From NCBI GenBank assembly GCA_020086605.1, contig JACBWW010000015.1, forward strand, positions 8,365,251-8,429,250: DNA of 64,000 nt, in the 5' to 3' direction. Source of the DNA: Lanius collurio. Lineage: Eukaryota; Chordata; Aves; Passeriformes; Laniidae. Position 1 is the stretch's first letter; every line of letters begins with the position of its first letter. The notes beneath the pieces are model-generated. The model did no database searches and was not told the origin of the DNA. It worked only from the letters and a program-made list of their open reading frames with translations. Made by a program: the position numbers and the translations under genes. Positions 1-64,000 of this stretch are shown here, piece after piece.

Positions 1-3000
1 CTGCAAATGCCAAAAGCTTGTTAGCTTACTATTGATGTTTCTTGTTTCTGTCTAAAGACACTTGTGCAGTCTTTTTTTTTTTCTTTTTTTTTTTTAGTGT
101 TTTCTGTGCAGCACTAGACACCTGTCAGATATGTTCTGGTCTATGTCTGAATTGAAAAGCATGCCAGAAACTGTTCCCATGATATAAACTATTATGTTTC
201 CAGAGCTGTATTTTTTTCAGGCCTGTGCTTTAATTTTGATACATTTCTGAATATAATTTATTTAATAGCTACAGTAGCAATGAAGGATGACATATGTGTG
301 GTAAAAATTAAATTTATGATGAAGAAACATACACAGTCTCCAGTGAATACATTTTAGATTCATTTGACAGCCACTAAATCACACAGGGAGTAGAAATTAA
401 TTCATTAAGACGTTTTACTTCTGACAATGTGCCTGTGGGAAATGGATTAATAATACAAATGGATGCTACTTAGAAAGTACTCCTGCAATCAGAACTAAGG
501 GAAGTGAAGTACTGAAAATAAGAAAAGACAACACTAAGTTGTCATTATTTAAATTTCCTAATCATCTTTGCTGTAAGAAATCCTGGAAGGCTAATTGTAA
601 GAAGAAATCTTAAAACTTCTCTGTATGTCTGAATCAAGCAGCTAGATCAGATATTTTTATTCTTTTTTTTTTTTATATTTCTCTCCTAATGTGTCCCAGT
701 TTACATTTGTCGAATGAATGGGCATAGTGGCTACCATATTGAGCAGACTAAAGTGAAATAAAGAGGGCAGAGGATTGGACCAGCAGGTTTACCATAAATT
801 GAACCGAGAAGGTTAAAACTGCTGTTGCCTTGCCATGTCTCTTCTCTGTCCCTCCCTGTTTACCATTCCTAGACTGGGACTGCCAAATGGCACATTTGCT
901 CAATGCAATATAATCATAGGACAAATTACAGCCAGGGAAATGCTGTGTGTGCTAAATTCTCTTTCAAAGCACAAACTGGAGCAATTCAAGGCAAGATATG
1001 TCATGTTCTTGCTGGGGTTTTTTTTTTGAAACCGTCAAGAGTATCATGATGTATCTTGCATTGTAAAGTGTACCCAGTGCTAAATGAATTCCTTTGAATT
1101 AAAATTGTGGGTATATTGTAGTATGTTCCATGAGTTTTAGGATATTCTGTAACCCATTGCTGGAATATGAAAAGTTTGCTTGCCTTTCTCTTCTATTATT
1201 ATTCATAGATTTAGAGACTGAGATTCTTAAAAAGGACATCTGAGGTTTTATGTGGCTTTTTTCTTTCTTCTAGATCTTTCGGTCTGTGTCCATTGGCTTA
1301 ATAGCACTTCTGGTTTACTCATATGGCTGAAAGAGGTATGAACTTAAAGGTGATGTGTTTTCATAGGGATTTATTGATTTGTTTATATTTTTATTTTTGT
1401 TTTGAAAAGGAAAACCAATTAGATCAGTGGCGAGCAAGTCAATAATTGTTCTCCATGAATATGAAATAACTGCATTCCTGAAGGACATTTGCCAATTCTT
1501 TATTGAAATACTGTGTTATCTCTAGATCATCTTCATATATCAGAGAGCAAAAATTAAAGATAGAAGCATGATATGAAGCTTTTAAATATTTTCCCTTGTA
1601 AAAGTGATAGTTCCAGTTCATACACTCCGAGAAAAGATTAAAACAAACCAGCCAGCTGCTATTGATGGAGTCGAGAAGGACTGTCCAGTGATGAAGAAGA
1701 CAAATGAACATTTGGAAAGTATGGGCTTGGGTGCTGCACATCACAGATGCTTTTGGGTAGCTTGACATAATTTAGTTTTCCATAAGTAAGATTAAAACTC
1801 AGTGAGGAATATTGCATGGATAAACACTGAACTTGTATGGTTTCCATGTCTGATAGTAACCTAATAAATACCTCATAACAGAAAAAACAATTTTAATAAT
1901 TTAGGTGCACTGATTTTCATAACTGTCACAGTCTTTGGAAGGTGTATAGCTGTGATTCTGTTATTGTTCTTTTATGGTCTCTATAAAACATACTTGTCCA
2001 TTCAAAGCTACATCTAAAATATCACAATTATTGTGTGTTTGATTTTTTTCTAACAGTCCAAATAAAGTTATTGATCTCCTAGAGATGAGTAGCAACACAA
2101 GATCAACCCACTACACTGTTTAAATCCAACTCATTTTCCTCCAGTTCTAGGAGAGTAAGTGGGTGTTTGAGCTGATTTAGGGGTCAACGTTTTTGAGATA
2201 TTTTAGTATAGAGTTGGCACAAAGGTTGTCTCTGGAAAACTTCTTGGCTACCCAAAGAACAAAATACACTCTTCTGCTGGTTAATGAACTGGTGGGGTAA
2301 AAGCACCACGTAATGTCGAGTTTTTGAATGAACAATTTCTAGTTAACCCTAATTAAGAGAGATGGCTCTGTGGTAGCATGTGTGCAAATTCATTGTTCTC
2401 ACTCATGCTGACCAATTCAATAGCAAGCAGATACTGACCTTCAAGGAATTTTCCAGTGAGCCTTAATTTTACAGGCTTCAGGAAATGAAGAAAACTGGAT
2501 TTTTTTTTTAAGTGTTAGTCTGGTTTCTTTCAGGGGAAGGGTATATCTAGTCATTTTAATCAAATAATATCTAGTTTCACGCAGTGCTTTTCATGACTTT
2601 CACAGGAATTTTGCAAAAGGTATTACTATTATTTTTGTCCTTATATAGCTGTAGCAACTAAGGAAAATGCAGGCATTGCAACTTTCCCAAAGTTCGTTGG
2701 TTAGGAACAGTAGATCTGGAAATAGAATGAGGGTATCTATCTCTGTGTATGTTTAAGAACTCGTATAACAAAAATTACATTGTTATATATAGTAAATACG
2801 GATAAAGTAATTTTTTTTTTTAAAGTAACTTTTTATGTCTTAAATTTTTTTAAACACCTTTCAAAGATTCATAACTTTAACATTAAGCAGCTCAGATGGG
2901 TATTGCCCTTAGTGTATAGATGGAATTATATGGAACAAGATGTGAGAATGTCAGTGCTTGGGATGTGAAAATTTATCATTATGTAAGTAAGATAAAAAGC

Positions 3001-3421
3001 CAGTAACTCTCTGTATGGGGTTTTTCTTTGGTTACAATACTATTTTATTATTTATTCCAAAAACTTGAAAAAAGTATTTCATAACCTCCCAAAAGCACCT
3101 CCCAAAAGCACATAAAGGAAGAAATAAGTCTGTTCAGAAATTTTAGGTTGGTCAATAGAGAAGAATGGACTGTAGAAGAAGGAACTTTCCCAGTCCTTTT
3201 CTAATTCTACGTGTGGCAGACATACTTCCCCTGTAGAAATGACAATCTGATACCGTCAGAAGTATCAACAGCCAATGAGCAAAGCTGTGTGTCAACCTGT
3301 TGTGCCAACCAGCTGTCTGACAGACTTCTGGTTCCAGTGAGTGACCTGAGAGAAGGGCTGACAGCTGCACAGGAGGCAGGAGAGAAAGAAAGAATGAAAG
3401 CACAAGGTGCTTCTGTCATAC
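1..3421 (-). other. ANXA10: ANXA10 intron 3 (partial), no exon recognised
   Basis: This stretch follows the splice donor of ANXA10 exon 3 in the direction of transcription, so it should be the start of intron 3. I looked on the minus strand for the next annexin exon and did not find it. The short open frames show no protein family I recognise. T-rich runs lie near 69-98 and 661-674, and a short direct repeat (CCTCCCAAAAGCA, twice) at about 3085-3112. Nothing else stands out. Confidence 0.6.
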
Positions 3422-3516
3422 CCTGCCGTACATGTCTCTGTATGCCTCAGCAATCATGAGCCGCTGTGAGTTGCAACGCTGAGTTAGGATATCAATCAAC
3501 ACATCTTTTTCACAAC
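3422..3516 (-). CDS. ANXA10: ANXA10 exon 3 (annexin A10, repeat 1 part)
   Basis: Exon 3 of annexin A10, a calcium- and phospholipid-binding family member expressed mainly in stomach epithelium in mammals. On the minus strand it starts after the acceptor TTTTCAG (3517-3518 is the AG) and ends before the donor GTATGA (3416-3421). The 95 nt consist of two bases that complete the codon split with exon 2, then 31 codons ending in MYGR. The piece includes ILTQRCN and MIAEAY, the helix pattern of annexin repeat 1, and closely matches remembered human ANXA10. A 95-nt exon at this place is usual for annexins. The canonical type II calcium loop (GxGTD) is missing: the junction with exon 2 reads GISCEKD. 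This agrees with the known loss of calcium sites in ANXA10. No stop or frameshift is seen. Confidence 0.93.
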
Positions 3517-5442
3517 CTGAAAAGGAAATGACACAGACTCTAAATTTATAAACTGGTGTTATTTACTTATATTTGTGATTGTTTGTGTTTTGTTTAAAAA
3601 CATTATACTAATTTCTTGAGAAAATTGATCAAGAGACTAATATCCCACTAGTATTTACCAACATCACTTATATTTACTGTGCTTGTGTATCTTGCACTTG
3701 CTGATGTAATACCATCAAAAAGTGAAGCAGTCTGTTATTACCAGATGCATCATCACCTCACAGAAGCTCAATGGATCTGAAACCATCAATAAAAGAGATA
3801 GAGGCTTTCATATAGTCAGAACTAGGCCCAGTAACAGGATTTGTGGCTGAGCCTTGGAAGTCATACTTGTGTGTTCTGTTAATATTGATTAAATTGTCAT
3901 TTGAGAATTAGGGTTCTCTTTTATGGGGATGAAAAATTGCTGTTAGACAATTTGTGGAAAAACTCAAAGTTATAGTTTCAGAGGAACTGTATGAAGTAAA
4001 TTATGAAGTTTTCCCCATTTTCCCCATTTCTAAGGGCATTTTATTGAAGTTTACCTGTGATGGTGTGCTTGATAGCTAGAGCATGCTAGTAAACTCCTAT
4101 AATGAATCAGTATTATTACTTATGAAAAATAATATTATTAGCATATTCAGAAAATTATTTTAGAATTTTAAAACTGCTTTTGCATCCTAAGGGTTGGGAT
4201 ACTGTACATAATGGTTTCTTTTTACTTTTCAGAAAATACTTATAACTAGGAATCTTTACACCTTGCATAGTTTCTATAGTAGAAACTGAGAAGGATCTAG
4301 ATCTAGGAAATATTATAAAACATAAACATAAAACTTTATTCAGTTGTGTAGTACCACTGGTATCAGTGGGACAACATATGTGACTGCACATGCTCATAAG
4401 AATTAATGCCATATGCAGGATTGAGGGTCAGTGTCAGTGCCTGTAAAGGATATGGTGACTTTACCTCCTCTGAAGCTGAACTGTTTATTTCGTCAATTGT
4501 CCTTTAAATCACAACTTTTTTCCATATACTTTGATAGGAAGATTAAAATTAAGGTTAATGTGCCTGTACTGAGAGTATTAAATGAAGAATATCATCTCTA
4601 TAGTTCTGTGTTAGCAACATTACATTAAAAGTACTGTTTGAAGTGCAAGAAGATGTTTAGAGCTTTTCATCTGTAGCCAATTTAGTCATAAAGATACTTT
4701 AGATTCCCCTTGATGAATAATGCTCATTGTGGTTCATTCGACATTAAGTTTGAGTCCTCACATTTTCATTAAAGAAACTGAAACCGGACTGAGTGATTTG
4801 GTGCTGTACAACCTTGGGAAAAGCCCAAGGGGTATAAAAGCTGTGATACAAAGAACAGTTTTAAAGTGAGGAAAACATTTAAGACAGTAAAAAAATCAAT
4901 CAGTATTTTGACCCTCAGCAATAACAACAAGGTTAAACAGCAAAATACAAAAATCTGAACAGAGAAAAATGCTTTTGTGAACAAAAGGTTTTTGGAACAA
5001 ACACTGAAAGCAAAAATTGCAAAGATAATGAATTCTTTAAACTTTATACTCCATTTATTTTTATTACTTATGACTGATTAAGAGACTTAGCAGACCTTAG
5101 TAGCAGTTAATTGTTGAAGTTACAACTAAAATATTTTCATTTCTTGGCCCTCACTCTAGTGATGTAACACAGAATTCTGTTTTCTTTTTCTTGTTTTCTC
5201 AATGAAGTGTTCATTACTGTAAGTGTTGGTATGGATTTTAGATTAATCTTGATCAATTCATAGTTCCTGTAAATGCCAATGATTTATTTGGACATCATCA
5301 GTGTATCTTATTGTGATTCCTTGAAGAATCTGCAGACAGGTGGTGACAATTTTATGAATTTTTGTTTTGCCTAATCCTTGTTGTTTTATGGAGGCTTTCT
5401 GAGAAAGAGGAAGTTGGTGTTAGAATTGGTCGAGATACTCAC
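3517..5442 (-). other. ANXA10: ANXA10 intron 2
   Basis: A 1926-bp intron between exon 2 (donor GTGAGT at 5437-5442) and exon 3 (acceptor AG at 3517-3518). AT-rich single-copy sequence. I see no repeat family or further exon in it. Confidence 0.85.
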
Positions 5443-5524
5443 TAATTCCCTGTAGGGCTCCTCCTAGCAACTGGGCATCCATTATAGGGTTAAAATTTGG
5501 AGCAGGAAGAATCGTTCCTTGTGT
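5443..5524 (-). CDS. ANXA10: ANXA10 exon 2 (start of annexin core)
   Basis: Exon 2 of annexin A10. On the minus strand a pyrimidine-rich acceptor (CCCTTTTGTAG) precedes it and a strong donor (GTGAGT) follows. It encodes 27 residues plus the first base of a split serine codon. The segment PAPNFNPIMDAQ followed by LGGALQG is diagnostic of ANXA10; the first half is the linker leading into annexin repeat 1. The reading frame is phase 0 at the start, matching exon 1, and phase 1 at the end, matching the two leading bases of exon 3. Differences from remembered human ANXA10 are few and conservative. No disabling change is visible. Confidence 0.95.
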
Positions 5525-8500
5525 CTACAAAAGGGAAAAGCAGACTTTAATTGATGTGTTTAACATTTTTTACATGGTATACATCATTCTGTTGAAAATC
5601 AAAAATCATAACTTTAAATTTTTTTTTGCTTCATAGGGAGCAGGATGTAAAGTTTTTAATTCAGGAAACAGAACTTAAACTAGCAGTTAACCCTGGAATG
5701 TTAGAAGAAGTTGCCCCAAGCATGAGTTAGGCCTGAATAGGAAAACAAATGATGAGGATTTACATTAAAATGTAGTCATATTTTAATGTCTATCCCTTTG
5801 TTAACCTTTTTAAAAAATATTATTTTATATTTGAAAGTTACGCATTGGAATCCCTGACAGTCTTAAATATTTATTTCTCGTGGTACTTTTAATTTGAAAG
5901 GACTAGTGAGAAAATGATGAGTGAGATCTCTGGGTTGTGTACCAACGTAATGATTTATTAAAGTGATGATGTTACTGCTAAGTGTGAGATAGTTTTGATA
6001 TATGCCATGTAGAAGGCAACACAATTTTCTAGTTTCTTTGTAACTGATTAAATTACTGTCAGCTCACTCTCAGTGGTACTTTATTTCATGTATTTTTTCT
6101 TATTAAGAAATCTGTGAATAATAAACAGAACTAATTTTAATAGAATCACAGACCAATACAAACAGAAGAAAATGTCTGAGATTGACAGACACTTAGCTCT
6201 GTCTCCTGGTTAACCTCTTTAGTTCATCTGAGAATTTTATCTGCTTTACCTGATGTACCAACCTTTGTCAATATGAGAATTGTCTGTGTACCCTGGGCCT
6301 CACTTGGGACTTAATATATATGTAGGATAGGGATCCACAGATATTAGCTTCAGAAATTGGGAGTTCATAACAGCCCTTGCTGGTCAGAAGGGTGGCAGTG
6401 AGAAGAAGAGAAAATGGAGGAAGTGTGCACTTATTTGAATGGCATTTTAAATACTGGTGATGCCTCTTCATCTCCTCATCAGCTTTGTACAGGCTCAGTT
6501 CCTGTAAATATTGGTTATCTCAAAGTGTTTCCTTTCACACATCCAGGTTTGTGGTGTCACAAAATGAACAGCTAAATCACTGATCTTTTAGGTGTCTATG
6601 ATACTTGCACTAAAATCAGACATGAGTGATTAACTTAGTGAATGCTTTAAGCATGGATTCCTGCATAGTCCTTAGAGCGAAACATTGGTAAAAGTAGTTT
6701 TCAAAGTATGTATCACCTCTCAGTCTGAATGGAGGTAAGTATTAATAATTTCTGAATATATATCTTTATTCATGAAACAGTCAAATAAGAAAAGGACTTT
6801 GCATGAATGCATAATTGCAAAAATATAATGGTGGAACTGGTCATAGAAAAGGCAGTTTTGAGTAAAGATCTGCAGACTTGTCAATTTTTTACCAAAGACG
6901 GCAACACAGCATTTTTGATGTATTTTTCAGGCAAATGAAGGGATTTTTGAATGTGCTGTATTTTACCTTGGTTCAGCAGGGCTGCTGAACACCTCTTTGA
7001 TAAAGTATTCACTATCTTATTACTTGAGACTTACCACCAGTAGATTAAACCTTATCCAATAAATGCCTATCTCTTATCCAGAAGCTAAAACATTATGCTT
7101 TTAAGTAAAGCCAGATTAAATATGAAGGTTCAGGTAAAAATTTTTAGAAGATACGGTACAATATAACTTATTTATGAATAAAAGTGAATAAAATACATTT
7201 GGTTACAATTTTCTTATAGTGTACACATTGTAGGTGGCTGAGTTTCCCATCTCACAGAAGGCATTTTTTAGAAGGATTTTCAGTGTACTTTGTGTTTGGA
7301 TTTTCAGATGGGTTTCTCCACAAATTCATCATTCTGCCAATGTGTATCCGTTCTCTAAACTGAGACCTAGGATTTACAGCATACATGCTATCAGGGTCCC
7401 TGGAAGGAATTTTTGCCTGACTAGGGGTGTCTTACTGCTGGCATAGCTCACAGAGTTTTTCAATGTTGTGTGCCTTGAAGGAAGCACTTTGCTACTTTAC
7501 AGTGTTTACACAGGCTGCCTTTAGGAAGATTTACCCCATCACAACCTCTGTCTGTTTTTTCTGCAATCTCTTTCAGATTGTCTGTCTTTGACTAGCCCAC
7601 AGAAGCATCCTTTCTTTATACACTTAATTTCAAAATGTTAAGGTTTTATTACTTGTTAAAGTTATTTGTTTTCACGGAATTTTTGTAATATGGCCTCTGG
7701 CAGGTCTGGGCCAAGTATTTAGAGCTGAACTCTGGTAATTTGGGGTCTGAATTCAATGTGATTGCATAGCAATTGCCTACCACTTGCTGTGAGTTGTAGC
7801 CTTTTCTTTTTTTGAGAGTGCTATGCAGTATTTGCCATGGAAGGCAAACCCAAGGAAATTTACTGTAGACAGTTCAGTGAAGACAGGGATTGATTCTAGG
7901 ATGAACACTGCTTGTCTGTGCCCCTCTGAGGTAAGTGCTGTGCAGACAATCCACAGAGCTATCACAGATGATAGTCCCTAGCACCGTGATGGCAGGTGGC
8001 ACTGGTATCAAGCCCCTTAAGATCTGAGCACCTCAAGACTTAAACCAAACTTAAACCAAAATAGCAAATTTATTTTTTGAGATGTTAATCAATAGCTAGG
8101 GCCAGACAGTTATGATTAAGCAATTGCATTGTTAATCTTGCATGCTTGGGTAATCTTTTTGTTTTAAGGAAAAGGGAAGATAATCCCAAGATGAATGGGG
8201 TATGAGGACAAGAGAGACACCAGGAGTGAAGTCAGCAGAACTGAGCAGTAACTGGAGGAAAGGTAATTTGTGGGAGTTCATGAGCATCAACTCATTGACT
8301 ACGTACCCAACACAGACCCCAGACTCAATGGGAGGTAAGAACTGTGCTCATGGACTAATTACCATGAGAAGCAAGAGTGATAGCTAGCAATTAGGGGTTT
8401 GACTACTAATTAACAAAAAAGTTTATGTAATTTGTAACCAGTGTATTGGTTTGTTAAAATGTATTAAAACTGTAAAGTTCTAAAGATTAGGCAGATGGTC

Positions 8501-10904
8501 TTTTGTGTATTACCACATAGCTCACTAACTTGTGCACACTAGAATTAAAAAATAGAAATACTTCACCTCAGTGTGTGAATTGGTGTTTGTGCACCAGGTT
8601 GTGAGCCTGCATTTTGGACAGCAGCACTTCTGTCCTGTGGTGACAAGATGCTACACAGCAAGTGAGAAGGAAAACTTTGCTTCTAAAGCAATGCAGAAAT
8701 TCAAGAGGTTTATTTTTCTGAGCAAATGACCACTCTAATGCCCTTTGGTGTTGTCTGGGGAAGTGGAAAGGTGGTAGAGTTTTCAGTTGTTGAGCAAGAC
8801 TTACAACAATCTCCTGTACCACATGAACTTGAATGTTAGGGCATGCATTTTGTTTTGCAAAGATTTGTTACACTCTTGTCATACTTTAGAATCTTGTCAT
8901 ACTTTAGAACTGTGGTTGCAATGTTCTTTTGCTTGAAATACCTCAAGAAATTGAGGAAATATATCGAAACAGCATCATAGTAGGAAAGTTGAGGTTCTGC
9001 TTCCAGGACCTAGGGCCCAAGGTATAAAATCATGATTCCTCCAAAATCATACAGGCTTGCCATGCCTAAACGTGCCTAGGAAATGTCTAATGTGCAATGT
9101 TCATCACTGCACAAACTGAGGCAGCAGAGCTGTAGAGACATTTGGTAACTGAATGAAATTACAACAGATTAAATTTTGATCAGGGAACAGGCAACTACAT
9201 GTGAATAGATTGTTCCTTTCTGTTATTTTTGGCTAGAGAATTTCTACTGCCCCATTTTGAAGCAAGGCAATTTTTGGATTGATTGAACACCAAAGTGTAG
9301 TTACACATACTGCTATCTCACTTCATTAATTTCCACTGAAGTCAGCTGTGATTGACCCCTGTAATAGAAGGTAGCTCGGTGGAGCTGAGCAGGAGCAGCG
9401 TGCCCATGGAGTTCAGGGAAAAATGCAGGATGTGGCTGACCACAGCTGCTGCAAAGAAAGCTTATTTTAGCTCAACACAAAGCAGACTGAATATAGCTAT
9501 CAACATTGGAGAGGATGAACTGGTGGTATAAATATTTATACCTGACTTCACTAAAAGAGTGTGAATGTCTTCCTGACTTGGCCAGATCAGCATGAGGGGA
9601 GTGAATACTTTTCTAAGCCCAACACAAAGTAAATAGTATATGCTAGTAAGAAGGTAGCAAAATAATTTGGAAAATGCAAACTTCTTGAGCTGACTTAAAC
9701 CCATGTATTCCTCATCTGTGATGCCCAACATTGCAGCAGTGAGCCTGTCATGAAAGGCAGAAATGCAGATCTCATCTGTATTACATTTGTGTTACGTTTT
9801 CAGTGCATTTTTGTATGACTCTGCTAAAAAAGCCAGTGTAAAATCATTTAAGTTGATAGAATACATTACAGCCTCTATGGGTGAAATACCTAGAAGAACC
9901 TAGGGAGGGAGTACTGGACTCGGATATCAGGATGACAAGTTTTGAGTAGGCCATTTCTGTTTTACTTATGCAACATCTGCTTCCTTAAGCTCTGGAAAGC
10001 ATGGGAAAATTACCAGTATGCTCTTATGACCTTTCTTCTGCATGCTTTAAGATGATTCACTACAGGGATGAGCAGACATTGCTCTTCATGGCAAAGTTAA
10101 ATCTATAGAAATGAAAATTGCATTGTGGTTGTCTTGGTGATTGAGTGCATGAGTTTGAGTTTATGTTCACTGAATATAATTTCTCTAAATACAATACTCT
10201 CCAACCTACCCACACAAGTAAAACAAATTGTGACAAAGTAATAGAAATATTTTTGCAAGTTGAGAAGAGCAGGAACATTTTTGGATTGCTTGACATTCTT
10301 ATTATGAGAACTTCATCCTAATGTCATAGATAGTGTCTATGGAAGACGTTTTATTGATTTCATGGAGCTTTTGGTTCCTGTCCTTAATGAGCAAAGGCTG
10401 GGATACCAACCATCTATTCAATCTAATAATTCTATATTTTTTTTCAAATAAAGAAATTAAGAGGAATTTCTCCAATAAAATTTTTAAAATAAGTAAACAT
10501 TACCAAACACCCTTTAGTCTCAGTAATGTGGGACTGAACGATAAAGAAACTTGCATTATGCTGTTGGTCAATTTGTAGGATGTCCTCCAATTCCAGACTC
10601 TCTTCAAAGAATTCTAAACTTTTCTTAGGATCAGGCACAAACCCTGAAATTTGTGTTGGTGATCACTGGTGTACATAATGTAATTATCTGAGTGGAAAGA
10701 ATTGCGTACATTGTCAGTACAAAACCACTATAAACTTAATGAGCAATTTATTTGTGCATTTCCAAAAAGGAAATTAGCAAAGGTAGAATGGACAAGGACC
10801 CTAAGATGTTTGACTATTAGGAGTGACAGACTTTGATACATGCACAGATAATAAAGTTGTTGTTTATGTTATGGACATTTAAATGTTTAAACACATTATT
10901 TATG

Positions 10905-11015
10905 CAGAGACGTGGAACTTGGACTCACAATTTAGTGGTGGATCTGGTAATATTAGGTTAATGGTTGGAGTTGATGATCTTAGAGGTTTTTCCAACCTAA
11001 ATGGTTCTATTTGTA
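10905..11015 (+). mobile_element. CR1 LINE 3' fragment
   Basis: 5'-truncated copy of the avian CR1 non-LTR retrotransposon. The sequence runs from TTTAGTGGTGGATCTGG through GGTTGGAGTTGATGATCTTA to TTTTCCAACCTAAATGG, the conserved CR1 3' untranslated end, and stops at a decayed TTCTAT octamer-type tail. CR1 copies are nearly always cut at the 5' end and carry no coding sequence, as here. It lies antisense inside ANXA10 intron 1. Several mismatches to the usual motif suggest an old insertion. Confidence 0.88.
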
Positions 11016-11610
11016 AAGTGAGCTTAACTTTAATGTCTGTATGAAAGCTACAATAAACCAGTTTATCAGTCATAAATTAATCATATTAAAAATACTCCTT
11101 TCCTCAATGGGTTTTATTTATGATAAACCAGGACAGATCCCATAGTAAGTAAGGTATTCACTGTTTTGTCAGTATCTGAATGTAGCTATATCTTCCCAAA
11201 GGGTATTGACAAACATTGAAACTGCAGAGCTGAATTTCTAAGCATCTGGAAGAAGATCAAAATCAGTGCAGACAGCTCATTATTAATCTCCTTCATGCCA
11301 AATACAGTAATTCATTAAAAAATAAAGGGGGGGAGGGAGATATCTAAATATTGCCTTGGGGAAATGCCAACCTAAAAAGCACATAGAAGAAATAAGGGCT
11401 AGGGCCTCAGTTGCTGTAAATGTACATTACTTTGACAAAGTCAGTAAAGTTTTGTTTTATATAAGATGATGGTTAAACAGATAGTCTTGTAACTCTTCTC
11501 ATACCCAGATATCCTTCAAATATCCTCATTACTTAAAAAGTGCATGGTGCCACTACCTTCATGATGAACCTTGTAAAAACTCAGGAAATTTTTGTGTCTC
11601 TTCCTAGATT

Positions 11611-11820
11611 TGCATATCCACATATGATATATATGATATATATCACATATATATATATAATATCTATAATATGCATAATATATATATAGTATGTATCATA
11701 TGTATCATATATGTCATATATCACACATCAAAAATATATAGTATATAATATATTGTATATTTTATATATATTACATATACCTTATATATATGATATATAC
11801 GTTATATTCATATATCCATT
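11611..11820. repeat. AT-rich TATA/CATATG microsatellite, self-complementary
   Basis: About 200 bp of nearly pure A/T made of TATA, CATATA and TGATATATCA units. Many short inverted repeats (GATATATATC, ATCATATATGTCATAT) could fold into hairpins or a cruciform. It lies in ANXA10 intron 1. No coding or family assignment. Confidence 0.85.
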
Positions 11821-14800
11821 AGGTACAGTGGACAGGATATAGGAAACAAAACATTTCCTTCAAGACATCCACTTGAAAATCCTCAGAAGTGCAAACACAG
11901 GTGTTCTGCTTGCCAAACAATGTCAGATTCAGTTACTCAATTTGAATGCAAGATTGTGGATTTTTTGGGTATTAGGAGAGTGTATTGTTTTGAAATACAA
12001 AGCAACATATGTTCAATATTTTGTGATTCAACTTGTTCTGTGAACACTGCAGATGCAGTGGTTTTTTTTTTTTCCTCATTCTTTTGTCTCTGTTTTTCTA
12101 CTTACAATTAATTTCTTCTCCTTGTTCTACATACACTCACAAGCCATCAGGTCCTTTCCAAGACAACCACTGTCTAAGAAAAATATGGTTTGTCCTGTGA
12201 CTGAGTCCAAAGTCTGGATGTATTGTATGGCTAATGCTAGGCCAATGGAATAAATGACTGTTGAGTTTCTACTGCTGTATTTTTTTTAACTGGTAATAGA
12301 ATTTGGTTCCCTCACCCACACTGAGCAGTATTTTCACAAAACTTCAGAAGAGATTTCATTCCTCTGCCAGTATGAAATTCATTATAAAGTTCAAAGTTAC
12401 TAATAGAAACAGGTGGATTGACAAATACACACAGAGACAAATTTTCTGAAGAAAACGGGGAAAATGTCTGGTATAGTCACTGAAAGGATGTGCAGAATTG
12501 CACAATTTAATTTTGATGTCTGGATTCTAGCATCCCTCATGACATATTCATCATTTTGCTGGAGCTCTTCTTGAGAGCTTAGGATTCAGCATTGCAGAGC
12601 TTTCTGCATTACAAAGAAAATGCCTTCAAAAAGCATCAAAGTAATTTCCAAGAGCAATTTGGCCTTTTTGTGGGTTAGTTTAGACAAACTGCTCTATGTG
12701 AATATGAAAAAATGGTTTTCATACCGTCTTTCCTCTGCAGCGTCCTAGCGAAGGAGATATCTGTATTTTAGAAGGAAGAGAATCAAAAATGTTCTGCATT
12801 TTTTTATCATAAAGTGTCCAAGCACTTAAAGATAAGGCAAGCAAATCTCCAAAGGTGGTTCAGTGATTTCTAACATTAAGGTATTTATTCCTCTTTCTGA
12901 TCTCAGCATACTCTCATGTTCAAAAACACAGATCTGTCTCCACAGACATGGCCCAGGTGGGCACTTTGTACATATCCCTCTGTGTTTGCACATGTTCATT
13001 TAACTCTCCTGTGAGGAATTGATTCCCAAATCAGCTGAGCAGACAGAACAGGTTTGTGTGGTGTTGGTGGAATGAATCAAAACAACAAAAGAGATTGGAA
13101 AGGAACTGAAAACTCTATAAGAGTTCTGGAAAATGATACTTGGAAATTACCTTCCTTCTGTGCAAGAGCAAGAAAGTAACAGCTTTTTCTGACCAAAGTC
13201 ATAAGCAGTTCAACAAAATTATCAGTAAAAGGTGAGGCTGCCTTTATCAAATTATGATGTGTAAACTTCAGGCAATTCAGTCTTGTGATGGAAAAAACAT
13301 TCTGAAGTATGAACAACCTTCTAATAATATTTATTCAGTAAGTCATTCTGCTGATAACAAACAATCCAAGTCAGACTCCTTAGTCTGAATATTTCCCATA
13401 GGGAATGTCTACTAAAATAAAATGCTTTTTTTATTGGCTAATCACATGCTGTGAGCTAGCTATACTTTTGCAAAGATATCCTTTGTGTGCAACTTTATTA
13501 AATAAAAATTTCATGAGTATTTTGATTTGCTGTGATTTTATTGGATGTGTTACATTTAATTTCAATAATATATGATATAGTAATGGAAGGGATACTTCTA
13601 AACATAAAAAATTCTTTCTCCAAAGCCTCCAGTCTCTCTCTGTGTATGTATTTCAGAGAGGTCACAGATGTAATCTTGTCTAACTTCTGGTAGTTTTACT
13701 TGTAGTACTTACTCTAGGGAACCATTTTGTGTGTATAATGATGATGCCTTGCATTGGTGAATCTGGTGGGGCTTCTGCTGTAAACTGTACATCTCATCTT
13801 GATCTTGGGGGGCTCTATCCTTTGGGGGACTCTATCCTGTCTGATTGTTCACAGCTAATGTATGTAACTACTTATATGGGAAGCATAAAATATAAAGGAG
13901 ATCATTTAAAGAACCAAGCAGAAAGTAATACTTTTGAAAGTAATACTTCCAAATTTTTTTTTTCATTTTTCTTATGCTTCTGAATTAATATAATATCCAA
14001 TGTTCAGGAATTCCTTGAAAAATATCTCTAAGTCTAAAGTGTGCTTTTAAGACTTTTTCTCAATCTAAAATTGTGTTTAAGAAGAGTAGAAAAGAAATTA
14101 ATGTGACAGCCTCATCATTCAGTCCTGTGTAAGCCCTGTTTTCTTGCTTGAGCTTTGATATAGTGATTTTTCTGCTATTTTGTTGCTGAGTCTCTTCAGA
14201 GAAAACTGCCATTGCTCCATGGCCAACTTTATCTTGAAATACCAGCAGGCATCCAGGGGAGAATGTTCATGTGCAGCTCTGCCTTACAGGTCCCCATTCT
14301 GCCTGGATGTCTCAGCAGGGAAGTCTGTTCCTAGGATCCAGTGATCTGGTTCATAAAAATACCTAATTTCTCTCCCTTTCCGTTCTGTAACACATGGAAA
14401 TTGGAACAAATGGTAAAAATTTACCTAACCCATGAATCTATCCCAATACTTTTCAGAGAAAGCCTGTAATCAGGTTTTCCTGTCTGTTCTGGGACTGATA
14501 TGCTCCCCATTGTCTACACTTGCTTCTCTGCTCTCTTGTTTCTGAGATTATGGGAAAATAAAAGGTTTATCAGTGTGTCTTTTTATGTTTAGAAGGAGAG
14601 GAAATAAAGAGATAGTAGTAACACCATTTATTTTGGAGTATTTTGATGTAATTCAGTGGATCAAAATTAGAAACTTAAGTGTCCCCTCTGCTCAAGTGGT
14701 TCATTAGCCTGACTAATCTGTGATGGGTACATTATATTAAGCCCACATATCTATTGTAAACATCTGCCACAGCTAACAATTATCTTATCTGTTAGATTTT

Positions 14801-16174
14801 CTTTATAATGCTATCAAAATAATGCATTATTATTGCAAATATCATAATTGCCAATTACAATCACTTAAAAGAACTTCTTTTATAGCTTACCTTATAATGT
14901 ACTACCATTAATATGAGACAACATATTATATGCAGATGCAGTGTCAATCATTTAAATACAACTGGTGGCAGTAAATCAGTAGAAGAAAAGAAACCGAATT
15001 TCTTGACTTCTCTAACTGAAAGTGATCTATCACCTTTTTCAGACAGAGTTATTCTTTCTGTCTTCCTTAAATTATCAGGAATAGATTATAGAATCACTGT
15101 AACTAAGAGGGGAAAAAAAAACCTAAGAAAAAAACTTCTTTTAAGTTCTTAACTGTCTAGTAAAGGATGCAAGATACCAAATTGCAGAAACCCAAATGTA
15201 TTACTAATCCTGATTCAAGAGCAATTACTTTAAAAAAGCAAATATGTGCAATATAATTTTATTAGAAGAAATACTTTACAGGCAAGACTGGACTAATTAG
15301 TCAATTATACTTGCTATTAAAATAAGGGAAAAATATTTATCCTTTAGAAAATTCTATATTGATTTGCAAATTTGTTGAGAATGTGCATTCAAAAAGACTT
15401 TGAAGGGAATGAACCATTATTCCTACTAATACTAATATAAAGAAAATCCTTAGTGAACATAATGATAAGTATGCCAGGTACAGAGAGCAGTTTCATATTT
15501 TGTCATGAGCTAGTAGCTTCAATAGTTTCCAAAATGGAGATTTAAAATATCACTATAAATGGTTTTTTTTTCCTTAAAGAGCACTTAAAGAAGCCATTAG
15601 TATATTGTACAACTTTTTGATGGGAAGCAATCACTGGTAACTCTTCCTGTGTTATAGCTCTTGTAAGGTAGCATTTTTTTGCTTTAAAATATTTTTCACA
15701 CTATGAAAAAACCCAAATGTTTATAAATGATGAAGCTATTCAGTTACTTTATGTGGCTACACATGGTCTTGTGAAATTATAACCCCCCCCCAAAATAGTA
15801 CCAGAAGTAGGTGTCTTCTGAAAAATTCACATTTTTAACTTTAATACAGTTGGGTAATAGTATGTAATTTAGTTTCTTGTGTAGCAGCTCAGTGCAAGCA
15901 TTAAAACCCACCTACAGGACCTCACAAGGAGGCTTGTTTTTTCTTGAAAAGTTGAAAATTATGAGAAAGGAACTGATAATTTTTTATACTTTAACCTGCA
16001 TTTCATACATTTGATATATATCATAAGTAGCACCAGGATTAGACCCAAATCACAAATAACTTATCTTTAGATTTATTTCTACCAATGGAGGGAAATGGAT
16101 CCCAGCATACATGATGATAACTCAAGAGGAAGGAAAATTTTGAAAGATTTCAGAGAACAGATAATTATACTCAC

Positions 16175-16192
16175 ATAATCTCCACAATACAT
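16175..16192 (-). CDS. ANXA10: ANXA10 exon 1 coding part (start codon)
   Basis: The coding part of the first exon is only six codons, ATG TAT TGT GGA GAT TAT, reading MYCGDY, directly followed by the donor GTGAGTATA. Human ANXA10 begins MFCGDY and also has a phase-0 junction before the QGTI segment, so this is a strong match despite its length. The start has A at position -3. Splicing to exon 2 gives MYCGDY-TQGTI, in frame. The exon is far too short for ordinary gene finding and was located by searching for the expected peptide next to a donor. The 5' untranslated part extends to higher coordinates. Confidence 0.9.
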
Positions 16193-16470
16193 TTTGATAG
16201 GAGTCTTCAAGTTCTGTTGAGATAAAATAGTAGCTTCCCTAGACTAAAAGTAACAGTAAACAAAATTGTTATAATTGAACCTTGTTCTCTTTTGGAGATT
16301 TGAGAGAAGACATCCAGTCAAACTGATACCAAGTACATTAGGCTGCAAAGTAACAATGGAGCAGAACACCTCTTCGTACCTTGCGTCCTTGGGTTTTATA
16401 GATTTACTGTATGCTTAGTCATTAATCATGTATTGAATAAGTGTGATTGTAATGTAAGTAAACAGAGTCA
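16193..16470 (-). promoter_or_regulatory. ANXA10: ANXA10 5' UTR and probable promoter
   Basis: Upstream of the start codon, the minus strand has a TATA-like box (TATAAAA, 16394-16400) about 200 bp away. That would place transcription start near 16365-16370 and give a leader of about 175 nt, if no leader intron exists. A forkhead-type site (GTAAACA) is seen at 16256-16262 and another at 16458-16464. FOXA factors drive many foregut and stomach genes, so these fit a gastric gene, but the sites are short and unproven. No CpG island is present, which fits a tissue-restricted TATA promoter. Confidence 0.5.
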
Positions 16471-19400
16471 TTAGCACAACACCTTCTGTTCTGCTATGTT
16501 GATTTTAGAAATCAGGGTTCAGCTATTCACAGAGTGAAATGCTCACCCACCTAAAAGTGCTTGTGTTAATGATTTACTTTTCAGTTTGGGTCTGGTCTAG
16601 TTACTTTTTTCCTTGTGCAGAAATCACTCAGCTCATCACTTCTTCTAATAACTATTTGTAGCTGGCAAGCACAGGAAGATGCTTTATGGTCCTTGTATGT
16701 CACCCAGAGTAATCAGGTAGCCTTAGTAGAATTCTGTAAATGAGGATCTTTTCATGCAAGTTATAAATTGCAAAATCCTGCAAAGAGCTGATCAAAAATC
16801 CTGTATCATTGCTCTGTTCAAGGACTTATACAGAATCCTAACTATCCAACAGACAGTAAACTCTTATTTTTCATAGCTAATACCATATTCTTCTGCTCAT
16901 GATATTGTAATAAACCATTGATAAAATATGAATTTTTCTCACAAATAATAAAAAAAAAGGAATATAAATTAGAGGAACATTAAAATAGAGGTGTAGAATC
17001 AGTCTGTATGTCCTCTATTACAGCTTGAATGGAAGGCATTGGCATCCTGGTTGAGTCCATTATGGAGGGATAATGTTTTTTCAATAGTTTTACAGTAATA
17101 GTACCTCAAAATCTGACTTAAATTACTCCAAGTTTTCTTAGTTTTCTTAACTTATCCATCACAGGGCATCGAAGCACTTATTAAAACCTGCATGGGCTTT
17201 TTTCCTTACAGTTTAGGAGGACTTTGCAAAGAATAAAAAAAAAACCCCAACAACTTTTTTTGTAGCTTTCATACCTTAGCAGCTCTTCTAATCATTTAAA
17301 GCTGTCTCAGGGCTTGTATAAAAGCAGCAGTATTGATTGGAGTGTAAGGTTTTGTGTGTCAGCCCATGTTATTGTGCAAAGGCTACAGGTGCATCCTTAG
17401 AAACAGTTGAGAAAGCTTCACAGAGAAACATGTGAAACGTGGGCTTCACAATGTCATGCCTTTCCTTTCTCTTTTTTTCATTAGGGCTGTGATAGATATT
17501 TTACTCTATTGCAATTGTAAATACTTTATTCTCTATACCCCAAGTGCTCTTTAAGCATGGTTGGGGAATACAGTTCCACTATACAGATAAGAAAAATGGT
17601 CCATAAAGAATCTGGTCTGGCTGGTTAGAGGTGCTGAAGGTGGTACTTACAGTAGGATTCAGTCTCCTGATGATATATATTTTAAAGCAGTGATGAGAAT
17701 ATAAGAATATTTTAAGCCTATCTTTTTACAGATTCCTAATTTTATGTCTATTTTCTTGCTGTGATTAAAATGTACTACAGTTAACCTTCAGTAGAACAGA
17801 AAATGAATTAAGTTTATGGGATTATGTTTTAGTCTGCTTGTGTCAAAATCTTCAGGAACCATAGGGTGTAAATAAGTAGTCAAAACCTGTTGTTCTATGA
17901 AATATTCATACCTGACATGTAACATGACAAAAGCACTTAAGTGATTACTGGAGTAGATTCTGTTCTTAATGAAACTTTCAGAGAAAAGCTGTGAGAGTCT
18001 AGAAAAAATGGGAGAGAGGTTTCAACCTCCTTTTCCCTTTGAATGCCCTTTGGCTGTCCTTTCCTACCATCTCTCCCCAAAGGTGAGAGGCAAGGCTTAC
18101 CAACAAGGAAATGAATAACAAATTTGTCCATGCAATGCTCAGCAAAATGGGTCCAGTGTTTGTGTACCAGAGTGAGCCGCACCTTCACATTTTCTTCAAG
18201 TGAGTAGGTCAGAGATGTGAGTGATTTCTAGGGCAGAAGCTTATCCTGTCTTTTAGGGGAAAACCAAAGAAGTTGTTTTCCAAGGGGTTTTTGGCAATCT
18301 CACTTATGAAAAGAAAAGACTACTTGGAAATACTGCAGAAAAGATCAGCAATAATTACTTAAATGGAAAGACAGGAAACACTTGTTTTTTTAGACTAAAG
18401 AAAAGTAAAGGAGACCTTAACAGTTGAAGAAAATAAAAGATGTTGCAAGGGGAAGGGGGAAAAAAAATGTCTTCCAGTTCATAATGAACTGGACAGATCA
18501 AAGCCTATTTTTCTGTTTCACCTCTATTTAATTTTTTGCAATTCTCTCCCAATTACAGGGTGATATTTTCATTATTATTCTGGATACTTGGTTGCTTTCC
18601 TTCCTCTTTTTCCTGCTAACACTTTTCCTGTTTCTATTTGTACTTAATTTTCTGCTCCTTCACTTTGTTACCTGTTCTTTTTAGGACAATCTTAATTCTT
18701 TTCTGTTGAAGCAAGAAGGGTTTGGTTCCTCTTCTTCAGGTCCCTACAACCAATGGAATTTCTTACCTTTGCTAATGGTTCTTCCCCTGTCCTGCTCATT
18801 GATGTGCTTAGGCTTAGACATTGCAACTGAACATTTACCTGTTATTCTAATGGAAACCTTGAGTAAAAATAATGAAACATAATAAATTTTTATTAGCAAT
18901 CCATCTAAAATTATTTATGTAAATTGAGAAGTAATATTATTAAATATGTCATTATTCTGTTTGTTTCCCCTGAAAATTGGCTTTCAGTGGATTAGTTATA
19001 TATAAGTTAAAAACAAAATTCACATTATTTGTATAATAATCTTCAGGTATTGCTGTGGAGTCTAATCAAATAATTGAAATGTTTGTCCAGTATTACTCCA
19101 GCTGCAAGCAGTAAAACATGGAACTTTGTGCTGCTGAGCATGTGGTTCCTGTGGTGGAAAGAAAATCTGAATATAACTGGAGCTGGTGTAATTTCTAGCT
19201 CTCACCAGAGTACGGAATGCATGAGCATAGTACAGAGGTCAAGAAGAAGTGGTGGAAATGTAATCTCTAGCTCTAGTATAGTAGCAACAACCTTGGGCAT
19301 TTGAAAAATGTCTGTGGGATTTTGTGTAGAATGTGTAGACTGTGTGTAGGATCTTACTCACCATGATTAAATGCAGTATTTGATGACAAATACCTTAACA

Positions 19401-22400
19401 CAATGAATCACTGTAGGACCTATGACTCAAATTTAAACTTTTGCAACTCCCAAGTCTTTATTTATATTACTAAAAGAACTTGGGCACCTTTATACCTATC
19501 AATTCCACTTAGGGCTGCAAGGGCCAAGATCTGCCTTCTTTCTGAGAAGAGCTCTGAGCATGATATGTGTACACAGGAGGCAGAGATACTGTGAGGGCTG
19601 TGGTGCCAGTACTCTGTGCCTTGGGAAAGTGACTGCCAGTTCCCACTTGGGATATAGCCATGACAGAAGGCTGACCACAAGAGATAATACAGACTATTGA
19701 AGAAGGGAAAAGGGTTTGAATGAGACAGTAGGTAATGAGAGGTAGTAGTGGGCGTAGCTTTATAGAAACAGCACAAGCACAGTGACTTAGTGAGTGTAAA
19801 ATTGTGGTTTCACCATTGTGTCAATGTAATTTAGAATTGCAGTTTCTGGTGGTTCATCAGCGGAATTAAAAAAAACTTGGGTGTACAGATTGCGTCGCAG
19901 TCCTGAATGTCACTCAATTGGATACTGGGGAATTATGCTAACCTTGCTCTGATTATTTTTACTTTCTAGAATTACTCTCGCTTAGAGTTTTAGACTGTAA
20001 AGTACTCCTGAGTTTCAATGAAGTAGTAGTTGCTTAGTAGTCCACTTTGACAACAGCTAACACAATAGTTTTCAAAATAACTGCTTAGTGGTCACCCAAG
20101 ACTAAACACTGACATATAAGGCAAAGCTCTAGCTCTCCAAATTACCAACTTTGCCACTACCAGAGATGCCTTCATTTTAAAGTATCAGTGAATAGATTAA
20201 AGGCAGAGAAGATATAGTCTACTTTACTTAAATTTCTTATAGTACTTACTGGTTCCCACAAAAATGGCAGGGTTTTTCCAAAATGCAAAACACAAAGCTC
20301 TGCAGCACACATTTCATGACATCCTTTTGTGCCACCTCAAGCCATGAGGTAGCTGCAAGTCTCCTTAGCTGGAGGGTAGAGCCAACATCATCATTGCCAC
20401 CATTCACAGTTTTGGTGCCCCAAAGAGAGATGCTGAAAGCAAAGGTCCAGTCGATCTCTCTTTCCTCTTTCTTTTTTTTCTTCTTCCCAACCTGCCATGT
20501 GAATACAGAGACAAAGGCAATAACTATGTTCAGGTCTTTGAATCTCAGGTAATGTGCTACAGGGATAATTTAGTTGGAAGGAGTTAGGGATTGCACCAGA
20601 AGCTTCATAGGGAATGCTTATTCTCTGGAGCACGTGTGCTCGCCAGCACCCCTGGACATGCTGATCCCCTGATTATCCATACTGGGTGGGTCCCCATTTA
20701 AACTAGATGTAACAGCTCAAGAGCAAAATGCTGCATTTTTGTTCCCTTCTGAAGCTGGGGTGTGATAAGATTGCTTGTCTCTACCTGTGAGCTAGGAATA
20801 GCTGGGAATTTTTCACTGCAATAAAATTTCCCAATTATTTGCCTTAAAAAAAGAAAAGAGAAAAGGAGGCAGCCAAGCTTAATTAATAGTCAGTATGCAA
20901 CTTCAATGGCAATGAGTAAATGCTGGTAGAATAAGAATCTGTCCTTGGTATTGTCTTCCTATAGACATTTCATTTTCTGACTGTGCACCTTTCTGGGAAG
21001 CAGGTTGTCTATGCCAAACAAGTAAAATACGTATTTCTTGAATCTTTGCTGTTACCATGGCACATAGCAATTGGTTTTAAGAATTATTTCACTTATAAAC
21101 TGAAATGATTTTTATCCTGTTCAGAGAAGTTGTTTTGTTTACAGAAGTTAGTTTAAAATGATTAGTCATGGATAGGATGGTAAAGCACACAATACAGATG
21201 TAGGGAAATGTCACTGTTATTGTTTTTATGACTTTAAATAAAACACATATTTGTCAAACAAGTGCATAGCACTTATATTGCCTCAAAGATTGAGTATACA
21301 ATAAACCCATTCTGCTTTGTCTAAAATATTATTCCTTTATTTGGAAGTTGCCTTTTTTTTTTCTTTTTGTGCTGACTGTTTCTATCTAATCCTGTTTTGC
21401 TTGTTTATCTCTCAACTTTTATATTTCCCAAGATTACAGTAAAGCTGAGCACAAAATTAATTAGTGGAAAGAACAGACATTCAACTGGGTAAATTAAAGG
21501 CAAGGTCTTTCCAAAACCAGTTACTTACACGTTGTATCTCATCTTAACACTCAATGATTATGTTTCTCATTTTATCATATGCTATCCACAGAAAACTAGG
21601 ATTATTTTTTTCTTTCCCAAATGACGGAAATAGCTAAGCAATTTAAAGAGCAGTTTAGTAAAGAGAGTTGTCCTTTGAGGCATAAAGAGCCCTTACAAGG
21701 GTCCATCCAGCATTGTGTTTGCAGCTTTTGCCCTTAAAATGTATGCAAATAATTTCTTTTAACTTTTTTTCCTAGGAGTTCTTCTCTTAGCAATTTCCTT
21801 CCAGTAATTTCTCTTAAAAACTCAAAAGGAAATTAAAATTTATAAGAAAAAATCTAAGCTTTAAATATATTCACTATAAAAATGAAATATTTGTATGAAC
21901 TACAGACAGATTTCTGCTGACATAGAAAAACTGGCTGTAGTCCAGCCCCATGTGAGCTATTTCTTTAGTGACTTTTTTTAGTGAAGGTTAGGCTGTTCAT
22001 GGGGTAGTTGGGCAGGAGAGTTAGTTTTTTTTTTGGGAAGAGAATTAATTTATACCTGAGACAAATTTAAAATTATAGAATATACAGAATTTATCTATCA
22101 TGTATTCAGGAAGTTACATGGTGAGGTAGTGGAAATATGGGTGAGTGGAAATGAGTTCTTCCTAGGAGTTTTTTCTTATGCTTAAGTAGAATTGCTCTGA
22201 ATACTATTTATAATAGTCTCCTAAATGTTTTTCATACTGTTCAAAAATGCCTTGATTTATTAAATTAAGTTTACAAAATTAACTTTTGCTATAGAGCCAT
22301 AGCAGAAGAAAAGGGCATTCCTTTGAGAAAAGATACACAGAAAGGAAAAAATAATAGGAAAGGTCAATAAACTGGATAATTATCCCAGCAGTAAGGTTCC

Positions 22401-25400
22401 TAAAACTGCTATCTAAAATATTACTGCAAAATGAAAGGGAAACAGATACCAAATTTCCTCAATATGAATTTGTGTAGATGGCAGCAGTGTTTCATAAGAT
22501 TCTTGATACAATGGTGTTCCAGTTTAGATTTAATATGGTTTTATGAAAATGCAAGGATGAACTTTTTGTTCTAATAAAGTCTTTTATTATTAGCTTTATT
22601 AATTTCATGGCATGTAAATTGTACATGTAACTTACCCAAAACAGTTTCAAAAATAAATCAGATAATTATACATATGTAATTTACTGAAAGCACTTGGAGG
22701 ATTTGATGTTTTTATGAAGAACATTTAAGAATTACTTTAAGTATACAATGAAATGCTCACTGTGCTCCCACAGATAGCATATTACTTTTTAAATGAAACG
22801 TATACACACAAAATATGATTATTGTGAATTTAAGCAATTTGTTAAGCCCAGCTGTGTTTGGAAGATGTTGCTGTAACTTTCTACATTAATCCTGATTTAA
22901 GTGTTGTTAAATCTTGTCATGTGTTGGGAGTTATGCCAAAATCAGCATATACAATCAATTAGTGATTATAGACCACTGATTTATAGGAACACTTGCAGAA
23001 ATCATAATGAATGTATGATTTCATGTATGCTGTCAAATTAAAGCACTGTTTCCATTATGCAAGCACTTGGAGATGATGGGACATTTCTCTCCTGCATGTT
23101 TGCACTGCCAATGGATATTGCTCATCTCCCATGCAAGTGCTCAGAGAGAAGCAAAGTGGCTGTGGGTGTGTATGTGGGGCGATGATGATTTAGCTGGAGA
23201 GAGCAGCTTGTTTGTGAGCTTTTGTTTCTTGAGAGGGACTCTTTTGTTGTAATGGCATGCTTAAATCCATTAGCATGTCTCTCACCATAAAGACTGAGAA
23301 ATACAATTAGCAAGTTGTTTACAGCAGAACTGCAACTGCTGTGACTAAAGTGTTATTGATAGAGTGAATGAACTTCTGAGAATTGTTTTCCAAAGATTAG
23401 TTTAATAAAAATTTGATATGATGCTACAACTTAGCCTTGATTAGTTCAATGTAAGGCTTGATATTATTTTTTCACTATCTAATTGCTTCACATAAAAATG
23501 ACATGATATTTTGCTTACATTATTCCAGATAGTTTAGCCTGTTCTTACCTCTTTTAATCCTAGCAGTTCTATTAGCCTTGGAGACTGGAAGCTGCTTGAT
23601 GCTAAGCACTGTTGAAGTTTCATTTATTTGGATGCCTGAATCTGAAGGAAGGCATGATAATAATACTTAAGCTAGAACAATTTTCTGCTAGGAAGTGAAG
23701 TCAAAAGGATGTAAGTGAAATGTAGTGCATAGAGCAGGAGAAAGACTAAAATTAATGCTGTTTATTAGCCTAGTGCCAGTCATCTGTTTTTAAATTCTTT
23801 GCCAATGCTGATCGTCACAACTCATGCTTAAACAGAAGCTGATTTTATCTGGCTTGTGCATTTTCTGAGTGTGTTCTCCTTGTTGCCCTAGTGACTGAAG
23901 TAGGGTTGGCACTAGCATATACACTTTCATCTGAAAAAAATAATTATTTATGTCTACTATGCCTAAGGAGGAAAGCTTAGAGACATAGCTAGTAGCATAA
24001 GCCTAACTTTTCAAAGCTGGCCATGAAAAGAAAGAATCAACTTAAGCTGCTTCCATTGTCGAGAACATGGCTATTTTCTGTGATAGTCTGAAGTTAAGAT
24101 TTCTATATTTTGACCATAATTTTTAGTGTAGTGAGAAAGACAAAAATACCCCAAGGGGACTTTGGGATGCCTGCTTTGTGCTCTTAAATATGCAACTAAT
24201 GGACTGAGGCTGATGGACTGTTCCGAAGGAAAGTTGAATGCCCTATCTGTATCTCCATCTTCCCTCCATAAGTGGGTATAACATTACCTTTTCTAAAATT
24301 ACTTAGATGCTGTTCATGAAGAGCATTAAGAACTGATACATGTATCTTTATCTTGTATGCAGTATATTACTCTATGAGTGTAAATAACTTACAAAATGGG
24401 AGGCAGGAAACACTACATTAGGCTGAAAACATTATGAGCTTGATTTCCAGTTTCTCCATGGAAAAGAAGGTATGAATACACTTTCTTTTATTGTTCAGAA
24501 GAAATTGGAGGCTTTACTTATGATCAATTTAATCTCTGTATTGAAAGATCACATTAATTTTTTTCATACTTTAAAAGGCAGAGGCCTCCAGACTGCAGAA
24601 TTTATGTACACTCAAACACAATATTAATTTTCCTCTGTATGTAGAATCTTATATTTAAGCCTGAGGATGTTCACTGCTGTACAGAATTTTTGTCTTGTAG
24701 AAACTTGCACAGCTTGGATTATAGTTCCTTCTTGTTCTTTCCAAGCCATCACATTTTTGTCAAAACAAGTTATATGTTCCTGCAGTATTTAGGCCCTCTG
24801 TTGAACATCTCTTTACAAAGAATAGCCATTACTGCATGATGCTGGGAAACCTATTTTCCAGGTATATTTAATCCATATTTTATAGTTATCTCTTTACACT
24901 TGGTGTCATTTAAGTGTTTCAAAAGAATTACACAATCCTTTTGTTCGTCTATCAATAAGAAACCTACTCAGTGTCTTTGCATTTTCTTGAGGTTGTGCAA
25001 AGTTTCTAATAAAAAGATAATTAGAGTAACTTCAGCAACATTCAGTCCAAATTCTGCAAAATCTGTCATTAAAACTGTAATCAGTGAATCTCTTTTTCTC
25101 TATTCTGCTTTTTTTCCTTCTTTTCTATTGTGTACTGCTTCCAAACGTACAGATGACTCATGTAAACATTTCAGCCTTGTACATAATAGTTTATGTTTTG
25201 ATTCAATATCTATGATCTGACATTTTCCTCATTATTGACTGTTTGACTGAAGATTTCACAGAAGAGACTATAACTTGAATACAGCCTTGTTTATACTCAT
25301 GATAGCTGTTTATCTTTGAACCAGAATTGACCAAAACTTTGATTACAGATATTTCTGTGTTTCTCTGGCCCTGGTGTAAGAGTCATGGGTTAGCTTTTCT

Positions 25401-25779
25401 TGGCAAAGCACAAAATCCAGACAGAACCTAAAGAAATTACTTCACGTCCTTCAAAAATACTACTGCTTTCCAGCATACAGTGGGATTACTAATTCCAGTC
25501 GATAATAACACAAGCTGTGAGAAGACTGTGAGCCTTTGCAGCTTTGTGCTGGTGGCTAAAGCTGGAAGTGTATGTGGCAAGTGTGGACACAGGAGTATTA
25601 TTGACCAAATGAATCTGCTGACATACTACCATGCAAAAGCAGAAATATTCAGTTGTCCCAAGTATTGCTAGATTTTAAAGAACAAAAACCAAGATAATAC
25701 TCATCTGGGTTTAGGCTGTTCTTCTAATATGAGAACAAAGAATGAAATTTTGAGCTCTGTGAGGACTCTGATGAAATAA
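16471..25779. other. Intergenic region upstream of ANXA10, nothing identified
   Basis: About 9.3 kb of AT-rich sequence with low CpG content. I found no convincing exon, LTR or CR1 end. The open frames here (for example near 19.1, 20.3 and 24.9 kb) show no known domain and no splice context I trust. In human the neighbour upstream of ANXA10 is SPOCK3, divergently transcribed; no SPOCK3 exon was recognised. Confidence 0.6.
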
Positions 25780-26945
25780 TAGTACTATTGGGGTGAATGC
25801 CTTAGGCACTTTCTCAGGTGCCCTGGCTTAATAGGTATGAGGTTCTACGAGCAGAACTGGACAATAATGATGGCTGAAAAGGACAATGGCTCATTTAGCT
25901 TGCAAGTGTCAAACCTGCCCCATGCCCTGCTTCAAAACTGCTTCTACAACAGATCAGTCATGGTCAAAACAGACTCCCTTCTGAAGGGAACAGAAGGCCC
26001 TATACACAGACAGGGAAGTCTGCTGGCTCACTCGGGTCCAGACTAAAGATGTGAAGAGAGAGCTTCCTGCCCTGGTATGGCCATCGGATTATTATCCATA
26101 AGTAACAAGAACAAGTCTGAGGGCAATCAAGAGACACTTTGGGGCCTTGGGACAACTGGTTAAGGGATCAGGAGAACAAGTAGCGTCCTCCTCAGTCCTT
26201 CCAGGTGCAGTGAAGGATGGAGAAAACAGGAAGAGACAGCAGGTCAATACCTGGCTCTGAACACGTTTTCACAGGCAGAATTTTGGGGGTTTTTATCATG
26301 GGTCAGCTTATGCAACACCAAGCCTGCAGGTGACAGGTGGGGTACCACTGTCTCACTAGCTTTGGAGTTAGCAGAACTCATTGGAAGAGCTTTAAAATAG
26401 ATTCAAAGGAGGAAAAGGATAAAACAAGGCTCAGTAGAGGGGTTTGTGTGGGCAGCATGCCAAAGTTTGGAGGACAGTGTGCTAGTGAGGTCTTTTGGTT
26501 TGCTGTCTCAATGGATGGGGACCCATGACGCAACAAAGGCACCAGTAAACAGAGAAGTGCAGGCCTGTCCTTGGTGCTGCGGAAGGTCATGGATCATCTT
26601 GAGTGACGTCATGCAATGCATACCCAGGGAACAGGTGATCAGGCTCAGTCAGCATGTGTTTATGAAAGGCAGGTCCCACTTGATCACCTTCTGTGACATG
26701 GCGACTCAATTAGTGGATGAGGGAAAAGCTGTGGATATTGTCTACCTGGACATTAATAAAAGACACTGACTCATTTCCCGCAGCATTCTCCTGGAGAAAC
26801 TGGCTGCTCATGGCTTGGCCATAAATACATGTAGGTGTGGTGCTTAGGCAAATGGTTTAGTGGAGTTGCCGGTTTGACTTGATGACCTTGAAGGCCTTCT
26901 CAAATGTAAATTATTCTATGAGTCTGTAATTCTCTGATTCTGTGA
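25780..26945 (+). mobile_element. CR1 LINE copy with internal deletions
   Basis: A longer but rearranged CR1 retrotransposon. The first part (about 25780-26450) resembles CR1 ORF1. Broken-frame matches to its GDSL-type esterase region include RQNFGGFYHGS and the following TP-L-GG-P-LS pattern near 26270-26360. Next comes a reverse transcriptase piece (about 26630-26820) with FMKGRSHL, VDEGKAVDIVYLDINK and SILLEKLAAHGLA. The catalytic-domain remainder is missing. The copy then jumps to the 3' end (GTTTGACTTGATGACCTTGA), and the tail near 26911-26945 has decayed ATTCTATG-like octamers. Internal stops and frameshifts show that it is dead. Endpoints are approximate, the left one especially. Confidence 0.85.
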
Positions 26946-29800
26946 TAGCAGAAGAGGTATTATGGTTTTCAAAAGCATTTGGGAAGAAGATGCTGAGAAA
27001 TAAATGTGGCATGGGCAATTAAAATTCGCTCCTTTTTTACATGGTAACTGACAAAGGCCTATCTTGTAGGGCAGCACATTAGAAAAAATGCATTAAGTTT
27101 TGCATTGGTGAATAGCATTTCAGAGATCATTTTGTATAATAATATTTTTGAATATTTTTTGATACTGCCTGCTAAATCCTGTAAATTTTTAATTTTTGAA
27201 TAAAAAGATTTGAGAACATCATGAACATTGATAATCCCATGGGTAAAATATTACAAAAAATATGTTGATCTGAATTAACAATTTACTGTTGGTCTTTGCC
27301 AACCAACACAATGGATTTAATCTTCCTGTCATTTGTAATAGGCCCATGGCTTCTTATGGCTCCTCTTTCCTTAGAAAAACACAAAAAACCTGAAGACATT
27401 AGGAATTCTGTGAAACAAGCTGCTGATTGAAACTCAGGTTTGCTTAAGTCCTTTTATCAGAGGATCCATTAATTTTCCTCTCAGGGGTAAAAATTGCTGA
27501 CTCTTGTGCTGATTTTTTTTAGTCTAAGATCTGTTCTCTTGATTTTTGCTTCTGAGTAGGTATTTGTTCTCAGCACATTCACATTTCTAAATGGCTCATC
27601 AGAGAATCACTTCTGTTTTCTGGTAATGAAGGCTACAGGCAGGAGGTAGAGGTGGCAATCCTGTTTCATAGTACATCTGAAGCCTGATCATGATGGAAAA
27701 AGTATCTGAGAAATCTTTTCTCTTTCAATAGTGACTCATAAGTTTTTTAAGAAATTAAGTTGTTTGGGTATCTTTCTTGTACTGGAATTTTGTAATTAAA
27801 AAATAAGGTTAAACAAACACCACTGAAGGTGATCTATAGCCAGAGGTATAATTTGCACCAGCTTTCCTGAGGCTACAGAAGCAACTTTTGTCTGCCTGGC
27901 ACAGTTCTTATTTTGCCTTGGTGAGAGGAATATTTGACAATGCTTCTAGTTGTTAGTAGAGTAAGTGTCCTAAACATCAATGTAGCGTTGGCTGGTGTTG
28001 CTGTCAGCCTCTCTTGCTCTCCTCTGTTTTCTTGTTAGGTGAACATTATTTTGCTTTTGGGTTGGTACATTTGAGCATCTGTAGCTGGTGTGTATACAAC
28101 TCAGAAGTGAAAAGCAGTCTGAGTTAAGGTGAGGCAGCTTTGTTTAGTCAAAAGCAGGCCTTGAATTTGTTAGGCAGATGACCACCAGGATTATAGATGG
28201 TGAGGAGCTGACAGCAAAGATTGCAGAGGAAGGATTACAGCACACCCTTGTATCCTCCGGGCCTAGTGTGGATGTGGAGTGCTGCAACAGCAATACAACT
28301 TCTCTTATGTTGTTTGAGAAGTACTGTATAGTCTATTAATTAGATCACCGAGGATAAATTATGTTCTTAGACAAGGTTTAACCACGAAAGAATGATTTTA
28401 TTTCATCCTATTCATGTAAGATGAAACCATTTCTGTGATGAAAATAGTTATGAAGCACACAATCACATTTCAGACTATATTTTGCAAACTTTTTTTTTTG
28501 CTTTATTTATTTTTAATTGTTCTTTATTTGTTGCAACATTTTCCTCTTCAGGAGGATGACAATCTAAATGCACTTTTGTATCCCAAGGCTGGCATTACCC
28601 ATGAAATTCTCCCTACCCTCCCTGCTTCTTTTACCAAAGCACTTTTTGCTGATCCTCCACTCACTTTACCTGGAAGTGTGTGCAAAGGAAAAACAACGTA
28701 GTGAATTTTGCTATTTCTTGATCAATCTGTAAAACATGAGTTGTGTTTCCAGTCCTGTAAAGGATTTTCGTTTTTGTTCCCCCACCAATGATTAGAGAAT
28801 GGGAAATCACAGGATAATAGAAGTCTTCTGTTCAGCTGTTAGTTCTGCCTTTCATGAAATCTTCTAAATTAACTATTTTGTTGTGCCTCAATTATCACAC
28901 CTTTTCCAGCTTGCCTGACTGCTTCTGTTATAAGTCTCTGAAGATACGATAGCAAAATTTCATAATCACCTTACTTGTCTCACTCATTCTTCTATGATAA
29001 GACAAATATACCACTACTATGGATAATTAAAGAGGGAAAGATGTTGATGATGCCCATGTCCAATTAGGTTCACTGGGATCTTTTCTGAGGACTCTGTCAT
29101 GGTAACATATCCCAATTACAGGAAATTTAACAATGGTCTATGTGCCTTGTGCAGATCACTTTTAGCAAGGATCTTCCTACTCTTGGGAGAGATCAACACT
29201 GTGAACTCTGAAACTATTTTTAAGCAGATGAAGCCAGTTCCATTTGAAACAAGTTGCTCAGCCTTTTCCAGATGAGGACAGGCACCATTCTTAGCATCCC
29301 AGTGAGCAGTTGACAGTGCAGAAGACTCGTGCTTTCTGGCACAGGAGTGATCACCTGCTGCACTGTGAGCTTCATGCAGATCTCCCCTATCATTCCAAAA
29401 TTTTTCATCTGCTATGAATTGTCCCAAAAATGCAGTGCAAACCCATCCCCCATCAGCATTATTTCATAAGTGTAGAAAGAGCATGGCACATTTGCATGGC
29501 ACAATAGTAAAGTTAAATTTATTTCATGAAAGTCTGTACTTCTCATCTTCCTTACTTACTGATGTAGTTATTATCAGGATCTGTGCTGCTGACAAACTCA
29601 CTACGGGAGCTCCTTACATGACGTAATAAACAGCAACTGACTTAGAAATACAGTTCAGAAATCATATCTACATATTTGTGATGAATAATATTACTACTGA
29701 GCCTAGGTCCTTTTGTCAATTATTCTATGTAGAAGTATCTTGAAACAGCTAAATAGGATTTAGAAAAACAGAAGAATTGTGAGACTGAATTTTCATTCAA
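26946..29800. other. Intergenic, nothing identified
   Basis: AT-rich unique-looking sequence between the CR1 copy and a solo LTR. The 103-codon minus-strand frame at 29116-29427 overlaps another frame, has no recognisable domain, and is not supported as a gene. Confidence 0.55.
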
Positions 29801-30445
29801 TCCCATTAAAGTTGTTATTTTATGGTTCGGGGGTTTCCCCCGGCCCGGCTGGGTGGGGTCAGAGGCTCAGACCCAAGAAGCCGTAGCGAACCCAGAGAGG
29901 TGATCCCGTGAGGAACCGTCTCTCAGGGGGTCATGGCTTCTCTCAGCTTTCGGCCGGGGTTGCCTGCAGAGGATGCCTGGCTCAGCAGGCTGTCAGCTCT
30001 TAGTGCAGAGATTTCAGCTTGGCTCTGCAAGGCAGAAACCCCCTTTTGGCCAGGCCCGGATAGAGAGAGAGGAGGAAACTCTCTGGTGGTTCCGCAGAAG
30101 CAGCTTTATTCTTGCATCTTCCACGAAGGGGTGACCAGAGACGGATCCTCCCCGACTCGGGGCAGAGGAGTCTCTTTTATGGGGGTACAGAGGTGGGCGT
30201 GCAAGGGTGAGAAACCAATGGGTATTAGGGTATTTTACATACAGTTTCCTAGAGGATCTTAGATCTATCTTTTCTAACTAAAAAGGCTCTTTGTTTCCCC
30301 AGAGGGGCCTGGAGGGAGATAGTGTTACTTCCTTATCTCCAGGCCTCCCTGCCAGGGCAGGGAGTTTGTCAGACCCCTACATTTTGGAGATGTTGCAGCT
30401 GTCTCTATCTAAACAAGACCGGGGCCTGTCAACCCTACATCCCAT
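29801..30445 (-). mobile_element. Solo LTR of an ERVK-like endogenous retrovirus, 6-bp target duplication
   Basis: A GC-rich 633-bp LTR at 29807-30439 is flanked by perfect 6-bp direct repeats TCCCAT (29801-29806 and 30440-30445). On the minus strand it begins TGTAGGG. It carries a TATA-like CATAAAAGA near 30175 and a polyadenylation signal AATAAA near 30108, then a GC-rich R-U5 part. It ends ...ACTTTA rather than the canonical CA, probably by one mutation. No internal retroviral sequence is attached, so it is a solo LTR left by recombination. Six-base duplications are typical of ERVK/beta-type integrases. Confidence 0.82.
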
Positions 30446-33400
30446 AATTATGGATATTTGGCTTCTGCAATGAGATGATTCTTATAGTTTGAGGGGAAAA
30501 GGCCCAGAGACATTATTACTTGATCTACATTAAGAGACTCTTGGTTGTAGAGGTACTGGCACGCTGATCATTTAGAAGCAACACTTAAGTGTGTTACAAT
30601 TCAAGGAAATTTGATATGTTCTCATGTCTTAGGAAAATATAGTACATAAATATGCCTAAATATTTTTCATGAAACAGAGCTTTGTTGGTAAAATAATTTC
30701 CTTTTAGGTTTTACCAGTTACACTAGCTAGGAGAGTAACATGTTTAACATAGTCATCCTACAGTTTTACTTTCTTCTTTTTATTTTTTTTTAAGCATTAT
30801 TTGCAACTCATGCTAACCTAGTTCTAATGAATATGCATTAAATTTGATTAGCTGCAGGAAGGAAGGATGCAGCTTTACTGGCTTTGGAACAGAGCTCTGG
30901 GAAAATAAACACCTGAATAGCATGTACTTGTAGAGCAGCAGCTTCCAAACCAGTGTAGCTATGCAGCTGTGTAGAAACATGTGCTGGATTGTGTGCAGTT
31001 CAGCAGATTGCTTAAAATACAGGGTTTGGACCTGCTTTTAATGCTGTTAATCTCTGTTAATAATGCTGTAAAAATCTATCTGAATTTTTAGAGTGATATG
31101 TACTGTATATGAAATTAAACTGCTTTTATAATAATATGCACTTTGTGATGATCTAGGCAATGCTTTAGAAGCAAATGATCCTAAATGATCCATCAGCCTG
31201 TTTATTAGATAATTATACACATTTTGCTAGTTAATGTGCAAGAGTTCATTGGAGTTTTTCTGGCAATGCTTGTGCTTTCAGAAATGGTAAATGGAAGCTG
31301 CTGAATCCTTAAAGGCTGAAGTGCAACATGTGACAAGTATTTGTCCTCCCACAACTATTTAATTATGAACTAAGTATTGGAAAGGAGGATAAAGCTAGTT
31401 ACCTATTCTGTTAACATCCCACTTCTTCCTAGTATAGGAAAAACGTGTAGGCAGTTGAAACAAATGTTTCTTTATGTATCTTAATGGAAAATGACACTTG
31501 GGGCTTTTAATTATGCTCCCATGCTTGAGACCTTCAGCTATAAGCTATACCTCCACTGTTTCCAATACTGAAAAGAAGACAAGGTAAAGAAGAAGAAAAT
31601 TACTCTTAGGGAGCTGGCACATAGGTTTGTGGGGTTTCTTCACTTTCCAAATTTGGGGTATTTCCAATTGCTATTCCTTTAGTTGTGCAAGTATAGTTGG
31701 AAGGTAAGGAAACGAAAAATGTGGGAGAGCAAATGACATTTTCCTTGGCGATAAGGTAGTGCTTCCATGAGATTTTTGGGGAAAAATTGCAGAATTAGGT
31801 CATCAACCAACATGCAAGCAGACCCAAACCCACCATGCTGACTGTTTCTGTATTTTTCTTATACTTCAGCAGTGTCTGAGTAGTGTGAGAAGAAATATTC
31901 AAGGATCTAAAATACTTTCTCATATTCATAAGCATTTTGAATGGTGTGTGTAGGTGAAGAAATAGCAATAAATTTCAACATCCGCTGCATGTGTATCCTT
32001 TCTATGTAGAGATATATCACTCGAAACCTTGCCTGATAGGCTAAGCCAGAATTCTGGGTATTAATATCTTAAAATTTTGAAGTGAGAGCAGCTCAGATGT
32101 GTCTAATTGAAAATTTAAAATCCCGTGGGTTTTTTTTTTTCACTGCTCTCATTTATAGTTCTCAAAGAAATATTTCTGAAAACCTTAATCTTAACAATAT
32201 TATCATGAAGCAGAACCCTGATATGAAGTTAATTTGATGATATACCAGTGAATTTTCTTTCCAGTATTTCAGAACTGAAAAGCATGACATATATTTCCCA
32301 AATCTCATTTTCATGTCTAATTAGATATCCTGATTTTCAAAGTTTCTACACTTCTAACATCTTCCTTCGAATCTTGGCAAAAGCATCTATAAAAAATGTA
32401 GATGAACTACTCTTCTTTTTAAAAACTTGACTACCACCAATTAATTATTGGGTTATAAAACCTGATCCAAACCAAAACACAACCTTAATCAAAAAACCCT
32501 GAAAGTTGCAAATAACTGCAGTTTTGAGTCTGGAGGTAGTAGGTTTTGAAGCTTAAAATACAGAAGCATGTAGTAAATAGTAATTCTGAAAGCAAAAGAT
32601 TTTTTTTCCTATCATAAGTACGAAGTTTGAGCTGAACATTTTTAAGATAGAAGTATCTTAGAAAGATGATGAGATGCCATTGAGCTGAGAACCTAATCCT
32701 AAGAAGATAAAATGTTAAGTGGAGCTGATATAAATATAGTTAGTAGGATTATAATGGGTTTCTCTTCTGTGCGTCAATGAAGAGATGATGTAATCTTCTG
32801 GATGCCTCTAGCTAATCAGGAGTTTGAAGAAAGAGAAGTCAGTAAATGCAAAAACAAGTGTTTGTAGGGGTTTACTTTAGCTATAAACGATCTACATGCA
32901 ACCTGTATTGAGTAATGAGGTATAAATCTCGATGGGCAAAGAGATACAATGTCTGCCCTTGTAGTGTTTTAATGTGGAGGTTGTCAGTCTGAGTAGAAGA
33001 ACTGTAAAGTAAGGGAGACTTTCAAACTGGTAGAAAGTGTTGCAAGAGAACATAATCAAGAGTCCTGAGATCTTCCATCACAATTCTATTAATTCAACAG
33101 ATCCTCTTTTTGTCTGGACCTAAACAAAAGAGAAAGCCCTTTGTTTCAACTAAGCACTTACGAAACTGAACATGTCACTTCTTCAGGGATTAGTTTAGAT
33201 ATTCAGTTTCATAGAATTCTTTCAGTTTTGGCTTACATATGCAACATGTACATTTGTAATAACTAAATAAGTAATTTGCAAGATCCCCTTAAATTCCATG
33301 ACAACTACTTTGGGAGTCAAATTTACAGGATTAGTAATTCTGACAACACCAAGTAAAATGACAGAGAAAATAATTACTTAAGAAAGATGAGTGGCTTTAA

Positions 33401-33992
33401 AAAATTTATAAACAAGCATTTGTTTTTGACCATGACTGCAAAAGCATGTCAGACCCATTGTCTATCTAAGACAGTTTCCTGATTCTGAGAATAGCCAATA
33501 ATAAGTGCTTGAAAAAGAACTGCAAAAGTAGGCCAAGAACATAGCAGGTTTTTTCTTGTTAAATTATTTATGGAGTTTTTCCATACATTTTTTCTGCTTT
33601 TTTAAAAAATGCAACCATTATGTTCTCACTTAAAGAGAACTGAGGAACAGAGGCTGGCATGGAGGACTAGGATGAGACTCGTAGGGGTTCTGGCGGTCCG
33701 CTGGAAGAGCATGAGGGAGTGTGTGAAGCCCAGAAGTGATAGAAAAACTGGCCAGCGGGTCTTGGTGGATGGCCAGAGATTGCTGGTGAGGTGGGATTCT
33801 TGGCGAGGAAGGTGAGCTGGCCTTGTCTTGCTCTCAGGTGGGCCTGTTCCTCTCCAGTCCCCTTCATAAAAAACCACTATACCTTCACTTGCATAACCAT
33901 AGGAGAATGCTCATGTCTGCCAGCAGCGGCCCTTGTGTCTCCTGGCTGACTGCTGAGGGAGGGAGCAGCCTTCCAGATAAAGCTTTCCATAA
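30446..33992. other. Intergenic, nothing identified; GC-richer block at its right end
   Basis: Mostly AT-rich single-copy DNA. From about 33640 to 33990 the base composition becomes visibly richer in G and C, next to the solo LTR but outside its target duplication. I could not assign that block to a family. No gene is supported. Confidence 0.55.
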
Positions 33993-34912
33993 GGCTTTGT
34001 CTTGGTTTGAAAAGACAGATGTCTGTTAAGGAAGACAGGAGCCTCCCTTGAAGTGAAGGATGCAACCCCCTTCTCTCTGAATTATTATAATTTTGAAATT
34101 AAGGGGCTTTCAGGCAAAGATACAAAAAATAGTTCTTTACTAAAATACAGATATATAAACAGGCAAACAAACAACAATAACTACAGTGGTGACAGCAAAC
34201 AGAACCACAAACCCAGTGCAGCCTCTCTCGGCTGTCAGGCCCTTTCCCCTCTGGTGCAGTTCCAGTCACAGCCGGCAGGGGCGCTGGCGGCTCCCGGTGA
34301 GCAGGGCAGGTGCGATGGTTCCCCCGCGGCTGCAGGGGGCGCTCCGGAGCGAGCTCGGGGAGCACGCAGTGATGGCGGCTTGGGATCCGGGAAAGGGATG
34401 AAAGAAAGGCTTCACAAACCTCCCTGGGCAGCTCATCCTGGAGTCTGTCCGGGCTCTCCTGTCCAGGCAGGCTGGGGCAGCAGTAGGAGCACAAATTCCG
34501 GGTGGCAGGCGAGATGTATCGAGCTGCAGAGCTGTGGTAGGAAATCCCTGGAGGTCTGGGCAGGCAGGACGGGCAGGGCTGCAGAGCAGCGAAGGCTGAG
34601 GCAGCAGGGTCTGCAGCTCAGCTCCCAGCGAGGCAGGGAAGGACAGGTTTGGGATCCCGGGGTTTCTCCAGCAGAGAGGAAAAACGGCAGGAAACCCACA
34701 GTGCTGGCAAGAGTGGTCTGCCTGTCTCCACACCAAGTCCCGAGTGCCCAGCACACACCCAGGTGAGGACAGTAGCCCCAGATGGGCTCCTCCCCTCCGT
34801 GGCCAGTTCTTTTGTTTCTCCCAAGTACCCAGTCATTTGTTGTCTCGGTAACATATATGGGAGAAAATTCCTCAAGGGAAAAAAAGGCAACTCCCCAAAC
34901 TCCATCAGGCTT
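33993..34912 (-). mobile_element. Solo LTR, ERVL-like family, copy 1, 5-bp target duplication
   Basis: A 910-bp LTR (33998-34907) is bounded by perfect 5-bp repeats GGCTT (33993-33997 and 34908-34912). It starts TGTCTTGG and ends CATCA on the plus strand. The minus strand is taken as sense because it gives a long GC-rich U3, then a TTTATATAT element near 34150, then an AT-rich R-U5 ending CCAAGACA. The 237-codon plus-strand frame and the overlapping minus frames here are by-products of the GC-rich U3, not genes. A second copy of the same LTR is at 43731-44659. Five-base duplications fit ERVL/class III integration. Confidence 0.88.
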
Positions 34913-37870
34913 CTATAAGGAACTCAGGCAGATGTTTTCCTGATGCTGCCAGGAGGGGCTTGGGTAGCGGCTCTTGCTGCTGTGAGATGCTGCTACCCAA
35001 ACCAGTAGTTAGCTCTGCCTACAACTTCCTAATGCTGATCCAGAGACTGCTGAAGGACAGAGGCCAGTTGGGCTGTACATGGCACTTAACAGCTAATTCC
35101 TGTTTCTTTGGTACAGGTGAACTTTTACTCAGTGTGCCATACATTTTGTCTGGAAACATAAATATTTTTAGCTTGATCTGGTCTGAATTAGTGAGTAGTA
35201 GTAGCAGAGTAAAAGTTATTACCTTGACAAATCTTTATTTGCAACAGGCTAAGAAAAAAGCCAGAATTCTAAACTGCTGCAAATTTTGGTCATATGCATA
35301 TTGTCCAGAATAAGGCAGAAGTGAAAGGGTATTAAAATATGTTTTATACATATATGTAGTTTTTAATATATTTTTCTGTGGTATTAGTTGGTGCATAATA
35401 TCAGCTTAATAAGAGACCCAGTAGACAATGATAGATTTTAAACAAAATGTATGACCTTTGGGAGAATTAAACAGCTGAGTAAACAGTAAAAATGTTGGGA
35501 TATAGAGGCAGAATGGGTTAAGTACATAAGGTTTGCATTTGCATTTGTTGCAATTATTTATCTGAGACAAAAGTGGAAATAAGGATAAAAGTATCCTATC
35601 TGCCAAATTGCATGGCAGGCACAGTCTGTGATACTTACAAAAGATAACAAGAATTTGTTTTTGCAATATAGATCTTGTGTGACAAATGCCCACACAGTTC
35701 CTGTGCTGTCACACTGTATTAGAAAGCAGGTATCATTAACAAAAATCATATATTGATCAGAAGAAAATGACAAATATTTCAGCCTAATCTTTGCTTACGT
35801 TGTAGTGGTAGCCAGTGGATGTATAATACACCTATTTATAGGTACAGTAGCAACATGTAGGATCTCCAGCAGAGACCATGCAAAAGCAAGGAAGTTTACT
35901 TGCACAGCATTTCCAAAACACATGGAAAATACTGAATGTGGGTGAAAATCAGTTGTCTTTGTCCTGTTAGTTTCTCTGTATGGACTGAAGTCACCAACCT
36001 GAGGCATTATTAAGTTCTGCGCTTCCACTTATTTGGCCTTTTCTAACTTGCCTGTTTCACTTGTTACTTAATGGTCTATAAAATGATGACATTGACATTT
36101 TCTAAAGATATTATGTGATGTATTTTTTACTTCTACAATACCAGTTTATTATCAATGTTTACAGCTTCTGAGTTGCTGCAGGTCTATTCTGTTACTCTCT
36201 GTAACAGCTGCACAGGTATATAATAAAATCCATAACCAGGGAAGTGTTATTTAGCTTTGGCTTATGAATGTTGTGCTCCACTTTTACTTTCTTGTTGTTA
36301 AATATTTGTACTGTGTTTGAGCCAATTCTGGTTCATTAAGCCTTGCTAGCCCATGTGCTGCTGCAATGTCCACTCACGTATGAATTCTTCAGGAGCTGAG
36401 CGGGAAGATGGTGTTAGTGGTTCAACTGCAACTGGTTTTGTAGAAGTGAGGGATTTGCCTTTGCAGGAGTCCTCTAAGGGCCAGTTATGGTCAGCTGACT
36501 GCGCCATATGAGAAAATGAACTAAAGTGGAGACAGCTGGCAAGTAATGCTCTTGTTTCTTTGTTAGGAGTATTAATTACAACTGCTTAGTAGCAATAATA
36601 ATGACTCAATAATGGGGTTGGAGAATGAAGACGGAAAAGGAAACAACAAATTTTACAAGGATTCATATATATAATTTGTAACATTGAAGAGCAATATGTT
36701 TTCCTTTGTGTATGTGTGGTGGAAGGGGAGGGGCAAACAAAATCCATCAAAAAGGTAGCTCCCAAATAATTTTTCTCTTTGAAAAGTCTAGAAAGAAGTA
36801 TTCCTGTATCTGTAGAATTCTGTGACAAGAGTGTGTTTGAAATGCATCATCTACACCAAGATAACTAAAAATATGATGCGACTATATTTTGTTTTCAGTG
36901 TTTTGACTTTACAAGATTCTTTTATGGCCTTACCCTATGCCAGAAGTGAGAGCTTATAGCATTAAATATCTGACCTAAATAACATTGAAGATAAACTCCC
37001 TCTTCTTCTGGTCTTGTCATAAGTAATCAGAGAAGACCTTGTGGTCAGGTCCTTGTATCCCTTAAATGGATCCAGACCCATTACATACTTCTCAACATTT
37101 TCTTTAATTTTCACTGAATTCTGTTTCCTGACACTGACCTTCATTTTCTCTGTTTGTTCAAGACCTAATTTAGTTTAAGTAGTAACAGTTGAGGCTGTGG
37201 GCAATTTCAGGGGATTAATGACTGATTAAGAGGGTTGATGGCCTGAGGCAATGACTCAGGGCTATTAACTTCATCTACAGAAAATGTATCAGGAAATGTT
37301 TTAGACTGAAGTTGTTGGTTGGCAGTCTGCAGCTCTGCCTGAGTTGAAGGAGGGTCACTCTATGGCAAAAACAATTGCCTATAAAGTCTGAATGGGTTTA
37401 TTAAAAGATACTGTTACAATTTTGTTTTATAGCAGCTCTAAGAGGCCTGAAGTAAAATGGAAATAAGGCAGGAAAATGGAAGGGCTTGTTCTGCAGTGTG
37501 CTGTGTAAAAACAAGATAATGGACAGTTCCTTTCAAGAAGCTTTTATTACCGTTTTGAAAAAATAAGAATGTACTATAGAGCTTCATTAGGCAGGTGATT
37601 CGAGTTCCTCCTATAATTTTAAATATAGTGCATTTGAAAGTATTCCAAAATGGATCTCTAAATCAGAATTGTCTTACAGATGTGTTTGATATCCATGACC
37701 TTTTCAAGTTATGTTTCCAGGTTCTGAAATATTAGTACAGAGGTATTCAAATGCACGAGAATTAGACACTTAGATTATGTGTGTATGTAGATCTAATCAA
37801 TGTATGTGCCATAGGTTCTGATTTTTTTCCTGTAAAACTGCTTGAAGTAAGGTTATGTCTTTAATCCAGT
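34913..37870. other. Intergenic, one weak exon-like open frame
   Basis: AT-rich DNA with no repeat family I can name. A minus-strand stretch at 36378-36581 is open through 204 nt and flanked by plausible splice signals. It is discussed as a finding and not called as a gene. Confidence 0.5.
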
Positions 37871-37929
37871 TTACAGATGGTAGTCAGATTGCTTGTATGA
37901 CCTGCCAGAGGTGAAAGAAGTTACCTGCA

Positions 37930-38097
37930 GAGCATGCAGAATACTCACCCTCGGAGCTCTGCAAATCTTGGCTGGATAAGTCCCTGAGCAACCTGCTCTA
38001 ACTTTAGAAGTGGCTCTGCTTTGAACAGATGCTGGTGCGAGATGATTTCCAAAAGTATCTTCCAACCTGCATCACATGATTCTTTGCTTCTGTGTAT
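37930..38097 (+). mobile_element. CR1 LINE 3' fragment
   Basis: CR1 3' end recognised from CTTGGCTGGATAAGTCCCTG, AGCAACCTGCTCTAACTTTA, GGCTCTGCTTTGAACAG, then TATCTTCCAACCTG and a decayed ATTCTTTG/TTCTGTG tail. The 5' side is truncated, as is usual for CR1. No coding sequence remains. Confidence 0.9.
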
Positions 38098-40113
38098 GTG
38101 TGACAAAGCTAGGAGTGGACATTTAATCCTGTTGGTCCAACAGGATTTTTAACAAAACACTATAAATATCATAATAATCTTCCTTAAATCTCTGACTTCC
38201 AGTGGGATGTGGGCTTCAACAGTTTTTAGCACATTTTGAAATCCTTCCCTTAGATGCTTTGCTTCTTTTATAAGCTAAGGAGCTGCATGCAAAACTAAAG
38301 TTAGTGGTTATGCTGAAGTTTTTGCTTTTGCTGGTTTTCATAGTTAGTGTTGGCATCTTACTTGGTTTTCAAAATTTGTCTTCACTGCAGATTCTCTTTT
38401 GGGACAAATTGCTGTATTTGATAGTTAGTCATGGGAAAAAATATTAAATGGTTTTTTTCCAAGTAAATGTTCAAAAGGGAATTGGGAAATCTTTGTGTGT
38501 GCAAGCAGTGAGTTTGCAGTGTAGTACAGCTCCTCACAAGAGTGCCATTTCAAAGGTGCTGCCATAAGCTGGCCTCTTTATGTCGAGCATGAACCATTTG
38601 CACTCAAGCTCCACAGAGGTGTTTTTCTATTTTTATGCTTCACATTGTTGTTTCCCTCATGTAATACCTTTAATATGCTGGGTTTTCTGAGTGTGAAGCC
38701 TTTTACTTTTGATCTGGGATTGGTGTCACAGCTAAGAAAAAGTTTCAAAAAATGGGCACAAGGATTTGATTAAAACTTGAATTGAGCCTGTGTACATTTT
38801 GATTTGATTTTAATTTTTTGGTCTTCAATTCACTTTTGGACTATATTTTAAAAGAGACACAAATATTAACAATAGGTATCTCATATGAAAGAGCCATAAA
38901 TATCTATACCAAGGAATTTTATGCCTAGGTTTTAAACTAGTATTGCTTCCAAAAAACTTGGGTGAATACAGGTCACTAACCTGTTTGCTGGTTGTCCAAA
39001 TCAAAGCCTCAGCTGACAGCTTTTGCCAGGAGTTCAAGAAATATAATTACTATGCATCTTTCCTTCCATGCTAATACACACTCAAACAAATGGAAAAATG
39101 TATTACATCAGAAAAGAGTATTTCTACTCTTTGAACTTGCAGCTTTTCTGAAATTTCATCCTTTCAGACACTTTGAAATGCATCATCAACGTTTTTTGTG
39201 TCATTTTTTTGGCCTTACTGAATAAGAAAAGACAATATATCGAACATCAATCTATGGAATATTTCTCTCCTGACAGCTCAAGCTTAATCGAAAGAATTAT
39301 GGATGTTTTTCCCCATATTATTTTGAGAGTCTTAAAACTCTCAAATCTTAATGATATTATGAACAGCAAACAACAGAGAATTGGCCCACATACCATCTGG
39401 GTAATTTTTAGAACTAAATCACTGCATTGAGTAAAAAAAGTTGATACAAAAATCTCTGAGAAGTGACACAAAGTTAGTGGATTAATCTTTATTTTTGAAC
39501 CAAAACTCCTTGGCCTATTAGAATAGGGAAACTCTTACTAGTTTTTAAGTGTATCTTCAATATGTAGCATCTTAGCCTAATCCTGAATGATTATGCAATG
39601 GAGGATGAGAGGAATTCAGTGATTATGATCTCTTTCATTCTGTTGTTGGTTTCAGCTATAGTAATGTCTTTCACACCAAGATGTAAGATATATTTCTATA
39701 TGGGATCTACATATGGCTGATAAATTACATATATTTACATATGTACATATATACATATGTAGATTAGAACACAGTTTTATGTCATCTCTCCAAACACCAT
39801 CTGCATGTGTTTTACTGTCACTGTGGAACACAAAGAAAGCTAATAATATTTAACTAAATTTTACTATAATCAACAAATAGAGATTTTATAGTACCACTGC
39901 CTTTGTGTCTGATACACCTGATCATTCTGCTTTCTGTTCTGACATTTTTCTCCTAAATCTTCTGGAGCCATAGTTTGTTTTCTTATCAACTTGGTAACTT
40001 GAGGCTTAATGCTACAGGTCCTTCTGTGAGCGCACCAGGTCTGGAAGCCCTGGCCTTGCTGGGGTGTGGAATGCTATCTGTGTTTTACAGAGATCATGCT
40101 TGGTTTCATTGTG
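38098..40113. other. Intergenic; small TACATATG inverted repeat
   Basis: AT-rich sequence without recognised genes. A short self-complementary stretch (TACATATGTACATATATACATATGTA type) lies at about 39727-39760. Nothing else identified up to the provirus target duplication. Confidence 0.55.
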
Positions 40114-40119
40114 CAGATG

Positions 40120-40412
40120 TGTGGAGGCATCTCTCCCCTGAAGTCCCGTGGGAAGGACCCTGCAGTGTACGAGTCTGTCCCTGTCCCTGTCCCCGTGTCA
40201 CGTGTGCCCCATACCTGTTCCTGATTCGGTGGTTTGGGGACCCAGGGCCTGGGAAGAGAGCAGGGTCTCATGACTGGAGAGTCTGCCTGGAAACTCCAGC
40301 CATACGGCTGGAGGAATAAATCATCTCTGAACATCTATAAAAATATCACATCATCTTTCCTTCCAAGTTCATCGCTATCTTATACTTGTTGTAAGGATTC
40401 CCCATTACAACA
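40120..40412 (+). repeat. 5' LTR of the Y-box provirus
   Basis: A 293-bp LTR starting TGTGGAGGCATC and ending CATTACAACA. It holds AATAAA at 40315-40320 about 90 bp before its end, and a short tandem CCCTGT run near 40180-40195. It aligns throughout with the 3' LTR at 42109-42396, which lacks six of the CCCTGT-run bases. The ATAAAAATAT stretch lies downstream of AATAAA, so it is not the promoter TATA. Confidence 0.9.
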
Positions 40413-40414
40413 AA

Positions 40415-40432
40415 TGGTGGAGAATGCTGGCA
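40415..40432 (+). other. Primer binding site, tRNA-Ala-like
   Basis: Two bases after the 5' LTR the sequence reads TGGTGGAGAATGCTGG. Avian and mammalian tRNA-Ala 3' ends predict TGGTGGAGATGCCGGGG, so the match is good apart from one inserted A and a substitution. Its place directly after the LTR is where a minus-strand primer site must be. Lys, Pro, Trp and Leu primer sites fit much worse. Confidence 0.65.
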
Positions 40433-40518
40433 AACGATCCCTGGAGAAGGTAATTTGGTGATTTGTGAGTAAACTCTGGATATCTCTTCTTGTTTTTGTT
40501 CTGCTGTCCCATCTCTGA

Positions 40519-40857
40519 ATGATGGAGGACTCATGGAAAGACTCATGGCTGTCTGAACCACAAAGAGACATTTACCTTAAACTTAAAACGGTTCTTGAAC
40601 AGTGATATGTAGATTTTAACTTAATTCAAGCTCAAAAAGAACTAAGACACTTCCTGGCATGGCTGTTTAAAAACTTCTTCTACATTTTTTGGGATTTTAT
40701 TCTTACCAAGGACTTTTGGGAGAATGTTTGGACACAGTTAATTTCTGAATCAAAAAATATGCCAGTGCAAGACTATTTCCATGAATATTACCTGATTACA
40801 GAGACTGTTGAGCAATATCGGCTGTGTCCCACTGCTGTTCTAGCAGCAAACACATGA
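40519..40857 (+). pseudogene. gag matrix-like N-terminal fragment (ERVK-type)
   Basis: An open frame starts at ATGATG (40519), has one in-frame TGA at 40603-40605, and runs on to a TGA at 40855-40857 (113 codons). Its composition fits a betaretrovirus-type matrix domain: a short N-terminus, amphipathic helices, clustered Trp, Leu and Lys, and a DFWENVW pattern in the middle. This is family-style recognition and not an alignment. Capsid and nucleocapsid are absent; GC-rich sequence of a different character follows at once. The frame equals that of the N-terminal Y-box segment downstream. Confidence 0.6.
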
Positions 40858-41876
40858 TCAAGCAGCGTGCAGGTTGCAGCAGGCTCTTCCATTGTCCTGG
40901 AGACCACGCGGCCCTGGCTGCGGGCGCCCAGTGCATTGCGGGTGGCGGTGAGGGAGCTCCTGCACGTGGGAGAGCCAGCGAAGCCAGGCACGGCGGGAGC
41001 GGTGCTGGCAGTGAGAGCGGTGGTGGCAGGAGTTGGAGCCAGGAGCAGCGCAGGCCCGGCGGTGTTCACCCTGAGATACGTGAGTGGCACAGTGGTGCTG
41101 CGAGGGGAAGCCACATAGGGCTGCCGGGGCAGCCCAGTTAACGGGACGATGCAGCGTGGGGCAGCGCCAAGACCGAGTAGCCATTTGGGAACCTGGTAGA
41201 GGCAGTGGCGTGCGGGCTGGGGCCAGAGGCAGCAGAGGAGCTGGCAGAGCGAAGTGGAGTGGCACGGCCTGGCCCAGCCCACGCAGCCCCGAAGGCAGCC
41301 CCGAGGAGTCGAAACCCTGGGACAGGAATGCGCTGGAGGCCCTGGCCCTGGCGGTACCAGCTGCAGCAGCTCCAGCGTGAGAGTGAGCAAAACCAAAAGT
41401 GAAAGCAAGAACACAGCAACACGGAAACATGAAAAGGTTATCGCAGCTAAGGTTTTTGGAACTGTAAAATGGTATAAAGAAAAATTACAGTTTTTGGAAC
41501 TGTAAAATGGTATAACGTAAAGAAAAATTACAGTTTCTTATTGAGAATTGATACAGGAGAAAGTAATTTTGTCCATAAACCTGCTATTGTAAAAAATAAC
41601 CCAAAAAGTAATGTTCTAAGCTTAGAAGAAGGAGAAAGGGTGGAGTTTAAAATTGTGCAAGGAGGAAAGGGACCACAGGCAGCATGTGTTACAGGCCCTG
41701 GGGGTGTTCCTGTGAAAGGTAGTAGATATGCTAGACAATATCCCCATAATCCCTATCCTTTTCCCTATCCCACCTTCCACTTTAATCCTGTGCCCCTTTA
41801 TTCCCCATATATCCCCTCAGAAAACCATGCATTTCCATTTGCCATTAACCCCTTTGCAATGCCGATGGGGGGATGA
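40858..41876 (+). pseudogene. Captured Y-box (cold-shock domain) gene, intronless, disrupted
   Basis: Y-box proteins are RNA- and DNA-binding factors with an Ala/Gly/Pro-rich N-terminus and one cold-shock domain. Here a GC-rich segment (about 40858-41400) leads to KVIAAKVFGTVKWY, then RNP1-like KKNYSFLLR, RNP2-like NFVHK (FVH at 41568-41576), a PAIVKNNP segment, and the Y-box signature TGPGGVPV (41691-41714). The Trp, Phe, Phe and His that stack on RNA in the family are present. After the domain comes a Tyr/Pro/Phe-rich tail instead of the usual alternating basic and acidic clusters, ending at TGA 41874-41876. Disruptions are TAG at 41116 and 41197, and an offset tandem duplication at 41453-41533 that shifts the frame. 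Host Y-box genes split this domain over several exons; here it is continuous, implying capture from spliced RNA. Confidence 0.88.
41453..41533 (+). repeat. Tandem duplication (38-bp offset) inside the cold-shock domain
   Basis: The unit TTTTTGGAACTG...AAAAATTACAG occurs at 41453-41490 and again at 41491-41533. The first copy lacks five bases (CGTAA) that the second has. The second copy keeps the frame into the rest of the domain. The first leads to TAA at 41503-41505, so the duplication breaks the gene. Confidence 0.95.
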
Positions 41877-42108
41877 AAAGGAGGGAGGGAAGAAATTGTC
41901 ATTTTTTAAGATTCCAACAGGTACAGAAAGGAAAAAACCTCCTGACTGAGTTTCCATCTGAAGCGTGCTTAAGGCTTGTCTCCCTTTTGATACTCCAAAG
42001 AAAATCTGTTTGGACATCTGGGGACTCAAGATAGTGGCTTCTTTTCTTTTGAAAATGTTTTGTTGTTTATCCAACTGTTCCCAATGTTCTTTTATTTCAG
42101 AAAAAGGG

Positions 42109-42396
42109 TGAATTGGGGAGGTGCCTCTCCCCTGAAATCCTGGGGGGAGGGACCCTGCAGTGTACGGGTCTGTCCCTGTCCCCATGTCATGTGTGCCCCA
42201 TGTCTGTTCCTGGTTGGGTGGTTTTGAGTGCCTGGGCCCGGGCAGAAAGCAGGGTCCGGTGACTGGGGTCTGCCTGGGAACTCCATCCATGCGGCTGGAG
42301 GAATAAATCATCTCTGAACATCTATAGAAATATCGCTTCATCTTTCCTTCCAAGTCCATCGCTATCTTATACTTGTAAGGATTCCCCACTACAACA
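42109..42396 (+). repeat. 3' LTR of the Y-box provirus
   Basis: A 288-bp LTR after the purine tract AAAAAGGG. It starts TGAATTGGGGAGG, has AATAAA at 42302-42307, and ends CCACTACAACA directly before the CAGATG target duplication. It is the partner of 40120-40412. The start is the least certain point, because the two LTRs differ in their first 15 bases. Confidence 0.88.
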
Positions 42397-42402
42397 CAGA
42401 TG

Positions 42403-43725
42403 TTGAATGAAGGTATATCTATTTCTCTTGAGAGACACGGTTTTCTAGTTTCACTGCTTCTCTGACCACTCTCCTGAGAATCTCAGCCTAAATTGTCATT
42501 GTATCTGCATAACAACACATAACTTAATGAGTTTTGACTATATTGGTTGAAGAGTAATTTTCTTTTTCTGGTTTCATTTATGCCAGGTGATGGCAGTAAA
42601 GGACCTTTGCTCTTTCAGCATTTTCTACGAAGTAGAGAAAATATTCAGACTCCTAGCCTGCCTCTAAGGGAAAGGACTCACTTCTCCTGTTCCTTCCTTG
42701 CAGCTTGTTATGACATCCATCACGAGATGGAAAAAACAGCATGGCTTGGGTTGTAGGCTGCTTGTTTTTTTTCTCCTTCTTAATAAATAATAAATGCTAT
42801 AACTTTTTTCCTCTTTCTCTGCATTGGCCTTCTCATACTGTGTATTCTGGTATAACCTTTCAATGTATTCCATACAGTGCAAGCTGTAGTGTTTGGTTTT
42901 GGTCTAAAGATAGTTAAAACTGCCCCTAGAAGTGTAGCATAGATTGCATGTTAAGGGACAAAGAGTGTCCCAGTAAAGCTCTTTATCTGGGATCTGTCAC
43001 TCAGGCAGATGGTAACATAGTGATGTTGTGTCAAAAACATTTCCAAGATGGAAAGCCTTGCAGTGAGTCTGGAGTGTACCTGCTGGAAATGGAACAAGTC
43101 AGCCATTCATGACTAATGTTTTATTGGTGGTCTAAAGGTAAGGAGGGGAAAGAAAAGGCAAGACCAGAAAACACAAATTAATTCAGCTTGGCCTTGAAAC
43201 TTCCTTTCTTAAGCTTATATTTAATGAGTATAGGACAGGATAGAAAAGTGACTAGCTTACCACTTCTCAAACCAGCCACAACAATGACTATTAATAGAGA
43301 ATGTGCTTCACCTGTGGTTTTGATTAGTTGTCTCATGCCATTGGTGGGGGGGAGTAAGCTAAATGTTTTCCTTGTGGCAAAACCCCATCTCAAACTGGAG
43401 GTAGCTTAAGACCATCAGTGCTGTAGTGAAAACAGTCTCATGTTTTAATTCAGATGGAAAATGAATTGTAGAAATTCATCTGATGAACTCCGGTCACAAC
43501 TGAAATGGGCTACTTTTGTTCATATTTTTCTTCTGAAGAGACACTTCAAAAAGTTGCAATGCAGCCACCAGACACTGGGCTAGTCCATTAAGTTCTCTAC
43601 TTTTGCATATTCAACTGATGTTATTATCTATGTTTATAGCAGAAGGTCATATGGGAAGCTGCTGTCTTCCTATGCTTGTGTTTGGTTGTGTTAGGTCTCA
43701 GTCAGTTCGTACTATTTCAGTTTTT
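42403..43725. other. Intergenic spacer between provirus and solo LTR
   Basis: About 1.3 kb of AT-rich sequence. No repeat family or exon recognised. Confidence 0.55.
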
Positions 43726-44664
43726 CAGGTTGTCTTGGTTTGAAAAGACAGATGTCTGTTAAGGAAGACAGGAGCCTCCCTTGAGGTGAAGGATGCAACC
43801 CCCTTCTTTCTGAATTATTATAAATTTGAAATTAAGGGGCTTTCAGGCAAAGATATAAGGAATAGGAATAACAGTTCTTTACTAAAATACAGATATATAA
43901 ACAGGCAAACAAACAACAATAACTATACTGGTGACAACAAACAGAAGCACAAACCCAGTGCAGCCTCTCTCGGCTGTCAGGCCCTTTCCCTTTTGGTGCA
44001 GTTCCAGTCACAACCGGCAGGGGCGCTGGCGGCTCCCGGTGAGCAGGGCAGGTGCGATGGTTCCCCCGCGGCTGCAGGGGGCGCTCCGGAGCGAGCTCGG
44101 GGAGCACGGAGCAATGGCGGATTAGATCTCGGGAAAAAAAAAAGGATGGGAGAAAGGCTTCACAAACCTCCCTGGGCAGCTGATCCTGGGGTCTGTCCGG
44201 GCTCTCCTGTCCAGGCAGGCTGGAGCAGCAGTAGGAGCACAAATTCCGGGTGGCAGGCGAGATGTATCGAGCTGCGGAGCTGTGGTAGGAATCCCCGGAG
44301 GTCTCGGCAGGCAGGACGGGCAGGGCTGCAGAGTAGCGAAGGCTGAGGCAGCAGAATCTGAGCTGAGCTCCCAGCGAGGCAGGGAAAGGACAGGCTCTGG
44401 ATCCCGGGGTTTCTCCAGCAGAGAGGAAAAACGGCAGGAAAACCCGCAGTGCTGACGAGAGAGTCTCTCCCGTCTCCACACCAAGTCTCAGAGTGCTCAG
44501 CACACCCCAGGTGAGGACAGTAGCCCCAGATGGGCCCCTCCCCTCTGTGGCCAGTTCCTTTGTTTCTCTTGAGTACCCAGTCATTTGTTGACATGGTAAC
44601 ATAGTATGGGAGAAAATTCCTCGAGAGGAAATAAAAACAAAAACTCCCAAACCCCAACACAGGT
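43726..44664 (-). mobile_element. Solo LTR, ERVL-like family, copy 2, 5-bp target duplication
   Basis: A 929-bp LTR (43731-44659) with perfect 5-bp flanking repeats CAGGT (43726-43730 and 44660-44664). It matches the LTR at 33998-34907 along its whole length, with scattered substitutions and small indels, in the same orientation. The target duplications differ, so these are two independent insertions and not the ends of one provirus. The long open frames in both strands (up to 302 codons at 43832-44740) arise from the GC-rich U3 and run past the LTR end; they are not genes. Confidence 0.9.
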
Positions 44665-45369
44665 TGTCTTTTTTTTTTATTTTTCCCCAGGATAATCCTG
44701 CTTTCCTTTGTATCCTTGTCAACTCTGTGCCACTGATCAACTTCTTTATTACATATCTACTCCTCCAGCCAAGGCCATAAGAAGAAATATTAAATAAGAC
44801 TGTTCCCTAAACCAACCGACTAGGAACTCCAGTAGCAACATTTTCTAGGCTGCAAATTTGCATTTTGGCCTGGCTGATTGATGTGACTGATGCAGCAGCC
44901 TTGACCTCATGCAGTGAATAGGCTTAATATGTACTTCAAAGAAATACTGAAAAAAAAAATCTAAAGCTATTCTTTAACAAGAGATTTATTACTGATACAC
45001 ACTGTCAGAGAGCAGCAGGGGCTATCTGCTCCCTAGGGGATGGGAAACTGAGTGTGATAATGTGGCCAGCTGAGGACCTGGATGAAGCAAGCAGGGCAGA
45101 CCAGAACTCACAGACAAGCTTAAGCAACAGTTGAGATTTCCTGCTGGGTTTGTGGTGACAAGGCAGAGAGGAGGTCAGGCTGGAAATCAGTCCACAGGTC
45201 AGGGTCAGGACCCATGGGTTGTATGGTGGAGCTGGGAGCTCGTACTCTTCTATGACTGCAAATCAGGGCTGAGATAAAGTGGACTCTGGGGCCTGTAATG
45301 TGGGAGCTGACCCTAGAAAAAAAATTGGCCAGGGCCATTAAGATGTCTAAGTGTCATCTCTCTGGGGTA
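44665..45369. other. Unassigned sequence upstream of a CR1 end
   Basis: A moderately GC-rich stretch (about 44990-45350) precedes the CR1 3' end and might be more of the same CR1 3' region, but I could not match it with confidence. No gene supported. Confidence 0.4.
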
Positions 45370-45450
45370 CATTTATTTGTTGAAGTTGGACTTGATGATC
45401 CTGAAGATGTGAATCAGCCTTGCTGATTCTATGATTTCATGATTCTAATT
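45370..45450 (+). mobile_element. CR1 LINE 3' end fragment
   Basis: Recognised from GTTGGACTTGATGATCCTGA followed by the tail GATTCTATGATTTCATGATT, the octamer-type terminus of CR1. The 5' extent is unclear. Confidence 0.85.
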
Positions 45451-46689
45451 GAAGGTATGAAAAGAAGCATATTTGCATAATGTGAGTTTGTATGTCTGTG
45501 GAAAATTTTCCTGGATCAAATACATATAGATGAGGAGAGTGTTTGGGGCTATAACTCTATATGACACAAAATAATTCTTCCTGGTGCAGTCTTTTAATCC
45601 CTCTGTGTTTCCAGAATGAGGAAAGGGAGAAATAAGGAATTACCAACTGATTTCTTGTTCTGTATTAATGGTTGAAGGGATCTGTTTAAATCTGTTTTTT
45701 AATTTGCAGTGTAAGATTTCCTCAGTAGGTAAATGCCCAGGCTGTGCATTATACACTTACACAAATAAGCATGCCCAGAAATGTTTCTGAGCCCTGAAAC
45801 CAACTAATTGTCTTGGAGTAGCCTGCACAGCTACTTTTAAACTTTCTTTTTCTTGGAAACAGGAGGCTACTAACCACCAGAAAACTACAGATTTTATAAT
45901 GGTTTCCATCCTGTGCTAGTTTCTGAGCTGCATCCAGGCCAAGATTAATTTTGAAGATTTCTGGTTAATGCTAGGCCTGCCTGTAACAGTTTAGAAGATG
46001 AGTGGTTTGGTCTGCTTTATTTTACAGGCATATACAGGCATTTGGTACCGTTCAGCTTTTGAAGGTCATGGACAAGACAGTTACATGTAAACAGAGGAAG
46101 CAATTCCATTAGGCAGGAAACTCATGAGTGCTTGGAATGTCAGCCAAATACTTGGGAAAATACTCACTTTCTTCACTGGAAGTTTTCAAAGTTTACTGTT
46201 CTGATATAGGTACAATGATAAAAGGTGAGGTGAAAAGGATGCTGTCCTGCTGAAATGGCAATTTCATCTACAGACAGACTCTTCTCCAGTTTGTTGTTCC
46301 AAATATTCCCATTAAATAATTGTTTAATTAATATGGTGTTGATTAAAGTATCCTGATGTTGAAGAACTGTGCCTAGAACTGTGCAGATTATGGATTTGGC
46401 AGAGTGGTGTAGATAGTCAGTTACAGATAGTGACATAAAGCAGGTGATCACTTTCTCTTCAACCTATAATAATATAGGAAGACAAGTCAAATACTGTACT
46501 TTGAAATTGTTTGCTTTGAGGTCAGTGAGATGCAAGATCTTCAACTTGGGAAGCAGGAAGTTAATTATTTTGGATTAATAAAAGAAAGTGGAAAACAGGC
46601 TATCATAAAAGTTCAAGCTTGAATATTTTTATAGTGCCAGCTGACCTGACACTTTTCTTTGACTGGGAGAATGATTGGCCCGTCAAAAG

Positions 46690-47010
46690 AAACTGAGAAT
46701 GATTAATATGTATAGATTTCCACAAAGCATTTGACATTGTGACACATGGGAAAGCAGTAGGTAGATTAAGATGGGGATGGAGATAAAACATAGAAGTTCT
46801 GTATGGAACAGATTAAGCAGGAAGTATTATACTTACTGGGAAATTATTAAAATAAAAGGAGCTTTCAAGTCAGGTTCCTCTGAGATTGGTGCTGGGATAG
46901 ATAATATTTAATAATTTCATAAGTGATTTAATGATTTCATAAAGCACAAAAACTACACTTTTAAAATGTACTGTTCAATATACACTTGCAATATGCTGAC
47001 AGATCCTCAA
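46690..47010 (+). mobile_element. Ancient LINE reverse transcriptase fragment (CR1/L3-like)
   Basis: A decayed translation contains DFHKAFDIVTHG, matching the LINE reverse transcriptase DFSKAFDTVSH block. About 140 bases further on, VPLRLVLG followed by IIFNNFISDL matches the GVPQGSVLGPLLFNIFINDL block in the correct order. Stops and frame changes show it is long dead. The YADD block that should follow was not seen. The extent is approximate. Confidence 0.55.
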
Positions 47011-50000
47011 GAAAGTGTGGAGAGCCGGAGAAAAAGAAGCTGGACAGCACTGTGAACAAAAGGAACTAAAGGGTGATGTAATTAAACAGTAAATCTAATA
47101 GTACAAAGGACAAGGCAAACACTTAAGGATTAACAGTAAGGATTGGTAGTAAGACTCAGTTCTTGTTCACGTTCAGGAAAGCTGGAGTCTGAATGCAATG
47201 AGTAAGAAAGAAGTGTTAATGGTGTTATGTAAAAATAAGATTTGTCTCAATGGGAAAATTAAAAAAGCTTTAAATAAAGACTGAGAAGTATGATGATAGT
47301 CACTAAATTTTTAGAATGGTAAACATCATGGGTGATGAAGATAATTTTTGGGTAATGAACAGTGTTGACATTGGAAGAAATAAGTACAAAAGGTGCATAA
47401 ATCTATTTAGACAAAATATACCTTACCTTAGTAACAAGAGTAGTAGGTTTTCTGACATACTGACTAACATTTTGGCCTCCAAGGATTTTATAATATGGTT
47501 TTCTTGACTTGTTTGAAAATAAACCAGTATTTTACGAAGGAGAACAGAATACAGTGGTCTCAAAATTAGAGATGCAGTCCCATTTATACCAAACAATGTT
47601 ACAGAAGTATTTGGGAGAGCAAAGCATTTGAATAATTGCTTTCTCCTTTTTTTTATAATATTACTGAATAATTAAGTTACATACAACTACTCTGCAAAAG
47701 ATGACCTTTCCTTAGCATTTGTTCCATTTTTTTTTTCAGAACTACTATGTAGGTAGAAATGCCAGCCACTGTTGTAGTCCAAAATTTGTCTGTGGGCAGA
47801 AATGAGACACACTTCACATAAACCCAGGAATTTATTGCTAACATAATTGAAATCTCAATATTCTAATCCAAGAACCATTACTGGTCCAAATGCATTATTA
47901 CAGAAAGAGAAACAATACATGTATGCAGAAAAGTTTAATAATAAAATTAATGAAAAAAAGAGTTAAAATTCACAAGCTCCTAAGCTCCCTGACGCTTCTG
48001 GGACAAAAGTCCAGTGGTTTCATTCTGGTGTTGGTGAGGCTGCTACAAGGATTCCTCAGCCTTTGCTGGGAATAACATATTCATGTTGATGCTTTCATCT
48101 CTGTGGCTCAAGGATCTGTGTGAGACTGTGTATGTTTGCTAGTATGCTTTGATGCTTTTGCTTCTTCTTCATCAGTTGCTTCTTCATTCTTCATTCTTCT
48201 GCAGCTCCACATTCAGATTTTGTGCTTTTTACATGTGTCGGATACTAATTCTTTTTTGTTTCCTATAAGCAATTTTGTTCAGCTGCTGGTCCACTTTTCT
48301 TTTAGTGACTGATGAGTTTATAGCTGCAGGGTTTTCAGTTTCCAGACCTGTGTCCCATCTTTTATTTTCTTGTGCCTGTACTCCTCTCTGCTCCACCACT
48401 TCTCTTCACTTCACAAGCCTCTGCTGTTGCTGTATAAAACTATGATTGTACAATAAAAGATAATGCAAGTAAAAAATTAGCCCTAGAATCTGATCATTTA
48501 GGAAAAATTGCTGTTAGTGCTTGTGAAGTAAAAAGATGTTGCAAGCAGGTCAAGAACAGGTTAAATAGATAAAGCTGGACAAGGCTCAGTCCTGAGGCCT
48601 TGCAAATTCAGTACATGACATACAGTCCTTTGTTACAGAAGTTACCTCATCTTTATCCTGAACATGGGAGTTCATGTTATAACAAGGTCTTTACAGAGTT
48701 ATTATCTTAGGAACCAGGGTGTGGGGGAGGCAGGTGTGGAATTTTTTTTGCTGCAGGCAAGCCATATGTTAATTTTCCATCACTTTTGTCACTTGAACAG
48801 TATAATCCCTAAGCATTGTGGACACCTTCATGAGGCCTATTTTGTTTCAGTCTGTCCTTACTATCCTACTGAGATTGTTTCAACCTGTCAAACTCGGTAG
48901 CACACTTCGGCAACATTCTTTTATTGCATGTATTCTGAATTTGACTCATGTTCTGTGGGGAATGGAGTGCAACTGCCAACAGTCATTTTATTTGTCACCT
49001 TTAACAACCATCAGGAAAATGGAACTATGTGTGTATATGATGAGCTAGAAAGTACTCAGTCACCCTTAAGCTATTCATTGCTAAGCCCACCTAGAGTAAA
49101 GTTGTACAGTTCCTCTAAATGACAGTGACTTCTAATGCAGTAACTCAGAATGTATTAACTGACTAAATGCGGGCCATTATTTTTCTGTGTTAATTTGTCT
49201 TGAGACAAGGAATAATCAAACCCAAGGTGAAACATCATATTATAGATGCAGTAGAACGTGTTTGGAAACCTTTCAGAGCTTCATGATCCATTTTCATTTC
49301 CTAGTACCTTCATAGTGATTCTGAATATTCTTGGCAAAAAATATGTAATAGAGGTACAGTAGCCTGAACAGTAGATATGTACAAAGGTACACTGAAACCA
49401 CTGTGTCTGGCAAGTTCATCTCTGCAGTATAGCGAATTCCCTCACCAGAATGCTAGTGGTCAGATTACTATAACCTGAACAATTACGGACTATCATACTA
49501 CTTTATCTTCCTAATCACCAAGATTTTTTAATTGGCTGTGTCAGCTATTCAAAGACTGAAATTTCTGCATTCTGTGAACAGTTTAAAGAGTCTATTAAAT
49601 GCTTAGTTAAAATTTTCTTCTCTTCTATGTCAAACCCTAAAGAAGGGAAATGCTAACAATATGGTAGGGAACCTTTTGGGACTGTAATATTTTCTTTAAG
49701 ATAGTTACTTTTTCTGTGTGAGGAGTCACTGTATTTTGATCCAATTCATTGCTATGCAACTCTTGTTTCAGCTGTGTATATATTAAATAAAAAAGAAATG
49801 AAAATTAAAAAGGCTTAAGCCATCTGTCCTGAATAGCAACACTGTTTTGGAGATCTGATTCCTAATAAGTCTTATAAATTTCTATTAAAAGTCACAGAGT
49901 ATGATTTTGTGGCTAATTGCTGTACCCACAGTCAGTTGGGTAGCAGCACATAAATCTTCCTACTTTTTGGGTCTTCACAGATCTTGTTGTACTGTAATAA

Positions 50001-51875
50001 CAGCAGGTCTGGTAAGTACGTACAAAATAGACAAAGCAGAGCCAACAATGAGCAGAAGAAGCATCATACCAGAAATATCACAATCTGAGGAGTAGCAGAT
50101 ACCTTTCTAGTGTTAACAAGTTTAGAGGATATGCTGAATAAATGAAATTAGATAAGATAAAGGGAGAAGGGTTAACAGAAGCAATGGAGCTTTGAAGAAA
50201 GAAAATGGAAGTGAGAAATTCCAGGCTACAGATGTGACCATCTCCCCAAAGAAATTTCTTTGACTATCTGAATGTCCAGAGTTTTAATGTTTCTCTGTTT
50301 GTTTTCTCTGTACTGACTTCTCCCAAAATTTCCTGTTTGGGCCAGAGAAAACACTTACAGCAATAGGAAGTAACAGAAAATTAAGCACATCTGATCTACA
50401 ATTTTGCAGAGACAGACTGAATAAAGACTTTTACAAAGGTTTTGCCTCAAAACACCTCAACATAAAGCCTGTTTTTCATAGGATTGCAAAACTTGTGCAG
50501 TTCTTCTTCTTAGAGTTCGGACTGTGATCTAAACTCTGGATTTAACTACACAAATACATCAGCTGTAACTTTCTTTAACTATCTACTCAGGAACAGCTCT
50601 GCTAAATTGCTTCTGTGTCCTTTGTGATGGTCTTTTATCATCCCATTGTTTTGTTTCATGATCAATTTCTCGTGTTTTTTTTTTCTTTTTTTTTTTTTTC
50701 CCCTACTATCAGCTTTTGGAAAGATGAAATTCCCCTTTTGTTAAACTCTCAAAGCAGTAGTAGAGGGAGACAAAGGCTTAGTGGATAGTGACATCTGTGT
50801 ATCCTAGCAGAATGACAGTGCCTCCCTTTCTGTTCTTCAAACAGTTTTTAAAAGCCCAATTCCATATTTCCACCAGCATGTCAAAGAGCGGGCAGCAGGT
50901 GGTGTCTCAGAGGAATTCACATAAATATATGATGTCACAAGTTTTGTTCAGAGTGGAACACCTTCTCCAGAAGAAGAGACTGCCATCAATGAGCAACTGT
51001 TGACAAGAAAACCCAGTGAGTTAGTACTTCTAGGTCAACTGAACTCTTCAGCAGGAAATCTTGTCTAACCTTCACTCCTGAGTCCTTGTAGCCAAACAAG
51101 GTGAGACCTGAGAATAGAAAGAGGCCAGCCTGGGAAATGAGAAACAAGAGAGAAATTCAGCCTCTGATGTGATGATATATGTGCAGCAGAAATTACAGTT
51201 ACAGTGAAGGATTTGTTGAAAATTGATCTTTTGCTAGCAGAGTGTTTGAAAGATAGGGTAGCTTGACATCTGAGGGGGTGATGAAGAGCAAGAGTACACT
51301 TTGGGTTTTTGATAACAGGTCTAACTATAACTGCAAACAGTGTGAATTGCCTGGGGGCTGAAATGCTTAGGCCTGCTGTAAACATGAAATCAGTGTTGTG
51401 TTATTTTTAGATAGTATGAAAGACACCCATATCAAAAATGTGCTTGTTCATGCTGGTCATTTCATATTGTTTTAGGATAATAATAATTTGTGGCTTAGGA
51501 GAAGTTCAGTTTCTTGAGTGGAATCTTTTACTCAAATGTAGATCTTGGCTGAATTAATAACTTCTGGGACCTATCTGTACATAGCCATGTTCACAGTCTT
51601 ATTTTGGGATATTTAAATTAAAACCTAGCTGAGTGTGTCAGCGTCTGCCTGTCACCCAGTATTTACTCACAAACTCTATTTAGCTGCCCCTTCTTAGCTC
51701 TCCTTGCAGCTGATGCCATACAAGAATGATGACGTTTCAGCTTTTCTAGTGAGGAGTCAGCCCCTTATGTTTGAACTCCTACTAGAAGGCTTTAGTCTTG
51801 ACAGGAAAACAAGAAGTCTGCACCTTAACTTGATTCAAAGTGGAAACTGAAACTACTTTTCACTTTTTGACTCTT
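47011..51875. other. Intergenic, nothing identified
   Basis: AT-rich DNA. A CTTCTTC/ATTCTTC pyrimidine-rich run lies at about 48165-48200 and a T-rich tract at 50673-50699. No domain or splice context supports the short frames. Confidence 0.55.
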
Positions 51876-51893
51876 CCCCCCCCCCCCCCCCCC
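51876..51893. repeat. C homopolymer, 18 bases
   Basis: An uninterrupted run of 18 C on the plus strand, unusual in this AT-rich setting. Its exact length is prone to sequencing error. Confidence 0.9.
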
Positions 51894-53799
51894 ATGATAA
51901 GACCTGCTGACACATCATCAAAAGATGGCAGGAAGACTTAAATAAGCAAGCCAAGCAAAAACCAGCAGGAAAAACTGCAAAATAAAATAATGTAAAAGAC
52001 TATTCCATATCAAGGAAGGGTAATTGAATTTGTGAATAGAAGGCAAACATTGCCCAGTTAAAAAAAAAAATGCTGAAATCAGGGATTCTTAAAAAACAGG
52101 ATACAGAATAAATCATCTGTCTTAAATTTCTGGCAGGAGAAATATTGTAAGGCATCTTTGGGAGAAGGCTTTTTCTATACAAAAAAGGCAACTTCAGATG
52201 AAATATTAATGAAATTACACAACAGAAAAGGAATAGAGTAAAAAAAGAGTAGTCACTGTTCTCTAGAAGTTTTTTCTTTGGAAGGATCTTGGCATTAAGA
52301 AAAAGCAACCAAAAAGGAGTATAAAATGTTCTTTTATTTCCAAATTGACAGGTAAAACAGAAAGATTACCTAACTAAAAGTTCTTAAAAATAAGAAAATT
52401 ACCTCATGTTATGCACTGTCTACTATTTTATTACATATAGCTATGCAACATCAATGTATGTGTAATTTATCCAAGAAAACATTGTATATAGTATGAGAAA
52501 ATTTAATACTGGCACTATATACAATATTATAATCAATTTAGAATACAAATTCTTGCCCTAAATAAGTAGAAAGACCGCAGTACAAGATTTTATGTGTGAC
52601 ATATATGTTTTAGAAAATCACTACCATTATTCTGGATGTCAGTGGTACCTTTTATTGGTGTTTTACTCCATGTTATATATTTTTTTTGGTGGCACTTTCA
52701 AAGTTATTTGAAATAAATTATTCTTGCAAGGAAAAGTTTCATAAATATTACATGATCAATATTTATCCGAGAATAGGTTTGCAGATTATTTTTCTGTTAT
52801 ATTTACTTTTGTGCACTTATGTTGCAAGTGATCATTATTAAAAGAAGTGATTAAAAGAGCTCAGGATTTGAAAAGAATCTCTGGGCAGTAGGACTTGTGA
52901 CTCTGTTTTCATTGTACTGCTTGCTATTGCCTAAGTGATAGACAGGGAGGATTTACTGAACAGTTTGCACAGAAATCCAACTCTATAGAAGCACCATTAA
53001 GGTCTTCCTGGGCAAGGTCAAGTATTATTTTCAGGAACACTCAAACACTGAGTAAAGGAGGGCGAATAAAACTAAGGAGAATAAGGGGTACAAACTATGG
53101 TCACATTTTGCATGGTCATCCAAGTTGCAATTACACGCAGTGAAACAGATAGTAGAATCATAAAATATTATATTGGCGTTTTTCTTCTCTTAATCTTTTT
53201 GGTACTTGGAGTTCTTAGAAAAATATTTCTATAAATGTTTCAAGATTTTCAACTGTCTGAGTAGAACTTATATGAATACTTTAAACTGAACTAGCTTAGA
53301 TGAACTACATAAATCACATCATGTATTTTAGCTCCTGTGAGAGAGACGAGTGTGATCCTTTCATCTTTGACTCTTTTGCCAGTGTGTGTACCTGTTGTGC
53401 ATATGTGGTCACATTTCAGTTTTGAGAAAAGTCTGCAATACATCATGTTTTCAGATCATTTCAAGTGTGTGTATCTATAGGAGAAAAGGAAAAATAGTGG
53501 AGTGCTGAACAGCTATGCAAATAAAATAATCATACTATTTACCCTCATGCTTATATCTTCCACCACATTGATTTCTCAGCTCATAAAGTTGAATCACTTC
53601 CATGCTAACTAGAGGTATGATTTGGGTTTGAACTCCTTAGAGCAGTTGTCGTTTTCTCCAGGTTAAATGAGAGAGCAGTTCAAAGCCCTTCTGTTTAATA
53701 ATTGGTAAATCAATGGAGGCTTCAGTCAGTACCATGAACGTGTGGACATCAACAGTGGAACAGAGGAAAGGATATGGCATGTGACTAAACAATTTTTGA
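51894..53799. other. Intergenic, nothing identified
   Basis: AT-rich sequence between the C run and the LTR. The 102-codon minus frame at 52000-52308 has no recognisable domain. Confidence 0.55.
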
Positions 53800-54336
53800 G
53801 ATAGTGTGCTGGTTTTGGCTGGGGTAGAATTAATTTTCTTCCCAGTGGCTGGTATGGGGCTGTGTTTTGGATTTGTGTTGAACACAGGGTTGATAACAGA
53901 AATATTCTTGTAATTGCTGAGCAGGGCTTGTACAAAGGCCTTTTCTGCCTTTCATTCTGCCATGCTGTGGGGGCAGGCGGGAGTGCATGGGAAGCTGGGA
54001 AGAGACAGCCAGAGCAGGTGACCCAAAGTGACCAAACGGGTATTCCAGACCAGATGACATCATGCTCAGTATATAAATTGTGGGGAAGGAGGAAGAAGGG
54101 AATGTTTGGAGTAATGATGCTCATCTTTCCAAATCACCATTATTCATGATAGAGCCCTTCTCTCCTGGAGATGTCTCTGCACCTGCCTGCCCATGGGAAG
54201 CAGTGAATTCATTCCTTGTTTTGCTTTGTTTGTGTGTGCAGCTTTTACTTTCCTAATTAGACTGGCTAAATCTCAGCCCACAATTTTACTACCTGTTACA
54301 TTTGGTTGCTGGCTGGGTTTAAACCACTACAGATGG
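53800..54336 (+). mobile_element. LTR of an avian ERVL-type retrovirus
   Basis: A 527-bp LTR at 53805-54331 begins TGTGCTGGTTTTGGCTGGGG and ends GGGTTTAAACCACTACA, both diagnostic of a widespread avian ERVL LTR. A TATA box (TATATAAA) lies near 54070. The flanks GATAG (53800-53804) and GATGG (54332-54336) agree at four of five bases, consistent with an aged 5-bp target duplication and a solo LTR. The sequence after the LTR (GATGGTGGAGAAGTGG) also resembles two bases plus a primer binding site, so a truncated provirus is an alternative. Confidence 0.87.
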
Positions 54337-57300
54337 TGGAGAAGTGGAAAAGAGCTCTGAAGAGTCAGCAGTTGGTAGAACTGTATATATGTAAGAGTGC
54401 CCTGGCGAAGCTGGAGCTGGAAGCTGGGTTCTGGCTAGAGGCACCACACAAGAATGTGGTTCACAGGAGAGCCAGGTGAGCACCAGCTTTGTGTGTGGCC
54501 CAGACAATCTATGTTTGGCAAATTAAATGGCTGAAGTGGGGTCAGTGTTGTGATTTTTGAGAAACTACTGATATTTAAAGGAGTAAAATATGTTTTCCTC
54601 TATTCTCTCTGCACTTTTAGAGATAGAATGTTCACCAAGGTGAGGCAATTATTAAATTTGCATAATGAGTTTGATTTTGTTATCTTTGTGTTACTTGAGC
54701 TCCTTGGAAAAATGTACTGATTATCTTTTTGCATATGACCTTTCTGATAGCTATCATAGGCTTAATAGCTAGCTGGTGATGGACTAAACTACCAAAAAAT
54801 TGGTTTTTTCTTTGTTCTACTTAAATAGACTCCTGATCTTGAGCTGCAAGATATACAAAAACTAACTAAACTAGACACAGTAGGCAAATGGATTTGATTA
54901 AGATAGTGATTAAACATACAGCTAATTGCTTTACATGCTGTAAAAAGTTTTCTTAAAAGAATTGTGACTAGGTTTCTTTTAGCAAATACAGTTGTTTGTT
55001 TGGGGGTTTTGTTTGTTTGTTTGTTTGTTTAGGGTTTTAAATTTTTTAAACAATATCTAGACTGGCAGCTACGGTGTACAAGTTATTACATGATGAAAAG
55101 ATCAATTGGGTTTCCTGACCATAATTTTTCTTGTGAAGAAGACTTCTGTTGCTCTATAATATTTTTATGCCTGGAGTCCTTGAGGAAAGCAATCTGAAGA
55201 GAATGCATGGAATAGGAGTACTAGCTGTGAAAGGGAGCAAGTGGTGGAAGTAACTTCCTTCCATAAACACATACATTTTTGGAATAAATAGAAGAAGAAT
55301 TGGTATGCCTTTAACAGCCTAATTTCTTATTTCCTGTTACTCTATTACCATGCTCCTAGGAAAAATCCAGATCTCTTGGTTCTGGATCTCCTGGGTATTA
55401 TCTGTGTTCATTAGCTTACAACTTCCAGCATTTAATTTTTTAAAATAATTTTTGGTGCCAATAATTTTTTTCCTTTTACAGCTTTATAGTCTTTACTGCT
55501 TTCAGGGCCACATAAGAAATAATGGTAAAAAGGAATTCCATTGATAATTACTGAATTAAAGTAACTGTGGAAACATCAATCTGACGTCTGAAAAGAGCAT
55601 TTGGAATGGTTTAAGACAGTAGTATAGATTACCCATCACAAACAATCCGTCTTGCTAAACAGAAATGTCTTGTGCTGTGAAGCAACATACTATATATAGG
55701 AGTGTATAGAAACAAACAAATAAACCTGAAATTAACCAAAAAACCTAGGGAAAAACCCCAAAGGAATAAAAACTTCTTAAGGGAGGCTCAGCCTCCTAAA
55801 AGAAGCAGAGATGAAAGGAAATAAGAATGCTCATCCTTCAAACTGAATTTCTTGAGACTTTATTTTAAATTAAAAATACTTGTATGAATGCAGATTGTTA
55901 ATCGCTGTACTCTTTTTATTTTGTACTGTGTGGTTTCTGAAAATGCTGTCTGCATTCCTTCTGTATTACATACAGCTCTAGGAATATATTAAAAATATGG
56001 TGCTGTTTAGGATCATATTGAAAGGGGATAAAATATTTAAACTTTTTTTTTTTTTTAATTTAAAACCTACAGGTTTTCCAGAATTTACGTTGTTCACTGA
56101 TATCTGAAAATCTGATAGATTAAATTTACTTGTTAAATAGTTACCATTTTACTTTGCTTGCTTCAAAATGTCATTACAAGCAGTTTGATAAGTGGATTGA
56201 AAAGTCATCTAGTTTAATTATACAGTAGTTTATTCAGATGCATCTATATTTCCAAAACCTTGTAGAGCCACACAAGGCAATGATGACAGATCTACTTGTA
56301 CTTTTTATTCCAGCTATTTTCAGGGCAAAGTGGCTATTAGAGGCAAAAATTCCTCTTAAGCTAGGGGCTTGTGGACCTATTTTAGCTAAGTCTAATATCA
56401 GAATAGACTTCAAAACTCACAGAGTTGTAATAAATAAGTTATGACACTAAGCCAATGTGGATACCTTTCAAGCTGGACCTGAACTTATTTAATACTCTAG
56501 GTATGTCTATTTGAAATCTGTTCTTAAGTTACTGTATGTTTCTGTATTGCAAAATTCTAACCAAATTTTTTTTGTTTCTTTAGAACAAGGTTATTTTATG
56601 TACTGGGAATGTTGGAAATATCTTTTAGTAGTTTCTAAAACAGATTTTGTTACTAATGATAACTTCTTGAAATAGATCATCTATCCTACATCAAATTCCT
56701 CCTTGTTTGTTGCAGTGAAATGGTACAGTACTCAGGGATGATAGAAGCAGCTGAACCCAAACCTTAGGGATGGATATATATTTTTAAAATTAATATGTGA
56801 ATGAAAAAAAAAACCCAACAAAAACCAAACTACAAAAAAAACTTCAAAGAGGGGTTGGTGTGCATATGAGCGTGAATTCCCTCATCGGGGATAGTTTTGA
56901 AAACAATTTTCTACTCCAGAATCAGAAAACTGAATTAGACCAAGCATATTACTTGCTGCCCATGGCAGTAATCTCTAGTTTCAGTCAGTTTGGCTACAAA
57001 GTTTAGCAAGCCTGCGTGGAAGAGCTGAATCTCCTCAGCAGTGTGCAGTAGACACAACTGTACAATCCATCCTTCTTAAAAATCTTGTTGGGTTTTTTAA
57101 ATGTGAGCCCTTTTCTTCTGCGAACCACCTGTGCTCAAATATACAGCCTGGTTTGAGCAGCTTATCCTAAATCTCCTGTGATTGCAATCTCGATTGTTTC
57201 CCCCTCATGGCTTTAACTGCAGTTGTAGTTCCTTTTTCTGTTTCTGATCAAAGATTTCTACTAGGCAACTCTAGTGGGAGTTGCCACGAAGGGAAAACAG

Positions 57301-60300
57301 TTTTTGACCAGCAGATCAGTACAATATATTGATCTGCCATGAGTGTTTCTGTGTATGCTGGTTCTTACTTCACAGCGATGGGGCACTTCCCCAGCAGCCG
57401 AGCCCCGAGCTTAGCTAGCACTTTACGACTGCCATACTTGCAGGTTCTAAAGTCACTGCTTGACAAGGTGGTCTTTAGGTGAGGCTTAGCTCTGGAAACA
57501 TCCTGTCTACATCAGTATGGAGCTAGGAAAGCTGCTTATTATTCATATTATTTGTACTAGCATAAATGCAATTTCCTGTAAGTTACCCCCAATAAAGAGT
57601 GCACAAATTTAGGTTTGTATGAACTAGGAAAAGCCCAGCGCTGCTAAAGTGAAGGCTTGGTCCTAAAACATTATATTTTAGGTGAGGAAATAAATACTCC
57701 ACTATTCAGTAGCTGGGGAAAGAAGAGAATCAGAGTTTGATTCACTTAAGTGCTGTTGTATTTATGCAGATGTCCACTATATTTTTTTTAAAAAAAACAA
57801 TTCTCTTTTCTAATTTATAAATTTTATTTAAATGACACTCTTTCCTGGCATCTAGCAGAAACATTACTAATGTGTGGAGACCAGTGCAAAAATTTAATTT
57901 GCCTCTGTAGCCAGACACCATTTTTCTTTGTAGGCAGAAGATGCAAGCACTGGCTTTAAAGAAGCAGCAGTGATGTACATACAGCAGTCAACACAAAAAT
58001 CCCTTGTAAGTGCACGAGACAGACACTGCTATTTATATGATGCAGAAAGGTTTTATATATATATTAATAAATGTAGTTGCTATAGAGATATCTGAAACTC
58101 ATCACTGTCTCTAGCTATATTCTGTGACCTATTATTCCTGAGGAATAGTCCCCAAAGCATCATAGCAATTGGTTACAATTTTCCTCTTCCTAAAAATTGC
58201 CCATTCCCTCTGCATGAATTGCTCAAATAAAGGGGTTGTCTGCAGATGATCTAGGCATAATTGTAGGAAGTTGTTTTGCCACTAGCAAAACTGTTGCTGT
58301 ATGAAGAGAAACCATATATCTGAGAAGCTATTTTTCTGCCTTTTTCTGACTCTGGCAGCCAGGAGACTCTATCCACTGATGCAACTTCTAATCTCTAAAT
58401 GCTCAACTTGTCAGTGCCCTGCTCTGAGGTGGTGTCGGGAAAGGCACAGTGTTTATTCCAGAGTGTGGAGAGGGATCCAGTTCCCAGGCATGGTATTCTC
58501 ATTTATTATTCTGAAAGTATATTAGAATAATAAAAATAACCCTTAAATAAGACAATGCTGGCAAATGTGTTGCTGGTCATAAAAGGAAAAAACTGGTGCA
58601 TTAGCTGGTCAGTGCTGAAAGCTCTTACAAGAGATGAACTCATGCACTACACAAACACGTGTTTATAAAAGTGATTAGTGACATGTTAAAACTACTGTAC
58701 AACACAAAATACTGGATTCTGAGGAGAAGAATGGCAGGTATCTCAGAGGAAAATTGTCTGCTATACAATTTCTGGAATTCATTTGCTTTTCAAGTTCTTA
58801 TAGCTTGAGAAAATTTTATGATGCTGACTCTTAAACAAGCTTGAATCTCACCTCTGTGATTCTTACAGGAGACTTTACAGCAGGATATAGGTCAGCTGGG
58901 CATGGCTCTATCTCCACTTCACATAGGGAAATGAAGCCCAATTATCTGTTTCCCCTTCAGCTCTGGGTCCTTTGTCTACCAGTCCATAATGAGGAATCTT
59001 TTCTGTAAAGATGCAACATGGTGCAATGGCATATTTCATGTCATTAACCGACCAGAATGGACACTATGTAATGTCTGTTTAATCTGTGGTTTGTTTGCAC
59101 AAAACAATGCCATTTTTATGAATAAAGCAACCAGCACAAGTAAAATTTGTTATGCAGTTATAAAAGAGATAGAAAAGGTAAAGAATGTAGGCAATGTATG
59201 CAAAACTAAAGTAGGTAAATGTAGGGAAGAAAATAACAAATACTGATGACAAGCTTCTGACAGGCTGCTGTAGTTTAAGATATATAAATACTGATATATA
59301 GAAATTAATTTTTATTTCATTTGCCTATCAGTTCTATTAGGTGCCATTTCATCATTTGTACTATGGCTCTGCTTTAATGTATGGAGTCTTCAAGGACAGT
59401 GTTATATAGTATTGTACTGTTTTCAGTGTTTTATAACACTAATAATCTGAGTAAAAAAGTGAACTTAGAGAAATCTATTTGAGTTATCCAATCTGCATTT
59501 TTCAGTTCTGAGTCTTTAGAATTCCACAGCTAATTATGTATGCTGCCCACCAATCCAACTAATGTTCCTCACACCTTTGTTTTAATAATAGGCATCTGTT
59601 TTTTAAAAAGTTATAAGATTACTTTGAATCTGTGTGGGCAGATATGTATGGACATTTTTGTGAGTTCAAACTTAATGCGTGGGGGAGGAATCTTCAGTTT
59701 CCTATGATATATTAACTTGACTTAATGAAGCTGCTCTTTCTAGCTCAGCCACCTGCCTGGTAGATGCACTCTAGACTGAGAACATGGCCAGAACCTATGG
59801 GGGCTCAGTTATCAGCACTATTCCTTCACTTCAAAATACTAGTTTGTGACATTATCCTGCATACTTTCTAAATTTCATGTTGATTGTGACTGCAATGAAA
59901 CCACCACAAATAAAAAAAAACAAACCAAAGCTGTCTGAATGTTATACCTGTATTTTATCATGTGGTTATACTTTAAATTGTCAAAATTCCTTACCCAAGC
60001 AAAGTATGGGTTCATATGCAGTCTGAACTCGGGTTTGTTCCTTACAAATAGCTGTGGTACTGACTCAGAATGTAATTGTGCTAGTTCCAGAGCATGTGCA
60101 ACACAAATCACAGATCTGGAAAGTGTTAATTTCCAGGACAGGTGCAGGGCATATCAAGTGTTCCAGGGAAGGTTAAAAGGAACAGGTGAAGCTATTGCAA
60201 TGCATAAGGAGGTGGCAGCAGGAATAATTATCTTAGCTGAGTGCCAGGTGGTTATATTTGCAGAAATATGTTAAAGGGGTGAGGAGGAGACTAGGGTATA

Positions 60301-63300
60301 AGATGTATTATTTTTAAGTTATGTTTAACTGAATGAGGAAAAGAAAGTCCCTTACAGTTGTATGCCTGCTTTGAGAGAAAATAGGGATAGTAGTTTATTT
60401 TCTTTATGTTTTCATGATTGTTTTAGGTGTATGATGATGATGCCTATAATTTGAAGGACCTGTGTAGGTAAGTATTTTAATTTTATTTCACTATCTGCAT
60501 TCTGCTGCTGATGTTTCTCCCCACTGTATTTTCTTCTCTTGTTTCAGGCTTCACTTTGAACTTTGTGACACCTTCCCATGTCTGTAAACTAATGATTTAG
60601 ATTAAGTTGCTGGGAGTTGTTCTTATGAGTCCTATAAATTTTGTAAGTGGTTTAAATTCATCAACCAAATACTGATTTAGGAAGCCTTCTCCTGTGTCTG
60701 CTTTTTGGGTTTACTTGCCTGTCTGTGTTTGCCATCAAAAATCACATAAAGCACAGGAAGGCAGATTACAGCTGGTGAGTTTTGTTGTGCCATTCTAAGA
60801 AAACAAGTCCTGAATAAGATGAAATAGAAGACATTGTTTTTCTTTATAGAGTGAAGAGATTAATTCAGGAAAAAGTAACCTCTAAACTGAGGGGGAGCAA
60901 TGTTGTTTAGAACTGGAGCCTGCCTTGGCACTCTGCTGAGGGTAAGTCGCAGTGTATTGATGCAGCGCGGTAGGAGCAGATTGGAGAATCTGGCTGCAAT
61001 CTCCTCTCGTTTACTATCATGCTGGGTGAATAGGGTAAAACACCAATTGCTTGTATGAGTAAGGAGTATTGAGAAAGTACTGAATGAATTTTACCTGTCT
61101 TCCTTAGCAATTTAGCTGCTGGAAATTATTGCCAGCTAGTATCATAAGATCAGTCAGAATGAAGAACTGTCATTGGAGAACAGCTGTGTTTAAATGATTA
61201 AGCAGTGCTATAATAAAGATTTCTTAATTCTACCGCCACATATATTTATGTGTGAGTAACCACGAGAAGTAGTAATAACATAACAGATGTTGTTTATTTT
61301 TTTAAAAGTTAAGGAAGTGGCCTAGATGTAGGACTTTTCAGCAAAGAGGTGATATACTCATAAAAAACAGGGGGTGGTTTGCTGCTGGCATATCTGAAAG
61401 GCTAGGCAAGTCAGCATAGTGCTTTAATGTCTGGAAGAGTTCCAGGTTTAATGAGCATTTAAGCTCCTTTCTGCTGTGGGAACAGCATAATGAATACCAA
61501 CAAGCCCGTGTTGCAGGTTGGCTGACACAGCTGTCCTCAGAATTCAAGGGCTTTCATAGTTACCCATCCTTGAGTTCTTCACTGTTTTTGAGTAACCCCC
61601 TGGCCTCAGACTCAGTATCCTTCCTAAAAATGAAAGCAAAAGACTTGGGAAACTGCTTTCTCAGCACTTCTGGAAGTGATAAAGTGTAGTGTCATCTTAA
61701 AAACAAAACCCCCTCCTGTGTTTAAGTGGGCTGTGCATAAATGTCGATCTTTGTTGTGTACTGTTCTGTACATGCATATTTGGGGAGGAGAGTGATGGAA
61801 GTTCAGAATTATGCCATCACTGAATAATTGTAGTGTAAACTTCTTTTACTGAGCATAGTTGAACACAAGTGAAAGGAACCAAGTGTGTTGCACAACATTT
61901 CTCTTTGTCCCAACAGTCCTTATACTGACAGCAGGTAGGACGGTTTTTAAGGAGTATAAAAGAGAAATAGCCAGGGTAGCTATCAGATCAACTATGATGC
62001 TCTTTTGCTATGCCTGTATATTGTCTTAGGTAGTGAAGGCTCAATCTTCTCAAATGCTCTTGAGCCATCAGAGGAGAATTTGTTATTCTATGAAGATGAT
62101 GTAGGGAGAAAAGTAGCAAGTACAGTGAAATATAGAGGAAAAATGCCAATTTTTATAGTACTTGGAGAGAATACACTATATAAGTCTGTGGATGTCTAGG
62201 TAGATTTTTTATATATTTAAGAGAAGTTGCTCAAAATCTCCTCTTCAGCAAGAGATACCACGTTGTTTACCAAACCTGACAAACACTACAAAGCTCTTGG
62301 AAGCACCTGAGGTAATGAATTACTTACAGGAGCTGGTCCTCAGGCCTGGCAGTATGATTCTACCCTCATTCAAGTCTTCTATAATGTTCTGTGCGCCTCT
62401 TATTTTCAGAGCACAAGCTGAACATCTCTTGAAGATGACATAATTTGTTCAGACCAAGTTTTAGAAAAAATTTGAAGCAAAATCTATGATGTAACATTAT
62501 ATTATTTTATTTACTAACTCTGCCACAGCAAGCGAATAGTAAAATGTAGCTCCTAACAGGTGGATCTGATTTTTAAATAGCAGCTTTGGCAGGTGAGACA
62601 TCAAAGGGGCTTACAAGGATAGCATCTATAGCATTCAAAGCGCACTTCTGGGACACTAGGTCACCTTAAAAAACAGTAGGTGGTAGCAAGGTTTGTTGAC
62701 TGTGTGACACTCAGAGTGCAAAAGCTTCCTGTGTAACTTGGAGCTGCATTTGCTTTGGACAAAAATAGTTCTTGAGTGTTTTAAGTGTTTTGAGTATTTG
62801 GTAGTCGGTGGGTTTTTTTGGTCTTGTTTTGGTTCTTTTTTTCTTCAAGCAGTTGGTGCAAAATGGTGCAGCTGAAATCAGGGCCACAAGTGTGGAATCC
62901 ACCTTTTGTGTGTGAGTTGCTACTAGATTTTTATTCAACTATTCATGATAAATCATGCTTGTTGTAGGCTGGAAAGGGCATTTGGAACTGTCTACATTGA
63001 TCCCTGATCAGCTTGCTTGTTTTCACTGTGTAGTGAAAAAGAGTATGTAGCTTTCTGCTCTGGTTCAAAATATTTCAGCAAAAATGTACTTTACTCTAGA
63101 CATGTTTAGTAAGTAGTACGAGTAATTCATTAACAATTATCTCCATATCATATTTGCTTTTAACTTTCACTCCCACCAGATGATAAAAGAAATTAGAGGT
63201 GTGAGAGGTTAATTTCTGGGCTTTGTGCTGGGAACTCTCTTGACCCCAGTGTTCCAGACTATGTGTATTTGTAGTTTGATCTGGACTAGCTTTCATATTC

Positions 63301-63679
63301 CCTTCACTCCTGTTAGTGATGCCATTTCTTGCATGAGAGCAATAACTCTGACAGGAGAAATTCAGTCCATGTATTGTTCTCGAATCTGAAACCTACAGAG
63401 TTAAACTCCTGTCGAGTAGCCCTGTGCTTCTCTTTCAAGCACTTTGAGGCTTGCTGATCGAAAACACGTATCAAATTGAACTAAATTAGTGTACTACAAA
63501 TTTAGGATGCTCAATTTAGCATTTATGTGAAAAATCCATTTGGGATAATAGACTTTGCCCCAGGGATTTAGAAGAGCCACAAGAAAAAATAAAAGTTCAG
63601 TCTTGGATTGCTAATTAAAAATCAGTAGCATTGGGAAATGTTCAATGCTTCAGTCTAATTTTTGACAAATATTAATCAG
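54337..63679. other. Intergenic, TTTG microsatellite and weak signals only
   Basis: AT-rich DNA. A (TTTG)n run with one interruption lies at 54992-55030. A decayed match to the CR1 end, reverse orientation, may lie at about 62965-63005 (GGCTGGAAAGGGCATTTGG, then ATTGATCCCTGATCAGC). A 41-nt exon-like segment at 60427-60467 is treated as a finding. No gene is supported. Confidence 0.5.
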
Positions 63680-64000
63680 ATATCTTGAGTTGGAAGTGGC
63701 CCCCAAGGTTCATCAGAATTCCACTCCTGACCTGCGCAGGACAGTTCCAAGAGTCACACCATATACCTGAGAGACTTGTCCAAACACTCCTTGAACTCTG
63801 TCAGGCTGATGCTGTGACCACTTCTTTGGGGAGCCTGTTCCAGTGCCCAGCCACCCTCTGGGTGAAGAACCTTTTTCTGATATCCAACCTAAACCTGCTT
63901 TGACACAACTTCAGGCCATTGCCTTGGGTCCTGCTACTGTCACCACAGAGAAGAGATCAGTGCCTGCCCCACTACCTTCTGCTTGTGAGGAAGCTGTAGA
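63680..64000 (-). mobile_element. CR1 LINE 3' region, continues past the window
   Basis: Read on the plus strand this is the reverse complement of a CR1 3' region: GTTGGAAGTGGCCCCCAAGG, GACCTGCGCAGGACAGTTCC, AACTCTGTCAGGCTGATG, GGGAGCCTGTTCCAGTGCCC, CCCTCTGGGTGAAGAACC and AGAGAAGAGATCAGTGCCTG all belong to the well-known CR1 consensus. The element's 3' terminus is at the left and its body continues beyond base 64000. It is fairly well preserved. The 72-codon frame at 63685-63903 lies inside it and is not a gene. Confidence 0.95.

What the first reader, a model, noticed from the sequence alone, without database searches (positions are those of the whole stretch)
40114..42402. Endogenous retrovirus that has captured a cellular Y-box (cold-shock domain) gene
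Between two matching LTRs with a perfect 6-bp target duplication lie a primer site, a short gag start and a Y-box protein coding sequence, with no pol or env. This is the layout of acute transducing retroviruses, where a host gene replaces most of the viral genome. The captured family here, an RNA-binding Y-box protein, is not one I know from any described retrovirus or LTR element. Y-box proteins package mRNA and affect translation, so a cargo of this type could have influenced packaging or expression of the element's own RNA. That function is inference.
Basis: partly seen in the sequence, partly recalled or inferred. Interest (0 to 1): 0.9.

Follow-up and report, generated by a model that had tools for sequence, protein, structure and literature searches.

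The report
Retrovirus-like family carrying a Y-box gene
This genome, probably a bird's, holds hundreds of copies of a retrovirus-like element that likely picked up a spliced copy of the host's own Y-box RNA-binding gene, and the pattern of changes among copies indicates that the borrowed protein sequence was kept while the element spread, so the element may have depended on it.

Summary
It has two LTRs (40120-40412, 42114-42396), a perfect 6-bp target duplication and a cold-shock domain (Pfam E 7.7e-16; nearest structures are Y-box proteins). No pol or env was found. In the same genome the LTR/primer-site junction occurs 810 times (reversed control 20), and 8 of 10 sampled junctions carry the Y-box. 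So the Y-box is a standing part of the element, not a pseudogene nested in one copy. It is continuous where host YBX1 has introns, so an mRNA source is likely. Older subfamilies share derived residues, favouring one capture. In 46 copies, variants shared by several copies concentrate at third codon positions of the Y-box frame, private ones do not (one-sided P 1e-4), and a neighbouring non-coding stretch shows no such bias. Between subfamilies dN/dS is 0.15-0.47 in the domain and 0.5-1.0 in the gag-position piece, though dS is near saturation. Proposed role (inferred): a protein that binds the element's own RNA, with enzymes from a helper. Not shown: helper, expression, gag identity, in-frame fusion, species, parent paralogue.

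The parts
40114..40119 (.). target-site duplication, left copy (CAGATG)
   Evidence: 6-bp perfect in 9 of 13 copies tested, 0 of 156 mismatched pairs reach 5/6
40120..40412 (+). 5' LTR
40415..40431 (+). primer-binding site, predicted (tRNA-Ala-like; tRNA letters recalled)
   Evidence: one search lists the same stretch in other copies; LTR/primer-site junction found 810 times genome-wide, control 20
40519..40854 (+). gag-position (matrix-like) reading frame, one stop inside at 40603-40605; identity as matrix likely, unproven
   Evidence: no profile or fold match
40855..41424 (+). GC-rich linker between gag-position piece and Y-box; open toward the Y-box in some other copies
41425..41502 (+). 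first residues of the Y-box domain in frame 2 (KHEKVIAAKVFGTVKWY...), broken by the duplication
41452..41527 (+). 38-bp tandem duplication that shifts the frame
   Evidence: family D5
41490..41735 (+). Y-box cold-shock domain, residues 1-82 of the open segment
   Evidence: Pfam CSD; PDB Y-box 1/2
41736..41876 (+). aromatic/proline-rich tail and stop, not like the charged tail of cellular Y-box proteins
41877..42113 (+). element-specific 3' non-coding stretch, in 20 of 20 copies fetched by the Y-box; ends in a purine-rich tract (predicted polypurine tract 42100-42113)
42114..42396 (+). 3' LTR
42397..42402 (.). target-site duplication, right copy (CAGATG)

Best explanation
This is one decayed copy of a family of hundreds of short retrovirus-like elements whose founder likely captured a spliced host Y-box mRNA, and whose captured cold-shock domain shows the mark of purifying selection on its protein sequence during the spread of the family. 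Shown: LTR pairs, 6-bp target duplications, copy number, the Y-box in copies found without using it, internal regions of only 1.3-2.0 kb in 17 copies, a continuous domain where host YBX1 has introns, older subfamilies with shared derived residues, and a third-position bias in the Y-box frame that a neighbouring non-coding stretch lacks. Inferred: capture by recombination between a retroviral RNA and a co-packaged Y-box mRNA; mobilisation in trans by enzymes of another retrovirus in the genome; translation as a fusion behind a gag-type N-terminus; and the work of the protein, which I take to be binding the element's own RNA (stabilising it or helping its packaging and reverse transcription), in the way that cellular YB-1 is a cofactor of known retroviruses.
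For: Family: loose first-look candidates genome-wide 986 (Y-box), 754 (linker), 694 (gag piece), 3274 (LTR), 40 scored in each; 810 LTR/primer-site junctions vs 20 in the reversed control. Y-box at 8 of 10 sampled junctions, 4 of 4 linker-anchored loci, 7 of 8 gag-anchored loci (the window's own copy is one in each set, and L035/L036 are probably one place assembled twice), the eighth with a Y-box start behind an insertion. Internal regions 1320-2000 bp in 17 copies. mRNA origin: host YBX1 exons split at 1262-1297 / 3387-3476 / 3691-3888 of L060, continuous in the copies. One origin: nine positions where no copy in a hand-picked set (3 older, 4 younger) keeps the host residue, three of them (37, 39, 45) with one residue in all seven. 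Selection: 46 copies, private variants by codon position 98/90/65, variants in 4 or more copies 14/12/29, one-sided Fisher P 1.2e-4; the other four thresholds tried give 0.007 to 1.2e-4; CpG columns removed 79/77/55 vs 10/9/22, P 6e-4; non-coding control flat, smallest P 0.15. Single-change codons: private 189 replacement, 16 stop, 36 silent; shared by 4 or more 18 replacement, 0 stop, 26 silent. Domain dN/dS older vs younger copies 0.15-0.47; gag-position piece 0.52-1.01 for L062/L063 vs younger. Base-stacking residues (recalled) kept: F85 46, F74 45, H87 42, W65 40 of 46. Cofactor precedent: PMC6040738 abstract and passages.
Against: No expression or protein data. No helper with matching LTRs was found: 0 of the 6 reverse-transcriptase hits on contigs C1-C3 lies within 10 kb of any of the 100 junctions listed, but both lists are capped. 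The gag-position piece has no profile match and shows no third-position bias in 19 copies, so the fusion itself is not shown to be selected. With transversions alone the third-position excess is not significant (P 0.12-0.47). The excess comes from the domain (shared 8/7/22); the tail shows none (6/5/7). The dN/dS contrast rests largely on dS, which is near saturation in the domain (0.97-2.07); dN differs less, 0.27-0.35 in the domain against 0.41-0.47 in the gag-position piece. The RNP-1 stretch differs from cellular Y-box proteins at several residues (KKNYSFLLR against RNGYGFINR). Parent paralogue unresolved.
Confidence: 0.72

Rival explanations
1. Nested insertion: a Y-box processed pseudogene landed inside one ordinary retrovirus copy.
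For: The Y-box part is intronless, as a processed pseudogene would be.
Against: Independently integrated copies share the Y-box and the same flanking 3' stretch; three older-subfamily loci have it too; no A-run above 6 and no exact repeat of 8 or more at the joints examined.
Confidence: 0.02
2. Passive passenger: the Y-box was captured once and simply copied along, useful only as filler or spacing.
For: In 11 of the 21 copies compared the Y-box stretch itself holds a stop or a frame break; the tail shows no third-position excess.
Against: Third-position excess among shared variants, absent among private variants and in the non-coding control; low dN/dS between subfamilies.
Confidence: 0.1
3. 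Selection acted on RNA or DNA signals inside the Y-box sequence (for example a packaging signal), not on the protein.
For: Retroviral packaging signals can extend into coding sequence (recalled).
Against: An RNA signal does not predict a phase of three; the excess is at third codon positions only, and replacement changes are depleted among shared variants.
Confidence: 0.06
4. Same capture history, other last step: the protein acts on the host, for example by competing with cellular Y-box proteins that mask germline mRNA, so that element RNA is translated or escapes silencing.
For: The RNA-contact residues are mostly kept while the C-terminal tail is unlike that of cellular Y-box proteins, a make-up that could bind RNA without recruiting the same partners.
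Against: No direct evidence either way; it would act on all RNAs alike, a weaker advantage to the element (inference).
Confidence: 0.2

Closest known systems
Acute transducing retroviruses with gag-host fusions (recalled)
   Same: LTRs, gag-position start, host-derived coding sequence from a spliced mRNA, pol and env missing, helper needed
   Different: Those are recent isolates with growth-control genes (recalled); this is an old, high-copy genomic family with subfamilies and an RNA-binding cargo, and its gag label and helper are unproven
Crocodilian retroviruses that captured KIT-ligand and nectin3 (PMC4299795, passages read)
   Same: Host mRNA captured by an endogenous retrovirus, several copies, purifying selection reported by the authors
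   Different: There the cargo is a ligand or surface protein in elements that keep other retroviral genes (KIT-ligand without loss of a domain, nectin3 in place of env), with nine copies with an open frame and six insertions described; here no pol or env is seen, the cargo is an RNA-binding domain, and copies number in the hundreds
Cellular Y-box proteins YBX1/YBX2/YBX3
   Same: Cold-shock domain with the base-stacking residues (recalled) kept in most copies
   Different: The compared stretch of up to 65 residues is 51-69% identical to host YBX1 in 13 copies; the charged C-terminal tail is replaced by an aromatic/proline-rich one
YB-1 as a cellular cofactor of retroviruses (PMC6040738, abstract and passages)
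   Same: A Y-box protein aids retroviral RNA and particle production; the paper cites MLV-vector and MMTV production as regulated by YB-1
   Different: There the protein is supplied by the host cell; here the element encodes its own
ERV2/ERVK-type songbird LTR elements (criteria from PMC6523648, passages)
   Same: 6-bp target duplication, TG...CA ends
   Different: No pol seen, so not placed by phylogeny; 'Y-box' does not occur in that paper's main text

Membership tests
ERV2/ERVK-type LTR element | 6-bp target-site duplication and TG...CA LTR ends | tested here: met
   6 of 6 identical in 9 of 13 copies, at least 5 of 6 in 11 of 13; control 0 of 156. Five of 18 LTR pairs were left out (four with cut or shifted ends, and L016, which shows no clear duplication); with L016 it is 11 of 14. 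LTR ends
ERV2/ERVK-type LTR element | pol phylogeny within class II | not testable with these tools
   No pol seen in the element; no helper identified
Retroviral gag (matrix) | Match to a gag/matrix profile or fold | tested here: not met
   No Pfam match at E 1, no PDB sequence match at E 10, no Foldseek match; position and a helical single-sequence model are the only support
Transducing retrovirus layout | Host-derived, spliced coding sequence between the LTRs, with pol/env missing | tested here: met
Transducing retrovirus layout | Cargo fused in frame to gag | tested here: inconclusive
   In L016 two adjacent segments in one frame, separated by one stop, run from the gag-position start into the Y-box domain; in the window copy the frames are broken; open segments around the domain range from 54 to 509 aa among the 150 scored matches
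Transducing retrovirus layout | Spread by a helper virus | tested here: inconclusive
   Reverse-transcriptase genes with long open frames exist in the genome; 0 of 6 on C1-C3 near a listed junction, both lists capped
Y-box protein (cold-shock domain) | Pfam CSD above cut-off and Y-box proteins as nearest structures | tested here: met
Y-box protein (cold-shock domain) | Basic/acidic C-terminal tail | tested here: not met
   Aromatic/proline-rich tail instead, by reading the translations
Processed pseudogene nested in an ERV | Own poly(A) and target duplication, absent from other copies | tested here: not met

The most novel reading that the evidence does not exclude
The element replaced a retrovirus's nucleocapsid with a host Y-box domain: a two-part 'mini-Gag' (gag-type N-terminus plus cold-shock domain) that picks the element's own RNA out of the cell and carries it into a helper's particles, so that a parasite of retroviruses has lived, perhaps for tens of millions of years, on a borrowed host RNA chaperone.
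Probability: 0.25. Interest if true: 0.93.

Novelty: new variant of a known kind. Interest (0 to 1): 0.82.

Why it matters
The well-known captures of host genes by retroviruses are mostly isolated events with growth or surface genes (recalled). Here a captured RNA-binding gene sits in a family of hundreds of copies with several subfamilies, and its domain is the better-kept of the two coding stretches compared. That makes a question testable: can a host RNA chaperone stand in for, or add to, a retroviral one? It also gives a natural experiment on why retroviruses recruit cellular YB-1, and a series of copies of different age from which to see which residues of a Y-box domain such an element keeps.

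Tried and rejected
Homologous-protein search with the Y-box piece: one candidate, none scored; that database seems to hold few or no vertebrate proteins, so I did not spend the other two searches. Two scans of viral contigs (Y-box, gag piece): pattern matches but no confirmed relative. Rfam at gathering score: none. Structure model of the Y-box piece: pLDDT 34.9, not used. Foldseek with the gag-position model: no match. Helper search by Pfam RVT_1: 150 scored hits, none of the 6 on C1-C3 near a listed junction. Parent paralogue: three positions favour YBX1 and two favour YBX2, left open. A count of Y-box sites by a DNA pattern did not complete. Seven paper searches aimed at a Y-box or other host cargo in retroviral or bird elements showed no report of a Y-box cargo; two searches listed only 20 of 135 and 15 of 287 papers; two more searches were on YB-1 as a cofactor. 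Subscription papers, repeat libraries and supplements were not searched. Ages in years come from no call: LTR K2P of 18 pairs is 0.041-0.195 (L013 on 158 columns only); with a recalled bird rate of 2-3 per 1e9 sites per year this would be roughly 7-50 million years.
Full report
What is in the window. The element spans 40120-42396. Its LTRs are 293 and 283 bp and differ at 35 of 282 aligned columns (K2P 0.137). CAGATG stands on both sides. After the 5' LTR come a primer-site-like stretch, a matrix-like reading frame at 40519-40854 with one stop, a GC-rich stretch of about 550 bp (62-73% GC per 60-bp bin, against 25-50% inside the element on either side), a Y-box part up to the stop at 41874-41876, and 237 bp of non-coding sequence before the 3' LTR. 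In seven stop-free pieces Pfam finds only the cold-shock domain above a cut-off (E 7.7e-16), and the nearest solved chains are Y-box proteins 1 and 2 (E 8e-27, 1.3e-26). This copy is broken: a 38-bp tandem duplication shifts the Y-box frame, and stops lie in the gag-position and linker frames.

It is a family. The window's own assembly is held (1.097 Gb, unnamed). The Y-box piece has 986 loose first-look candidates, of which 40 were scored, 84-100% identical. The linker has 754, the gag-position piece 694 and the LTR 3274. The LTR-end/primer-site junction with at most one mismatch occurs 406 + 404 times, the reversed control 9 + 11. Of 20 copies fetched by the Y-box, 20 have the same 3' stretch and a 3' LTR, and 17 have at least part of a 5' LTR within the fetched stretch; the internal regions of these 17 measure 1320-2000 bp, too short for pol and env. 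Because those were found by the Y-box, I also anchored elsewhere. Linker-anchored loci: 4 of 4 with Y-box, one being the window itself. Gag-anchored loci: 7 of 8, one being the window itself, one the same copy as L026, and two (L035, L036) probably one place assembled twice; the eighth has an insertion and then a Y-box start. Junction-anchored loci, every tenth of the 100 listed places (exact matches on contigs C1-C3): 8 of 10 with Y-box at the expected distance, one with linker only, one without a match. Target duplications are 6 bp: perfect in 9 of 13, at least 5 of 6 in 11 of 13, none of 156 mismatched pairs. Of 18 LTR pairs, L013, L017, L022 and L024 were left out of this count because an end is cut or shifted, and L016 because no duplication was clear; with L016 it is 11 of 14.

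Two gag-position types and older subfamilies. Of the 20 fetched copies, ten share the window's gag-position piece, seven carry a second type, and three were not classed; the two types are about 30% identical in protein where compared. L016 and L027 have the window's type joined to the longer linker of the second type, so the 5' part has probably been exchanged by recombination (inferred). In L016 two adjacent segments of one frame, with one stop between, run from the gag-position start through the linker into the Y-box domain. This is the basis for proposing a fusion protein; in many other copies the frames are broken. Three loci chosen from the best matches to a host-like Y-box peptide are older subfamilies: two have clear LTR pairs of 87.8% and 84.9% identity and the third has LTR-end matches on both sides; they are 70-75% identical to one another in their main stretches and carry the second gag-position type. 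Their domain is closer to host YBX1 (66-69% over the compared stretch) than that of ten younger copies (51-62%).

Origin. Host YBX1 was located by its C-terminal exons and domain exons were read from L060: they are separated by introns of about 2.1 kb and 0.2 kb. The copies are continuous across these points, so the source was most likely a spliced Y-box mRNA. At nine positions no copy of a hand-picked set (three older, four younger) keeps the residue of YBX1 and YBX2, and at three of them (37, 39, 45 of the compared stretch) all seven share the same new one, which favours one capture. Which paralogue was captured is open: positions 17, 47 and, in two of three older copies, 23 agree with YBX1, whereas 58 and 61 agree with YBX2 in several copies; dS to host YBX1 is saturated (1.3 to undefined), and YBX3 was not compared.

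Selection. Variants present in one copy mostly arose after insertion; variants present in many copies mostly arose while the family was replicating. A first look at 21 copies gave private 59/62/48 and shared by three or more 11/7/18 at codon positions 1/2/3. In 46 copies (dropped: L035 and L036 as partial, L040 as a duplicate, repeated loci of the window; L039 has no match) private variants fall 98/90/65 and variants in four or more copies 14/12/29 (one-sided Fisher P 1.2e-4; thresholds 2, 3, 5 and 7 give 0.007, 4e-4, 1.2e-4 and 9e-4). Without CpG-touching columns it is 79/77/55 and 10/9/22 (P 6e-4). Transversions alone give 57/45/41 and 3/4/6, not significant (P 0.16). The excess sits in the domain (shared 8/7/22), not in the tail (6/5/7). 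The adjacent non-coding stretch in 45 copies shows no phase (smallest P 0.15), and the gag-position piece in 19 copies shows none either. Between older and younger copies the domain has dN/dS 0.30-0.47 (L061), 0.15-0.23 (L062) and 0.25-0.33 (L063); the second-type gag-position piece has 0.71-1.01 (L062) and 0.52-0.75 (L063) (L061 and L009 dropped there because gapped). Much of that contrast lies in dS, which is near saturation in the domain (0.97-2.07 for L062 and L063) and lower in the gag-position piece (0.42-0.80); dN is 0.27-0.35 against 0.41-0.47. L062 against L063 gives 0.81 for the domain and 1.24 for the gag-position piece, as expected if most of their differences arose after insertion. 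So the captured domain was the better-kept of the two. Residues recalled to stack on RNA bases in YB-1 are kept in the aligned column: W65 40, F74 45, F85 46, H87 42 of 46.

How it likely works. Inferred chain: a retrovirus of the 6-bp-duplication type recombined with a co-packaged Y-box mRNA; the product lost pol and env and was copied by enzymes of other elements, the genome holding many reverse-transcriptase genes with long open frames (150 scored hits); its protein, probably with a gag-type N-terminus, bound the element's RNA. The precedent is that cellular YB-1 supports retroviral RNA levels and particle output (abstract and passages of PMC6040738, which also cite MLV-vector and MMTV production). 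The result against a fusion with a working matrix is the loose constraint on the gag-position piece; the result against calling that piece gag is the lack of any profile or fold match; and no helper was linked to these LTRs.

Known or new. Gene capture by retroviruses is known, including endogenous cases in crocodilians (PMC4299795, passages). I saw no report of a Y-box cargo in seven searches of the open-access library aimed at it (long lists capped); repeat libraries were not available, so the family may already have a repeat name. I file it as a new variant of a known kind: a capture that founded a high-copy, non-autonomous family with signs of selection on an RNA-binding cargo.

Noticed in passing
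window 33997-34907 and 43730-44659: A second pair of direct repeats, about 0.92 kb, 90.6% identical, on either side of the Y-box element; related sequence also occurs in L022 and, in short pieces, L011. Could be two insertions of one repeat family or the ends of a larger element.
   Followed up: partly
window 53799-54278: Stretch 68-71% identical to stretches in L023 and L024, probably another old repeat.
   Followed up: no
L062, L063 versus younger copies: dS in the gag-position piece (0.42-0.80) is lower than dS in the Y-box domain for the same kinds of pairs (0.97-2.07); exchange of the 5' part between subfamilies, or composition, could explain it.
   Followed up: no
L035 and L036 (contigs C46 and C45): Two copies with the same internal match identities on contigs C46 and C45, and mirrored pairs of hits on these contigs; likely the same place assembled twice.
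   Followed up: no
L039 about 2250-3270: Sequence unrelated to the element, with an A-run, sits between the linker and the Y-box start of one copy.
   Followed up: no
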